Source of the DNA: Pseudomonadota bacterium
Lineage (GTDB): Bacteria > Pseudomonadota > Alphaproteobacteria > Rhizobiales > MH13
DNA: 64,000 nt
Assembly (NCBI GenBank): GCA_039024915.1
Contig: JBCCPK010000006.1
Location: forward strand, 186,001-250,000
Direction of reading: 5' to 3'
Shown here piece after piece: positions 1 to 64,000 of this stretch (positions are counted from its first letter, which is position 1; each line of letters starts with the position of its first letter). Position numbers and translations under genes: made by a program. The notes beneath the pieces are model-generated. The model was not told where the DNA came from. It ran no database searches and saw only the letters and a program-made list of their open reading frames with translations.

Positions 1-171
1 CGCCAACACCCCTTCGAAGCATTTCTGCGCGAACGTTTGGCGAGGCCAAGGGCTGGCATAGTCTTCATCAAAGACGAGATCTGCGACCGGCCTTTCGCTT
101 GAAGGCGGTCTGACAGATGCATCCGAAGAAGCGTCGGACATCTGACGTGCGCGGGTCTGGTTTGCTGCCAT
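1..171 (-). CDS. 5' end of a leftward gene, possibly comEC (partial)
   Basis: The minus strand is open without a stop for 57 codons from an ATG at 171 to the window edge; a second in-frame ATG lies at 141. An AGGAG sequence sits directly before the first ATG, closer than usual, so the second start is also possible. The visible N-terminus is polar (SDASSDASVRPPSSERP) and then reads FAQKCFEGVLA at the edge. In related Hyphomicrobiales a divergently transcribed comEC (DNA uptake channel) often lies beside gltX, and such proteins start with a polar stretch before the first membrane segment. The product is therefore a guess from position; too little is visible to confirm any domain. Confidence 0.4.
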   Translation of the reverse strand, partial: MAANQTRARQMSDASSDASVRPPSSERPVADLVFDEDYASPWPRQTFAQKCFEGVLA

Positions 172-355
172 GCTCCTCGCCGATTACGTCGACCCACCTC
201 AGCCATCGCCGACCGACAACACTTGATCGACAGCAGCCCCGTGTTACAGGCAGCGCATCAAGACGCGGACAAGCCGGTTGCCGCATTGCCAAGCCGGTCG
301 ACCACAGCGCTGCGTCAACTTACCTTTACTTTTGCACAGGCTCGGCACTTTCCCA

Positions 356-1789
356 ATGGCTTCATCTGCACCTTCGTCCGTTGTGACGCGCTTTGCGCCC
401 TCGCCTACCGGTTTTCTTCACATTGGAGGCGCCAGGACGGCCCTGTTCAACTGGCTTTACGCAAAGTCGACCGGTGGCGTGATGAGGCTGCGCATTGAGG
501 ATACCGATCGTGCGCGCAGCACACCGGAAGCCATCGAAGCCATCCGGGACAGCCTTGATTGGCTCGGCCTTCATCATGACGGAGAGGTCGTTTTTCAGTC
601 TCAGCAGCAAGACAGGCATGCCAGCGTTGCGCAGGAACTGCTGGCCGCAGGAAAAGCCTACAAGTGCTTTGCGAGCGCGGAAGAGCTTACGGCGATGCGG
701 GAATTGGCCCGCGCTGAGGGCCGGCCTCCACGTTACGACGGGCGGTGGCGCGATCGCGATCCCGGCGACGCTCCGGAGGGGACGCCTTTCGCCGTCAGGA
801 TCAAGGCTCCACAAGATGGCGAGACCGCAATCGATGATCAGGTTCAAGGCCTCGTTCGAACACCCAATAAGGATCTCGATGATTTTATCATCCTGCGCTC
901 GGACGGAACCCCCACTTACATGCTGGCAGTGGTTGTCGATGACCACGATATGGGGGTCACCCACGTGATCCGCGGAGACGACCACCTCACCAATGCCGCC
1001 CGCCAATCGATCATCTACGATGCAATGGGGTGGGAGCGTCCGGTTTTCGCCCATATACCGCTCATTCACGGCCCGGACGGCGCGAAACTCTCCAAACGCC
1101 ATGGGGCAGTCGGCGCAGAAGCGTATCGCGCCGATGGCTATTTGCCGCACACCCTCCGGAATTACCTCGCTCGGCTTGGCTGGGCCCATGGCGACGACGA
1201 AATTTTCTCCGATGAACAGGCCATCAGCTGGTTTGGCTTCGATGGAATGGGAAAGTCGGCGGCGCGCTTTGATGTGCAAAAGCTCACGGCACTCAACGCC
1301 CATTATATGCGGTCCCTGGAAGCTGAGAGCCTCAAGGTCGAACTGCATCGCAGTTTATCGCATTTACCTAACCGGGCGCGCATGCCCTGGCCCATGACAG
1401 AGCAAAATGCAGAGCGATTGGACCTAGCGTTCGATGGTTTGCGCGAACGCGCACGTACGTTGATCGAACTTGTCGACAGCGCTGCTTTCCTGTTTGCCAC
1501 CAGACCGTTGCCGATGGACGAAAAGGCCGCAGGGCTCCTGACAGAAGGAGCGCGCACTGGACTGAAAGGCTTGCATGCAACTTTGAGTGCGCTCGAAACC
1601 TGGGATCGGGAAACCCTCGAAACTGCTTTGAAGGCGTATGCCGAGAAGGCAGGCGTTAAGCTCGGTGCAATTGCACAACCACTTCGCGCTGCGCTCACAG
1701 GCAGCAAGACAAGTCCCGGCATCTACGATGTTCTCGTGGCGCTGGACCGCGGGGAAAGTCTGGCGAGGATCGCCGATCAGTTGATCTAG
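356..1789 (+). CDS. gltX: Glutamate--tRNA ligase (GltX)
   Basis: Charges tRNA-Glu with glutamate in the cytoplasm; in bacteria using the indirect pathway it may also mischarge tRNA-Gln. The 477-residue length is normal for a class I GluRS. The Rossmann signature [16 protein letters not shown] lies at about residues 13-28 (HIGH-like motif HIGG), and the KMSKS-equivalent KLSKR is at 244-248. I chose the ATG at 356 because the protein then begins [19 protein letters not shown], as in the family; the frame opens upstream but that part has no family character. It is divergent from the partial gene at 1-171, with 184 bp between them, and runs in the same direction as gltA 240 bp downstream. Confidence 0.96.
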
Positions 1790-2029
1790 CCGAATAACTG
1801 ACAAACCTCTGAATTTATACGAGTTTTCACCGATAGTACTGGTGCGTATCGCATCTCGTCTCAACCCTTTGGCGGCTTGTGGCGCCAGCGCCCATGCGCT
1901 ACCTCCTGTCGGGAATGGACCGTTATTGTGCGGCGCAAAAGGCACGGCAGAAATCGTTGTCGATGAGCCGGACAAAGGGCGCCATAGGGGGCGCCGGTCG
2001 GTCCTCAACATCAGCAAGGGGGACCCACC

Positions 2030-3322
2030 ATGTCCGATAAGGCGGCTAGCCTAAGCGTGGAAGGCAAGAACATCGATTTTCCGGTACGCGCGGGGACGAT
2101 CGGCCCCGACGTGATCGACATCTCGAAGCTCTACGCCAATACCGGCGCGTTTACCTATGATCCGGGCTTCACATCGACTGGTTCGTGCGAATCTCAGATC
2201 ACCTACATCGATGGAGATAAGGGTGTTCTGCTGCATCGCGGCTATCCCATCGATCAGTTGGCCGAACATGGCGACTTCCTCGAAACCTGTTATCTGCTGC
2301 TCTACGGCGAGTTGCCGACGCCGGCGCAGAAGGCAGACTTCGACAGCCGTGTGACCCATCACACGATGATCCATGAACAGATGTCGCGGTTTTTTACCGG
2401 CTTCCGGCGCGACGCCCACCCGATGGCCATCATGTGCGGCGTCGTGGGCGCGTTATCGGCGTTTTATCACGATTCAACCGACATCTCAGACCCGCACCAG
2501 CGGATGGTTGCCTCCTTGCGGATGATTGCAAAGATGCCAACCATCGCAGCAATGGCCCTGAAATATTCGATTGGTCAGCCGTTCATCTATCCGCGCAACG
2601 ACCTCGATTACGCGGCAAACTTCCTGCACATGTGCTTTGCGGTGCCGTGCGAGGAGTACAAGGTCAATCCTGTGCTCGCCCGTGCGATGGAACGTATTTT
2701 CATCCTGCACGCCGACCATGAGCAAAACGCGTCGACCTCGACAGTCAGGCTGGCCGGCTCGTCGGGTGCGAACCCCTTTGCCTGTATCGCAGCGGGTATT
2801 GCCTGCCTTTGGGGACCGGCGCACGGCGGAGCCAACGAAGCGGCGCTCAATATGCTGGCGGAGATCGGCTCGGTAGAGAACATCTCAACATATGTTGCCC
2901 GCGCAAAGGACAAGGACGATCCGTTCCGGCTCATGGGCTTTGGCCATCGGGTCTACAAGAACTATGACCCGCGCGCCAAGATCATGCAGAAAACCTGCCA
3001 CGAGGTGCTTGGCGAGCTTGGCATTACCGATGACCCCTTGCTGGAAGTGGCAATGGAGCTCGAGCAGATCGCGCTGACCGACGAATATTTCATCGACAAG
3101 AAGCTGTACCCGAACATCGACTTCTATTCGGGTATCACGCTCAAGGCACTGGGGTTCAACACCAACATGTTCACCGTGCTGTTCGCGCTCGCACGCACAG
3201 TCGGCTGGATCGCTCAATGGAAAGAAATGGTCGAGGATCCACAGCAGCGCATCGGTCGGCCACGCCAACTTTACACCGGGCAGGTCCAACGCGACTACAT
3301 TCCGATGTCGCGGCGCAAATAG
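2030..3322 (+). CDS. gltA: Citrate synthase (GltA)
   Basis: Condenses acetyl-CoA with oxaloacetate to citrate, the entry step of the TCA cycle. At 430 residues it matches the large, hexameric type II enzymes of Gram-negatives (E. coli 427). The catalytic set is present: H265 in [11 protein letters not shown]306 in [13 protein letters not shown] and D364 in DFYSG, aligned with E. coli H264, H305 and D362. The start MSDKAASLS is preceded by a purine-rich AAGGGGGA about 6 bases upstream. The gene follows gltX after 240 bp that probably hold its own promoter, and is closed by a strong hairpin before the convergent lpxB. Confidence 0.97.
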
Positions 3323-3349
3323 CGACGACCCATCACTTGCAACGCCAGC

Positions 3350-3377
3350 GGGCCGGCCCTTCGGGACCGGCCCTTTT
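3350..3377 (+). terminator. Intrinsic terminator after gltA
   Basis: Stem GGGCCGGCCC / GGG(A)CCGGCCC with a TTC loop and one bulged A, followed by TTTT. It lies between the convergent ends of gltA (3322) and lpxB (3383) and fits the gltA transcript best because the T run is on the plus-strand side. Confidence 0.8.
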
Positions 3378-3382
3378 AATGG

Positions 3383-4579
3383 CTACGACAGCCCAAGCTG
3401 ATTTGCGACAACATCCGCTGCGCGGTCGGCAGGACCAAAGTCGGCATCGCCCTTCGCCTGCATGATCGTCGACAATTCCTCGAACGCGGCCAACTGGGCG
3501 AGCCGTTCCGGCGTTTCCACAATCAGCGATGCAAGTCCCCGAGCCAAGATTTCGGGCCTCGCGAACTCCTCGACATACTCACGGATGACTGGCCGTCCGA
3601 TGATCAAGTTGGGCAAGACAATGGTCCAGACCTTGATCAGGAACCGGAAGCGGCTTGCGAGCCAGTCGAGCCGATAGACCACGATCATCGGAACTTTCTT
3701 GAGGGCAAGTTCAAGCGTAACAGTACCCGACGCGGCAAGCGCTGCGTGCCCGCGAGCGAACGCATCTTTCTTGCCTTGGTGGTCGGCAACAACGGTGGTC
3801 GGGACCTGCCAGGAGGCTGCGAGGCTTTGAACAAGATGAGCGTGCTTTTCGATGGTTGGCAGAACAATTGGCGGCATTTGGCTGCCCATTTGCTCAACCA
3901 AGCCAGACGCCCGCTCAACGGTTTGCCCGAATATCTGCATGTGGCGCGTGATCTCGCCCTTGCGGCTACCGGGAAGGACGAGCAGCACCGGGCTTGCCTG
4001 ACGCTGCTCCATGTCTTCGGCCGATGCCAATGCCCCCTGTTGGCTCACAAGAGGATGTCCCACATACGTCGCTGGCGGACCGCCCAGTTCGGCATGCGTT
4101 TCAACTTCAAACGGCAGCAGAACCAGCAGATGATCGATATAGGCGCGCATCTTGATCGCGCGCGAAGGTCGCCATGCCCAGACCGAAGGGGACACCCAGC
4201 CGACAATCGGAATTGACGCGTCGCGCGCCCGCACGCGCTTGGCGACGCGATGGCAGAAGTCCGGGCTATCGATGACCACTACGAGGTCGGGCTTGGCGCT
4301 CACAATAGCCTCGACGGTGGTTCGCAGCCGCCGAAGGATCGTCGGCAGGCGGGCAATCACAGGGCCAAGCCCCATAACGGCGATGTCTTCAATGTCGAAG
4401 ACCGTTTGGACGCCGCGAGCCTGAAGCAAATCGCCCGCGAGCCCCTCAAACGCGATCTCACCACCAAAGCGCGCCCGTAAGCTGTCAACCAGCGAGGCCC
4501 CAAGCTGATCACCGGAAGCTTCCCCTATGACAAAGAAGATGCGTTTCGGTTCACCGGTGTTGACCAACGGCTGGCTCAT
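3383..4579 (-). CDS. lpxB: Lipid-A-disaccharide synthase (LpxB)
   Basis: GT19 glycosyltransferase that joins UDP-2,3-diacylglucosamine and lipid X into the lipid A disaccharide at the inner face of the cytoplasmic membrane. The N-terminus carries the family signature IFFVIGEASGDQLGA (residues 14-28), and the middle has GWVSPSVWAWRPSRA and the LPGSRKGEI loop; 398 residues is usual. Its ATG overlaps the stop of lpxI by 4 bases (ATGA), showing translational coupling. It is the last gene of the leftward lpxD-fabZ-lpxA-lpxI-lpxB series, so the lipid A pathway from UDP-3-acyl-glucosamine to the disaccharide is nearly complete here; lpxC and lpxK are elsewhere. Confidence 0.95.
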   Translation of the reverse strand: MSQPLVNTGEPKRIFFVIGEASGDQLGASLVDSLRARFGGEIAFEGLAGDLLQARGVQTVFDIEDIAVMGLGPVIARLPTILRRLRTTVEAIVSAKPDLVVVIDSPDFCHRVAKRVRARDASIPIVGWVSPSVWAWRPSRAIKMRAYIDHLLVLLPFEVETHAELGGPPATYVGHPLVSQQGALASAEDMEQRQASPVLLVLPGSRKGEITRHMQIFGQTVERASGLVEQMGSQMPPIVLPTIEKHAHLVQSLAASWQVPTTVVADHQGKKDAFARGHAALAASGTVTLELALKKVPMIVVYRLDWLASRFRFLIKVWTIVLPNLIIGRPVIREYVEEFARPEILARGLASLIVETPERLAQLAAFEELSTIMQAKGDADFGPADRAADVVANQLGLS

Positions 4580-5493
4580 TGCAGCTTGTCGGTACGGCCG
4601 GGAGGCACAAAGTCTGCGCGCTGAAGACCGATGAGGCTAACGCCGTGTTCGACACACGCTTCCATCGTCTCGCCCTTAAGGGAAACCAGGACTTTGCCGG
4701 CTTCGACGACAATCGCATGTAAGCCAGCCCGCGTAGCGCCAACAACCGTTTTGGGCCCGATCGCAGGCATATCAAGCCGCAAGTCCTGATCGGGTCGCGG
4801 ACACTTTGCAATGGCTCCGACTTTTCCTTGTATGCTGAAGCGCTTCGCTGAACGCATGTGCGCGGTCCGCTCTAGAAGACCGTCGGTACCTTCTGCGCCC
4901 TCCATGGCGATCAACCGACCACCAGCAGCTATTGCGCCCTGCCCCAGATCGATGGCACCTGCCGTCCACGCCGCATGCGCAGCTTTTTCGGCGTCCTCCA
5001 TCAATGCGGAACTTGGCTTGGGGCCAGCCAAATGTCCGACGCCAGCCACAAGATCGGGTGCGATCTCATGGACGCCAGCGAGAACGACCCCGCGGTCGGA
5101 AAACAGCTTCGCCAGTCGGTCGAGAAGCACGGTGTCGCCGCCACCAAATAGGATAGCGGTCAATTTTGGAAGCAGCTGAACAGCGCCCCAATCCAGTTTG
5201 ACATCACCAAATTCTGGGCGTTTCGTGATACTGCCGACGATGACCAACCGGCTTGCGCCATATGTATCCAGCAACTTGAAGAGTGTGCCGAACTGGCCCC
5301 AAGCGACGCGCTCCTTGGTGAAGCTGTCATCGAGCGGATCAAGGTCAGCTTCATCCGCAAGGGCAATCATGAGAACCCGATGGCCAGCAGCTCTGGCAGC
5401 ATGGGCGGCTTCAACAGGCAATGATCCGCCGCCAGCAAGGATCGCGATCCCCGTGCTTTCGCTGTGATTGGCTCCGGTCTGCTCCACGGTCAT
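4576..5493 (-). CDS. lpxI: UDP-2,3-diacylglucosamine pyrophosphatase (LpxI)
   Basis: Hydrolyses UDP-2,3-diacylglucosamine to 2,3-diacylglucosamine-1-phosphate (lipid X) plus UMP. LpxI (DUF1009) replaces the unrelated LpxH in most alphaproteobacteria. The 305-residue protein starts with IAILAGGGSLPVEAA (about residues 17-31), typical of the N-terminal domain, and has the C-terminal GKTVVGATR-like and VEAGKVLVSLKG stretches of the catalytic domain. It sits exactly between lpxA and lpxB, overlapping lpxB by 4 bases and following lpxA after 37 bases. No lpxH-like gene was seen in the window. Confidence 0.93.
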   Translation of the reverse strand: MTVEQTGANHSESTGIAILAGGGSLPVEAAHAARAAGHRVLMIALADEADLDPLDDSFTKERVAWGQFGTLFKLLDTYGASRLVIVGSITKRPEFGDVKLDWGAVQLLPKLTAILFGGGDTVLLDRLAKLFSDRGVVLAGVHEIAPDLVAGVGHLAGPKPSSALMEDAEKAAHAAWTAGAIDLGQGAIAAGGRLIAMEGAEGTDGLLERTAHMRSAKRFSIQGKVGAIAKCPRPDQDLRLDMPAIGPKTVVGATRAGLHAIVVEAGKVLVSLKGETMEACVEHGVSLIGLQRADFVPPGRTDKLQ

Positions 5494-5530
5494 GAGGCTG
5501 TATTATCAGGCCCATCATGGGACGGCGACA

Positions 5531-6337
5531 TCAGGCCGGCCCGTCAACGCTATCGGGCAAACACAAAGCTCTGTCACTTCGTGACTGAATAAAGTCCAGC
5601 ACTCTGGTCACACTTGGACTGTCCGGGAACATCTTCGACACATCGTCGAGGCGCTCTGCCAGTGTTCCCTCGTTGGAGAACAAGAGCCTGTACGCTTTTC
5701 GTATCGTATGGATCTCGTCACGGTCAAAGCCGCGCCGACGCAGGCCAATAACATTGAGACCGCTGAGCGATCCGCGATTGCCGATCACCATCCCAAATGG
5801 AATGACGTCGTTTTCCACGCCCGTCATGCCGCCGATGAAGGCGTGCTCACCAATCCGGACATACTGGTGCAGGCCGGATCCTCCACTGACGATCACATGA
5901 TCCTCAATCTTGCAGTGCCCCGCAATCATGGCGTTGTTACCCAAGATCACATGGTCACCCACGGTGCAGTCATGCGCAACGTGGGACGAGGCCATCAACA
6001 GACAGTGACTGCCGACTTGTGTGTGCATACCACCATGTTCGGTACCTGGTTGAACGGTCACATATTCGCGGATCATCGCATGGGTACCGATCTCGAGCGT
6101 GGATGGCTCACCATGGTACTTCAGATCCTGGGGGCGATGGCCGATCGAAGCGAAAGGGAACAGATGGCCGCCCGCGCCGATATTCGTTCGCCCGGCCACC
6201 ACAACATGGCTCTCAAGCTTGACGTGATCACCAAGTTCAACGTCCGGCCCAACGACACAGAAGGGTCCAATTGAGACCCCTTCGCCAAGACTGGCACCGT
6301 CTTCAACGATGGCGGTCGGATGGATGACCGTGCTCAT
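5531..6337 (-). CDS. lpxA: UDP-N-acetylglucosamine O-acyltransferase (LpxA)
   Basis: First enzyme of lipid A synthesis, transferring a 3-hydroxyacyl chain from ACP to the 3-OH of UDP-GlcNAc. The 268-residue protein is a left-handed beta-helix built from hexapeptide repeats ([25 protein letters not shown] and so on) followed by an alpha-helical C-terminal third with [15 protein letters not shown], diagnostic for LpxA. The conserved catalytic histidine region [14 protein letters not shown] is intact. The start codon overlaps the fabZ stop by 4 bases, so fabZ and lpxA are translationally coupled. Confidence 0.96.
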
Positions 6338-6807
6338 TCGGCGGCGTCCTGATCGACGATCATCGCGCTGATGACGGTCTGCGCGACCTTTGTTCCGTCG
6401 ACCAATGCCTCCGCCGAGTACTTGGAGATGGCGCCCCTGCGTCGCAACTTGGTTACATGGTATTCTAGCCGATCTCCTGGCACGACTGGCTTGCGGAATT
6501 TGGTTTCATCAATTGTCATGAAGTACACCAGCGGGGTCTTTTCCCTCGGTGGCAGCGCCGCGATGCATAGTGCACCGGCGGTTTGCGCAATCCCCTCGAC
6601 AATCAAGACACCGGGCATGATCGGATTACCGGGAAAGTGCCCCATAAAGTGTGGCTCGTTCACCGTGACGTTTTTGATTCCGATACCGAATTCATCACTG
6701 CGGATATCGACAATCCGATCCACCAGCAGGAACGGGTAACGATGTGGCATGCTGGCCAAAATCTGTTGAATATCAAGGGTTTCAAGCTTCGTGATTGGGT
6801 CGGTCAT
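6334..6807 (-). CDS. fabZ: 3-hydroxyacyl-ACP dehydratase (FabZ)
   Basis: Dehydrates 3-hydroxyacyl-ACP in fatty acid elongation, competing with LpxA for the same substrate, which explains the shared operon. Single hotdog-fold domain of 157 residues with [12 protein letters not shown] and the active-site helix [16 protein letters not shown] holding the catalytic His; the Glu follows in the [11 protein letters not shown] segment. Its stop overlaps the lpxA start. Upstream, 140 bp separate it from lpxD, longer than the other spacings in this series, but no terminator was seen there. Confidence 0.96.
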
Positions 6808-6947
6808 TGCAGGCGATGGCCTTCAAATTTATCTGCGGATATCTACATTTTGCTCGGCACGATCGGTTTCACCGGTTTCGTGCCGGCCATCAAAGATCGT
6901 GAACGGGTTGAGGGGTGCCTTTTCTATCGCACGTGGCGCGCTCATGT

Positions 6948-7985
6948 CTAACGTTCTGCGAGACGCTTGATGGCGGCCAACTCGCGGAAAAAGGTGCGCG
7001 CAGGCTTGGCTGGCGTTCCAGCCCATCTGGCACCAGGCGGTACGTCGTCTTTGATATTTGACGACCCGGCGATCTGCGCGCCCATTCCAATGCGCAAATG
7101 ACCGGCAACGCCAACCTGACCGCCAAGCACAACAAAGTCCTCAAGCGTCGTCGACCCCGCTATCCCAACCTGTCCAACAATGACGCAATGCCGTCCGACC
7201 TGCACGTTGTGACCGATCTGCACAAGATTATCGATCTTGGTCCCCTCGCCAATCATGGTGTCGCGATTGGTACCCCGGTCGATACACGTGCCCGCACCTA
7301 TTTCAACATCGTCTTGGACAATGACACGTCCCAATTGCGGGACCTTCAGATGCCCTTGGGGACCCATTGCGAAGCCGAAACCATCTTGACCGAGACAGAC
7401 GCCCGAATGGACGATGCAACGATCCCCCATAAGCGTGTGCTGAACGCTGGCACGCGGGCCGATGTAGCTGCCCCGGCCAATTTGGCAGTGATGGCCGATG
7501 ACAGCACCCGCACAGATGATCGCCCCAGCGCCGACTGCTGCACCGCTCCCGATGACAGCGCCGGCCTCAACGGTTGCACCATCCTCGATATCGGCGTCAG
7601 GATGAATGGAGGCGTCCGGCGAAATCCCAGCCTCAAGGATAGCGCCACGTAGCGCGGTTCCCGCAGGGAAAAGCAAGGCAGCCGCCTTCGCGAAATCCCG
7701 ATACGGCTCAGTCGAGATTAAACCGATCGTTTCCTCAGGGAGCGCATCGAGGTAACGCGCGCCCAATATGACGCAACCAGCTTGGCTCGCTTCCAAGTGA
7801 GGCACATACTTCTTGTTATCGAGGAATGTGAGTTGACCTTGGCCAGCATCTTCGAGCGGCGCAACACCCGTGAAGGTGGTCGCCTCACAGGTCGAGGCGT
7901 TCACCATATCGAGGCCAAGCACCTGCGCCAATTGTGACGCTGTAAAGCTCTGGATTGGAGGGAAAAACGCCGGACTGTCGGACAT
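6948..7985 (-). CDS. lpxD: UDP-3-O-acylglucosamine N-acyltransferase (LpxD)
   Basis: Adds the amide-linked 3-hydroxyacyl chain to UDP-3-O-acyl-glucosamine. The N-terminal uridine-binding domain is followed by a left-handed beta-helix of hexapeptide repeats (DADIEDGATVEAGAVIG onward) with the catalytic region DNLVQIGHNVQVG and a short C-terminal helix. Length about 345 residues, as usual. I used the ATG giving MSDSPAFFPPIQ; an in-frame GTG 15 bases upstream (8000) is an alternative, and neither has an ideally placed ribosome site. Separated from bamA by a hairpin, so it probably has its own promoter in 7986-8177. Confidence 0.94.
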   Translation of the reverse strand: MSDSPAFFPPIQSFTASQLAQVLGLDMVNASTCEATTFTGVAPLEDAGQGQLTFLDNKKYVPHLEASQAGCVILGARYLDALPEETIGLISTEPYRDFAKAAALLFPAGTALRGAILEAGISPDASIHPDADIEDGATVEAGAVIGSGAAVGAGAIICAGAVIGHHCQIGRGSYIGPRASVQHTLMGDRCIVHSGVCLGQDGFGFAMGPQGHLKVPQLGRVIVQDDVEIGAGTCIDRGTNRDTMIGEGTKIDNLVQIGHNVQVGRHCVIVGQVGIAGSTTLEDFVVLGGQVGVAGHLRIGMGAQIAGSSNIKDDVPPGARWAGTPAKPARTFFRELAAIKRLAER

Positions 7986-8177
7986 TGCTGACGAAACCAC
8001 ATACCTTTTGGGGCTCGAGCAGTGATGCCCCGGAAACTCAAATTGAGTCTATAGGCCCGATGCGTAAGCGCGTCACCCGCCTGCGACAGTCTGTACACAT
8101 CAAGTCATATGACGCATCGTAGCGGTCACCGGAGCCATGTGGCTCCCGTCATACAAGCATGCACTGTCACCAACAGA

Positions 8178-8204
8178 AACGGGCGCCAAAATGGCGCCCG
8201 TTTT
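8178..8204 (-). terminator. Hairpin after bamA
   Basis: Perfect 7-bp stem GGGCGCC/GGCGCCC with an AT-rich 5-base loop, flanked by AAAC and GTTTT. It lies 38 bases past the bamA stop and would end bamA transcription before lpxD; the T tract on the minus strand is short (GTTTCT). Confidence 0.6.
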
Positions 8205-8241
8205 GTCATTTCATACGCTTAGATGAGGACAAAAATGCTCC

Positions 8242-10638
8242 TTAGAAGCGCGTACCGCCACTGAAGCGGAACGCTTGCTCCTCATCGCCCGTGCCATCGC
8301 TCAAGATGAACGCGTAGTCAGCACGGAGCGGTCCGAAAGGCGATTGCCAAATGACACTCGCACCCACAGATGAACGGATAGCTTCATCATCAACGACAAC
8401 AACGAGACCATTCTGCTCCAGAATATCAACGCTGCCGACCGTCCCGAACAACGTGCCGGCGTCCGCGAACACCGCACCCCGCAAACCAAAAGGTTCAGGA
8501 ATGAGCGGAAAGGGGAAATTCAGCTCGGCCGAAATGCCCGCATAAGTCGTTCCGCCAAGCTGATCCCCGGTCAACTGATCGCGCGGACCAATATTCTCAA
8601 ACCCGCGTACAAGATTCGGACCCTGATAGAACGCATCCGTCAGGAGGAGGTTGTCGTCGTCCCACGACCATACGTTACCGGCTTGAACACGAACGCTACC
8701 CACCAAGTCAAAATCACTCGAAAGCGTGCGGTACGCCCGTGCATCAAGAGTGGTCCGGACGTATTCGGCATCACCGCCCACACCAGCAACCGCCTGCCGC
8801 AACACAGCAAAGTATCCGTCACGCGGCACGGTGCGGTTATCAACCGTGTCGTAGGTCAAAGTCCATGCGAGGCTCGAGGTAATCCTGTCATTGTTGTAGG
8901 ACCTTGCCCGGTCAGCAACCGTTGGTCGACCGAACGGCGCACCCACCAACTGTTCAACCGCAGCAGAAACATTCGCGTTCGTTGCCTCAAGGTCAAACTC
9001 TGAGGAATCGAGCGTGTATGCGACACCGAACGTCAGGTTATTGGTAACCGGAGCCACGAGACGCAATGCCCCGCCCGTAGCGACGGTTGTATAAACCGTA
9101 TCAAGCGCCTCCCCGGACTCTCTGCGATACAGATCAAAACCTGCCGCTAAACGCCGACCGAGGAAGAACGGTTCGGTAAAGGCAAACTCGTAGCTGCGAT
9201 TATCATCAAGACCACCCCCGATTGCGGCGCGAACAAACTGACCGCGCCCGAGGAAGTTACGCTCCGTGATAGAAATCTCAGCGGTGAAACCTGAAGACGT
9301 TGAGTAGCCCGCACCGAAGGAGAAATCCCCAGTCGACCGCTCCACGACCTGGACGTTTAGCACGACCCGATCAGGCGCAGATCCCTGCGCGGTCGTTATG
9401 CGGACGCGCTCAAAAAACTGCAGATTGTTGAGCCTGCGCTCCCCTCGGTCAACGAGAACGCGATTGAAGGGATCGCCTTCAGCAAAATCGAATTCACGCC
9501 GAATGACATAATCCCGGGTGCGCGTGTTGCCGGTGATGTTAATGCGCTCAACGTAGGTCCGTACGCCCTCGTCAATGAAGTAGGTGACATCGAGCGTACC
9601 GTCGGCAACGTTGCGTTCACCGCGCGGCCGAACGGTAGCAAACGCGTAGCCAAATCGAGACACTTCCAAAGTCAGGGCCTCGACCGAGCGCTCCACGGCG
9701 CTAGCGTCATAAACCTGTCCGGGCCGCGTCTCTATTACGCGATAAAGGCTCTCAATATCCAACTCGCGAAGCGACGAGTCGATTTCGATGGCGCCGAAAT
9801 CGTACCGTGGTCCTTCATCTACCGTGAAGGTGATGAAAAAGACATTTTGCTCACGATCCAGCTCGGCAACAGCAGAAACAACGCGAAAATCAGCGTAGCC
9901 TTCATCGAGATAGAACCTGCGCAATAGCTCACGATCAGCATCCAACCGGTCAGGATCATAAAAATCCGATGCCGACAGGAACGACAGCAAGGTCCGCTGT
10001 TCAGTGGAAATCGTGCTGCGCAGCTTACCGTCGCTGAACGCCTGATTACCAATGAAGGTGATGCGCGACACTGTTGTGCGCTCATCTTCTTCAATCTCGA
10101 AAACCAGATCGACGCGGTTGTCCCCAACATCGATCAATTTGGGCTCAACGCGCGCAGCAAAGCGCCCGTTGCGGCGGTAAGATTCGAGAATACGTTGCGT
10201 GTCCGATTGGATAGCAGACTCTGAAATGACCCTCCGAGGCTCTAGCTGCACAACAGTGCGCAGCGCACTGTCGTCAATACGCCGGTTGCCCTCGAAAACC
10301 ACCTGGCGAACGATTGCATTCTCCACGACGGTTACGACGAGGACGTTCCCGGAGCGCTCAAGGCGTATAGAGGAAAACAATCCTGTGGCCGACAAGGACC
10401 GGTGTGAATCATTGAGGTCGCCCGCAGTGAACGAACGCCCTGGCGTTACCGTGATGTAGGAGAGGATCGTTGCCTCATCGATACGCTGATTACCAACAAC
10501 ATTGATGCGGGACACCGTAGCTGCCTCTGCGGCTGCCACTTCAATGCTCACCCCGTGGGGCTGTGTCTTGAGGCCTAAAGGTAGCGCCACAAAAGCTAGC
10601 GCCAAGCAAACACTCAGACCAAACCGGTTCAACACCAT
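8242..10638 (-). CDS. bamA: Outer membrane protein assembly factor BamA
   Basis: Core of the BAM complex that folds beta-barrel proteins into the outer membrane (Omp85 family). The 798-residue precursor has a signal peptide (hydrophobic LSVCLALAFVALPLGL near the start, likely processed around residue 39), then five POTRA repeats (first beginning VSRINVVGNQRIDEATI), then a 16-strand barrel ending in RFSGGTRF with the C-terminal aromatic residue of outer membrane proteins. Upstream lies rseP, a common pairing, and downstream lpxD, linking protein and lipid assembly of the outer membrane. The 225 bp between rseP and bamA could hold a separate promoter. Confidence 0.97.
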   Translation of the reverse strand: MVLNRFGLSVCLALAFVALPLGLKTQPHGVSIEVAAAEAATVSRINVVGNQRIDEATILSYITVTPGRSFTAGDLNDSHRSLSATGLFSSIRLERSGNVLVVTVVENAIVRQVVFEGNRRIDDSALRTVVQLEPRRVISESAIQSDTQRILESYRRNGRFAARVEPKLIDVGDNRVDLVFEIEEDERTTVSRITFIGNQAFSDGKLRSTISTEQRTLLSFLSASDFYDPDRLDADRELLRRFYLDEGYADFRVVSAVAELDREQNVFFITFTVDEGPRYDFGAIEIDSSLRELDIESLYRVIETRPGQVYDASAVERSVEALTLEVSRFGYAFATVRPRGERNVADGTLDVTYFIDEGVRTYVERINITGNTRTRDYVIRREFDFAEGDPFNRVLVDRGERRLNNLQFFERVRITTAQGSAPDRVVLNVQVVERSTGDFSFGAGYSTSSGFTAEISITERNFLGRGQFVRAAIGGGLDDNRSYEFAFTEPFFLGRRLAAGFDLYRRESGEALDTVYTTVATGGALRLVAPVTNNLTFGVAYTLDSSEFDLEATNANVSAAVEQLVGAPFGRPTVADRARSYNNDRITSSLAWTLTYDTVDNRTVPRDGYFAVLRQAVAGVGGDAEYVRTTLDARAYRTLSSDFDLVGSVRVQAGNVWSWDDDNLLLTDAFYQGPNLVRGFENIGPRDQLTGDQLGGTTYAGISAELNFPFPLIPEPFGLRGAVFADAGTLFGTVGSVDILEQNGLVVVVDDEAIRSSVGASVIWQSPFGPLRADYAFILSDGTGDEEQAFRFSGGTRF

Positions 10639-10863
10639 CAGAAACCCTTTGAGCGCTAGCCTCGATGCACAAGCTTCAAGACCATTAAGCGCTACGCCTA
10701 CGACTCAGCGAGTCGCAATTTTATTACGCATTTGTTCTACCGGTCGCGTTTGCCCAAGCAAGCCGCAGACCAGAAATTCCCACACAAGGCACGGAAAACC
10801 CGCGCCTTTCTATCATCTCGTTGCACTGACGCAACGGTCGATTCACCCTTCCACACAGCGGTG

Positions 10864-11997
10864 TTAACGCATCAGATTGACGATATCGTTCCATGTCGCA
10901 AACACCATCAACCCCATCACCATCGCAAGGCCGAAGCGAAAGCCCAACTCTTGACTACGCTCGCTTAACGGTCGGCCTCTCAGCGCCTCAATGGCGTAAA
11001 ACATTAAATGACCGCCATCGAGCATCGGGATGGGAAACAGATTCACGAGACCAATCGAAACCGAAATGATCGCGGCAAGCTGCAGTAACGGCAAGATACC
11101 CAACGTCGCGACGTCGCCAGACAGTTTCGCCACGCGAACGGGCCCTGAAAGCTGGTCGGGCGGTTCCTGCCCAACCAAAATACGACCGATATAGGTCAGC
11201 GACTGAGTGATGACGGTTCCCGTTTGCTCCGCTGCGCGAACGGTGGCGCCGATCGGACCATATTCTATGACGCGCGTGTCGGTTTCGCTTGGGGCGTGGA
11301 CAATGCCGATGACACCAATACGCTGAATATTGCCGAAACCATCGTCCATCTCACGACGCTGCGGCGTGATGATCACGTCAATCAGCTCGTTGTCCCGATC
11401 AATTGTGAAATCGAGCGGGCGCTCGGCCGAGAACGTGACGATGCGCTGTATACCGGCGAAGCTCTCAATCGCCTCACCCTCGATCGATACAATGATATCG
11501 CCGGGCAGCAGCCCCGCCTCTGCTGCAGCGGAACCGGGCTGGACTTCATCAACGCGCGGCACGGTGACCCGCTCGCCAAGCGTAAAGAAGATCGCACCGA
11601 AGATCACAATTGCCAGAATGAAGTTGGCCAATGGCCCTGCCACCACGACGGCGGCCCTCTGCCAAACCGGCTTGAGATGGAACGCTCGTGCTCTGGCGTC
11701 GCCGGTCATGGACTTGAGGCTTTGCTGATCCGGCACGCTGGCGACATTCTCATCGCCCTCGAATTTGACGTAACCGCCGAGCGGAATTGCGCAGAATTTC
11801 CAACGCGTCCCACACCGGTCGGTCCAACCGAATAATTCCGGCCCAAAACCGACAGAAAAGGCCTTCACGCCAACACCGCACCACCGCGCGACCGCAAAAT
11901 GCCCCAGCTCGTGAAAAAAGACGACGATCGTCAGCACAAACAGAAAGGGGACCACAATCCCAATGATGAAGGCGCCGCTACCGGCAAGCAATTCCAT
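10864..11997 (-). CDS. rseP: Site-2 intramembrane metalloprotease RseP
   Basis: Inner-membrane zinc protease that cleaves anti-sigma factors and signal peptide remnants within the membrane. The zinc motif HELGH is at residues 29-33 inside the first transmembrane segment (VVFFHELGHFAVARW), and the third ligand is in the C-terminal IPMLDGGHLMFY segment. A periplasmic PDZ domain (GLLPGDIIVSIEGEAIESF) lies between. At 377 residues it has a single clear PDZ unit and is shorter than E. coli RseP (450, two PDZ). It lies between dxr and bamA, the usual proteobacterial position. Confidence 0.95.
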   Translation of the reverse strand: MELLAGSGAFIIGIVVPFLFVLTIVVFFHELGHFAVARWCGVGVKAFSVGFGPELFGWTDRCGTRWKFCAIPLGGYVKFEGDENVASVPDQQSLKSMTGDARARAFHLKPVWQRAAVVVAGPLANFILAIVIFGAIFFTLGERVTVPRVDEVQPGSAAAEAGLLPGDIIVSIEGEAIESFAGIQRIVTFSAERPLDFTIDRDNELIDVIITPQRREMDDGFGNIQRIGVIGIVHAPSETDTRVIEYGPIGATVRAAEQTGTVITQSLTYIGRILVGQEPPDQLSGPVRVAKLSGDVATLGILPLLQLAAIISVSIGLVNLFPIPMLDGGHLMFYAIEALRGRPLSERSQELGFRFGLAMVMGLMVFATWNDIVNLMR

Positions 11998-12061
11998 TCT
12001 CAGTCGTCCTGATTTCGCGTCACGCGATGTTTAGATATCGATAAGGTTCGTTAAGCTATGC

Positions 12062-13300
12062 TTAAGTGTACGACATTGTGCGCGTGCCGGACAAAAGCTT
12101 CCCAATCATAGCGTTAGCAAATCCTCTACCGAGCCGGTCTGCGGCTTCCACATCCTCAATCGCTCGCGCCCGCGCGGTCAGCGTCGACGAGCCCTTATGT
12201 GCCTCGTCAAACGTCATGGCAACAATGGTGGCAATTTGATGGAAAGCTAGTCTTCCCGCAATGAAAGCCTCCACACAAACTTCGTTAGCGGCGTTATAGA
12301 CAGCCGGCAGCATGCCGCCCTGCTCGATCGCCTCAAACGCCATGCGCAGCATCGGAAAGCGCTCCAGATCAGGCGGCTCAAAGGTCAGCTTTGCGATGGC
12401 AGCCAAATCGAGGCGCTCCACCCGCGGCGCTTCGCACCGGCCGGGCCAGGACAGGGCCGCCGCAATCGGTGTTCTCATGTCTGGCATGCCCAGCTGCGCA
12501 AGCACCGAGCCATCGGAGTAATGCACCATACCGTGGACGATGGATTGTGGATGCACGACAACATCAATCTGGCCATGCGGAAGCGCAAACAAATGATGCG
12601 CCTCGATCACCTCCAGACCCTTATTGGCAAGGCTGGCCGAATCGATGGTCACCTTCTGACCCATCGTCCAATTGGGATGATTGAGCGCGTCATTGAGGGT
12701 TGCCCCTTCGATTTGCGCCTTCGACCACGCTCGAAAAGGCCCTCCTGAAGCTGTCAAAGTAACCTTGTCGATGGCCCCAAAGTTCCTCGCCTCAAAAACC
12801 TGAAACAGGGCATTGTGTTCCGAATCGAGCGGCAGGATTGTGACCTCGTTGCGCTCCGCGGCATCCATCATCAGATGACCCGCGCACACAAGGGCCTCCT
12901 TATTGGCGAGTGCTAGCGTATTACCAGCTTCGACGGCAGCCATGCTGGGCCGCATGCCAGCTGCGCCAACCATGGCCGAGACGACAATATCCGCCGGCTC
13001 CCTCGCCGCAGCAATGATCGCTTCGGGTCCAGCTTGAACGTCGATCCCAGTCCCAGACAACGCGGTTTTCAGGGAGGAGAAAGATGCGTGATCGGCAATG
13101 ATCGCTCGGCGCGCACCCAGTGATTTTGCACGATACGCAAGCTTATCGACGTTGGAATGTGCCGCGACGGTCTCGATAGAAAAAGAGCGGCGGTTATCCT
13201 CGACAATGTCGCAAACGCTGTCGCCGATGGATCCAGTCGCACCGAGCAAACACAGCCGCTTGGCCTGTCCATCTCTTCGGCTGCTTTGGACAGGCGTCAT
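12062..13300 (-). CDS. dxr: 1-deoxy-D-xylulose 5-phosphate reductoisomerase (Dxr)
   Basis: Converts DXP to 2-C-methyl-D-erythritol 4-phosphate with NADPH, the committed step of the MEP isoprenoid pathway. The nucleotide-binding LCLLGATGSIG is near residue 20, and the metal and substrate region LALANKEALVCAG, LPLDSEHNA and SGGPF are all present. I set the start at the ATG at 13300, which shares one base with the cdsA stop (TGATG); the frame extends five codons further upstream. Its place next to uppS makes sense since MEP products feed undecaprenyl diphosphate. Confidence 0.95.
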   Translation of the reverse strand: MTPVQSSRRDGQAKRLCLLGATGSIGDSVCDIVEDNRRSFSIETVAAHSNVDKLAYRAKSLGARRAIIADHASFSSLKTALSGTGIDVQAGPEAIIAAAREPADIVVSAMVGAAGMRPSMAAVEAGNTLALANKEALVCAGHLMMDAAERNEVTILPLDSEHNALFQVFEARNFGAIDKVTLTASGGPFRAWSKAQIEGATLNDALNHPNWTMGQKVTIDSASLANKGLEVIEAHHLFALPHGQIDVVVHPQSIVHGMVHYSDGSVLAQLGMPDMRTPIAAALSWPGRCEAPRVERLDLAAIAKLTFEPPDLERFPMLRMAFEAIEQGGMLPAVYNAANEVCVEAFIAGRLAFHQIATIVAMTFDEAHKGSSTLTARARAIEDVEAADRLGRGFANAMIGKLLSGTRTMSYT

Positions 13301-14226
13301 CAAGCGACGCCCCAAGTCAGCAGGCCCTGGGCCACTGTTCCATCACCCTTGCGCGCCAATCCAAGAAGAAAAGCGGCGGTACTTGCGAAAACGAGACCGT
13401 CTACCCGATCCATGAAGCCTCCGTGGCCTGGTAAAATGCTGCCGCTGTCCTTCACACCAAACTTCCGCTTGAGACCCGATTCAAACAGATCGCCCGCCTG
13501 GGCGACAATGCTAAGCGATGCGGCGAGCAATGCGGCCATCACCAGAGCAATAGTAGTCGTTCTGCCATGGGTGGCCGCTTGAGTGACCAAAGCATCCGCC
13601 CAGACGAGGTAACCGACGCACAGGAGGACGGTCGCCGCGACCCCACACAGTGCGCCCGCCCATGTTTTGTTGGGAGAAACCTGGGGCATAAGCTTCGGGC
13701 CGCCAATCGCTCGGCCACCGAAATACGCCGCAATATCCGTCGCCCAAACGGCAACAAAGACCAAAAGTAAAGCTGAAAGCCCGCCGCTGTCGTGGCCTCT
13801 GAGGCTGACGAGGGAAACGACCAGCCAGACCGCGTAGGCAATCCCAGTGAGTGACCACCGGCGTTTGCTCTCCAACAGTGCGCTCGCCAAAGCCAGGAAA
13901 AGCAGCCCGGTTGCAAGGACGACCGCGACTTCGGGTCCGACAAAATGGGCCAGTAGCCCAGCAAGGATCACAAGGGCCGCACCGACAACAATGCGCCTCT
14001 GCGATGTCAGGCCCGTCAATCGCTCCCATTCAACCAAAACAAACAGACCCAGCAGTGCCACTGCAAGCACGGCCAACAGCCCGCCAGCCCAGCTAATGAC
14101 AAGGGCAAGAACGATCAACAGGATTCCTGAGACGACCCGCTTGGCCAGCTCGGTCATCGGGGAAAACTCGGGACGACGCATCCGGCGGCGACCGGAGGTG
14201 TTCGGGGTTCGTGGGCTGGCCGTCAT
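13300..14226 (-). CDS. cdsA: Phosphatidate cytidylyltransferase (CdsA)
   Basis: Makes CDP-diacylglycerol from phosphatidic acid and CTP, the branch point for all phospholipids. An integral membrane protein with several hydrophobic segments (for example VVSGILLIVLALVISWAGG) and the C-terminal family signature LKRKFGVKDSGSILPGHGG followed by FMDRVDG, holding the metal-binding Asp residues. The first 25 residues are Arg-rich and variable; MTELAKRVVSG is an alternative start. Overlaps dxr by one base and follows uppS by 76 bases. Confidence 0.93.
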   Translation of the reverse strand: MTASPRTPNTSGRRRMRRPEFSPMTELAKRVVSGILLIVLALVISWAGGLLAVLAVALLGLFVLVEWERLTGLTSQRRIVVGAALVILAGLLAHFVGPEVAVVLATGLLFLALASALLESKRRWSLTGIAYAVWLVVSLVSLRGHDSGGLSALLLVFVAVWATDIAAYFGGRAIGGPKLMPQVSPNKTWAGALCGVAATVLLCVGYLVWADALVTQAATHGRTTTIALVMAALLAASLSIVAQAGDLFESGLKRKFGVKDSGSILPGHGGFMDRVDGLVFASTAAFLLGLARKGDGTVAQGLLTWGVA

Positions 14227-14302
14227 GCGACGCTGGAATAGAAGGAATTGGCTGCTTTGGCGAGTCAGCCAGCAGGCCTAAGCGCCCACGCTCTCGCAGA
14301 AG

Positions 14303-15127
14303 CTAAGCCCCGGCTACCTTACGCAAAGGCAAATCGACCGAAACCTCCTCGGGCCGCCCACCAAACCGACGCGCTCGACTGGCGTAGTCTGCAAGCGCCT
14401 GCTCAAGGGCCGTCTCGTCAAAATCCGGCCAGAGACAGGGGGTGAATACCAGCTCGGAGTAAGCGCCCTGCCAAAGCAAAAAATTCGAAAGGCGCATTTC
14501 ACCGCTCGTGCGAATGATCAGATCTGGGTCCGGTATGCCGCCTGTATCAAGCGAGCCTGCAAACTGTTGTTCGCATATGTCTTCGGGCCGCAACTCCCCG
14601 CGTGCGACTTGTTCCGCCATCCGCCGAGCGGCCCTAACAATTTCGTCGCGCCCGCCGTAGTTGAAAGCGATATAGAGGTTTTGCGCGGTCTGGTCCTGCG
14701 TTTCCCGTTCCGCCCGTTCGAGCAAAGCCAGAATATCTGGCTGCAGGGATTGGCGTTCACCGAGGATCCGCACCCGGACGCCATTCGATTTGAGTTCTGC
14801 CAGATCGCGTTCGATAAACACCCGCAACAACCGCATCAAATCGCGAACTTCGCCCGCGGGGCGCTTCCAATTCTCCGATGAGAACGCAAACAGCGTCAGG
14901 TGATCAATCCCGCGGTCCTTGAACGCGCGTACAATCCGCCGCAGGGCCTCGACGCCTTTCCGGTGCCCTTCTGCACGCGGCAAGCCCCGCGCCGCCGCCC
15001 AGCGACCGTTTCCATCCATGATGATGCCGATGTGGCAAGGCAATCGTGAACAGCCACTGCTGTTCAGAAGGCGCGCCTTTTCAACGGGCAAAACGATCGG
15101 CTTGTTCATTGTGCGGGGAACCGTCAT
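14303..15127 (-). CDS. uppS: Isoprenyl transferase, undecaprenyl diphosphate synthase (UppS)
   Basis: Adds cis isoprene units to farnesyl diphosphate to make the C55 carrier lipid for peptidoglycan and O-antigen. The signature [20 protein letters not shown] with the catalytic Asp is at about residues 32-51, and the C-terminal region has [16 protein letters not shown] and the conserved YSELVFTP. The 274-residue length includes roughly 30 extra N-terminal residues; [11 protein letters not shown] a few codons in could be the true start, as neither has a clear ribosome site. Confidence 0.95.
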
Positions 15128-15215
15128 TTGCGCCCAGAGCCGGGCCGTTTGGAGAGAGTTAGCAGCGAAGGGTGTCCAAAGCGTTAGGACTGTTGGGCGG
15201 CGATAACGACCAAAT

Positions 15216-15767
15216 TTAGACCTGCATAATCTCCGATTCTTTCGCGCTGGTCATGGTGTCGACCTCACCAACATATTTGTCGGTTAATTTCTGAATCCGA
15301 TCAGACATGTTGCGCTGCTCGTCTTCAGACAAATCATCGCTTTTCTTCACCTGATCAAGGCCGTCACGCCGAACATGCCGGATCGCAACGCGAGCCTGTT
15401 CGGCATATTTTTGTGCGACTTTCGCCAGTTCGGTCCGCCGCTCTTCGTTCAGCTCAGGGATCGGCAACCGGATGTTTTGGCCATCAACAACGGGGTTGAG
15501 ACCGAGGCTTGATTGGCGGATCGCCTTTTCAACAGCGATAAGCGTGCCCTTGTCCCAGACCTGGATCGAAATCAGCCGCGGCTCCGGCACAGAAATGGTT
15601 GCCAGCTGTGGAAGCGGCATTTGGCTGCCGTAGGCATCGACCACCAAAGGCTCGACAAGGCTCGCAGACGCCCGACCTGTTCGCAGCCCACCAAATTCGT
15701 TTTTCAGGCTGGTCAAAGCCCCCGTCATGCGGCGCTCGAGGTCGCCAAGATCAATTGTATCGCTCAT
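15216..15767 (-). CDS. frr: Ribosome recycling factor (Frr)
   Basis: Splits post-termination ribosomes together with EF-G. The 183-residue single-domain protein (family 185) has the expected [20 protein letters not shown] region (residues 28-47) and the C-terminal QNMRLP- and [11 protein letters not shown]-like helices of the three-helix bundle. A GAGGTGACGCG ribosome site precedes the ATG. It follows pyrH by 86 bases in the widely conserved rpsB-tsf-pyrH-frr order. Confidence 0.97.
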
Positions 15768-15853
15768 CGCGTCACCTCATTCATCTATGTTGTGGTCCGC
15801 AGCAACGCCGTAAAGCTACCCGGGACCGTGCCCGCCATTGGGTGACGCCACGC

Positions 15854-16567
15854 TCAGGGCGAGATACGCGTTCCGACATCGTTGCCGGTTACGACCTTGG
15901 GTAGGGCGCCTGGATCGTGAATCGAAAACACGATTATCGGCAGAGCATTGTCGCGCGCAAGGGCGAAAGCAGCGGTATCCATAACGGCAAGTCCACGTTC
16001 GATCGCCTCGTCGAAGGTCAGCTGCTTATAGCGTTTCGCGTGAGGGTCCACCTTCGGATCGGAGGTATAGACACCGTCGACCTGTGTCGCCTTGAGGAGT
16101 GCATCGGCACCGATTTCCACACCACGCAGCGCTGCGCCGGTATCGGTGGTGAAAAAAGGACTGCCGGTACCGCCAGCAAGAACCACAATCTGGCCGTCAT
16201 CCAATGCTGCAAGTACAGCTCGCTGGGAGAACGTCTCACACATCGTCGGTGCGGGAAAACCGCAGAAAAGCTCACTGCTGGCACCAGCCTCCCTTATCGC
16301 TTCGCGAAGCGCGATACCGTTTATGAGCGTTCCCAGCATGCCCATATGGTCGCCGGCCACACGGTCACCGCCTTGCGCAGCAAGCCGCGCACCGCGGATA
16401 ACATTGCCGCCTCCCACGACAACCGCCAACTGCGCCCCGCTTTTGGCGGCAGAAACGATCTCGCGCGCGATGCGTGTCAGGACCTCAGGGTCATGGCCGG
16501 AGGGCTTGTCACCTTGGAGGGCTTCTCCCGACAGCTTGATGAGAAAACGGGGAGGCTTTTCGGGCAT
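15854..16567 (-). CDS. pyrH: UMP kinase (PyrH)
   Basis: Phosphorylates UMP to UDP; bacterial PyrH is a hexameric amino-acid-kinase-fold enzyme activated by GTP and inhibited by UTP. The 237 residues begin RFLIKLSGEALQG with the phosphate-binding Lys, followed by AVVVGGGNVIRG and the C-terminal VYTSDPKVDPHAKRY and IVFSIHDPGAL motifs. It lies between tsf and frr; a hairpin in the 139-bp gap to tsf suggests partial uncoupling from the ribosomal genes. Confidence 0.97.
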   Translation of the reverse strand: MPEKPPRFLIKLSGEALQGDKPSGHDPEVLTRIAREIVSAAKSGAQLAVVVGGGNVIRGARLAAQGGDRVAGDHMGMLGTLINGIALREAIREAGASSELFCGFPAPTMCETFSQRAVLAALDDGQIVVLAGGTGSPFFTTDTGAALRGVEIGADALLKATQVDGVYTSDPKVDPHAKRYKQLTFDEAIERGLAVMDTAAFALARDNALPIIVFSIHDPGALPKVVTGNDVGTRISP

Positions 16568-16632
16568 CTGTGAACCTGAGATAGAGCTCGCGACGACCGT
16601 TCACTCGCCGCTGTCGCGTGTCACGTACAGGA

Positions 16633-16660
16633 AGGGCGCCACGCTGTCACGCGGCGCCCT
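16633..16660 (-). terminator. Hairpin between tsf and pyrH
   Basis: Inverted repeat AGGGCGCC...GGCGCCCT with additional CGC/GCG pairing and a short loop, 47 bases past the tsf stop. It has no clear T run on the minus strand (CCTTCCTG), so it may attenuate rather than fully stop transcription. Confidence 0.45.
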
Positions 16661-16706
16661 GCCTTTGATAATCGACCAGTTGAAAAGGTTTTCTCGTCGT
16701 TGAGAA

Positions 16707-17633
16707 TTAGCCCTGCACAGCCGCTGCAACTTCTGCGGCAAAATCGGCCTCTTCCTTTTCGATACCTTCGCCGAGCTTGAACAAAGCGTAGGCGGTCACG
16801 GAAACCGGTGCGCCCGCTTCGGCTTCTGCATCCTTGATTGCTTGAGCAACGGTAACATCGGGGTTCATGATGAAGCTCTGGTTCAACAGAACGCTTTCCT
16901 CAAAAAATTTGCGGATACGACCCTCGACCATCTTCTCGATGATGTTGTCCGGCTTCCCCGACTCGCGCGCCTGCTCGGAGAACACGTGACGCTCGCGCTC
17001 CACCACCGCCGGATCCATGTCATCGACAGACAGGGACAGTGGGCTGGTCGCTGCAACATGCATTGCCACCTGCTTACCAATCGTCTGCAGCGCTTCGGCG
17101 CTTCCTGACGATTCGACCGCAACCAAAACACCGATTTTGCCCAGGCCGGGGGCAATCGCCGAGTGAACATAAGACGCCACGACGCCCTCGCCGACCGACA
17201 GCCGCGCTGCCCGACGAAGCGACATATTCTCACCGATCGTGGCAACCGTGTCCTTGATGGTGTCTTCGACGCTCTTGTCCGTCCCAGCAAGGTTGGCGGC
17301 CAGTATCTGGGCCACGTCGTCGGATGTGCCGAGGGCAGTCGCTGCCGTAGCGCCGACAAGCCCCTGAAACTGCTCGTTGCGCGCAACGAAATCGGTCTCC
17401 GAATTCAACTCGATCATGGCGGCCGATTTGTCACCTTCGGCAATGCCGATAAGCCCTTCAGCGGCAACACGACTGGCTTTCTTGGCGGCACGGGCCAGAC
17501 CTTTGGTGCGCAAGTAGTCGATGGCCGCTTCCATATCGCCATCGGTTTCAACGAGCGCCGCCTTGCAATCCATCATGCCGGCACCGGTTGTTTCACGAAG
17601 TTGTTTGACTGCAGCTGCTGTAATAGCGGCCAT
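16707..17633 (-). CDS. tsf: Elongation factor Ts (Tsf)
   Basis: Guanine nucleotide exchange factor for EF-Tu. The 308-residue protein starts [27 protein letters not shown]-type sequence (UBA-like domain with the conserved TGAGMMDCK at about 16-24), followed by [24 protein letters not shown] and the core [10 protein letters not shown] motif that inserts into EF-Tu. It follows rpsB by about 195 bases with a hairpin between, the usual rpsB-tsf arrangement. Confidence 0.97.
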
Positions 17634-17778
17634 GGATCATCTCCATCGTTGTCTTGGGTTTGCCCGGCCAACCTTCGCACCCAGTGTATTGAGCGCTTGG
17701 TACTATCCGCGATCGGTTGTCAGTCCGGGAGGTTCGCGACGCCTATCAAAGGGGTCTGGTTGACGGCTTATGTGCGTT

Positions 17779-17812
17779 CCCCGAGACGGCGTTTCAATAG
17801 AGCGCCTCGGGG
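17779..17812 (-). terminator. Hairpin between rpsB and tsf
   Basis: Stem CCCCGAG/CTCGGGG enclosing an imperfect inner GC pairing, 16 bases past the rpsB stop. There is no T tract, so it is more likely an attenuator or mRNA-stabilising hairpin than a strong terminator. Confidence 0.35.
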
Positions 17813-17827
17813 ATGAGCCAAGCCCTA

Positions 17828-18703
17828 TCAGGACGGCTGTGCCTGCGCGCTCTCGTCGGCCGTGGCGTCCGCACCATCTGCGGCAGCAACCGTCTCCTCT
17901 GGAGCAGCTTCCGGCGCTTCTGGTTGCGCCTCGGGCTTCTCAACAGGTGCCCCTTCAAGCGCCGGCTCAACGGGCGCTTCGATCGCCGCGCCCAGATCTT
18001 CACCCAGACCGGTTTTGTTGCGCGAAATACCATCAAGAGCGGCACGAGACACCAAATCGCAGAACAAGGCGACAGAGCGACCAGCATCGTCGTTGCCCGG
18101 GATTGGGAACGTTATGCCGTCAGGATCGCAGTTGGTGTCGACAACCGCTACGACCGGAATGCCCAAACGGTTGGCTTCCTTGATCGCAATCGACTCCTTG
18201 TTGGTGTCGATAACGAAAATCATCGACGGCAAACCCGGCATGTTCTTGATGCCGCCGAGCGCACGCTCAAGCTTGTCGCGTTCACGGGTGCGCAGAAGCC
18301 GCTCTTTCTTGGTGAGGCCCGACTCAGGATCAACGAGCACCTCTTCGAGATTCTTCAGTCGCTTGATTGAATTGGAAATCGTGTTCCAGTTGGTGAGCAT
18401 GCCGCCAAGCCAGCGAGAGTTCACAAAGTACTGGGCTGAGTTGCGTGCAGCCTCAGCAATCGGCTCGGACGCTTGTCGTTTCGTCCCGACGAACAAAATT
18501 CGGCCGCCATCGGCCAAAACGTCGGAAACGGCCTGTAGCGCGCGCTGCAGCATCGGCGCGGTTTGGCCAAGATCGATGATGTGGACGCCGTTGCGCTCGC
18601 CGAAAATGTAGGTCCCCATGCGCGGGTTCCAGCGATGCGTCTGGTGTCCAAAATGAGCGCCAGCTTCCAGTAGCTGACGCATGGTGAAGGCAGGAAGTGC
18701 CAT
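17828..18703 (-). CDS. rpsB: 30S ribosomal protein S2 (RpsB)
   Basis: Component of the small ribosomal subunit, contacting S1 on the 30S platform. The protein starts [20 protein letters not shown] and has the signature [20 protein letters not shown] and TKRQASEPI. It is 291 residues, about 50 longer than E. coli S2, because of an Ala/Glu/Pro-rich tail after residue 230, common in alphaproteobacteria. AAAAGGAAC upstream of the ATG gives a fair ribosome site. First gene of the leftward block; its promoter should lie in the 319 bp between it and dnaE. Confidence 0.97.
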
Positions 18704-19022
18704 GCGTATGTTCCTTTTCCGGTTGACCCTAGCGCACCGTTGGACGCCTGAAAGGCGACCACCGGATGGTCGATCATCTGCCGTCGACCGGTCGGTGCGT
18801 GTGGAATGCCGCGTCGCTTAGCGGCTTTTATCGTTCATGGCAAGAACAGGAACACGCGATCAGCTTTCAAACGCAGAACCAGCCTTAGCGGCAATGCAGC
18901 CGACCGTCGTCGCTCCTCAGCGCGCCGCCTACAGCGTCATGGCACATGCCAGGGCTGAACAGACGCTCGCTTTTTATGTTGAACCGCGACTTGAGCACGC
19001 AGAGGGCAAGACAGACTACCAG
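18704..19022. other. dnaE-rpsB intergenic region
   Basis: 319 bases without a supported gene. It must contain the rpsB promoter and the end of the dnaE transcript, but no convincing terminator for dnaE was seen on the minus strand. At 18833-18853 there is GTTC-N7-GAAC-N2-GAAC, which resembles LexA half sites in the wrong relative orientation. Confidence 0.5.
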
Positions 19023-22000
19023 TTAGATCAGTTCTGCGTGCTCGATACCTTGCGCTGTAAGAGAGCGCAGCGCGCTGGCGCGAGCAGGGTCGACCTTGAA
19101 GCTACCAGGGAGCAGCATCTCAATCTCTTGTCCAGCGTCACGGTCACTGATGACCACCGAGACCTCGCCGCGAGACCCCGGCTCAAGCCGTTTGTGCAAC
19201 GTCGTGATGGCCTCAACGCTGTTGACAAAAACCTGCAACCGTTGCGGGGTTGAGACCGCCAGCTCGTCCAAAAGCTCCAGCCGCGTGGCACGAAGGCGGA
19301 TATCGCCATCGTTCAAACGCCCAGCAACATGCACAAAAAGATTGTTACCTTGCTTGTTCATGGTGCGGAAGCTTTCGATATCCTCTTCGTACACCGCAAC
19401 TTCGAACAGGCCTGAGTGATCGGTCAACTTCAAGATGGCCATACTCCGGCCATCGCGGGTGCGTCGCTCGAAGCCATCGGCCACGGTTCCCGCCAGGCGC
19501 GCAGCGTGCAGAGCACCGCGCCGATCATCGGCTTCACCGCCAGAAGCCTCATCCCTGCCCGGCACCGCTTTACCCGCGGCCGCGCCGCGCATCATTTCGA
19601 TGAACTCCTGGTGGGTCTGTACGCGCATGCGCTTGAGCAATTGCTCATAATCATCGAGTGGATGAGCCGAAAAGAAGAAGCCGAGGCTGGCGAGCTCCTT
19701 TTGCAGGCGCTCGGCCAGAGGCCATTCGTTGCACGTCAAGATCAGATCACGCGCAGGCGTCGGCGCGTCGCCAAACAGACCGCCTTGACCTTGAGCGCGG
19801 TCATCATGCTGTCGCGCCGCCTCGCCAAGGATCCTGTCGACGGACGCGGTCAACTGCGCCCGCGAAGGATGTAAGCGGTCGAACACGCCTGCTGCGATCA
19901 GATTCTCAAGCGGGCGCTTGCCAATCAGGCGCGGATTGATGCGCGCAACAAAATCCTCGATCGACGTGAACGGCCCGTGCTCTTGGCGCAAGTCAACAAT
20001 ATGCTGTGCGACTTGCTCGCCGACGCCCTTGATCGCCGACAGCGCATAATCAATGCCGCCGTCGCGAACATCAAAGCGTGGGCCTCCGTGGTTGATCGAA
20101 GGCGGATGCACCACGATGTCGCGAGCGATGGCATCCTGTCGGAAGTCCGCAAGCTTTTCGGTGTTGGCCATGTCGTAGGTCATGGACGCAGCGAGAAACT
20201 CGGTGGGATAGTTCGCCTTGAGATAAGCCGTCTGATAGGACACCAGCGCATAGGCTGCCGCGTGTGACTTGTTGAAGCCATAGTCCGCAAACTTCGCGAC
20301 CTTCTCAAAAATGTCGCTGATCAACGCGGCATCGTGCCCTTTCTCTTCAGCGCCTTTCAGGAACCGTGCTTTTTGCTTTTGCATTTCAGCGCGGATCTTC
20401 TTGCCCATCGCGCGACGCAACATATCCGCTTCGCCAAGTGAGAAGCCCGACAGGACCCGGGCGATCTCCATCACCTGTTCCTGGTAAACAATGATTCCGT
20501 ACGTTTCTTTGAGCACCGGCTCGAGGAGCGGGTGCATGTAATCGGGCTCCTCCTGGCCATGCTTGACCGCCGCAAAGCGGGGAATGTTGGCCATTGGACC
20601 GGGGCGAAACAGCGCGACGAGCGCGATGATATCTTCAAATCGGTCGGGGCGCAGGCTCAAAAGCGTGCGGCGCATACCAGCCGATTCCACCTGAAATACC
20701 CCAACGGTGTCGGCTCGCGTGTACAGATCGTAGGCCGCCGGATCATCGAGCGGCAACGTGTCGAGATTAATCTCGACATCGCGCTTCGATAACAGCGCCA
20801 ACGTCTCTTGGATGATCGTCAGGGTCTTCAGCCCGAGAAAGTCGAACTTTACGAGGCCCGCGGGCTCAACCCACTTCATGGAATACTGGGTAACAGGCAT
20901 CGCCGTCCCCGCTTCCCGGTACGTCGGCACCAAGTGCTCAAGCGGACGATCTGCGATCACCACCCCAGCAGCATGGGTTGATGCATGCCGGTGCAACCCC
21001 TCGAGCCGCAAAGACAGGTCAAGAAGCTTCGCGACGATCGGCTCCTCGCGCGCTTTCCGAAGGGCCTCAACTTCCGCCAGAGCGCGTTCAAGTGTGTACG
21101 GATCAGCGGGATTGGCCGGTACCAGTTTGCAAAGCCTATCGACCTGACCATAGGGCATCTCAAGCACACGCCCGACATCACGCAGCACAGCCCGGGCCTG
21201 CAGGGTTCCGAACGTGATGATCTGCGCAACCCGGTCGTGCCCATAGCGCTCCTGAACATACCCGATCACTTCGTCGCGGCGATCCTGGCAAAAATCGATG
21301 TCGAAGTCCGGCATCGAGATGCGTTCGGGATTGAGGAACCGTTCGAAGAGAAGACCAAATCGCAGCGGGTCGAGATCGGTGATCGTCAAAGCCCAAGCGA
21401 CGACTGAACCGGCGCCGGACCCCCGGCCTGGCCCCACCGGGATGCCCTGACGTTTGGCCCACTGGATGAAGTCCGCAACGATCAGGAAGTAACCGGGGAA
21501 CTCCATCCCCTCGATGATCGATAGCTCGATCTGAAGCCTTTCCTCGTACGTCTGCTGGCTATGGCCGGGCGCTAGTTCGTTGGTTTCGACCCGAGCCTTC
21601 AAACCCTCCGTCGCCATCTGCCGCAGTGCCTGAGCCTCCGCGGCCAACTGGAACGACGCGCCGTCGTTTGCATCGCCAGCGGTGAAACGTGGCAGAAGTG
21701 GTTCAGATGTCTTCGGCCGAGAGGCGCAACGCATTGCGATACGCGCGGTATTTTCGATAGCCTCGGGAAGGTCGGAAAACCGCTCCCGCATTTCCTCTTG
21801 CGAGGCAAAACCATGCAGCGGCGTCAGCCGCCTTCGATCATCTTCTGAAACCAGCCGCCCCTCGGCGATGGCAAGCAGTGCGTCATGGGCTTCGTAATCG
21901 TCTCGGTCAGGGAAGAAGCTCTCATTCGTTGCGACGATCGGTAGCCCGTTGTCGTATGCGATCGCCAGCATATCAGCCTCGGTCGCTGCTTCCCGCTCCA

Positions 22001-22559
22001 TGCCATGGCGGCCAAATTCCACATAAAGGCGACCCTCAAACGGCTGCCTTAGACAGGCCAAGCGCGCCGCTGCACGGTCGCGGTCATCGTTCCATAGCGC
22101 CTCCCCGATTGGCCCGAATGCTCCGCCGGTAAGGCAGATGATGCCCGCAGTATACCCGGGCAGATCATCTAGCTGGAGACACGGCCCCCGCTCCTCAACC
22201 CGTTCATAGGCCCGTGACGCCAAGTGCATGAGGTTCTCGAAACCATCACTCGATTGCGCCAGCAAAACCAGTCCGGGTGGCGGCTCCCTCCGCTTGGTCT
22301 GGCCAATGGCAACATCCTGTGGGCCGTCGTGGCCGTCAAACGTGACGCCAATCTGCAAGCCGATAATCGGCTGGATACCAGCTGCTGCCGCCTTCTCGGA
22401 GAACTCAAGCGCACCGAAAAGATTGTTGGTGTCCGCGATTCCCAAAGCTGGCTGCCGATCAGCCTTTGCCAGAGCGATCATCTTCGCGATGGGGAGCGCA
22501 CCCTCCAGTAGCGAGTAGGCGGAATGCGTGCGTAAATGGACAAAGGGAAGCTCAGACAT
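19023..22559 (-). CDS. dnaE: DNA polymerase III alpha subunit (DnaE1)
   Basis: Replicative polymerase catalytic subunit. About 1178 residues: an N-terminal PHP domain (FVHLRTHSAYSLLEGAL, with the family's metal-site-like residues), the C-family polymerase core with the catalytic PDFDIDFCQDRRDEVI and GRGSGAGSVV motifs, a helix-hairpin-helix region, and a C-terminal OB domain (GTVADGFERRTRDGRSMAIL). Length and N-terminus match DnaE1 rather than the shorter mutagenic DnaE2/ImuC. I chose the ATG giving MSELPF; a GTG four codons upstream is possible, and neither has a strong ribosome site. It lies downstream of an SOS promoter and micro-ORF (stop at 22678), so part of its transcription may be damage-inducible. 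A weak TTGGTG-N16-TAAAGT promoter-like pair lies between them. Confidence 0.95.
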   Translation of the reverse strand: MSELPFVHLRTHSAYSLLEGALPIAKMIALAKADRQPALGIADTNNLFGALEFSEKAAAAGIQPIIGLQIGVTFDGHDGPQDVAIGQTKRREPPPGLVLLAQSSDGFENLMHLASRAYERVEERGPCLQLDDLPGYTAGIICLTGGAFGPIGEALWNDDRDRAAARLACLRQPFEGRLYVEFGRHGMEREAATEADMLAIAYDNGLPIVATNESFFPDRDDYEAHDALLAIAEGRLVSEDDRRRLTPLHGFASQEEMRERFSDLPEAIENTARIAMRCASRPKTSEPLLPRFTAGDANDGASFQLAAEAQALRQMATEGLKARVETNELAPGHSQQTYEERLQIELSIIEGMEFPGYFLIVADFIQWAKRQGIPVGPGRGSGAGSVVAWALTITDLDPLRFGLLFERFLNPERISMPDFDIDFCQDRRDEVIGYVQERYGHDRVAQIITFGTLQARAVLRDVGRVLEMPYGQVDRLCKLVPANPADPYTLERALAEVEALRKAREEPIVAKLLDLSLRLEGLHRHASTHAAGVVIADRPLEHLVPTYREAGTAMPVTQYSMKWVEPAGLVKFDFLGLKTLTIIQETLALLSKRDVEINLDTLPLDDPAAYDLYTRADTVGVFQVESAGMRRTLLSLRPDRFEDIIALVALFRPGPMANIPRFAAVKHGQEEPDYMHPLLEPVLKETYGIIVYQEQVMEIARVLSGFSLGEADMLRRAMGKKIRAEMQKQKARFLKGAEEKGHDAALISDIFEKVAKFADYGFNKSHAAAYALVSYQTAYLKANYPTEFLAASMTYDMANTEKLADFRQDAIARDIVVHPPSINHGGPRFDVRDGGIDYALSAIKGVGEQVAQHIVDLRQEHGPFTSIEDFVARINPRLIGKRPLENLIAAGVFDRLHPSRAQLTASVDRILGEAARQHDDRAQGQGGLFGDAPTPARDLILTCNEWPLAERLQKELASLGFFFSAHPLDDYEQLLKRMRVQTHQEFIEMMRGAAAGKAVPGRDEASGGEADDRRGALHAARLAGTVADGFERRTRDGRSMAILKLTDHSGLFEVAVYEEDIESFRTMNKQGNNLFVHVAGRLNDGDIRLRATRLELLDELAVSTPQRLQVFVNSVEAITTLHKRLEPGSRGEVSVVISDRDAGQEIEMLLPGSFKVDPARASALRSLTAQGIEHAELI

Positions 22560-22677
22560 GCAGACAGTCACACAAGCTGGTCACAACTCAACGACCCGCA
22601 GCCGTTTCATCTCCACTTTATCGTGCCGATGCCAAGCACCAACCGCACAGCACCGCTTTAATGTATGTGTCCACAGC

Positions 22678-22752
22678 TCAGCCAATCAGGCTGATGCAGA
22701 TCATCATTGCAGCGACAACACACAGGGCACATCCGTCACGCAATACAAGCAT
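22678..22752 (-). CDS. SOS-controlled 24-residue hydrophobic micro-ORF
   Basis: ATG at 22752, stop at 22678, 24 codons. The peptide starts MLVLRDGC and continues as an uninterrupted hydrophobic stretch (ALCVVAAMMICISLIG) that could span a membrane once; Cys at 8, 11 and 19. A perfect GGAGG lies 5 bases before the ATG (22758-22762). Directly upstream is a TTGACG-N17-CATAGT promoter whose spacer and start region are covered by two LexA boxes, predicting a leader of about 22 bases. The product is unrecognised. By size, hydrophobicity and regulation it resembles SOS-induced small membrane proteins such as Caulobacter SidA, a 29-residue division inhibitor, but no sequence relation is claimed. It could also act as a leader peptide for dnaE, 118 bases downstream. 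Confidence 0.6.
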   Translation of the reverse strand: MLVLRDGCALCVVAAMMICISLIG

Positions 22753-22767
22753 CACAACCTCCAATAA

Positions 22768-22809
22768 GAACAATACAAGAACTATGTTCCTATTTTGTTC
22801 TGTCGTCAA
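22768..22809 (-). promoter_or_regulatory. SOS promoter with two opposed LexA boxes
   Basis: On the minus strand: -35 TTGACG (22809-22804), 17-base spacer, -10 CATAGT (22786-22781). One box, GAAC-N7-GAAC (minus-strand reading, 22800-22786), fills the spacer and touches the -10. The other, GTTC-N7-GTTC (22782-22768), covers the transcription start. These are the alphaproteobacterial LexA consensus in opposite orientations, separated by 3 bases. LexA binding at either would block the promoter. It points at the micro-ORF and dnaE; lolD ends upstream, so no other gene starts here. Confidence 0.85.
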
Positions 22810-22846
22810 GCCCCGTCGGAGTATCGGGCCGCGCGGGGGAAGCTGA

Positions 22847-23557
22847 TTACGCTGGCAGCGTCACAAGATCATCGCCAGGAACGATCTGCGCATCCTTCAA
22901 TGTGATGATACGGTCGGCTTTGGCGGCCAGCTGCATGTTATGCGTCGCGATTAGAGCGGCGACACCTGCTGCGCGCACAAGGGACAACAGCACCCTGAAG
23001 ACATGGTCAGAGGTTGTTGGGTCAAGGTTGCCGGTTGGCTCATCGGCCAGAAGCAGATCCGGAGCGTTTGCCATCGCGCGCGCAATGGCTACGCGCTGTT
23101 GCTCACCGCCCGAAAGCTCAGCAGGGCGGTGATCGGCTCGCTGCCCAATCTGCAAATACTCAAGAAGCTCCTGCGCGCGCTCGGCAGCCTCACCTCTGTC
23201 GAGGCCCGCAATCAGTTGCGGCATCATCACGTTCTCCCGCGCGTCAAACTCGGGAAGCAGATGATGAAACTGGTAGACAAAGCCGATTTGCCTGCCCCGC
23301 ATGGCACTAAGCTGGGCATCATCAAGGCCGCTGGTGCGCTGGCCCGATATGAAGACGTTACCGGTGTCGGGCCGGTCCAGCAGCCCACAAAGGTGCAGCA
23401 AGGTGGACTTACCGGCACCAGAAGGCGCAACAAGCGCCACCAGCTCGCCGGATTGCACGGTGAAGTCCACCCCTTCAAGGATCTCAAGGCGCCCCACCCC
23501 ACTCTGAAATCCGCGCGACACACTCGAAAGCTGGAGCCGCGGCTCACCTTCACTCAT
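22847..23557 (-). CDS. lolD: Lipoprotein-releasing ABC transporter ATPase (LolD)
   Basis: ATPase of the LolCDE-type machine that extracts outer-membrane lipoproteins from the inner membrane for transfer to LolA. The 236-residue protein has Walker [13 protein letters not shown], the ABC signature [14 protein letters not shown] and Walker [13 protein letters not shown]. The start [14 protein letters not shown] overlaps the lolC stop by 8 bases; the frame opens 25 codons further upstream inside lolC but that part lacks family character. Paired with a single lolC/E-type permease here, as common in alphaproteobacteria. Confidence 0.94.
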
Positions 23558-24887
23558 AGCGAAGGGCCTCAACCGGATCGAGTCGCGCCGCGCGCCAGGC
23601 AGGATAAAGCGTTGCAAGCAGGGAGAGGACAAGAGCGATCAGCAGAATCGCAGTGGTCTCGACCGGATCCATATCCGCCGGCAGACGGGAGAGGTAATAC
23701 AGTTCAGGCGAGAAAAGCTCCGTGCGCGTCAAACTGGAGATCAGTTGCCGGATATTCTCTGCGTTGAGGCAGATGATGGTGCCGAGCACAAAGCCGCAAA
23801 CCGTGCCGACAAGGCCAATGCTGGCCCCCGTCATGACAAAGACCCGCAGGATCGCACCGCGAGACGCACCCATGGTGCGAAGAATGGCAATGTCGCGGCC
23901 CTTATCTTTGACCAGCATAATCATGCCTGAGACAACGTTGAGCGCCGCAACAAGAACGATCATCGTCAGGATCAGGAACATCACGTTGCGCTCAACCTCA
24001 AGCGCCGAGAAAAAGGTGAGATTGCGTTGGCGCCAGTCGATGGAAAAAACCGGACGATCAGCGGCATTTTCGATCTCGGCACGCAATTGCCCGATCGCGT
24101 CTGGGTCATCGACGTAAACATCGATACCCGACGCCGTCTCGCCCAAATTAAAGTATGCCTGCGCTTCAGAAAGTGGCATATAGACGAACACCAGATCGTA
24201 TTCGGACATGCCGATCTCGAAGATCGCTTGCACCTGGTACGCCTTGACGCGAGGCGTGACGCCGAAGGGCGTGACCGAACCGCGTGGCGTCACGATTGTG
24301 ACGCTGTCGCCGACGGTCACACCCAAGGTCGATGCGAGCCGTGAGCCGATCACAATGGTCTCTGCGGGCAAACCTTCAATGCCCCCAAAGCCGTCCAGCG
24401 TGCCCGACCTGATGGATTGAGACAGCGAAGGCAGCGCCCGAAGATCATCTTCGCTGACGCCGCGGACGATGACGCCGTTGCTGGCATTTGCACCCGACGC
24501 CAAGGCCTGACCTTCAACAAACGGCACCACAATCTGAACGCCATCAACCTCGGCCACTCGCTGCTGGACAGCGTCGAAATCATCTAGCGGACGATCGATC
24601 GCCTGCAGGACCAGATGGCCGTTGATGCCAAGGATCTTGTCGAGCAACTCCGCGCGAAAACCGTTCATCACCGCCATGACCACAATGAGCGTGGCAACGC
24701 CCAGCATGATGCCGACAAAGGAAAAGCCCGCAATGACCGATATGAAGGTCTCTTTGCGGCGCGCCCGCAGATAGCGCAGCGCGATCATTCGCTCGAACAA
24801 GCCAAAGGGTTGCGACGTGCGGATTTGGGGCTCAGCAGCACTTTGCGCGTCATAGCCAGCGGGGGAGGACGTAGTTTCAGTGGCCAA
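23550..24887 (-). CDS. lolC: Lipoprotein-releasing system permease (LolC/LolE family)
   Basis: Inner-membrane permease of the lipoprotein sorting ABC transporter. The 445 residues show the MacB/LolC layout: one N-terminal transmembrane helix ([33 protein letters not shown] region, about 46-78), a periplasmic domain, then three C-terminal helices. The first codon is TTG with GGAG 8 bases upstream; the nearby ATG at 24900 is out of frame. A later start near [13 protein letters not shown] (residue 34) is possible but would remove the N-terminal cytoplasmic tail seen in relatives. Overlaps lolD; proS lies 144 bp upstream. Confidence 0.93.
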
Positions 24888-25031
24888 GAAGTGGCTCCAT
24901 TGCCGAGCTTGTCGCGGGTTTAGAACGTAGTCTGTGCCATGATTCGGCGCTGCGATTCGAGGTCGCTAAACGCGGCAGCGTGGACGCCTATCGAAGAAAA
25001 GCTTGGCCGAATTGCGGTAGGCGCCCTGCGT

Positions 25032-26354
25032 CTACGGACTACGAAGTGCTGAAACCGCGTTGTCCAGTGGTACCATTTGCCGGGCACCGGTCGCGCGGTC
25101 TTTGATCTCCACCGAACCGTCAGCAAGGCTTTTGGGCCCGACGATCACTTGCTTGGGCAGCCCGATCAGGTCCATCTGCGCAAACTTCGCCCCGCCGCGT
25201 GCGTCGGTATCATCATATAGCACATCGATTCCGGCCGATGTCATCTCCCGATACAGCGTTGAACATGCGTCATCGCAGGCGTCGTCCCCCGCCCGCATGT
25301 TGATCAGCCCCACATCAAACGGCGCGATGGCTTCCGGCCAGACTATCCCCGCATCGTCGTGCGAGGCTTCGATCACCGCAGGCACCAGCCGGGTTGGGCC
25401 GATCCCGTAAGAGCCCATATGCACCGGCACGTCCTGTCCGCCCGGGCCGGTCACAACCGCCTTCATCGGCTCGGAATATTTGGTTCCAAAATAGAAGATG
25501 TGGCCAACTTCGATTCCGCGCGCCGCGATCCGACGCTCTTCGGGAACCTGCTCATGAAAAGCAGCGTCATCGTGCTTCTCTTCAGTGGCTGCGTAGCCGC
25601 TCGTAAACTGCTGCACCAAATTCGAAAGATCACCATCGAAGTTCACATCTGCCGGTGGAATGGGGAGATCAAGCAGGGCCTTGTCGCAGAAAACGGCGCT
25701 TTCGCCCGTGTCGGCCAGAATGATGAACTCGTGGCTGAGATCACCGCCAATTGGACCCGTGTCAGCAACCATGGGAATGCTCTTAAGGCCCAGACGGTCG
25801 AAGGTGCGCAGATAGGCTATAAACATCCGGTAGTATGCGGCGCGCGCAGCATCTGCGTCTAGGTCAAACGAATAGGCATCTTTCATCAGGAACTCGCGCG
25901 ACCGCATTGTCCCAAAACGAGGGCGAACTTCATCGCGAAACTTCCACTGGATGTGGTAGAGATTGAGCGGTAGGTCCTTGTATGACCGCACGGCCGAGCG
26001 GAAAATTGCGGTGACCATCTCCTCGTTTGTCGGGCCATACAGCATGGGCCGATCATGACGGTCGGTGACGCGCAGCATCTCCTGGCCGTAATCGTCATAG
26101 CGGCCGGATTCCTGCCACAGGTTGGCGGGTTGCAAGGTCGGCATCAGGATTTCCTGCGCGCCAGCGCGGTCCTGTTCTTCGCGCACAACACCGCAGATCC
26201 TGTCGAGCACGCGCTTGCCGAGCGGCAGCCATGAATAAATGCCTGCTGCCTCTTGCCGGATGAGGCCTGCACGCAGCATCAACCGATGGGACACGATCTC
26301 CGCTTCGCGCGGTGTTTCTTTCAAGGTGGGCAGGAAGTAACGCGACAGGCGCAT
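25032..26354 (-). CDS. proS: Proline--tRNA ligase (ProS), short alphaproteobacterial type
   Basis: Class II synthetase charging tRNA-Pro. The protein begins [30 protein letters not shown]-type sequence and contains motif 2 ([26 protein letters not shown]) and motif 3 ([21 protein letters not shown]), followed by the anticodon-binding domain. At 440 residues it is about 130 shorter than E. coli ProS because the insertion (editing) domain between motifs 2 and 3 is absent, the normal form in Hyphomicrobiales; such cells rely on free-standing editing proteins. A GAGG lies 9 bases before the chosen ATG. Confidence 0.96.
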
Positions 26355-26481
26355 ACGAAAGCCTCGCTTCAACGGGGAAGGTTTTGGCGCTGCGCGCCGA
26401 TCAAGGGGCGCTTGTGACGATTTGAGCCGCGATTAGCAAGCAGGGCTTCGTCCACCGAGCATCAAATCTGACGTTGCTAAC

Positions 26482-26823
26482 CTAGCAGTCTGGCAAGACG
26501 CGTTGGGGAACGATTGGTGTCACGCCCGTCGTGAAGCGGCGCGGAGCTGTTCGGACAGCGCGTTGGGTGCCAGCTGGCCGTGAGGTTTCGGCTCCGATAA
26601 TGGCGGACCCGGTCCAAGTGTTCGGTGTTTGGGCCGGTAGCCGCAGCGGTCGCGCTCTGTGGGTCGCATGCGGTACAACTACGGCCCGCGTGCTGGGCGA
26701 GCTGCCGTAGCAGTTTCTTTGAAATTCCAGATGGTGCCTGTTGCTAACCGACTGTGCTGCGACGTCGTCGACCATCATCGGCAAGGCAATCGCAACCGCT
26801 AAAAGAGATAAAGAGAGACGCAT
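26482..26823 (-). CDS. Small secreted protein of unknown function
   Basis: 113 residues starting MRLSLSLLAVAIALPMMVDD, a convincing signal peptide with likely cleavage after the VAAQS region near residue 24. The mature part is basic, rich in Arg, Thr and Pro, has two Cys (near residue 38 and at the C-terminus) and no domain I recognise. The ribosome site is weak (GGTGATC about 7 bases upstream). It stands alone in an 880-bp space between proS and the DUF1467 gene, with the 28-bp motif at 27039 about 215 bases upstream. It may be real because of the signal peptide, but a chance frame is not excluded. Confidence 0.5.
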   Translation of the reverse strand: MRLSLSLLAVAIALPMMVDDVAAQSVSNRHHLEFQRNCYGSSPSTRAVVVPHATHRARPLRLPAQTPNTWTGSAIIGAETSRPAGTQRAVRTAPRRFTTGVTPIVPQRVLPDC

Positions 26824-27038
26824 TTTTGATCACCATTCCATCGTTTTCCGCCTGTCGTCCGGCGCGCCATCGCCGGCATCATGTCACCGCGACGCAAGCG
26901 GTTATTTTTGCGCGCGGCAAGAATAGACACGCAAGCGCAAATCCTTGATTTGGTTGATAATAGCATCGCATTTCGACCAATGCACACCGGGTGCACGATT
27001 TGTGCGGTGCAGCACATTTTTTACGTGACACCGAACGG
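26824..27038. other. Intergenic stretch upstream of the small secreted protein
   Basis: No gene seen. It contains repeated GTGCACC/TGCACACC-like words around 26983-27015 that can form small hairpins, and probably the promoter of the leftward gene at 26482-26823. Confidence 0.4.
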
Positions 27039-27066
27039 TAAAAACGCCTACATACTGCGCATAAGC
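27039..27066. repeat. 28-bp intergenic motif, copy 1
   Basis: Shares 23 of 28 bases with 58053-58080. Core GCCTAC-R-TA-Y-TGCGCAT, preceded by TAAAAA and followed by two variable bases and GC; all but the last two differences are transitions. Both copies are intergenic. It lies just upstream of the likely small RNA at 27068-27170. Role unknown: regulator site or promoter element. Confidence 0.6.
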
Positions 27067-27067
27067 G

Positions 27068-27170
27068 ATGACAAATCGCACAAATAAAAGCCAGTGGCTC
27101 AAGTCTCGGGGGGAGACGCGGGGTTATTTGGATTTGACTGAGGCAGGGTTTTCCCTGCCTCTTTCTTTTT
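27068..27170 (+). ncRNA. Candidate small RNA ending at a strong terminator
   Basis: No protein gene on the plus strand explains the strong intrinsic terminator at 27140-27170, so a short transcript of about 70-110 bases is likely. It would carry a second hairpin GTCTC-GGGGG-GAGAC (about 27103-27117), exposing a G-rich loop. The 28-bp motif at 27039-27066 lies at the expected promoter distance. The 5' end is inferred. I do not recognise the family; 6S, SRP and tmRNA features are absent. Confidence 0.45.
27140..27170 (+). terminator. Strong intrinsic terminator, plus strand
   Basis: Perfect 9-bp stem GAGGCAGGG / CCCTGCCTC with a TTTT loop, followed by TTTCTTTTT. Textbook Rho-independent terminator with no annotated plus-strand gene before it. 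Confidence 0.88.
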
Positions 27171-27236
27171 GTCCAATTGCAATATTCAATCGATCTCTGA
27201 AAATTTAGTGATATCTGATTGATATTACTTTATTAT

Positions 27237-27509
27237 TTATCGTGGAATGCTGACATCTGGCAGCGGTATTTCCAAAATCGATAAACCGGAATGTGCCAAA
27301 AGCCAGTAGATCGCTGCAAAAACGATGCTGGCAACGATCGTGTTGCGCACAATGATGCGCGGAATCGAAAGGTGCGACGGCGCGCTCGCAGGAGCGCCTG
27401 GCACGACGTCGCCGGCCTCTTCCTGGGTACGGACGCCGAAAGGCAAGACCGCAAATAGCGTGATCCACCACACCACGAAATAGATGGCGAGTGCGCTGCC
27501 AAGGCTCAT
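27237..27509 (-). CDS. DUF1467 family small membrane protein
   Basis: 90 residues with two transmembrane segments: one at the N-terminus (SLGSALAIYFVVWWITLFAVLPFG) and one near the C-terminus (TIVASIVFAAIYWLLAHSGL), joined by a short loop with VRTQEEAGDVVPGAPASAP, typical of DUF1467. Function unknown. GGAGG 6 bases before the ATG at 27509 supports this start over one 19 codons upstream. It follows the methylmalonyl-CoA epimerase gene and precedes proS, the usual order in Hyphomicrobiales. Confidence 0.88.
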   Translation of the reverse strand: MSLGSALAIYFVVWWITLFAVLPFGVRTQEEAGDVVPGAPASAPSHLSIPRIIVRNTIVASIVFAAIYWLLAHSGLSILEIPLPDVSIPR

Positions 27510-27594
27510 GAGCGTCCTCCGCTCTTCCCATTTGATCGCATTGTGAGAAGTGTGCGCTGGCCGCACACTGCATGACTACGCATGCGCGCCACGA

Positions 27595-27999
27595 CTAGAC
27601 TTGTTCGAGCTCAATGAGTGTCCCGTTGAAATCTTTTGGATGGAGGAACAGCACCGGCTTGCCATGAGCGCCTATCTTGGGTTCGCCCGTCCCAAGCACA
27701 CGCGCGCCCTCCGATTTGAGCTTGTCACGTGCCATGAGAATGTCGTCCACTTCAAAACACACGTGGTGGATGCCGCCAGCCGGGCTGCGATCAAGGAAGG
27801 CTTGAATGGGGGAACCCTCACCAAGCGGCTCGAGCAATTCGACCTTCGTGTTGGGCAGTTCGACAAACACGACCGTCACGCCGTGGTCAGGTTCGGCTTG
27901 CGGTTCGGAAACCGTGGCCCCAAGCTGATCGCGGTAAAGAGCGGTAGAGGCTTCAAGGTCCGGTACAGCTATGGCGACGTGGTTCAACCGTCCAATCAT
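27595..27999 (-). CDS. mce: Methylmalonyl-CoA epimerase
   Basis: Interconverts (R)- and (S)-methylmalonyl-CoA in propionate and branched-chain catabolism, feeding succinyl-CoA. The 134-residue protein is a vicinal-oxygen-chelate (glyoxalase) fold: IGRLNHVAIAVPDLEAS at the N-terminus with metal ligand H7, then GIHHVCFEVDD with H79, and a final IELEQ with E130. The start overlaps the RNase J stop by 4 bases, so the two are translationally coupled. The mutase itself is not in this window. Confidence 0.93.
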   Translation of the reverse strand: MIGRLNHVAIAVPDLEASTALYRDQLGATVSEPQAEPDHGVTVVFVELPNTKVELLEPLGEGSPIQAFLDRSPAGGIHHVCFEVDDILMARDKLKSEGARVLGTGEPKIGAHGKPVLFLHPKDFNGTLIELEQV

Positions 28000-29678
28000 G
28001 ATGTTGCATCCTTATCGATGAGAAGCGCATGGACGTGGCAAACCGGTCGCTTGCCCCAGACATCGCGCACCCTGTTGCGGACAGCCTTGCGCAAGCTGTC
28101 GGCAGTCGCGTCAGCATCCCGCCGTCGCGGCATGGGCAGAGAGCGCAGCGCCTCGCTTGTGGCGTTCAAAACGAACTCATCTGCATCGAGGCCATCAAGC
28201 TGGTCGGGCAAGCCGTCCACGATCACCTCAATGTCCGACACCAGCTTGCCGCCGCCGGACAAACCAAGCCCGATTGTAATGACCCCGACCTCCGCTAACG
28301 AACGCCGTTCAAACACACCGCTTTTAGCCGGCGGCATGACCAGATCGCCGTCTTTAACGTAGATACTCGACTCGATCCCGCCGGTTATCTCAGCACCGTT
28401 GGCGCGTATCTCCAAAATATCGCCATCGTTTACAATGACGGCACCGCACCCATTGTCTCTTGCAAGCTCAGCGTGGGCAGCAAGGTGCCGCGCTTCTCCG
28501 TGAACCGGAACCACAGTCGTGGGCTTGAGGGCTTCATAAAGCTGGATCAGCTCACCACGTCTGGGGTGGCCTGATACGTGGATGGGCGCGTCCGCATCTG
28601 TGATCAGATTGATGCCGGTCGCAGCCAGCTTGTTCATGATCCGCAGCACACCGCGCTCGTTGCCTGGAATGATACGTGATGAAAACACGACCGTGTCACC
28701 ACGTGAAAGCGACAGATGCGGATGGTCGAATTCAGCGATCCGCGAAAGAGCCGCGCGCTCTTCACCTTGGGAACCAGTCAACAACACCATAACGTCTTTG
28801 CGCGGAATGCGGTCAAACCCGCGCATATCTTCGATCTCAGGTGGATCTGTCAGCAGCCCAAGATCGAGCCCCACCCCGATAACGCGCTGCAACGCCCTGC
28901 CCGCCAGAATGACGGTTCGGCCAGCATCGCGCGCTGCGTCCAGGATAGATTTGATACGCGCCATGTTGGACGAAAACAGCGTGACGCACACTCGCTGCTC
29001 CGCCTCGCTGATAACCCGCGCCAGCGCCTTGCCAACCTGCGCTTCGGTTGGGCTTTCACCATCGCGCATAGCGTTCGTCGAATCCGACATCACCGCGTCG
29101 ATCGGACCAGAGTCGCGCCAGGCCTTGAAGTCTTCAAGCGAGGTTGGCGCGCCGATGACTGGGTCCGCATCAAGCTTCCAATCGCCGGTGTGCACCACCC
29201 GCCGTTCACCCGCTTCAATAAGCAGCGAGTGGCTTTCGGGGATCGAATGGGAGACGGGGGCAGCTGTGACCGTGAATGGCCCTATTGAGAAGGGCGAATG
29301 CAAGCCGAAATGACGAAATTCAATCGCCTTGAGAACGGGGTTGGAACTGTTCTTCGCTTCAAGCAGCGCTTCGGCAAACGGCGAGACGTAGACCGGCGCC
29401 TGCAACTGCGGCCAGAGGGTCAAAAGCGCACCGATATGATCCTCATGAGCGTGAGTGATGATGATTGCGTCTAAAGACCTGCGCCGTTCTTCGATGTAGC
29501 TGATATCAGCGGTTAAAAGGTCGATGCCTGGCAGATCAGGGCCGGCGAAGCTCACTCCGCAATCGATCATGATGAACCGCCGGTCGCGCCCTACGCCGTA
29601 ACTGTAAAGCGCAAGGTTCATCCCGATCTCACCGACGCCGCCGAGCGGCATGAATGTCAGGGTCGGATCGCTGGCCAT
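27996..29678 (-). CDS. rnj: Ribonuclease J
   Basis: Metallo-beta-lactamase-fold nuclease with 5'-3' exonuclease and endonuclease activity, involved in rRNA maturation and mRNA decay; in alphaproteobacteria it coexists with RNase E. The 560-residue protein has the zinc motif HAHEDHIGA (H76, H78, D80, H81), the ligand segment VVHTGDWKLD, the beta-CASP motifs GSQGEERAALSRIA and HVSGHPRRGELIQLYEAL, and a C-terminal domain. AGGAGG lies 5 bases before the ATG. Sits between birA and mce in the tail of the nuo operon. Confidence 0.95.
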   Translation of the reverse strand: MASDPTLTFMPLGGVGEIGMNLALYSYGVGRDRRFIMIDCGVSFAGPDLPGIDLLTADISYIEERRRSLDAIIITHAHEDHIGALLTLWPQLQAPVYVSPFAEALLEAKNSSNPVLKAIEFRHFGLHSPFSIGPFTVTAAPVSHSIPESHSLLIEAGERRVVHTGDWKLDADPVIGAPTSLEDFKAWRDSGPIDAVMSDSTNAMRDGESPTEAQVGKALARVISEAEQRVCVTLFSSNMARIKSILDAARDAGRTVILAGRALQRVIGVGLDLGLLTDPPEIEDMRGFDRIPRKDVMVLLTGSQGEERAALSRIAEFDHPHLSLSRGDTVVFSSRIIPGNERGVLRIMNKLAATGINLITDADAPIHVSGHPRRGELIQLYEALKPTTVVPVHGEARHLAAHAELARDNGCGAVIVNDGDILEIRANGAEITGGIESSIYVKDGDLVMPPAKSGVFERRSLAEVGVITIGLGLSGGGKLVSDIEVIVDGLPDQLDGLDADEFVLNATSEALRSLPMPRRRDADATADSLRKAVRNRVRDVWGKRPVCHVHALLIDKDATS

Positions 29679-29720
29679 GTGGCCTCCTGTTTATCGGGCG
29701 TTATCAGCAAGCTCGGCGCG

Positions 29721-30446
29721 CTAAGCGGACTGATCGCTAATGAAGAGATCGCCCGCGTAGATTGGACGCATCGCTCCCGAGGCGACACGCAGCATAAGCG
29801 CCCCATCGGCCGCAAGATGGTCAAATGTCCCCTCCCAGGTTTCTTCACCGCGATCAACGACAACGGGCGCTCCCACACCGACCGCCTTAGCTGTCCATGC
29901 CGGCCCGATTGTCTGCGGCCTTGTATCCAACTGCGTTAGTCGTTTGGCCATTGCCGCGGTGAGAGCCTCGAAGATATCGCTGACGTTCGCAGGCGCCCCT
30001 AACGCCGAAATACCTATGGTCCTCCGCCCCGGTATTTGAGGGGCATGCGCTACGTTGATGCCGATGCCGATAGCCACCCGCCCCTGACGCTTTTCGATCA
30101 GAATGCCGGCAATCTTGGCGCCGTCGTGAAGGACATCGTTCGGCCATTTGAGCCGTAACGCAGGTTGCAGCTGTTCAGGCAAGGCGGGTGCAATCGCATC
30201 ATGCACGGCCAAGGCGACCGCGAACGGTAGCAACGCGGCCCCATCAACCGTGGGTGCAGGTCCAAGATAGGTTGAGTACAGATTTCCGGGTTTCGACGAC
30301 CATAGCCGACCGCCACGGCCCCGACCGGCGAGCTGCTCATCTGCGGTCAACCAGAACGGGACATCCGCGCCAGCCTCCGCCAGATCCCAGCTCGCAGTGA
30401 TGGTCGATCCGACTTGCGGAACGTGGTGATGCGGCAGACCGGACAC
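29721..30446 (-). CDS. birA: Biotin--[acetyl-CoA-carboxylase] ligase (BirA, class I)
   Basis: Attaches biotin to the carrier domain of carboxylases through biotinyl-AMP. The 241-residue protein has the catalytic glycine-rich loop GRGRGGRLW at 41-49 and the KWPNDVLHDGAKIAGILIE region, then a small SH3-like C-terminal domain. It lacks the N-terminal helix-turn-helix of E. coli BirA, so it should be an enzyme only and not a biotin repressor. It starts 6 bases after the nuoN stop, the common nuoN-birA arrangement in alphaproteobacteria. Confidence 0.94.
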   Translation of the reverse strand: MSGLPHHHVPQVGSTITASWDLAEAGADVPFWLTADEQLAGRGRGGRLWSSKPGNLYSTYLGPAPTVDGAALLPFAVALAVHDAIAPALPEQLQPALRLKWPNDVLHDGAKIAGILIEKRQGRVAIGIGINVAHAPQIPGRRTIGISALGAPANVSDIFEALTAAMAKRLTQLDTRPQTIGPAWTAKAVGVGAPVVVDRGEETWEGTFDHLAADGALMLRVASGAMRPIYAGDLFISDQSA

Positions 30447-30452
30447 GAGGGC

Positions 30453-31886
30453 TCAGAAAAGGCTCGCCGCCGCACGGCCAGCCCACGCAGTGATCGGCCC
30501 GGCAACCAAGACAAAAAAGACGACAAACAAACCGGACGCGAGCGTCGCGGTTCGCAGTTCTATGGCAGCGGGCTCAAAAGCTTCCAGCGGGTCATCAAAA
30601 TACATGATCTTGATGATCCGCAGATAGTAGACGGCCCCCACAACGCTGGCCAGAACGCCGATCACCGCCAGGACATACAACTCGGCTTCGATGGCTGCCA
30701 AAAACACGAAATACTTAGCGAAGAACCCGGCGAGCGGGGGTATGCCAGCAAGCGAGAACAGGAGCATCGCAAGAAAGAACGCTTGCGTCGGGTTGGTTCG
30801 CGCGAGCCCTGAAAGCTCTGATATATCCTCAACCATGCCGTTCGTGCGCCGCATCGACAGGATGATCGCGAACGTCCCAAGCGTCATCGCGGCATAAATC
30901 GCCATGTAGATAACGACACCTTGCACTCCGGCCTGGGTTCCAGCGGCCAGGCCAACCAACGCAAAGCCCATGTGGCCAATCGATGAATAGGCCATCAGCC
31001 GCTTGATATTGTTCTGGCCAATGGCCGCGAAGGCACCAAGCACCATCGAGGCGATGGCGATGAAGGACAGAACCTGCTGCCATTCCCGCGTTGCCGGTTC
31101 GAAGGCATCAATTGCGACCCGCACAAGGAGTGCCATTGCTGCGATTTTTGGTGCGGCGGCGAAGAATGCGGTGATGGGTGTAGGCGCCCCTTCGTAAACG
31201 TCCGGCGTCCACATGTGGAAGGGAACGGCCGAGATCTTGAACGCAAAGCCGGCCATCATGAAGACCAGACCAAAGACAACGCCAACAGGTACGCCACCGG
31301 TTCCGAGGGTTTCAGCTATCGCGCCAAACTCCGTGTGGCCGGTAAAGCCATAAACGAGCGACGCGCCGTACAACAACATCCCCGATGAAAGCGCGCCAAG
31401 AACGAAGTACTTCAGCCCCGCCTCCGCCGCCCGAGCCGAGTCCCGGTTGATCGCAGCGGTTACGTAGAGCGCGAGCGCCTGCAGTTCGAGGCCCAGATAC
31501 AGCGCGATCAGCGTGTTGGCTGACACCATCATGCTCATGCCCAATGTCGCTAGCATCAGCAAAATGGGGAGCTCGAAGCGCCCGTAGCCCTCCCGTTGAA
31601 CAAAATCGACCCCCAGCGACAAGGCAATTGCCGCCGAGCCAAAGATCAGCACCTTCATCGTCCGCGCGAACTCGTCCATGACGAACGCGCCGTTCATAGT
31701 GGTACCGCCGGGCACAAGCAGCACAAGCACCAACGCAACGATGAACAGGCCGATGGTGAGCCCCGTCAGCAAGTTTGTGGTGTCATCGCGGCGGAACACG
31801 CCCTGCATCAACAGCACCATGGCACCGATCGCCAGAACGATTTCCGGCAGCGCGGGCATCAAGTCAGGAACAGCAGGTTGCAACAT
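30453..31886 (-). CDS. nuoN: NADH-quinone oxidoreductase subunit N
   Basis: One of three antiporter-like proton-pumping subunits of the complex I membrane arm. 477 residues, about 14 transmembrane helices. The conserved proton-channel Lys/Glu pattern is visible in [19 protein letters not shown] and [13 protein letters not shown], with [20 protein letters not shown] in the broken helix region. Last structural gene of the nuo set; starts 18 bases after nuoM. Confidence 0.96.
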
Positions 31887-31904
31887 GAAATGTGTCTTCC
31901 TGAT

Positions 31905-33425
31905 CTATGGTGCGGTCGCACTGAGCGCGTCCCGGGCCAACTCCGCCGCTGCCAACGCTGAGTCCACTTGGTCGACAACCAAGGCCACGGTCGCAGCCGT
32001 TACGTCATTGATTGGCGATGGGTAGACGCCAAAGAAGATCGTCAGCACCACGAGCGGCACGAGCACGACCAATTCGCGCGCATTGACGTCGCTGATAGCC
32101 TTGAGATTCTCTTTCTCGAGCGGACCAAAGATGACCTGACGGTACAGCCACAGCGCATAGCAGGCCGACAAGATAACACCCGTTGTGGCGAAAAGAGCGA
32201 CCCAGGTGTTGGCCTGAAACGCGCCCAGGAGGGTCAGGAATTCGCCAACGAATCCCGATGTACCTGGCAGCCCGACATTCGCCATGGTGAAGACCATGAA
32301 GATGGTAGCGTAAAGCGGCATCCGATGAACCAGGCCGCCATAGGCCTTGATTTCGCGCGTGTGCATCCGGTCGTAGACAACGCCGACGCACAGGAACAGC
32401 GCGCCCGAGATGAAGCCATGGGAGATCATCTGAAAGATCGCGCCCTGGATCCCTTGCTCGTTCAGCGCGAAGATGCCCATCGTCACGAAGCCCATATGCG
32501 CGACCGACGAGTAAGCGATGAGCTTCTTGATATCCTCCTGCACCATCGCGACCAGCGAGGTGTAGATGATCGCCACCACCGACATCACGAAGACGAGCGG
32601 CGCGAACAGTTCGCTTGCTTCGGGGAACATCGGCAGCGAGAATCTGAGGAAGCCGTAACCGCCCATTTTCAAAAGGATACCGGCTAGGATGACCGAACCA
32701 GCGGTTGGCGCTTCCACATGCGCATCGGGCAACCAGGTGTGGAAGGGCCACATGGGCATTTTGACCGCGAACGACGCGAAGAAGGCGAGCCAAAGCCAGA
32801 ATTCCATGTCGGCCGGAAAATCGTGCGCAAGCAGCACCTCGATATCGGTCGATCCGGCGTTCCAATACATCGCCATGATCGCAAGCAGCATCAGCACCGA
32901 GCCGAGCAGCGTGTAGAGGAAGAACTTGAAGCTCGCATAGATGCGGCGCTTGCCGCCCCAAACCCCGATAATGATGAACATCGGGATCAGGCCACCTTCG
33001 AAGAAGATGTAGAAGATTACGATATCTAGGGCGCAGAACACGCCTATCATGAGCGTTTCAAGAACGAGAAACGCGATCATGTATTCCTTGACGCGCGTCT
33101 TTATCGCGGCGCTCGCAAGGATACAGGCGGGCATCAGGAAGGTCGTCAGGATGACAAACAGCATAGAGATGCCGTCAACACCCATCTTGTAGGTGATCAG
33201 ACCGCCGAGCCATGCCGTCTCCTCCACCATTTGGAAACCGGGGTTCGTCGGATCGAAACCGCCCCAGATGAACAGAGATACGATGAAGGTGACGATCGTC
33301 GTGAACAGCGCTGTATTGCGAATGTTCCGGTCAGCAATCTCATCGTCGCCGCGGATCAAGAGGATCAGCAGCACACCGACGAGCGGCAGAAACGTAACAA
33401 TCGAAAGAATGGGCCAGTCGAACAT
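31905..33425 (-). CDS. nuoM: NADH-quinone oxidoreductase subunit M
   Basis: Antiporter-like subunit of complex I. 506 residues, about 14 helices, with [22 protein letters not shown]-type sequence (conserved Lys in the proton half-channel), the [17 protein letters not shown] segment with its conserved Glu region, and [11 protein letters not shown]. It starts 3 bases after nuoL ends, indicating tight co-translation. Homologous to NuoL and NuoN, all three present in the usual L-M-N order. Confidence 0.96.
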
Positions 33426-33428
33426 CGC

Positions 33429-35429
33429 TTACAGGCCCGCGAACATGAAGTAGGTAATCAAGGCCGCCACGCCGATCAGCATCGCGAAGGCGTAGTGATA
33501 CACGAAACCGGTCTGCAGCTTTACCACCCTCCCCGTCACGTCGAGAACACGCGCGGCGACGCCGTTCGGGCCGAACCCATCAATGACTTTCCCGTCGCCA
33601 CCCTTCCACAGTAGGCCGCCAAGCCATTTGGCGGGCCGCACAAAGACCATGTCGTAGAGCTCGTCAAAGTACCATTTGTTGAGCAAGAACTTGTAGGCGA
33701 GATCGTGCCTCGCTGCGAGCTGGCCGGGCAGATGCGGCGCCCGAATGTACATCACGTAGGCGACGACAAATCCCAGGATCATCATCACAAGCGGCGAGCG
33801 GATCACCCACTGGGGCACATAGTGCAGATCGTGAAGTATCTCGTTGGTCGGCAGCATGAAGATGCTCTCGCGGAAGAAGTGCTCGAACCCGTCTTCGTAG
33901 GCGAACGAATGTTCGAAGACGATCCCCGAAAGAAGCGCTCCGACTGCCAGGAGCGCGAGCGGAACTGTCATCACCTTGGGCGACTCATGCACATGGCTCA
34001 TGACATCGGCCGAGGCGCGCGGCGCGCCGTGAAATGTTAGAAAAATCAGCCGCCATGAGTAGAAGCTGGTCAGCGCCGCTGCGATGACGAGGAGCCAGAA
34101 GCTGTAGCGCGCGATCCCCGGTCCGGCGGCATAGGCCGCTTCGATGACGGCATCCTTTGAGAAGTACCCTGCCGTGTACGGGAATCCTGTGAGGGCGATC
34201 GTGCCAATGATCATCATCGCGTAGGTGAACGGGATCTTGTTCCACAGCCCGCCCATCTTGCGCATGTCTTGCTCGTTGCTGACCGCATGGATTACCGATC
34301 CGGCACCAAGGAACAGAAGCGCCTTGAAGAAGGCGTGCGTGAACAGGTGGAAGATGCCAACCGAATAAGCTCCGACGCCCAGAGCGACGAACATATAGCC
34401 CAGCTGCGAGCAGGTTGAGTAGGCAATGACGCGCTTGATGTCATTCTGAACGAGACCAACCGTCGCCGCGAAGATCGCCGTCGTTCCGCCGATGAAGGTG
34501 ACGAATGCCAAAGCGTTGGGCGCGTACTCGAAGATTGGCGACATACGCGCCACGAGGAACACGCCAGCGGTAACCATGGTTGCTGCATGAATGAGTGCCG
34601 AAACAGGTGTGGGCCCCTCCATGGCGTCGGGCAACCAGGTGTGCAGCAGAAACTGCGCCGACTTACCCATCGCGCCCATGAACAGCAGCAGACAGCAAGC
34701 GGTCAGCGCGTGAACCTCCATTCCCAGGAACATGAAGGTCGCATCCGCAAATTCCGGCGCTTCGCGGAAGATCACTTCGAACTCGGCAGAGCCGAACAGG
34801 ACGAAGATCCCGAAAATTCCGAGCAGATAGCCAAAGTCGCCAACGCGGTTAACGATAAACGCCTTCATCGCAGCCGAATTGGCCGACGCCTTTTTGTACC
34901 AGAAACCGATAAGTAGGTACGATGCAACGCCCACGCCTTCCCAGCCGAAGAACATCTGCAGGAGATTGTCGGACGTCACGAGCATCAGCATGGCGAAGGT
35001 GAAAAGCGACAGGTACGCGAAGAAGCGTGAGCGATGCGGATCGTGGCTCATGTAGCCCATCGAATACAGATGAACGAGCGCCGAAACCGAATTGACGACA
35101 ACCAGCATCACCGCCGTCAGCGTGTCGAGGCGGAACGCCCAATCGACAGTGAAGTCACCCGACGAAATCCAGTGCAGCACCTGGACCCGTTCGTAGGCAT
35201 GGCCGTTACCAGCGGTACCGATCAGCGACATCAGCCCGGAATGTTCGACCGCCTCCGCCGCTTCGCCATGCCCAAAGCCAGTCTGGATGAACACCACCCA
35301 GGAAAGAACGGCCCCCAAGCCCACGAGTGAGGTCGTAATGATCTCAACGGGCCTATGTCCGAGAAGCTTGCCAAAAAACGCCGCGACGAGGAAACCGATG
35401 AGCGGAAGGAAAACGATGGCTGACAGCAT
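33429..35429 (-). CDS. nuoL: NADH-quinone oxidoreductase subunit L
   Basis: Distal antiporter-like subunit at the tip of the complex I membrane arm. The 666 residues include about 14 core helices, the signature [27 protein letters not shown] region and [18 protein letters not shown] with the conserved Glu, plus a long C-terminal extension (after about residue 500) that forms the lateral helix along the membrane arm and ends in a final transmembrane segment. 7 bases separate it from nuoK. Confidence 0.97.
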
Positions 35430-35436
35430 GGCCCGC

Positions 35437-35745
35437 TCAGCCCTTCATCATGTTGATGTCTTCGACGGCGATGGTGCCGCGATTACGGAAGAAAACGACC
35501 AGGATCGCCAAGCCGATCGCCGCCTCGGCGGCTGCGACCGTGAGGATAAACAGTGCGAAGATCTGCCCCGCCATGTCCTGCAGATAGAAGGAGAAGGCAA
35601 CGAGGTTGAGGTTGACCGCCAACAGGATCAACTCGACCGACATCAGGATGATGATGACGTTCTTGCGGTTGATGAAGATGCCGAACACGCCCAGCGTGAA
35701 CAGGATCGCACCAACTGTCAGGTAATGGCCTAGTCCGATTGCCAT
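35437..35745 (-). CDS. nuoK: NADH-quinone oxidoreductase subunit K
   Basis: Small membrane subunit with three transmembrane helices, 102 residues. It has the conserved glutamates of the central hydrophilic axis in [20 protein letters not shown] and [13 protein letters not shown]. Located between nuoJ (66 bases upstream) and nuoL, the standard place. Confidence 0.96.
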
Positions 35746-35811
35746 CGCTTGTGTTCTATCCCCCGCTTGCGAACGCCTCTAGAGGCGCGCAAATCTTGCT
35801 GGAAGGGCCTG

Positions 35812-36426
35812 CTACAGACCCTGCCCCGACTTTACCTTGACCACTTCGATTGCCGTTTCCGGCGTCCGCGCATTCTGGCGCGCAATGACCTGCCGTTTCA
35901 CGCCCTCACGCTGGCGCAGCGTCAACACGATTGCGCCGACCATGGCGACCAGCAGGATCATGCCGGCCGCCTGGAAGAAATAGACGTAATCGGTGTACAG
36001 CACGAGGCCGAGCGCTTCGATGTTGCTGATTTCCTCAAGCGGCGGCATCGGCATGCCCGTCTCCAGGGCCACTTCGGCGTCGAGCACCGTGGCGCCCAGG
36101 ACCAGCGCCAGTTCGAGCGCCAAGATGATGGCGACCAGCGCACCGATTGGCAGATATTGGAGAAACCCTTGCCGCAACTCGGCAAAGTCGACATCGAGCA
36201 TCATGACGACGAACAGGAAGAGCACCGCGACCGCGCCGACATAGACGACGATCAAAAGCAGCGCGAGGAACTCGGCACCAGCCAGCATGAACAAGCCGGC
36301 GGAGTTGAAAAACGCCAAAATCAAAAACAGCACCGAGTGCACGGGGTTGCGCGCAGCGACCACCATGAACGCGGATGCGATGGTTATTGTTGCAAACAGG
36401 TAGAAGAAAAGTGCGGTCAGAACCAT
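35812..36426 (-). CDS. nuoJ: NADH-quinone oxidoreductase subunit J
   Basis: Membrane subunit with five helices near the quinone-binding end of the arm. 204 residues with the characteristic NPVHSVLFLILAFFNSAG region and the pi-bulge helix around EFLALLLIVVYVGAVAVLFLFVVMM. A 125-base gap to nuoI contains no visible gene or terminator, and transcription most likely continues through it. Confidence 0.95.
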   Translation of the reverse strand: MVLTALFFYLFATITIASAFMVVAARNPVHSVLFLILAFFNSAGLFMLAGAEFLALLLIVVYVGAVAVLFLFVVMMLDVDFAELRQGFLQYLPIGALVAIILALELALVLGATVLDAEVALETGMPMPPLEEISNIEALGLVLYTDYVYFFQAAGMILLVAMVGAIVLTLRQREGVKRQVIARQNARTPETAIEVVKVKSGQGL

Positions 36427-36551
36427 CGATCAGCCCAGTGGCGGCCCTTTTTGGAGTTTATCTCGGCGCGCAAGCTTGAACATTCATGCTTTGTGCGGTG
36501 GCGCGCGACATCTTCATCGAGCGCGCCAAGCTGACACGCACCGTTGCGGTG

Positions 36552-37040
36552 TTAGCGATAGGGGGCATCAAGTTCCAGCGACTTGGCGATATCTCGCTCC
36601 CAACGCTCCCCGTTCTCCAACAGTTTTTCCTTGTTGTAATACAGCTCTTCGCGCGTCTCCGTCGCGAACTCAAAGTTTGGACCTTCAACAATGGCGTCCA
36701 CCGGGCAAGCCTCCTGGCAAAGGCCGCAATAGATGCATTTGACCATGTCGATGTCGTAGCGCGTCGTTCGGCGCGTTCCGTCGTTGCGGCGCGGGCCAGC
36801 CTCGATCGTGATGGCTTGCGCCGGGCAAATCGCTTCGCACAGTTTGCAGGCGATGCAACGCTCTTCGCCGTTGGGATAGCGACGCAGCGCGTGCTCGCCG
36901 CGGAAACGCGGCGAAACGTACCCCTTCTCGAAGGGATAATTCAACGTCGCCTTCGGCTTGAAGAAGTAGCGCATCGACAGCACAAAAGCGCCGACAAACT
37001 CCTTCAGGAGTAGTGATTTGGCGGCTTGATCAAGCTGCAT
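36552..37040 (-). CDS. nuoI: NADH-quinone oxidoreductase subunit I
   Basis: Carries iron-sulfur clusters N6a and N6b that pass electrons toward N2. 162 residues, with two CxxCxxCxxxCP motifs: [12 protein letters not shown] and [12 protein letters not shown]. The start [15 protein letters not shown] at 37040 has GGGAGAAAG upstream; the open frame extends 49 codons further into nuoH but without family resemblance. Follows nuoH by 25 bases. Confidence 0.96.
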
Positions 37041-37065
37041 CAGATCTTTCTCCCAACGAGGCCGC

Positions 37066-38112
37066 TCAAGGAGCTGTACCGGTGAATTGCAGGAACGCGG
37101 CGGTTGCGACAACCATGAACAGCGATAGCGGCAGGAAGACCTTCCACCCCAACCGCATGAGCTGATCATACCGGTAACGCGGCACAAACGCCTTCACCAT
37201 GGAGAACATGAAGAACACCGCGAAGGATTTAAGCAGAAACCAGACAACGCCCGGAATCCAAGAAAACGGCGGAATGTCGATGATGGGAAGCCAGCCGCCG
37301 AGAAACAGGATCGCGGTTAGCGAACACATCAGTGCGATGGCGACATACTCGCCAAGCATGAACATCATGTACGGCGTCGAGCCGTATTCGACCATGAAGC
37401 CCGCAACAAGTTCCGATTCCGCTTCCGGCAGGTCGAAGGGTGGCCGATTCGTCTCGGCCAGCGCGGAGATGAAGAACACGATGAACATCGGGAAGAGCGG
37501 AAGGAAATGCCAATCAAGAAACGACGGCGGTAAGCCTAGCCTTGTCCCAATGCCTGCGTCCTGCGCCAGAACGATCTGGGACAGATTAAGCGAACCCACG
37601 AGCAAAAGGACGCAGATAATCACAAAGCCGATCGACACCTCGTAAGAGACCATCTGCGCGGCAGAGCGCAAAGCGCCCAGGAAAGGATATTTCGAATTTG
37701 ATGCCCAGCCGGCCATGATCACGCCGTAAACGCCAAGCGACGAGATCGCGAGCACATACAGGATGCCGACATTGATGTCGGAAATGACCCAGCCTTCCGC
37801 CACCGGGATGACCGCCCAGGCGAGCAGCGAAAGCGTTACAGTGATCAGCGGCGCAAGTATGAAGACAGTCTTGTCGGCGCCCGATGGGATTACGGGCTCC
37901 TTGAAGACGAACTTCATCAGATCGGCGAAGGATTGCAGCAGTCCCCACGGCCCGACAACGTTCGGCCCGCGACGCAGCTGAACGGCCGCCCAGATTTTGC
38001 GATCGGCCAGCAGCACATAGGCTATCGTGACCAGCAGCACGACAAGCAGCAGCAAGCTCTGCGCCAGCATCACGATGAACGGCCAGCCGTAGGTTGCCCA
38101 GAAACCTTCCAT
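37066..38112 (-). CDS. nuoH: NADH-quinone oxidoreductase subunit H
   Basis: Membrane subunit forming much of the quinone chamber with NuoB and NuoD. 348 residues, eight transmembrane helices, with the invariant [25 protein letters not shown] and the acidic loop [24 protein letters not shown] chose the ATG giving [10 protein letters not shown]; a GTG two codons upstream also fits. Lies 13 bases after nuoG. Confidence 0.96.
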
Positions 38113-38125
38113 ACCCACTACCCCG

Positions 38126-40198
38126 CTATTCCGCCGCTTGCGCCAGCGGTGCTGGCGTGAGCGTTGCAGAGCACTCCGCCATCACCTTCGATGCCCGGGC
38201 AATTGGGTTGGTCAAATAAAAATCATTGATGGCAGGTGTGAACTTGGCTGCCTTGACCGTCTGTGGCGCGCCGGCAGCTAAGGCGGACAACCCATTTGTG
38301 TCCGCGGCTTCGACGGTCTCGAGATTGGCCAAATGCGGTACCTCCGCGTAAAGCGCTGCGCGCAGCTCATCGAGTGAATTGAAAGGCAATGTGTGTGCAA
38401 GGCGCGCCGAAAGTGCGCGAATGATCGCCCAGTCTTCCTTCGCTTCACCGGGCGGGAAAGCGCCACGTTGCGTCTGCTGCGGGCGCCCTTCCGTGTTCAC
38501 ATAGGTCGCGGACTTTTCCGTGTAGGCAGCCGAAGGCAAGATCACGTCGGCGCGGTGCGCCCCCCGATCCCCATGTGTTCCAATGTAGACCGTGAATACG
38601 GACGGATCGATTTCCAGCTCGTCGGCTCCCAGATTGAACAGGACGTCCACGCCGCCCGCGGCAATAGCACCCGCACCTTTGCCGCCGTCACCAGGCACGA
38701 ACCCCACATCGAGCCCACCGACGCGCGCAGCTGCGGTGTGCAGAATGCAGAACCCGTTCCAGCTGTCTGTGATGACGCCATGCTTCTGGGCGACCTTCAC
38801 CGCGAGCGCGAGAACATCTGCCCCATTGGGGCCGCTCAAAGCGCCCTGCCCGACGATCATCATCGGTCGTTCGGCTTTGGCCGGCTTGCGATCAAGAAGG
38901 GCAGCAAGCTCACGCGCACCCTCGCCAATATGTTCGTAATCGTAGGTGAGATCAGCGGGTTCACCGATCAAGGCAATGGGAAGGGGTGCAGCCCGCCATG
39001 CCTTGCGAATGCGGGCGTTGACGATCGGCGCCTCGACCCGTGGGTTTGTGCCGACAAGCACAATCGCGTCCGCATCCTCGATCCCATCAATGGTTGCGTT
39101 AAACAGGTAACTTGAGCGGCCATGGGCAGGGTCGAGCGCCGTGCCATCAGTTCGGCAGTCCATGTTGGGTGAAGCCAACGAAGCCAAGAGCCGCTTGAGC
39201 GCGTACATTTCCTCAACGCCGGCCAGATCGCCCGCCAAGGCGCCTATGCGGTCCGGGGCTGTGCCACTTACCTTCTCAGCAATAACCGAAAACGCTTCGC
39301 CCCAGCTCGCGGCTCGCAGCTTTCCGTTTTCGCGGACATAGGGCCGGTCGAGCCGCTGGGTGCGAAGCCCATCCCAAACAAAACGGGTCTTGTCCGAGAT
39401 CCACTCTTCGTTGATCGCCTCGTTCAACCGAGGCATGATCCGCATCACCTCGCGGCCTTTCACATCGACCCGGATCGCAGAACCAACCGCGTCCATCACA
39501 TCGATACTCTCGACCTTGGTCAGCTCCCAAGGGCGCGCCTTAAAAGCGTAAGGCTTCGATGTCAGGGCGCCGACGGGGCACAGATCAATCACATTCCCCT
39601 GTAGCTCGGAAGCCATCGCCGCTTCGAGATAGGTGGTGATCTCCATATCCTCGCCGCGACCGGTCGCGCCGAGATCCGAAACCCCGGCAACCTCCGTGGT
39701 GAACCGCACACAGCGCGTGCAATGGATACAGCGCGTCATGATCGTTTTGACGAGCGGCCCGATATCCTTGTCTTCAACGGCGCGCTTGTTCTCTTCAAAG
39801 CGGTTCTTGTCGACGCCGTACGCCATCGCCTGGTCTTGCAGGTCACACTCCCCGCCCTGGTCGCAGATCGGGCAATCAAGCGGGTGATTGATGAGGAGAA
39901 ACTCCATCACCCCTTCCCGCGCTTTCTTGACCCGCGGGGAACGAGTGGAGACCTCAGGCGCCTCGCCGTTGGGACCCGGCCTGCAATCACGTACGCCCCA
40001 GGCACATGACGCAATCGGCTTGGGCGCTCCTTTAAGGTCAACAAGGCACATGCGGCAATTGCCGGCCACCGACAGACGCTCATGGTAACAGAAGCGCGGT
40101 ACTTCGGCGCCCGCCTCCTCACACGCCTGCAGAAGCGTGTAGTGATCCGGAACCTCAACTTCACTACCGTCGACGATGATGGTGCGCGTATCGCTCAT
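38126..40198 (-). CDS. nuoG: NADH-quinone oxidoreductase subunit G
   Basis: Largest peripheral-arm subunit, passing electrons through clusters N1b, N4 and N5. 690 residues: an N-terminal ferredoxin domain with ligand Cys in [18 protein letters not shown], the His/Cys N5 motif [19 protein letters not shown], the N4 motif [10 protein letters not shown] with CPVGAL, then a molybdopterin-oxidoreductase-like region that no longer binds cofactor. The start [11 protein letters not shown] at 40198 matches the family; the frame opens 28 codons further upstream. Separated from nuoF by two non-nuo genes. Confidence 0.96.
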
Positions 40199-40230
40199 CA
40201 ATTTTGCCCGATTTCTTTCCCGTACGGCCC

Positions 40231-40680
40231 TTAACCGCAGCGCTGGTTTTGCCAGAGTTTGATGTGGGGCAGATGTTCCCAACCAAATGCCCGATCTGAG
40301 TTGCCATGCGCATGCATATGATCAAGTCGGTCTTTGGCCTCGATCAAATTTGGTCGGTGTCCCGTATCCACCCACCACATTGCAAAATGCGCCATGCGCA
40401 TGGCGCTGAACCACTGTTCCTTCTTGCGATAGATCGCACGATGAACGGTGTTCCAAACATAGTTCTCTAACGCCTTTGGGCTTTCCCAAACGCTCAGGTT
40501 CACGATCACGTTCTGGCCACGCCACGGATCATGAACACCCGGGTCGGTCAGCCGCCAAACAAAGCCGGGAGAGCGTTCGGCAACGGCATTCACCTTGTCG
40601 ATCGCTCCCAAGAAGGTGCGGGCCTCAGGACTATCCTGAGGCACCTTCCATTCGGCAATGTTCACCTCGGCTAGCTGCAT
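40231..40680 (-). CDS. DUF3291 family protein inside the nuo operon
   Basis: 149 residues, soluble, rich in Trp and His. Sequence such as [46 protein letters not shown] and [16 protein letters not shown] fits DUF3291, a ferredoxin-like fold related to antibiotic-biosynthesis monooxygenase and dimeric alpha-beta barrel proteins. No role in respiration is established. It starts 3 bases after the preceding lysine/alanine-rich gene and ends 32 bases before nuoG, so it is surely co-transcribed with complex I. Possible roles are assembly, quinone handling or heme-related chemistry; none is shown by the sequence. Confidence 0.85.
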
Positions 40681-40683
40681 GCC

Positions 40684-41550
40684 TTAGGCCGCTTCGGTGG
40701 CGAAAGCTTTCGCCTGTTTGATCCAGCCGTCGCGCTCAATGCGACCCTTGAAACGGAGATAATCGTCGACCCATGCGATCTCCGCCTTTTTCCACGATGC
40801 GATCTGATCGAAATGGTAGATGCCAAGATCGTTGAGAACCGTTTCCAACTTCGGCCCGACGCCGGAAATTCTTTTAAGATCATCGGCGCCACCCGACCGC
40901 GGAGCGTCTAGACCAGACGGACGATCATTGAGCTTGGTCGCCGCCTTCTTCGGTTGCGCACCTTTGGTAGCAGCCTTCGCGCTGGCGGCTTTGACCGGGG
41001 CTACCTTGGCGGCGGTCGACTTTGTAGACGTTGCCTTGGCAACCGCTGACTTAGCAACCGCTGACTTGGCAGCCGCTGTTTTGGCAGCCGTTGTCTTTGC
41101 GGCTGATGGCTTTCCAGCTGATGTCTTTGTGGCTGCAGATTTGGCGACAGGTGCGGTTTTGCCAACGGGCTTCTTGGTTGTTGGTGCCTTCGATACCGAC
41201 GCTTTAGCAGCGGGTGTCTTTGGGGTCGGTGTTTTTGCCGTTGCAGATTTCGCTGCGGTGTTCGCCGGAGCTTTCTTGGTGACTTTGGCGGGTTTGATGG
41301 CGTCAGGAGCACTTACCAAAGCGCTGTAAGCCGCCATCGGAGCCGTTGCGGTGCTCATCCAGAGGCCGAGCCAGGTCGCTCCAGCCGTGCTCACCGCCGC
41401 CGCAGACATAAGCGCAGGCGCGCTGAAGGTGCTCAGCCAGATCGGCGGAGTCCCATCGGTTAGGCTCGGCACCGTATCGGTCATCAGCGACCAAGGGGTG
41501 ACGTTTGTTTCGGACGAAGACGTCCAGTTTTTGATCCAGGCATCCATCAT
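40684..41550 (-). CDS. Lys/Ala-rich protein sharing the NuoE C-terminal domain
   Basis: 288 residues in three parts. Residues 1-80: a Trp-containing start, then a hydrophobic, Ala/Ser-rich stretch (about 38-80) that could associate with a membrane. Residues 84-208: a histone-H1-like region of Lys, Ala, Pro, Thr and Ser (AAKTAAAKSAVAKSAVAKA and the like). Residues 220-283: a compact helical domain DDLKRISGVGPKLETVLNDLG...HFDQIASW, helix-hairpin-helix-like, nearly matching the C-terminal domain of NuoE in this operon. It lies between nuoF and the DUF3291 gene. Some Hyphomicrobiales carry a hypothetical gene at this place. I infer a complex I accessory or assembly role through the shared domain. 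Confidence 0.8.
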   Translation of the reverse strand: MMDAWIKNWTSSSETNVTPWSLMTDTVPSLTDGTPPIWLSTFSAPALMSAAAVSTAGATWLGLWMSTATAPMAAYSALVSAPDAIKPAKVTKKAPANTAAKSATAKTPTPKTPAAKASVSKAPTTKKPVGKTAPVAKSAATKTSAGKPSAAKTTAAKTAAAKSAVAKSAVAKATSTKSTAAKVAPVKAASAKAATKGAQPKKAATKLNDRPSGLDAPRSGGADDLKRISGVGPKLETVLNDLGIYHFDQIASWKKAEIAWVDDYLRFKGRIERDGWIKQAKAFATEAA

Positions 41551-41610
41551 GATGCATCCTTTCTCATTGCAAATCGTTGTGAACCATCGCCGGTTGCCGG
41601 CGTTGGGCCT

Positions 41611-42924
41611 CTACTCCGCTGCAATAAGCGTTTCCTCGAGTTTCTCGCCATTACCGGCGTTATGGGTGTAGCTGTCGATCCGCGCCTCAATCTCAGGGCG
41701 GAAATGGCGAATAAGCCCCTGAACCGGCCAAGCCGCCGCATCACCGAGGGCACAGATGGTGTGCCCCTCAACCTGATAGGTCACATCGAGCAGCATGTCG
41801 ATTTCGCGCTTTTGCGCTTCGCCGCGCGCCATCCGTTCCAGCACCCGCCACATCCAGCCAGTACCTTCGCGACACGGGGTACACTGCCCACAGCTCTCGT
41901 GCTTATAAAAATAGGAGATGCGCGCAATCGCGCGAATGATATCGGTCGACTTGTCCATGACAATGACCGCCGCGGTCCCCAGACCAGACTTCAGTTCGCG
42001 CAGGCTGTCAAAGTCCATCGGACAATCAACGATCTGATCAGCCGGCACACACGGTACCGATGATCCACCTGGTATGACAGCCAGAAGATTGTCCCAGCCG
42101 CCGCGCATGCCACCGCAATGTTTGTCGATCAGCTCGCGGAAGGGAACAGACATCTCTTCCTCGAATGTCGCCGGTTGGTTCACGTGGCCGGACACGCAAA
42201 ACAGTTTTGTGCCGGTGTTGTTGGGCTTGCCGAAGCCCGCAAACCAAGCGCCGCCGCGCCTGAGGATCGTGGGTGCGACAGCGATCGATTCGACGTTGTT
42301 TACCGTTGTCGGGCAACCGTAGAGGCCAACATTGGCCGGGAATGGCGGTTTGAGACGCGGCTGCCCCTTCTTGCCTTCGAGGCTTTCAAGAAGCGCCGTT
42401 TCTTCGCCACAGATGTAGGCGCCCGCGCCGTGGTGGACGTAGATATCGAAATCCCAACCGTTTTTGTTGTTCTTGCCGATCAGCCCCGCGTCATAGGCTT
42501 GATCGATAGCCGCTTCGAGCCTCTCGCGCTCGCGGATATATTCGCCCCGAATGTAGATATAGCAGGTGTGCGCCTGCATCGCGAAGCTGGCAATCAGGCA
42601 GCCTTCGATCAGCGTGTGCGGATCGTGGCGCATGATCTCCCGGTCCTTACAGGTCCCGGGCTCGGATTCGTCGGCATTCACGACAAGATAGTGCGGCCGC
42701 TCGCCAACCTCTTTTGGCATGAACGACCATTTCAAGCCGGTCGGAAAACCAGCGCCACCACGACCGCGCAGACCAGATGCCTTCATCTCGTCGATGATCC
42801 AATCACGCCCTTTCTCGAGGATGGCGTTCGTGCCGTCCCAATGGCCGCGCTTAATCGCGCCCTTAAGCCCCCAATCATGCAGGCCATAGATGTTGGTGAA
42901 GATGCGGTCTTTATCCTCAAGCAT
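41611..42924 (-). CDS. nuoF: NADH-quinone oxidoreductase subunit F
   Basis: NADH-binding flavoprotein of complex I, holding FMN and cluster N3. 437 residues with the NAD/FMN loop [16 protein letters not shown], the FMN region [14 protein letters not shown], and the N3 ligands [15 protein letters not shown] plus a later Cys in [16 protein letters not shown]. Starts 6 bases after nuoE ends. Confidence 0.97.
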
Positions 42925-42930
42925 AGAGGC

Positions 42931-44019
42931 TTACCCTTTCTCCTCATCCGCTGCGCTCTCAACAAGCGCCTTTGCCTGCTCGATCCAGTCCTCACGCTGG
43001 ATGCGGCCCGAAAAGCTCAGGTGCGAATTGACCCAGTTGGTCTGTTCATCACCCCACGCTGCGATCTGATCAAAATGCCAGATGCCAAGACCGTTGAGCT
43101 TGCCCTCAAGCACCTTGCCTATGCCCTTAATCCGCTTGAGGTCGTCCGCCTTGCCATCGCGCGCGGCGTCCAGCGCCACGGGTTGGCTGGAAGCAGCCTT
43201 TTCGCTTGCCGAGGGACCGGAAACAGGGGCCGCTGTTGCGGCTTTGGCTGGCGCCGCTTTCTTTTTTGCCTTGTTGGCCGGTGTTTTCGGCGTCACCGCG
43301 CCAGCGGGCATGCCACCTTCCCCGTTTATGGAGAACCCGGCCACAGAGCCAATCGTTGCCGGCGCACCGTCGACGACGTGCGGAACGGGTTTGCCGCCCG
43401 CTTCGCCGCCATCGAGATCCAAGAGCGTAGTCAGACCGCCTTCGGGAACCGAGAAATGCCGACCATTCTGCGGACCTGGTGTCACCGGATTGCCGGCGGC
43501 AATATCGTCGATCAGTTGTTCCAGCTTGTCTGGGGTCAGGTCTTCGTAGGTATCCTTGAAAATCTGGAGCATGGGCGCGTTTACGCAGGCACCCAGGCAC
43601 TCCATCTCTTCCCACGAAAAATCGCCATCGTCAGACAGCTCGAATGGCTCATGGGCAATCTTGCGGCGGCAAACATCCTTCAACTCATTTGCACCCCGCA
43701 GCATACACGGCGTCGTGCCGCACACCTGGATATGCGCTTTCTTGCCTACGGGTTTGAGCTGAAACATCGTGTAGAAGGTGGCAACTTCGAGCACGCGGAT
43801 AAACGGCATATCCAGCATCTCGGCCACTTTGCGAACAGCCGGCTCTGGAAGCCAGCCTTCATGCTGCTCCTGCGCCCGCCAAAGCAGGGGAATGACCGCA
43901 GACGCTTGGCGCCCCTCGGGATATTTTGCGATCTGCTTTTCGGCCCACATGGCATTATCCGGTGTGAAACCGAACTCAGCTGGTTGAACCTCAGCGGGAG
44001 CTAATCTTCGAACGGCCAT
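42931..44019 (-). CDS. nuoE: NADH-quinone oxidoreductase subunit E with C-terminal extension
   Basis: Thioredoxin-like subunit holding cluster N1a. 362 residues, about twice the basic length. Residues 1-175 form the NuoE domain with ligands C100, C105, C141 and C145 ([22 protein letters not shown]). Residues about 243-285 are an Ala/Lys/Pro-rich linker. Residues 291-352 form a helical domain [27 protein letters not shown]-type, closely similar to the end of the protein at 40684-41550. Long NuoE forms with such a tail occur in alphaproteobacteria. It follows the FkbM-type gene by 7 bases. Confidence 0.95.
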
Positions 44020-44026
44020 TGGTCGC

Positions 44027-45040
44027 CTAGCCCTCCGTTCCGGTTCTGATCAGCGGCGTGATGCGATCGATCCATTTTTGGCTCGTCGTCCCAGCCATGT
44101 CGTATCCTTGGCGCTTTGACGTTTTGATGGCGTCGATCTGCTTGAGCTCGGTGATTTCGCGCACCTGGTCGTTGTGAAAAAAGAAGAGCCTCATACCCAA
44201 GGTGTTCATCGCAAAGTCTGAAACCTCGTGGGTGGGGTCTGAGCCGTGTTCCTCAAACAAAACGACGGTATCGGAGTCGATCAATTGTTGCGCGCCCTCC
44301 AGAGCTTCAATCTCAACCCCTTCCACGTCCAGCTTCACGACAAACGTCACGAACCCTTCGAAATCATCAAGCGCTGCCACATCATTGAGGCTGATGGTCT
44401 CGCAGTCGAGAATGGGCTTGCTGGTTTCGTCCGGCGCGACGGTTGAGCGGGCTTCATGCTTTTCGCCGTAGATTTTCACGTGCTCGCCGCTAACCTTGCC
44501 AATCGCCTTGTTCATGATCCGGAAGCGGTTGCCGTTGAGCGCCTGGTTAGCCTCCAGGATGCCGAACGTATCGCTCGCCGCTTCGATCGCCACAGACGGT
44601 TTATGACCGGCTGCGTTGCCGGTGACCCGGACCGACCAGATGCCATAGTTGGCGCCGCAGTCGAGGAACGCATAGGGAACCTCACGCATCATCCGCACAA
44701 ACGTGTTGATCTCCTGGTGTTCGTCCTGCTGTGGGCGCACAAGGGAGCCCCAATAGGGATCGCAATAGGGAACCCGAAGCAGCGCATCGTCATCGAGGCG
44801 CATGAGCACCATTTTCTTGCTGGGCAGCACAATACGAACGAGCTTGGCAATCTTAGAAAACCCAAGGTTCTCCAAGGGCACAAGCAGGGACGCCGCAATC
44901 CGCAAACCCAACAAGGCAAGACGCTCGTGTGGTGCTGCGCCCGTAACCGCGCCCGTACGGTAGTCGACCACAATATCACCGCTGATATCCGGCGCTGTTA
45001 TCGCTTCACTGACAGCAGCAGATGACGCTGATACGCTCAT
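44027..45040 (-). CDS. FkbM family methyltransferase embedded in the nuo operon
   Basis: SAM-dependent methyltransferase of 337 residues. The SAM loop [13 protein letters not shown] is at 125-137, an acidic motif AIEA at 151-154, and the FkbM hallmark [17 protein letters not shown] at 235-251. An N-terminal region of about 90 residues precedes the domain. The start [12 protein letters not shown] at 45040 overlaps the nuoD stop by 4 bases (ATGA), and the stop is 7 bases before nuoE, so it is translationally embedded in complex I expression. FkbM enzymes usually O-methylate polyketides, glycans or other small molecules. The target here is unknown; a complex I subunit or a quinone-related compound is a possibility from context only. 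Confidence 0.9.
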
Positions 45041-46251
45041 CGGTCGACCTCGCCGAAAACAATATCGAGTGACCCCAGGATTGCAGACACGTCGGCCAGC
45101 TGGTGACCGCGGCAAATGTGATCCATCGCCTGCAGGTGGGCAAAGCCTGGAGCGCGGATCTTGCAGCGGTAGGGTTTGTTGGATCCATCAGCGACCAAAT
45201 AGACCCCAAATTCGCCCTTGGGCGCTTCCACGGCAGCGTAAATCTCGCCCTCCGGAACATGGTAGCCTTCGGTGTGAAGCTTGAAGTGGTGGATCAAGGC
45301 CTCCATCGAGCGCTTCATCTCACCGCGCTTGGGCGGCACAACCTTATTGTCGGTGAACGCGACAGGCCCTTTCCCTTCGGGCTCATTCAGCTTGGCTATG
45401 GCCTGCTTCATGATGGAAACCGATTGGCGCATCTCCTCCATGCGGATCAGATACCGGTCGTAGCAATCACAGTTCTTGCCAATGGGAACGTCGAACTCGA
45501 ATTCCTCGTAGCATTCGTAGGGCTGGGACTTGCGCAAATCCCATGCAGCTCCCGAACCGCGAACCATGACGCCGGAGAAGCCCCACGCCCAGCACTCGTC
45601 AAGCGGCACGACACCAATATCGACATTGCGCTGCTTGAAAATACGGTTGCCAGTCAGAAGCTGATCAATGTCGTCGACGATCTCAAGGAACGGATCGCAC
45701 CACGCTTCGATATCATCGATGAGGTCCTGCGGCAGGTCCTGGTGCACACCGCCGGGCCGGAAATAGGCCGCATGCATGCGGGCACCACAGGCCCGCTCGT
45801 AGAACACCATTAGCTTTTCACGCTCTTCAAAGCCCCAAAGCGGCGGCGTCAGCGCGCCGACGTCGAGCGCCTGTGTGGTGATGTTCAGGAGGTGCGACAG
45901 AATTCGACCAATCTCTGAATAAAGCACCCTGATCAATTGCCCGCGCCGCGGCACCTCGATGCCCAACATGCGCTCGACGGCCAGAGCAAATGCATGCTCC
46001 TGGTTCATCGGCGCGACGTAATCAAGGCGATCGAAATACGGGACGGCTTGCAGGTAGGTCTTGTGTTCGATCAACTTCTCGGTGCCGCGATGCAGCAGGC
46101 CAATATGCGGATCAACGCGATCCACAATCTCGCCGTCGAGTTCAAGCACCAAACGCAAAACGCCATGGGCGGCAGGGTGTTGCGGGCCGAAGTTAATGTT
46201 AAACTGACGGACCTGGGTCTCACCCGTCGTGTTGGTTGGCATCACGTTCAT
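45037..46251 (-). CDS. nuoD: NADH-quinone oxidoreductase subunit D
   Basis: 49-kDa-type subunit lining the quinone site together with NuoB, related to the large subunit of NiFe hydrogenases. 404 residues with [15 protein letters not shown] at the N-terminus (conserved His of the quinone pocket), HRGTEKLIE, and the C-terminal [15 protein letters not shown]. NuoC and NuoD are separate genes here, 3 bases apart, unlike the E. coli fusion. The stop overlaps the FkbM-type gene. Confidence 0.97.
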
Positions 46252-46254
46252 CGA

Positions 46255-46890
46255 TCAGCCAGCCTTCTCGTCTGTCGCTTTTTCATCGCCGGGGATGACA
46301 TAATCGGTGCCCTCCCAAGGTGATACGAAATCAAAGTCGCGGAACTCCTGGTTGAGGCGGACCGGCTCGTAAAGAACGCGCTTTTGTTCATCGTCGTAGC
46401 GAACCTCGACGAAGCCCGTAAGCGGGAAGTCTTTGCGCAACGGATAACCATCAAACCCATAATCGGTCAGCAAGCGGCGCAGATCCGGGTGTCCGGAAAA
46501 CAGAATGCCGTACATGTCGTAAGCTTCCCGCTCGAACCAGTCGGCACCGGGAAACAACTCTGTCAGCGAGGGCACGGGTGTCCGGTCACAGGTCTGGACC
46601 GTCAGCCGAAGCCGCGCGTTCTGTGTTGGCGACAGGAAATGGTAGACCACGTCAAAGCGGCGTTCGCGCGCCGGGTGGTCGACACCGCAAATGTCAATAA
46701 TGTTGACAAAGCCCAGCTGAGGGTCATCCCGAACCGTGCGGACTGCCGATAAGAGATCTCCCAGCCCCAGCGCGATCGAAACATGGCCATGGTCGACGCG
46801 CATATCCTCGCGTTCAACGCCCAGCCTATTTGCCAGCATATCTGCCAACTCGTCGAGCGTTTCATCCTGCGGGGCGAGCATATCTGCCAT
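46255..46890 (-). CDS. nuoC: NADH-quinone oxidoreductase subunit C
   Basis: 30-kDa-type peripheral subunit without cofactor. 211 residues with the signature [21 protein letters not shown] and the family motif [39 protein letters not shown]. The 125-base gap to nuoB contains no other gene. Directly followed by nuoD. Confidence 0.96.
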
Positions 46891-47015
46891 TATCGATACC
46901 CACTGTTTGCCTTGGTCTTGCCGATAGATTCGTATTTGCCCGTATGCATCTTTCAGAACTCTGACGTCTTCAGCAAGTTATGATGAGGCATGCGCAGCTC
47001 AATCTTCGAACGCGC

Positions 47016-47633
47016 CTACCGTTCGATGGTTCCCGTGCGACGCAGCTTCTTCTGCAAGAGCAAAACGCCGTAGAGCAGTGCTTCGGCCGTTGGCGGGCAA
47101 CCGGGAACGTAAATGTCGACTGGGACGACACGATCACACCCACGCACGACTGAGTACGAGTAGTGATAGTATCCGCCGCCGTTGGCGCACGAGCCCATCG
47201 AGATCACGTAACGAGGCTCAGGCATCTGGTCGTACACCTTGCGCAAGGCAGGAGCCATCTTGTTCGTCAGCGTGCCAGCAACGATCATCACGTCTGACTG
47301 GCGCGGGCTCGCCCGCGGTGCAAAACCAAACCGTTCGGCGTCATAACGCGGCATGGACATCTGCATCATCTCGACAGCGCAGCACGCCAGCCCGAACGTC
47401 ATCCACATCAGCGAACCCTGCCGAGCCCACTGAATGAGCTTGTCGGCGGAGGTAACGAGAAAACCCTTGTCCGCCAGTTCATCGTTGACGCCAGTGAAGA
47501 ATGGGTCGTCCCAGCCGACAGGTTTGCCAGAAGGGTCGGTGGCACCGACAGGTGCTGGGGCAATCGCGGGCTCAGCCTGGGCATAAAGCGGCGAAGGGCG
47601 TAGCGGCTTGCCGCTCGGGTCGATCAATCCCAT
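47016..47633 (-). CDS. nuoB: NADH-quinone oxidoreductase subunit B
   Basis: Holds cluster N2, the last carrier before quinone. 205 residues; ligands in [21 protein letters not shown] and [12 protein letters not shown]. The start [13 protein letters not shown] overlaps nuoA by 10 bases. The N-terminal extension of about 45 residues contains the word DPSGKP twice (about residues 5-10 and 33-38), a small internal duplication before the conserved fold. Confidence 0.96.
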
Positions 47634-47989
47634 TCGAGGGCCCCTTTCTTCCACTCATAGATGAAGCCGATGGTCAGCACCCCAAGGAAGATCATCATCG
47701 ACCAGAAGCCGAAAAGACCCAGATCGCCGAAGGTCGCAGCCCATGGGAACAGGAACGCAACTTCGAGATCGAAAATGATAAAAAGAATGGCTACGAGATA
47801 GAACCGGATATCGAACTTCATCCGTGCGTCGTCGAACGCGTTGAAGCCGCACTCATAGGCCGATAGCTTCTCCGGGTCAGGATTTTTATAAGCAATGACA
47901 AAAGGCGCGATTAAAAGCGCCAACCCGATGACCAAACATAGGCCAAAGAAGACCAGAATAGGCAGATATTCCGCCAGCAACGCTTCCAC
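47624..47989 (-). CDS. nuoA: NADH-quinone oxidoreductase subunit A
   Basis: Three-helix membrane subunit of the quinone-binding region. 121 residues from a GTG start ([15 protein letters not shown]), chosen because GGAGG lies 6 bases upstream; the frame also opens at a TTG five codons earlier. Conserved [40 protein letters not shown] is split across the family signature with the ubiquinone-chamber loop. First gene of the operon. Confidence 0.95.
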
Positions 47990-48082
47990 GCGCCACCTCC
48001 GCAAACTGCTAAATTTTGTATTCCCGATACACGGTGCTTACCGCACTCACATGTAGGGTCAATCCTGCCTTTGGCAAAAGCG

Positions 48083-48114
48083 AAAACGTTTTCACGCGTA
48101 CGCATCAGTACGCG
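48083..48114. promoter_or_regulatory. Palindromic operator-like sites upstream of nuoA
   Basis: Perfect inverted repeat CGCGTAC-N6-GTACGCG at 48095-48114, immediately preceded by the palindrome AAAACGTTTT at 48083-48092. They lie 94-125 bases upstream of the nuoA start in a gene-free region, the right place to bind a regulator of the complex I operon. No regulator family is assigned. Confidence 0.45.
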
Positions 48115-48299
48115 GATATGCTTACGTTTCGTTACCACCATTCGTCCGGGGACCGCATCGGGTCATTTCACCGCAACAGCTTGGCGCGCAAAGGTGTTGA
48201 TGTGAGGAACGGATCCAGACGAATCTCGATCACGCAGAGCAGTCCTGTACACGCACTCCGGCAGCTGTAATCGGGCAACGTATGGATTGAAAATCAAAG

Positions 48300-48376
48300 T
48301 GGCGCGGCTGACGGGGCTCGAACCCGCGACCTCCGGCGTGACAGGCCGGCACTCTAACCAACTGAGCTACAGCCGC
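48300..48376 (-). tRNA. tRNA-Asp (anticodon GTC)
   Basis: 77 bases folding into a full cloverleaf: acceptor GCGGCTG/CAGCCGC, D arm with TAGCTCAGTTGGTTAGAG, anticodon arm CCGGC-CTGTCAC-GCCGG giving GTC, T arm GCGGG-TTCGAGC-CCCGT, discriminator G and an encoded CCA. Confidence 0.95.
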
Positions 48377-48496
48377 GCAAAACGCTGTAAGGCGTTAGAG
48401 ATGCGCCGGGATACGGCAGGGTATAGGCCAAGTCAAGCTGGAATGACCAGTCTGAAACCGCTCTTGCGTCGCTTCCCATCGGTCCAGTTTCAGGCG

Positions 48497-49879
48497 CTAC
48501 TCTTCTCGCTTTTCATCTGCCGCTTCGGCGCGGATGCGCGCCTGCCGCACGCCGAAAAAGACCAGCGCCACGACAGGGATGACCAGCGCCGCCTGTACCC
48601 AGTTTGACGTCAAGCCGAACGGCCCACCGAAGGCACCATCGACGAGGTAAGAGAGTATCCCCAGCATGTAGTAGGTTATCGCAACCACAGACAGGCCTTC
48701 GACCGCCCTCTGCAACCGCAGTTGAGCGTTGGCGCGATCATCGATCGACCGCAGCACCTTGGCATTCTGGTCTTGCAGACTGAGGTCAACGCGTGTGCGC
48801 AGCAGATCAGTCACATACCCGATGCGGCCAGCAATCTGTTCTTGCCGTGCAAGCAACGCCTTGGCGCTACGCATGGCCGGGTCGAGCCGCCGCTTCACAG
48901 CGGTTGAAAGTCGCTGGTAGCCCTCGATCCGCTCTTCGCGCAGGCTGGCAATCCGCTCGTCGACAATGGCCGCATAGGCAAGCGATGCCGCAAAGCGAAA
49001 CTCCGAAGCCGAACCGATCGATTGCAGCTCCGCGGAAACCATGGTCAGTTCGGTTAGGATGGCCGCTTCCTCTTTCGGCTTTGGATCTTGCGTTGCGCGC
49101 TGCGCAATCGCGTTCACCCGGGCCTCAAGTTCCGACACACGCGAGCCCAACTCCTGCATCATTGGCACCGCGAGGTAGGCAAGCAAGCGGTAGCTTTCGA
49201 CTTCGATGACCCGCTGCACATATCTGCCAACGCGATTGGGGCTGGCAGCCTGGCCATCGGTGCGTTTGAGTTCGGCCTGGTAAGCGATCAATCCTTCGGA
49301 TGTGTGGTGAAGCGTCGTACTGAGCCGGATTGCGCCGCCGCTCATGATGACCTGCAACAGGTTTCGCTCGTTGGGATCGAACGCGCCGCTCAACTTGTCG
49401 GTTGCTGGAACGCTGCGTGTTCGCAGGTCATCACCTTCTGGCGCCAGATCGACATTGACACGGGTGCGCGAAAACAGGCTTGCGCCCTGTTGGGCGTTTT
49501 CGTCCCGGTGTTCTTTGGGTGCAAGCTCCGCAACGATAGCGTGAAAGCGCGCTGTCGCGAGCTCCGTCGCATGCTGTTGCTTGTTCGGTGTAATTTGCGT
49601 GAGCGCGATGAACTCGGTGTGCCGCTCCCACTTGATCTGGCTCTCCCCGTCGGTGGCTACCACCTCCCCGTGCGCATCCTTCTCGATCGCAAAATTCTTC
49701 AGGTGCTCGATTGCAGAAAGGATGCGCGCGTGATCCTGGCTCGGGCCGGTTTCACCAACCAAAATGACGGCGTGATCAACGATCGAAGGGAGCGCGACCG
49801 GTAGCGCAGGCCGAGAATGCGTCGCCCGGACGGCAGCCTCAAAGTCCGGATGAAGCGAAACATCTTGGTGAAACGGCAT
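48497..49879 (-). CDS. DUF3422 family membrane-anchored protein
   Basis: 460 residues of unknown function, conserved in proteobacteria. A large cytoplasmic or periplasmic part is followed by coiled-coil-prone segments (about 280-380) and two transmembrane helices near the C-terminus (LSVVAITYYMLGILSYLVDGAF and VQAALVIPVVALVFFGVRQ), ending in a charged tail AEAADEKREE. Family marks include the N-terminal HPDFEAAVRATHSRPALP and ERHTEFIALTQI. The overall design, a soluble domain plus helical linker and paired C-terminal helices, recalls CorA-like topology, but no metal motif (GMN) is present. I chose the ATG with GAGGT 10 bases upstream; a TTG ten codons earlier is possible. Lies alone between two tRNA genes. 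Confidence 0.85.
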   Translation of the reverse strand: MPFHQDVSLHPDFEAAVRATHSRPALPVALPSIVDHAVILVGETGPSQDHARILSAIEHLKNFAIEKDAHGEVVATDGESQIKWERHTEFIALTQITPNKQQHATELATARFHAIVAELAPKEHRDENAQQGASLFSRTRVNVDLAPEGDDLRTRSVPATDKLSGAFDPNERNLLQVIMSGGAIRLSTTLHHTSEGLIAYQAELKRTDGQAASPNRVGRYVQRVIEVESYRLLAYLAVPMMQELGSRVSELEARVNAIAQRATQDPKPKEEAAILTELTMVSAELQSIGSASEFRFAASLAYAAIVDERIASLREERIEGYQRLSTAVKRRLDPAMRSAKALLARQEQIAGRIGYVTDLLRTRVDLSLQDQNAKVLRSIDDRANAQLRLQRAVEGLSVVAITYYMLGILSYLVDGAFGGPFGLTSNWVQAALVIPVVALVFFGVRQARIRAEAADEKREE

Positions 49880-50082
49880 ATAGGCGTCTACCTCATGAAT
49901 GACGGGCAACGCGCATCACACCAACCCTCACCCGACCTGTACGCTTGAAGCATGTTTCCGGATGAGCGCTTTGGCTCTTATCGCTCATCCGTCGGTACCC
50001 GCGCCTGGTTAGGTTAGCAGTCGCATGCAAAGCCCTGTTGTGGTGGTCAGCCATGCCAGTCAAACACGAGCAAATGGACAGA

Positions 50083-50158
50083 TGGTGGGCGGTGAGGGGC
50101 TCGAACCCCCGACCCTCTCGGTGTAAACGAGATGCTCTCCCAGCTGAGCTAACCGCCC
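50083..50158 (-). tRNA. tRNA-Val (anticodon TAC)
   Basis: 76 bases: acceptor GGGCGGT/ACCGCCC, D arm GCTCAGCTGGGAGAGC, anticodon arm CTCG-TTTACAC-CGAG giving TAC, T arm GGGGG-TTCGAGC-CCCTC, encoded ACCA at the 3' end. Confidence 0.95.
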
Positions 50159-50352
50159 ACTGTCCTGGCGACGAACAACGTTCATCGCTACGCTCGTGCT
50201 TAGAAGCGCCAGCGATCAATTGCAACATCAAGATACCTCGCCGCATTGGCAAAGGTTGGTTGCTCGCAACCGCCAAACTGCGCAGCGTGCCGCCTGCAGC
50301 CAAAAGAGGGCAGCCTCACCGCTGACTGCACGCGACAGTGAGGCACAACAGA

Positions 50353-50375
50353 AACGCCCGGCAGTGCCGGGCGTT
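50353..50375 (-). terminator. Intrinsic terminator after hupB
   Basis: Near-perfect hairpin AACGCCCGGCA/TGCCGGGCGTT, 49 bases past the hupB stop, followed on the minus strand by TTCTGTT. Good stem, modest T tract. Confidence 0.65.
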
Positions 50376-50423
50376 GATACATGCTGTTTTGCTCGTCAAG
50401 CTTACGAGAGCTTCGCAAGGTCT

Positions 50424-50699
50424 CTACGTGTTGACAGCGTCCTTAAGGGCCTTACCCGCCGAGAACTTCGGCCGCTTGGATGCCGGGATCGTGATTTCCG
50501 CGCCTGTCGAGGGGTTACGGCCCTTGCTCTCGGCGCGATGTGTGACGGTGAAGTTGCCGAATCCGGTCATGCGTACCTCGTCGCCAGACGCCAACGCAGA
50601 CGAAATGGTGTCGAAAACAGCGTCCACAGCCTTTGTAGCGTCAGCTTTCGCCATGCCCGCCTTGTCAGCCACGGCTGTGATGAATTCGCTCTTGTTCAT
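50424..50699 (-). CDS. hupB: HU family DNA-binding protein (HupB)
   Basis: Small histone-like nucleoid protein, bending DNA non-specifically. 91 residues: MNKSEFITAVADKAGMAKADATKAVDAV-type N-terminal helices, the beta-arm region GFGNFTVTHRAESKGRNPSTGAEI with the intercalating Pro vicinity, and the C-terminal KPKFSAGKALKDAVN helix. The ATG at 50699 matches the family; GGAG lies 10 bases upstream. Sits directly downstream of lon, as in most proteobacteria, but a strong terminator between them shows separate transcription. Confidence 0.96.
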   Translation of the reverse strand: MNKSEFITAVADKAGMAKADATKAVDAVFDTISSALASGDEVRMTGFGNFTVTHRAESKGRNPSTGAEITIPASKRPKFSAGKALKDAVNT

Positions 50700-50839
50700 T
50701 CTCAAAAATCTCCATGTCGGGGGCGATCGCTATTCCTTAGACCCGCACGGCCTGGCAGCCAGACACACCCAATTATTGGCGACCGAATCGAGCCGCCTTT
50801 AGCCACGTGACAATGTCGATCTTATTTATCAAAGACAAC

Positions 50840-50867
50840 AAAAAACCCCGGAAAACCGGGGTTTTTT
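50840..50867. terminator. Strong bidirectional-type terminator after lon
   Basis: Stem CCCCGG/CCGGGG with an AAAA loop, flanked by A6 and T6, giving an extended 12-bp symmetrical hairpin followed by six T residues on either strand. 57 bases past the lon stop; ends the lon transcript. Confidence 0.9.
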
Positions 50868-50923
50868 GCACTTTTTCTTGGCCAAAGGGCCCGACCTGTG
50901 GATGATTAGACGGCTGAGAGCGC

Positions 50924-53392
50924 CTAATGCGCCACGAGGCTTCCGGACTGGTCCACCTCTTCGGTCGTCTCATTCTCACTGGCCACCGTTTCAGGAGACC
51001 ATTCAATCGGCGTTGGCTTGGAGACCAACGCGTGCTCAAGAACCTCATCCATGCGCGCAACCGGCACGATCTCCAAAGCGTTTTTCACCGTCTCGGGGAT
51101 GTCTGCAAGGTCCTTGGCGTTCTCTTCGGGGATGAGCACCTTTTTGATCCCACCGCGCAGCGCAGCCAGCAATTTCTCCTTCAGTCCGCCGATCGGGAGT
51201 ACCCGACCGCGCAAGGTGATCTCCCCGGTCATCGCCACATCATGGCGCACCGAAATGCCACTCATCATGGACACAATCGCCGTCACCATAGCGACACCGG
51301 CAGACGGTCCATCTTTCGGTGTCGCGCCTTCAGGCACGTGGACGTGGATATCAGTCTTGTCGAACGCCGGCGGTTCAATACCGAAATCAACCGCCCGAGA
51401 GCGCACGTAGGACGCCGCTGCGGAAATCGATTCCTTCATGACGTCACGCAGGTTGCCCGTGACGGTCATCTTACCCTTGCCGGGCATCATGACACCTTCA
51501 ACAGTCAGCAACTCACCGCCAACCTCGGTCCATGCCAGACCCGTGACCACACCGACCTGATCATCATCCTCGATCTCACCATGCCGGAATTTCGGCACGC
51601 CGAGAAAATCGGGTACATTGTCGACGGTGATTGAAGCGCGCTCGATATCGATCGTCTGGCCATCAACAGTCTGCATCGTTCCAAGCATGATCGCCTTGAC
51701 CGATTTGCGCGCCAGCGAGAACAGCTCACGCTCGAGATTACGCACGCCAGCCTCGCGCGTGTAGCGCTGGATAACCATCCGCAGGCCTTCATCATCAATT
51801 GTGAACTCCTCGGGCTTCAGCCCGTGGTTCTTGATGGCCTTCGGAATAAGGTGGCGACGCGCGATCTCGATCTTCTCATCTTCGGTGTAACCGGCGATGC
51901 GAATGATCTCCATCCGATCCATCAAAGGTCCGGGAATGTTGAGCGTATTCGCCGTCGTCACGAACATCACATTCGACAGGTCATAGTCGACCTCAAGATA
52001 GTGGTCGGCAAATGTCGAGTTCTGTTCAGGGTCGAGCACCTCCAAGAGCGCCGATGACGGATCACCGCGGAAGTCCATGCCCATCTTGTCGATCTCGTCG
52101 AGAAGGAAGAGCGGGTTGGTCTTCTTGGCTTTGCGCATCGACTGGATGACCTTGCCGGGCATCGAACCGATATAGGTGCGCCGGTGGCCGCGAATCTCGG
52201 CTTCATCGCGAACACCACCGAGCGAAATCCGCACGAACTCCCGCTTGGTGGCCGTCGCAATCGACTTGCCAAGCGACGTCTTACCGACGCCCGGAGGGCC
52301 GACGAGACACAGGATCGGGCCACGAAGCTTGTTCGACCGCGCTTGCACGGCAAGATACTCAACGATCCGTTCCTTGACCTTATCGAGACCGTAATGGTCG
52401 TCATCAAGGATGCGTTGCGCCTTCTCCAGGTCGACGGAAATCCGAGAGCGCTTGCCCCACGGCAAGCCGAGCAGCCAGTCGAGGTAATTGCGCACGACCG
52501 TCGCCTCGGCGGACATTGGGCTCATTGCGCGCAGTTTCTTCATCTCCGCACGAGCCTTCTCGCGGGCCTCCTTGGACAGCTTGATCTTTTCGATCTTCTC
52601 GTCGAGTTCGGACAGTTCGTCCTTGCCGTCCTCGCCCTCACCGAGTTCCTTCTGGATCGCTTTCATCTGCTCGTTGAGGTAATACTCGCGCTGGGTCTTC
52701 TCCATCTGCCGCTTGACCCGGCTACGGATGCGTTTTTCGACCTGCAAAACAGATATCTCGCTCTCCATGAGCGCGAGCACCTGCTCGAGCCGCGCTGCAA
52801 CCGAAATCGTCGCGAGTGCTTGCTGTTTGTCAGCGATCTTGACCGCAAGGTGTGAGGCAACCGTATCGGCGAGCTTTGAGAAGCCCTCAATCTGCGTGAT
52901 TGCAGAAATAACTTCCGGCGAGACCTTCTTGTTGAGCTTCACATAGTTTTCGAACTCAGCTGTCACCGAGCGCGCCAAAGCCTCAACTTCGACCTCTTCG
53001 CCATGGTCCTCAATGAGCGCGTGAATGTCCGCCTCATGAAACTCTTCACGCTCATGGTAGCGCACAATTTCGACCCGATCGGTGCCCTCGACGAGCACCT
53101 TCACTGTGCCATCGGGCAGCCGCAGCAATTGGAGCACGTTGGCGATCGTACCAATCGTGTAAATGCCGTCCGGTCCAGGATCATCGTCCGATGCACTCAT
53201 CTGGGTCGCAAGCACAATCTGCTTGTCTGAGCGCATGACCTCCTCAAGGGCGGCGATCGATTTCTCTCGTCCGACAAACAGCGGCACGATCATATGGGGA
53301 AACACCACAATATCACGCAGCGGAAGTACCGGATGCGCGCTCGGTTCGGCATCGCGATAAGCGGCAGAATAGTCGGTGGTTTGATCAGTCAT
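50924..53392 (-). CDS. lon: ATP-dependent protease Lon
   Basis: AAA+ serine protease degrading misfolded and regulatory proteins; in Caulobacter it controls DnaA, CcrM and SciP. 822 residues: N-terminal substrate domain ([22 protein letters not shown]), coiled coil near 200-260, Walker [14 protein letters not shown] near 362, Walker [12 protein letters not shown], and the Ser/Lys dyad region [10 protein letters not shown] with the later conserved Lys in [10 protein letters not shown]. The start [14 protein letters not shown] at 53392 is preferred over upstream in-frame codons. Usually heat-shock controlled; I did not find a convincing RpoH promoter. Confidence 0.97.
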
Positions 53393-53829
53393 AATCTTAG
53401 CCTTTGGTACGGACACCATGGCACACGCGCGGGGTTTGAGAAGCAATCAGACCCAAAACGAAGCATTTGCGTGCTTGGTGCCCTGCGGTTCTGTGGGCCG
53501 CAAGGGGAACTGCCGGGAACGCGACTAGGCGTTTTACGCAGCTGCATGGTGCCCGTCATCACGAGAGGGGCACGGCACGCGAGTCGGACGCCAACTCTAG
53601 TACCAGCAGAGAATCACGCTCTCAGCGTTGTTGCAACGAACTTGGGCGCAAGCGGCACGATTTTCAACTGGACGAAGGCACGCATCCCAAACATGTGTTT
53701 TTGACGCCTCACCCGAACCGCGTGGTGCGCGACGAAAGTGAGGGCGGAGCATGCGGTGTTGACGCTGGCACACCTCAGCCCTCGCCGAGGTACGCCACTG
53801 TCACATTCGATCGCTTTAACGGTGGGATA
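53393..53829. other. lon-clpX intergenic region
   Basis: 437 bases without a supported gene. An 8-bp hairpin (ACCTCGGC, loop GAGG, GCTGAGGT on the minus strand, 53772-53791) lies 39 bases past the clpX stop and may end that transcript, though it lacks a T run. The rest should hold the lon promoter; no clear -35/-10 or heat-shock element was recognised. Confidence 0.5.
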
Positions 53830-55101
53830 TCAGGAAGCGTCAGCCGTTTTCTGCGGCTCTTCCTTATCAGCGTAAATGTACAACGGACGGGCCGAACCGG
53901 AGACAACTTCGTCGGAGATAACCACCTGTTCCACGCCGTCCATGGCCGGCAGCTCGAACATGGTATCAAGCAAAATCGTTTCCATGATCGACCGCAACCC
54001 GCGCGCGCCTGTCTTCCGCTCAATAGCCTTGTTGGCCACAGCCTCGAGTGCCTCTTCCTGGAAAGTAAGCTGAACTTCCTCCATCTCGAACAGGCGTTGG
54101 TATTGCTTGACGAGGGCGTTCTTTGGCTCCTTGAGGATCGAAACGAGCGCTTCGACGTCAAGATCCATGAGCGTTGCGACTACGGGAAGCCTGCCGACGA
54201 ACTCTGGGATAAGGCCGAACTTGACCAGATCTTCCGGTTCGACCTCGGCAAACAGTTCTCCAACCTTTCGGGCGTCGGGATCTTCGACAGCGGCCTTGAA
54301 GCCGATTGACGTTTGCCGCCCGCGGTCGGAGATGATCTTGTCGAGACCAGCGAACGCACCACCACAAATGAACAGAATATTGGTGGTGTCGACTTGAAGA
54401 AATTCCTGTTGCGGATGCTTCCGGCCCCCCTGGGGCGGAACAGACGCCACGGTCCCTTCCATGATCTTTAAAAGCGCCTGCTGGACGCCCTCACCTGACA
54501 CATCGCGGGTGATCGATGGATTGTCCGATTTCCGCGAGATCTTGTCGACCTCATCAATGTAAACGATTCCGCGCTGCGCGCGCTCGACGTTGTAGTCAGC
54601 GGCCTGCAGCAGCTTCAGAATGATGTTCTCAACATCTTCACCAACATACCCCGCTTCAGTCAGCGTGGTTGCGTCTGCCATCGTGAACGGCACATCAATG
54701 ATCCGAGCGAGGGTCTGCGCCAGCAGTGTTTTGCCACAACCGGTGGGCCCGATCAGCATGATGTTCGACTTCGCCAGCTCGATGTCGGCATTCTTCGATG
54801 CGTGATGCAGACGCTTGTAGTGGTTGTGCACAGCGACAGACAGAACACGCTTCGCTTGGGGCTGGCCGATCACGTAATCATCAAGGACCTGGAGAATCTC
54901 CTGCGGCGTCGGGACTCCGTCCGAAGACTTGACCATCGAGGTCTTGTTCTCTTCGCGGATGATATCCATGCACAGCTCGACGCACTCATCGCAGATAAAA
55001 ACTGTCGGTCCGGCGATGAGCTTTCGCACTTCGTGCTGGCTCTTGCCGCAGAACGAACAGTACAGAGTGTTCTTTGAATCGCCGCCGCTGGATTTGCTCA
55101 T
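53830..55101 (-). CDS. clpX: ATP-dependent Clp protease ATP-binding subunit ClpX
   Basis: Unfoldase that feeds substrates to ClpP and is central to cell-cycle proteolysis in alphaproteobacteria. 423 residues. Zinc-binding N domain with C15, C18, C37 and C40 ([10 protein letters not shown]...[10 protein letters not shown]). Walker [13 protein letters not shown], Walker [10 protein letters not shown], the pore loop GYVGEDVEN and the IGF-type loop region for ClpP docking. The start [15 protein letters not shown] at 55101 matches the family. clpP lies 347 bp upstream rather than adjacent, so the two are probably transcribed separately. Confidence 0.97.
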
Positions 55102-55448
55102 ATTCACGTTCTCCGAAGCGGCACCTTTTCTGCCGCTGTTGTGCACGCTCCCGCGCGCCCCCTTACAATCGCAGTTGGCCCGTTTCGGCCACGCTCGTCA
55201 ACAACCTAAGCAGCCTGCGAACATCACCTCATCGCGAGCCGCCGGGCGTACCCTCTGAGAGTCGCCTATACTGTAGACCTTTCGTCCGCCTCAATCGTTA
55301 ACGCACGACAGGCGTTCACAGCAATTTCCCCGCATACGTAAACGGCGGCTGAACCGCACGTGAAGCCGTTGCGCCAAGCGCTGAGATTCCAAGCGCGTAG
55401 AGTTTAGTCATGAGCGGTGAGGCCCATGCCTTTGCGTGGATTAAAGCG
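55102..55448. other. clpP-clpX intergenic region
   Basis: 347 bases with no supported gene, presumably holding the clpX promoter and the end of the clpP transcript. No strong hairpin or recognisable sigma-factor site was seen. Confidence 0.5.
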
Positions 55449-56105
55449 TCAATCGCTCCCACCTTCAAGCGCCGCACGGGAGGTGATGACCTCATCGACG
55501 ATGCCGAAGTCCTTGGCTTCTTCCGCTGTCATGAAATGATCGCGGTCCAACGTCGCCTCTATGGTCTCAAAATCGCGGCCCGTGTGGGTCACGTAAATCT
55601 CGTTCAGGCGCCGCTTCATTTTCAAGATATCGGCAGCATGGCGCTCGATGTCTGAGGCCTGCCCCTGAAAACCGCCAGACGGCTGATGCAGCATAACCCG
55701 TGCGTTGGGCAAAATGAATCGCGCATCCTTTTCACCCGCCGTCAGAAGAAGCGAACCCATGGACGCGGCCTGACCGATACAGATGGTCGAAACAGCGGGC
55801 TTGATGAACTGCATGGTGTCATAGATGCCCATACCGGACGTCACCACGCCACCGGGCGAATTGATGTACAGCGCGATCTCTTTTGATGGGTTGTCAGCCT
55901 CAAGGTAAAGAAGCTGGGCGCATATCAATGACGCGGTGTAGTCCTCAACCGGACCGGTGAGAAAGATGATGCGCTCGCGCAGAAGCCGCGAGTAGATATC
56001 GAATGCCCGCTCGCCACGGTTTGACTGCTCGACCACCATCGGTACGAGCGTGTTCATCGTAAGGTCGTGAGGATCGCGCATTGCGTATTGGTCCTTGATT
56101 GACAT
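55449..56105 (-). CDS. clpP: ATP-dependent Clp protease proteolytic subunit ClpP
   Basis: Serine protease that forms the tetradecameric barrel of ClpXP and ClpAP. 218 residues with the full triad: S115 in [12 protein letters not shown]140 in VMLHQPSGG and the Asp near 189 in [23 protein letters not shown] precedes the active site. The N-terminus has about 15 extra residues; a second Met at position 9 is an alternative start. Order tig-clpP-clpX-lon is the conserved proteostasis cluster. Confidence 0.97.
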
Positions 56106-56356
56106 GCGACGGGAGCCTTTTCAGCAGCGCGCCGAGGTCGATTTCCAGAAAAGGCGGATGGGCAGAGGGCCAGCCGAGCCCGGCCGACTCAACGCCACGC
56201 AGACCCTACTGCGTTCTATGGGATCGGCAAGTCGGCGACACCAGCAAATACGCGCAGCGCGCACAAAGGAGCCTGATCTTACCCAATGGACTGTGCATAT
56301 GGTTAAGCTGTTGACCTGTTCAAGGCCGCTTCAACGCGGCGCGCCTCAGGCACCGA

Positions 56357-57709
56357 TCACGCCGCCTCTTCGTCCTCATCGTCCGCTTCCAGCTCGGCAG
56401 CGGTGACCGACTTATCCGTCACGTTTGCCAGCTCAAGAATGAAGTCAATGACCTTGTCTTCGAAGATTGGCGCGCGAAGTCCTGCGAGCTGCTGTGGGTT
56501 CTTCTGGAAGAACTCAATGACTTCACGCTCCTGCCCGGGAAACTGCTGTGCCCGCGTAACAACCGCGCGTTGGATCTCCTCGTTGGTCACCTGAACATCA
56601 TTTTTGGCACCAACTTCGGCGAGCAACAGCCCCAACCGCACACGACGCTCGGCCAGAGATTTGTACTCTTCCCTGGCCTCGTCTTCCGTTGTGTCTTCAT
56701 CTTCGAACGTCCGGCCGGCTTTTTCGAGGTCGTCCGTCACTTGCTTCCAGACACCGTCGAATTCCTGCTCAACCAAGCTCGGCGGTAACTCGAAATCGTA
56801 GGCATCGTCGAGCGCATCCAGAAGTTGGCGTTTGACATTCATGCGTGTCCGCTGACCGTATTCGTTTTCGATCTGCTGCTTGACGGTTTCTTTGAGCTTA
56901 TCAAGCGATTCCAAACCGAGACTGGTGGCAAACGCTTCGTCCACCGTTGGTTCTTCGGGCGCGCCCACCGCATGCACGGTCACATCGAAGACCGATGCCT
57001 TACCGGCCAGATGTTCAGCCTGATAGGTCTCGGGGAAGGTCACGTCGACCGCCCTCTCCTCACCAGCCTTCACACCGATCAAACCGTCCTCAAATCCAGG
57101 GATGAACTGATTGGAACCGAGAACCAGCTTGAAGCCCTCGGCGGAGCCGCCCTCAAACGGTTCGCCGTCGACCTTGCCAACAAAATCGATCGTGACCTGA
57201 TCGTCCTTCTTGGCCTTACGCTTGACGTCCTTGTAGGTCATGTTCGACGACGCAACCTGCTTGAGGCGTTCGTCAAGCATGTCGTCGCTCACGTCCACGA
57301 CCGGACGCTCGATCTGGATGCCTGAGAAGTCCTTCACCTCGAACTCTGGGATGATCTCATAGGAAACGGCGATCTCGAGGTCGGCTTCCCCCGCAATGAT
57401 CTTCTCAGCCTGTGCCTCATCTTCGGGCAAGGTAAAATTCGGCTCGCTCGCCGGCTTCTCATTGCGCTCAGCAATCGCGTCGTTGGTGCTCTTTGACAGA
57501 GTGTCATTGATCACCTCGGCCATGGCCTGCTTACCGTAAATCTTTTTCAGGTGAGAAACGGGCACCTTGCCCGGCCGAAAGCCCGGCAGACGGGCTTGGG
57601 ACTTCAGGGTCGAGAGCTTGTCGTCCAGCTTGGCGGACAAGTCGCCGGCCGGAATTTTGATTGTCAGTTCGCGCTTCAAGCCTTCGGCGAGCGTTTCAGT
57701 GACCTGCAT
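56357..57709 (-). CDS. tig: Trigger factor (Tig)
   Basis: Ribosome-bound chaperone and peptidyl-prolyl isomerase at the tunnel exit. 450 residues: ribosome-binding domain with the signature GFRPGKVPVSHLKKIYG (about 46-62), FKBP-type isomerase domain (KKDDQVTIDFVGKVDGEPFEGG), and the C-terminal chaperone domain ending in an acidic tail AAELEADDEDEEAA. The ATG giving MQVTETLAEGLKRE fits the family; an in-frame codon three earlier is possible. Lies 86 bases downstream of tRNA-Leu. Confidence 0.96.
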   Translation of the reverse strand: MQVTETLAEGLKRELTIKIPAGDLSAKLDDKLSTLKSQARLPGFRPGKVPVSHLKKIYGKQAMAEVINDTLSKSTNDAIAERNEKPASEPNFTLPEDEAQAEKIIAGEADLEIAVSYEIIPEFEVKDFSGIQIERPVVDVSDDMLDERLKQVASSNMTYKDVKRKAKKDDQVTIDFVGKVDGEPFEGGSAEGFKLVLGSNQFIPGFEDGLIGVKAGEERAVDVTFPETYQAEHLAGKASVFDVTVHAVGAPEEPTVDEAFATSLGLESLDKLKETVKQQIENEYGQRTRMNVKRQLLDALDDAYDFELPPSLVEQEFDGVWKQVTDDLEKAGRTFEDEDTTEDEAREEYKSLAERRVRLGLLLAEVGAKNDVQVTNEEIQRAVVTRAQQFPGQEREVIEFFQKNPQQLAGLRAPIFEDKVIDFILELANVTDKSVTAAELEADDEDEEAA

Positions 57710-57795
57710 GGGTGTCATTCCCGTTGTCTAGTGAGCGGCGGCGTAGCGGCGGGCGCGGTGCGCTTCACCAAAATGCCACCATAGAAGAGTGAGTG

Positions 57796-57880
57796 TGGTG
57801 CGGGCGGAGGGACTTGAACCCCCACGGCTTGCGCCACTGGTACCTAAAACCAGCGTGTCTACCAATTCCACCACGCCCGC
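57796..57880 (-). tRNA. tRNA-Leu (anticodon TAG)
   Basis: 85 bases with acceptor GCGGGCG/CGCCCGC, a D arm TGGAATTGGTAGACAC, anticodon arm CTGGT-TTTAGGT-ACCAG giving TAG, a long variable arm typical of leucine tRNAs (GTGGCGCAAGCCGT), T arm GGGGG-TTCAAGT-CCCTC, and encoded ACCA. Confidence 0.95.
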
Positions 57881-58052
57881 AAGGCACGCTGCGCGGTGGT
57901 CGCGGGTCTATAACAGAGACATCATCGGCTTCAAGGAAAAAGCGGTCATTCGAGTAATCGCCGACCCAAGAGACGTGGAGGGCAGCTTTCGGTGGGAGTT
58001 GCAGCCACGACATCGGCACGCATCGGTGGACAGCTATCCGGCTAAACGCGTA

Positions 58053-58080
58053 TAAAAATGCCTACGTATTGCGCATTTGC
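58053..58080. repeat. 28-bp intergenic motif, copy 2
   Basis: Second copy of the motif at 27039-27066 (23 of 28 bases identical). It lies between tRNA-Leu (transcribed leftward) and glnB (rightward), about 330 bases before glnB. The surrounding 57881-58342 holds no supported gene; a 14-bp perfect palindrome GCGATCATGATCGC is at 58202-58215. Confidence 0.6.
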
Positions 58081-58155
58081 TTAATGTTTAATCTATCTGG
58101 GGCGATCACTCCCGACTGAAACGCATGACGGATCGCGCGTATGCCTGATTGCTAG

Positions 58156-58749
<594 letters not shown>

Positions 58750-58853
58750 CGGCGCCCTAAAAGGCATCCGGCGCGCGCTGCCGACGGCGGCCTCGACCGC
58801 CACACCTCAACCAATCAAAACCTTTCAATCCAATAGCAAGGAAAGCAGTTAGC

Positions 58854-60263
58854 ATGACCACACCAGCCGATGTTTTAAAGTCGATCAAGGATGACGACGT
58901 CAAATTCGTCGACGTTCGCTTCACCGATCCGCGCGGCAAGATGCAACACGTCACCATGGACGTAAAAGAAGTCGACGAGGACATGTTTGCGGACGGCATC
59001 ATGTTTGATGGCTCATCGATTGCGGGATGGAAGGCGATCAACGAGTCGGACATGGTCCTGATGCCCGATACCGAAACCGCGCACATGGACCCGTTCTTCG
59101 CGCAGCCGACCATGGCGATCTTCTGCGATATCCTGGAGCCAGGCTCGGGCGACCCTTACAATCGCGATCCTCGCACGACCGCGAAAAAGGCCGAAACCTA
59201 TATGAAGTCCACCGGAATCGGCGACACGGTCTTCTTTGGCCCCGAAGCCGAATTCTTCATTTTTGACGATGTGCGCTTCAAGGCCGATCCCTACAACACC
59301 GGTTTTGTGCTGGATTCGTCCGAACTGCCGTCCAACATGGACACCGACTATGAGATGGGCAATCTCGGCCACCGTCCGCGCACCAAAGGTGGCTACTTCC
59401 CTGTCCCACCGGTCGACAGCTGCCAGGACATTCGCTCCGAGATGCTCAGCGTGATGTCGCAGATGGGTGTCGACACAGAAAAGCATCACCACGAGGTGGG
59501 TGCCGCACAGCATGAGCTCGGTATGAAGTTTGGCCCGCTGACCATCTGCGCCGATAAGATGCAGATCTACAAGTACGTCGTGCACCAGGTTGCGAATTCT
59601 TACGGGAAGACCGCAACCTTCATGCCGAAGCCGGTTTTCGGCGATAACGGAACGGGCATGCACTGCCACCAGTCGATCTGGAAGGACGGCGAGCCGGTCT
59701 TCGCAGGTTCTGAATATGCTGATCTATCGGAGTCCTGCCTGTACTACATCGGCGGCATCCTCAAGCATGCCAAGGCCATCAACGCCTTCACCAACCCGTC
59801 GACCAACTCGTACAAGCGATTGGTTCCCGGTTACGAAGCACCGGTCCTGCTGGCTTACTCCGCACGCAACCGGTCAGCATCGTGCCGCATTCCGTACACC
59901 GCCTCGCCGAAGGCAAAGCGTATGGAGATTCGCTTCCCCGATCCCTCTGCCAACCCCTACCTGGCCTTCTCGGCCATGCTGATGGCTGGCCTCGATGGAA
60001 TTAAGAACAAGATCCATCCCGGCGATCCGATGGACAAGGATCTGTACGACCTTCCGCCCGAAGAGCTTTCGGAAATCCCGACGGTCTCCGGTTCACTGCG
60101 CGAAGCGCTCGAAAGCCTGGAAGCCGATCACGCATTCCTGACCGAAGGCGGTGTCTTCGACAAGGATCAGATCGAAGCTTACATCGAGTTGAAGATGGAA
60201 GAGAACGAGCGCTACGAGCAGACGCCTCACCCGGTCGAGTTCGATATGTACTACTCGGTCTGA
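58854..60263 (+). CDS. glnA: Glutamine synthetase type I (GlnA)
   Basis: Makes glutamine from glutamate, ammonia and ATP. 469 residues, the usual GSI-beta length. Motifs: FDGSSIAGW (about 50), [15 protein letters not shown] with metal-binding Glu, the ATP loop and [11 protein letters not shown], and [10 protein letters not shown] with substrate Arg. The adenylylation Tyr is Y398 in [10 protein letters not shown], so activity should be controlled by GlnE in response to P-II. AAGGAAAG precedes the ATG. Follows glnB by 104 bases. Confidence 0.97.
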
Positions 60264-60303
60264 CGGTAATACCGTCGATCACAAGAGCTTTAAGCTCAAG
60301 CAG

Positions 60304-60332
60304 AAAGGGCGCCCGTGTCGGGCGCCCTTTTT
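60304..60332 (+). terminator. Intrinsic terminator after glnA
   Basis: Perfect 12-bp stem AAAGGGCGCCCG / CGGGCGCCCTTT with a 3-base TGT loop, running into TTGTT. Ends the glnB-glnA transcript before the convergent phosphatase gene. Confidence 0.9.
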
Positions 60333-60394
60333 GTTAGGACTGCTCGCGAATGCCAGGACGGTTGAGACCTGCCGAGCCGCACAAACGGGGATGC

Positions 60395-61960
60395 CTACAT
60401 CGCTCCGGACGCATTCCCGGCTGGCAAAACCTCATGCATGACATGGAACACCGCCGTGTTGTCGACAAAGTCACCGTCCCAGTCATACTGCGGGCCCCAT
60501 AGCTCGGCCGCGCGCAGATCAGTACGCGTGAACTGTGCGAACATCTCAGAACCAGCACCCAGGGCCCATAAGGGCACCAACTCGTTGGTGTGGTTGCGCG
60601 AGGAAAACATGTAGCCAGGCATATTGCCTTCCCCGCGATCCTGAACCGCGAGATATTCGACGAACAGGTCTTCGGTGGGATCGTAGCGTGCCGATAGCAA
60701 CGCCTCATCACTTCGGTCAGCTGCGACCGTTCCGCCTTCGCCATTGACCCAGGTTCCCTCGCCCCAGATACCGCCGCACTCATGGTCAGAGGTCACGATC
60801 AGCAGCGTCTCATCCCAGCTGGAATTCTCTTCAACCCATTCGATCACCGCATCGACAGCAAGGTTGAAATCGACCTGCTCTTCAATGAACCGCGGCATAT
60901 TATTTGCGTGGCCCATCCAGTCGACGGCACCCCCTTCGATCATGACAAAGAACCCATCTTCGTCTTGATTGAGGACGTTGAGCGCGCCAACCGACATCGT
61001 CGCCAGGTCAGGCGTCAGCGGATTGAACGCCATTCCTGAAGGCGTATCAGCCTGTGGCAGGTCTTCGCGGCTCGCTTGCAAGGTAGACCCCGCTTGCGCG
61101 ATGCCGACAACGCGCTCGGGAAGGTCTCCTCCCTCGGCCAAGGCTTCGAAATCCGCCTTCGCGTCTATGAAGGTGAAACCGTTGAGGCCTTCCTCACTCG
61201 TCAATGACGCCAAAGTCTCCGAGCCGCCCACAAACCGATAGGCATCCTCATCTTCTGGCTGGACCTCATTTCCGCTGTTATCGAACAGGGGATGCCCAGC
61301 GCCCATGATGACGTCGAGTTCGCTTTCCACCATCTCGTTGAAAATCTCGACGTAATTGTTACGTGAAATATTGTGAGCGATCGTTGCGGCACCGGTCGCA
61401 TGCGAAACCATGACCGAAATCACCGAGCCAGTCGCCATGCCACGGTCGGAGGCTATCTCTGCGATGGTGCGAAATTCTTCGGTCCCCGTCCAATCCATGT
61501 TGATGCGGCCATTGGACGTTTTGCGCCCCGCCATCAGCGCGGTACCGGCGGCCGCACTATCGGTGTAGCTCGTGTAGCGTTCTTCAATTGGGGGAAAATC
61601 GTTGCGGATCGTCGCTTCGAAGCTGTCCCAGCGACGAACCGGATCATAACCCTGCGCCACCGCTCCGACCGCCTGAGCAACATCGGCACCATTGGGCAGC
61701 ACATTCCCTGCGGCGTCGATCAGGTTTAGCCCATGATGGTCAAGGCCGAAGACAACGGGTGCGGTACCGTCCGGACGCACGACTTGATAAGACTGTTGAC
61801 CGGCAAGACCCTGATAATAATCAGCCGCCAACCAGCCGTTGAAACCGATACCGTCTGATACCATCAAGATAACGTTGCGGGCGCCAGCATCCTGCGCCAC
61901 GGCTGGAACTGCCAGGACGGTGGTGATTGCGGTCGCTACCAGAAATTTTGAGAGCCTCAT
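60395..61960 (-). CDS. phoA: Alkaline phosphatase (PhoA family)
   Basis: Periplasmic phosphomonoesterase that releases phosphate from organic esters. 521 residues with a signal peptide (MRLSKFLVATAITTVLAVPA, likely cleaved after AVA near residue 22). Nucleophile S135 in YTDSAAAGTALMAGRKT; metal ligands include D36 in MVSDGIG and the later VTSDHECGG and VDWMGHANN segments. No Pho box was recognised upstream in 61961-62141. It is a stand-alone gene between glnA and parE, with acidic composition; expression on phosphate starvation is assumed from the family only. Confidence 0.92.
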   Translation of the reverse strand: MRLSKFLVATAITTVLAVPAVAQDAGARNVILMVSDGIGFNGWLAADYYQGLAGQQSYQVVRPDGTAPVVFGLDHHGLNLIDAAGNVLPNGADVAQAVGAVAQGYDPVRRWDSFEATIRNDFPPIEERYTSYTDSAAAGTALMAGRKTSNGRINMDWTGTEEFRTIAEIASDRGMATGSVISVMVSHATGAATIAHNISRNNYVEIFNEMVESELDVIMGAGHPLFDNSGNEVQPEDEDAYRFVGGSETLASLTSEEGLNGFTFIDAKADFEALAEGGDLPERVVGIAQAGSTLQASREDLPQADTPSGMAFNPLTPDLATMSVGALNVLNQDEDGFFVMIEGGAVDWMGHANNMPRFIEEQVDFNLAVDAVIEWVEENSSWDETLLIVTSDHECGGIWGEGTWVNGEGGTVAADRSDEALLSARYDPTEDLFVEYLAVQDRGEGNMPGYMFSSRNHTNELVPLWALGAGSEMFAQFTRTDLRAAELWGPQYDWDGDFVDNTAVFHVMHEVLPAGNASGAM

Positions 61961-62141
61961 CGATTCCTCCTCATGCTAGGTGATGAGCCGATGGGTGCAC
62001 GTGACCGGTGACAGCACGATTGCAGCTCCATGACGGTTCCGTGACCGCTGGCCGCGCGGGCGTGCTTTGCCTTTGCACCTGCTTGCGTGGCATCTTGGTT
62101 GCCGATTCGCCCTGCACTTCGCCAAGGATGCGTAGCCCGTC

Positions 62142-64000
62142 ATGACCGCTGATTTGTTTGGAAACACCGCGCCCAATATCGGTGATGGCGATGGGAAGCC
62201 GAAGCCCTCAAAGAAGGACGAGATGGCAGCTGCAAAGGACAAGCTCGCATCCATCGCTGCGAAGATGGAGGCCGGTGGCGCTTCGAAAGGCAAGTCTCCG
62301 ACGCCCGCAAGCGATGATGGCTATGACGCATCAGCCATTGAGGTGTTGGAGGGCTTGGACCCGGTTCGGCGTCGCCCGGGGATGTATATTGGCGGGACCG
62401 ACGAACGCGCCCTGCACCATCTGTTTGCCGAGGTGATTGACAATGCGATGGACGAAGCTGTCGCTGGCCATGCCAGCCGCATTGATGTGGAGCTGCACGC
62501 CGACGGCTCATTGTCGGTGGCCGACAACGGTCGCGGCATTCCTGTCGACCCCCACCCAAAGATGCCGGATAAATCTGCGCTCGAAGTGATCATGACGACG
62601 CTTCATGCAGGCGGAAAATTCGACAGCAAGGTCTACGAGACATCCGGTGGGCTTCACGGCGTTGGCGTCTCGGTGGTGAATGCGCTGTCGGACGGCCTTG
62701 AAGTTGAGGTTGCCCGCGACCGGAAGCTTTACCGGCAGCAGTTCTCGCGCGGCAAACCGCTCGGCCCCCTTGAGGTTATCGGTGAAACGATGAACCGCCG
62801 CGGAACGACCGTTCGTTTCCATCCAGACCATCAGATCTTCGGCAAGGGCGCGGCGTTCAAACCCGCGCGGCTTCTCAAAATGGCGCGCTCCAAGGCCTAT
62901 CTGTTTGCCGGAGTTCAGATTCGATGGACGTGTGCGCCTGAACTTGCGGAAGCCGCAAAAGATGTGCCCGCGCAAGCCGTTTTCTCGTTCCCCGGCGGGC
63001 TGCAGGACTACCTTACAGAACAGCTCGGCACCGAACGTCGGGTGACCGAACAGGTCTTCGCTGGTCGGACACCCAATGCCGGCAAGCATGGCGGCGTCGA
63101 GTGGGCAGTCTGCTGGCACGTGGGGGATGCTTCAATCGCATCCTACTGCAACACGGTCCCCACCCCCGATGGTGGCACGCACGAGCAAGGCCTACGCATG
63201 GCGCTCCTGCGCGGCTTGCGCGCCTATGCCGAACTGACCGGCGTGAAGAAGGGCAGCCAGATAACCGCCGACGACGTCATGACCTCGGCGGGCGCGATGC
63301 TCTCGGTGTTTGTGCGCGAACCTGAGTTTGTGGGGCAGACCAAGGATAAGCTCGCGACGCAGGAGGCGGCTCGGATCGTCGAGACAGCCGTGCGCGATGC
63401 CTTCGATCACTGGCTGACCGGCTCGCCCAACCAGGCGAACAAGCTGCTCGAATGGGTGGTTGAGCGTGCCGATGAGCGCCTGCGCCGGCGCGCGGAAAAG
63501 GACATCGCCCGCAAGAGCGCCACACGCAAACTGAGGCTTCCAGGCAAGCTCGCCGATTGCTCGAAGGCCGGTGCCGCAGGTTCGGAGATTTTCATCGTCG
63601 AGGGCGACTCGGCGGGTGGCTCAGCCAAACAGGGCCGGCGGCGGGACACCCAGGCCGTGCTACCCTTGCGGGGCAAGATCCTCAACGTCGCCAACGCTGG
63701 CCGCGAGAAGATCAGTGCCAACCAGCAACTGTCTGACTTGCTTCAAGCGCTGGGTGTCGGCACAGGTTCGGCCTATCGCGACGACGATCTTCGCTATGAG
63801 CGCGTTATCATCATGACGGATGCCGACGTCGATGGTGCGCATATCGCGTCATTGCTGATCACGTTCTTCTACCGCGAAATGCCAGAGCTTATCGACAATG
63901 AGCACCTGTTCATCGCCGTCCCGCCGCTGTACCGGCTGTCAGCAGGCGGCGTGGTCGAGTACGCGCGCGACGATGAGCACCGCGACGAGTTGCTAACGAC
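62142..64000 (+). CDS. parE: DNA topoisomerase IV subunit B (ParE), partial
   Basis: ATPase subunit of topoisomerase IV, which decatenates daughter chromosomes. The frame is open from ATG 62142 to the window end (619 codons seen). A variable, Lys-rich N-terminus of about 60 residues (MTADLFGNTAPN...) precedes the GHKL ATPase: VRRRPGMYIGGTDERALHHL, EVIDNAMDEAVAG, VADNGRGIPVD and SGGLHGVGVSVVNALS. The TOPRIM domain begins IVEGDSAGGSAKQGRRRDTQAV, and TDADVDGAHI follows. The GRRRDTQA form and the LFG N-terminus favour ParE over GyrB. No LexA box was found in the 180 bases upstream. Confidence 0.94.
   Translation, partial: MTADLFGNTAPNIGDGDGKPKPSKKDEMAAAKDKLASIAAKMEAGGASKGKSPTPASDDGYDASAIEVLEGLDPVRRRPGMYIGGTDERALHHLFAEVIDNAMDEAVAGHASRIDVELHADGSLSVADNGRGIPVDPHPKMPDKSALEVIMTTLHAGGKFDSKVYETSGGLHGVGVSVVNALSDGLEVEVARDRKLYRQQFSRGKPLGPLEVIGETMNRRGTTVRFHPDHQIFGKGAAFKPARLLKMARSKAYLFAGVQIRWTCAPELAEAAKDVPAQAVFSFPGGLQDYLTEQLGTERRVTEQVFAGRTPNAGKHGGVEWAVCWHVGDASIASYCNTVPTPDGGTHEQGLRMALLRGLRAYAELTGVKKGSQITADDVMTSAGAMLSVFVREPEFVGQTKDKLATQEAARIVETAVRDAFDHWLTGSPNQANKLLEWVVERADERLRRRAEKDIARKSATRKLRLPGKLADCSKAGAAGSEIFIVEGDSAGGSAKQGRRRDTQAVLPLRGKILNVANAGREKISANQQLSDLLQALGVGTGSAYRDDDLRYERVIIMTDADVDGAHIASLLITFFYREMPELIDNEHLFIAVPPLYRLSAGGVVEYARDDEHRDELLT

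Follow-up and report, generated by a model that had tools for sequence, protein, structure and literature searches.

The closest described system is SidA of Caulobacter crescentus, a 29-residue inner-membrane protein whose partner, according to the available text of PMC4211646, is FtsW and, to some extent, FtsN; mutations in ftsW and ftsI suppress SidA, F145L and A246T being ftsW suppressors, and A246T does so with binding retained. The filamentation of a lexA deletion was relieved by deletion of sidA (excerpt of PMC12700426), and a low-confidence model of the complex has SidA sitting on the FtsW helix TM7 (excerpt of PMC13396833). Caulobacter DidA resembles what is proposed here for the candidate: it is a small membrane protein, is induced by damage and inhibits the FtsW/I/N complex. 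It differs in having 71 residues, in being SOS-independent and in binding FtsN (available text of PMC4211646). The SOS-induced division inhibitors of Gram-positive bacteria, YneA, ChiZ, SosA and DivS, share the logic of a small membrane protein that is made upon damage and blocks septal synthesis (excerpts of PMC13396833 and PMC4211646). They are called unrelated genes in the latter excerpt, and are set apart from the present peptide by description, not by sequence. In the portions of the literature searched, no SidA homologues were reported outside the relatives of Caulobacter, and the gene upstream of dnaE described below was unreported in the order studied; an earlier notice of either is possible.

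The window, by which we mean the whole stretch of 64,000 nucleotides analysed, carries a putative SOS-controlled micro-gene between a lolD-like gene and dnaE (Table 1). The arrangement reported in the initial annotation, TTGACG-N17-CATAGT, two LexA boxes, GGAGG and a hydrophobic ORF of 24 codons, was located in full on the minus strand at 22809-22678. The leader of 22 bases given with it stands as a prediction. The promoter matches the consensus at 9 of 12 positions, and the region holds one such promoter where its shuffles average 0.2. The LexA boxes face each other across three bases, a pair present in 5/5 genomes of the family. The encoded 24-residue peptide is strongly hydrophobic, with a best 15-residue Kyte-Doolittle mean of 2.86. 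When the composite was defined as a perfect A/T-rich box followed by a ribosome-binding site and, 3-75 bases on, a hydrophobic ORF of 18-48 codons, a search of both strands returned this one ORF in the window and none in 30 two-base-block shuffles of the window.

Table 1. Features of the dnaE-upstream locus, with positions in the window
Feature	Position	Strand	Remark
-35 element TTGACG	22809-22804	-	Most aligned relatives have TTGAC here
LexA box 1 GAACAAAATAGGAAC, between -35 and -10	22800-22786	-	Perfect alphaproteobacterial box; predicted LexA site
-10 element CATAGT	22786-22781	-	Overlaps box 1 by one base and box 2 by two
LexA box 2 GTTCTTGTATTGTTC, facing box 1	22782-22768	-	In 5/5 genomes of the family; predicted LexA site
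Ribosome-binding site GGAGG	22762-22758	-	5 bases ahead of the ATG
24-codon ORF, predicted single-helix SidA-like peptide MLVLRDGCALCVVAAMMICISLIG	22752-22678	-	ATG at 22752, TGA at 22680-22678
dnaE	22559-19023	-	ATG at 22559, 118 bases past the ORF
lolD-like ABC transporter ATPase gene	22847..23632	-	Upstream of the micro-ORF; named by eye

The alphaproteobacterial LexA box has the form GTTC-N7-GTTC. The window holds this bare pattern five times where 2.3 would be expected (five was reached by 7 of 100 shuffles), and genome-wide the pattern's counts of 75+92 were not enriched over the 78+94 of the reversed control, so it was dropped as evidence by itself. Since the bare pattern is not enriched, the case rests on the combination of elements and on their conservation. 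Refined boxes of the form GTTCYNNNNWTGTTC were found at 17 places in the genome against 10 for the reversed control, a weak excess. LexA is encoded in the genome, and the perfect box GTTCTTGATGTGTTC lies upstream of lexA (L203). Some of the GTTCYNNNNWTGTTC boxes precede genes whose first 150 residues are related by NCBIfam to recA, uvrA, ssb (divergent) and radA, and one gene behind such a box, read by eye, looks like imuA, although NCBIfam assigned its first 150 residues to no family. The others among the 17 boxes stand before no recognisable SOS gene. By comparison, the two boxes of the window look like the LexA boxes of this genome.

Two further features of the genome were observed in the same search. 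A LexA-like GTTCYNNNNWTGTTC box lies directly ahead of a gene for a PA0069-type radical SAM protein (NCBIfam, first 150 residues; L003, G000:C1:156441). A few kb separate a second DnaE-type gene from a LexA-like box and from a frame that by eye resembles imuA (L045, G000:C8:58126; L215, G000:C8:54410), and together they probably form an SOS mutagenesis cassette.

Within the genus of the window, the reading frame has not decayed behind retained boxes: it is intact and exactly 24 codons long in 4/4 members (the window and three other genomes), and its linkage to dnaE holds in all four. The dN/dS ratios ranged from 0.13 to 0.35 over six pairs of genus ORFs, values that are rough because dS is high (pS 0.62-0.69), and differences at codon positions 1, 2 and 3 amounted to 0.41, 0.19 and 0.59. 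By these measures the amino-acid sequence of the peptide, beyond the frame alone, is judged to be under purifying selection. The genus peptide, that of the window included, lacks the Trp and the C-terminal tail that most relatives have; L047, from another genus of the same family, keeps the full motif.

The conservation of the locus was then followed in 143 regions upstream of dnaE, a non-random set of 10 named loci, 70 regions of the order, 60 of other orders and three SidA-type loci. The 70 regions of the order comprised four genus members, one family member, 25 chosen by dnaE score and 40 taken mostly one per family, and some named loci seem identical to sampled ones (L035/L091, L040/L255). 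By a fixed rule, a box, a ribosome-binding site and a hydrophobic ORF of 18-48 codons were found together in 52/143 regions and on the reverse strand in 0/143, with 0.05 positives expected from letter shuffles of the regions. The positives came from the same order (42/70), other orders (4/60), named loci (5/10) and SidA-type loci (1/3), and 24 of the 45 sampled families of the order contained at least one. Degenerate or boxless relatives (families f11 and f44) were left out of the 52, and the peptides of L036, L114 and L118 were included manually. The sampled order appears to be Hyphomicrobiales-like, with Tepidamorphus, Afifellaceae and Hyphomicrobiales MAGs among the named relatives. In an alignment of promoters (49 chosen, 48 yielding sequence), the -35 TTG, GAACAAAA...GAACAT and the final T of the -10 element were each kept in at least 69%. 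The peptides of the relatives have (R/K)(D/E)..AL in common, with a near-invariant F and usually a W. The kept boxes, promoter, ribosome-binding site, length and frame give good support to the first proposal, that the micro-ORF is truly coding and under SOS control.

A profile of 38 peptides, A1, was run on whole genomes at E 0.001 and matched 89/199 genomes of the order, 31 of which had supplied profile rows. Most of its matches (74/92) share the strand of dnaE and fall in the 2 kb upstream of it, and 43 of these 74 are from genomes without a profile row, a few of the peptides being identical to a row. Among the rest, one is in the same 2 kb but on the opposite strand and six are elsewhere, one of these 2.5 kb upstream of dnaE; for 11 of the 92 the place of dnaE was unlisted, and it was then found adjoining in 7/11. 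In the class sample, 6/289 genomes matched, that of the window included, and the genus members G001 and G002 fall below the threshold despite their plain ORFs. At two matches (L248 and L258) a box with a mini-ORF was lacking, and both were discounted as probably due to chance. Neither NCBIfam nor Pfam gave a match for the window peptide, and of nine peptides searched against Pfam eight gave no family; the gas-vesicle match of the remaining one was below the cut-off and was taken as chance.

Variant forms of the peptide were also detected. In family f11 a SidA-like helix closes longer open frames of 93, 136 and 204 residues (L222, L223, L224), which are possibly an N-terminally extended form of the peptide. 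In family f23 a 28-residue SidA-like copy with a perfect LexA box and a ribosome-binding site lies away from dnaE, near-identical in three genomes (L245, L246, L247). In family f44, genus g71, the LexA box of the SidA-like peptides is decayed or missing (L249, L250, L251, L261); three of these loci adjoin dnaE and one, L251, shows no dnaE.

The SidA model, NCBIfam NF033228 with 29 positions, scored above its curated cut-off in 1/385 genomes of the class and in 1/14 named controls, and seven named controls, Caulobacter vibrioides among them, matched it at all. At E up to 1 it matched 136/385 class genomes, and all but one of these matches were treated as weak because they are mostly partial and scattered. 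Among 30 loci listed, 10 were inspected and the three adjoining dnaE (L113, L114, L118) were used. L113, the sole SidA above the cut-off in the 385 genomes, follows the end of a lolD-like gene, precedes dnaE and has a LexA box ahead of it; its family appears to be Caulobacteraceae. The weaker matches L114 and L118, of the same family, are upstream of dnaE with two boxes each, and the gene upstream of L118 differs by eye from lolD. The locus of the window thus has the position upstream of dnaE found in L113, L114 and L118, and has, as they do, LexA boxes at its promoter, in its own case two perfect, predicted sites. In Caulobacter, dnaE is CC1926 (available text of PMC1839093) and sidA is CCNA_02004 (available text of PMC10769358).

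NF033228 gave no match to the window peptide, hence no score reaching the cut-off, and the only match to NF033228 at E up to 1 in the genome of the window is at another place (C2:600944, E 0.478). Of the 38 relatives, three matched NF033228 at E up to 1, the SidA-type L113 being one, and L033 scored 15.1 bits against a cut-off of 35. A profile built from the order only, without Caulobacter-type members, gave L113 16.2 bits, with 0/4000 shuffles as good; it did not separate the SidA-type L114 (5.8 bits; 31 and 62 of 2000 shuffles as good) and L118 (2.0 bits; 283 and 447 of 2000) from shuffles. The alignment of the order set with the SidA set by hhalign had a probability of 75.5 (E 2.4e-5). L047 scored 28.8 bits against a profile without members of its family, and on this sequence comparison is regarded as the bridge from the family of the window to the SidA-like peptides. 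Against a profile from which its own family was left out, the window peptide reached 11.6 bits (equalled or bettered by 1 and 3 of 2000 shuffles), and 4.6 bits when the rows of other orders were also removed (22 and 66 of 2000); the genus set gave an hhalign probability of 10.7. Taken alone, the window peptide appears only weakly SidA-like, and since its own profile and hhalign scores are low, the case for its homology comes chiefly from the gene position, the operator and L047 as bridge. The initial annotation had seen no basis for homology with SidA. This was too cautious in view of the position, the LexA operator and the profile link via relatives, evidence that is weak for the 24-residue peptide itself. 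CC1926 and CCNA_02004 we take to be neighbours in Caulobacter crescentus.

Compared with Caulobacter crescentus SidA, the locus shares the SOS operator and the tiny single-helix peptide, both predicted here, the place upstream of dnaE, as observed in L113, L114 and L118, and, in most relatives, the R(D/E)..AL motif and the F. It differs in having 24 residues rather than 29, in the missing Trp and tail, in the missing NF033228 match and in its two facing boxes. The gene in the window is probably repressed by LexA and probably encodes a short and divergent SidA relative, an SOS-induced division inhibitor acting on FtsW. In the undamaged cell, LexA on both boxes would cover the promoter, as their position suggests. 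Upon damage LexA would be cleaved, the promoter would fire and the peptide would be made from the GGAGG/ATG start, to be inserted as one transmembrane helix with its charged RD near the cytoplasmic N-terminus. By homology with SidA, its partner would be FtsW within the assembled divisome, and it would keep septal synthesis switched off until repair had finished. The genome has an FtsW-like gene that scores 336.1 bits, just below the cut-off of 337.5.

A membrane toxin similar to TisB or DinQ, induced by the SOS response and lowering the membrane potential with no specific divisome target, is an unlikely explanation. TisB is a LexA-controlled membrane toxin under antisense RNA control. DinQ is described likewise in the source excerpt, and both are SOS membrane peptides of enterobacteria. 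The peptide is small, hydrophobic and, by prediction, LexA-controlled as they are, but the position of its gene and the profile link tie it to SidA. No antisense gene was noticed in passing.

The peptide may instead be a leader of dnaE, with the boxes rendering dnaE inducible by damage and with dnaE expression adjusted, through attenuation or coupling, by translation of the mini-ORF. The mini-ORF precedes dnaE on the same strand, and dnaE may share a transcript with it because the gap of 118 bases has no terminator-like site; across genomes, 74/92 A1 matches are likewise upstream of dnaE on its strand. An attenuator was rejected, there being neither a terminator-like site in the gap nor an unusual fold in the stretch from leader and ORF to dnaE (z 0.77). 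The constant linkage on the dnaE strand to be expected of a leader was not observed. The distance from A1 match to dnaE match ranges from 46 to 1607 bases, and in G087 an oxidoreductase-like ORF and a regulator-like ORF on the opposite strand (names by eye) separate the peptide from dnaE. In G097 (family f11) the peptide frame is inverted relative to dnaE and forms the end of an ORF of 93 residues, which is preceded on its own strand by two boxes. In G136 and G071, and likewise in G106, a copy with a perfect box and a ribosome-binding site lies off dnaE, at another place or on another contig. Selection on the amino-acid sequence as well as on the frame also speaks against a leader, and we consider this explanation improbable.

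Little credence is likewise given to a real SOS micro-protein of the same locus family with a target in the divisome or membrane other than FtsW. The short variant of the genus, lacking Trp and tail and weakly similar to the rest, may have switched its partner, but the bridge L047 of the same family retains the full motif. A chance ORF behind chance boxes is very improbable, for although GTTC-N7-GTTC is not enriched in the genome and the ORF has a mere 24 codons, its length, frame and codon pattern are conserved, and the composite was found in 52/143 dnaE-upstream regions against 0/143 on the reverse strand and in 0/30 shuffled windows.

Beyond the divergent SidA relative predicted in the window, a broader history may apply, with odds a little below even: SidA would be no peculiarity of Caulobacter but an ancient checkpoint gene of alphaproteobacteria, located where lolD meets dnaE. 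The order studied, which is large, would have kept it in roughly half of its sampled families, and the genus of the window would have stripped it down to a helix of 24 residues lacking Trp and tail. NF033228 was above its cut-off in 1/385 class genomes, whereas A1 matched 89/199 genomes of the order, and if the reading is right, position and operator together can expose homologous micro-proteins that lie under profile cut-offs. A large bacterial group for which no SOS division inhibitor was found reported in the portions of the literature searched would then have one. Few known division inhibitors would be as small as the bare 24-residue helix, and the relatives would provide dozens of natural variants for mapping how the SidA peptide acts on FtsW.
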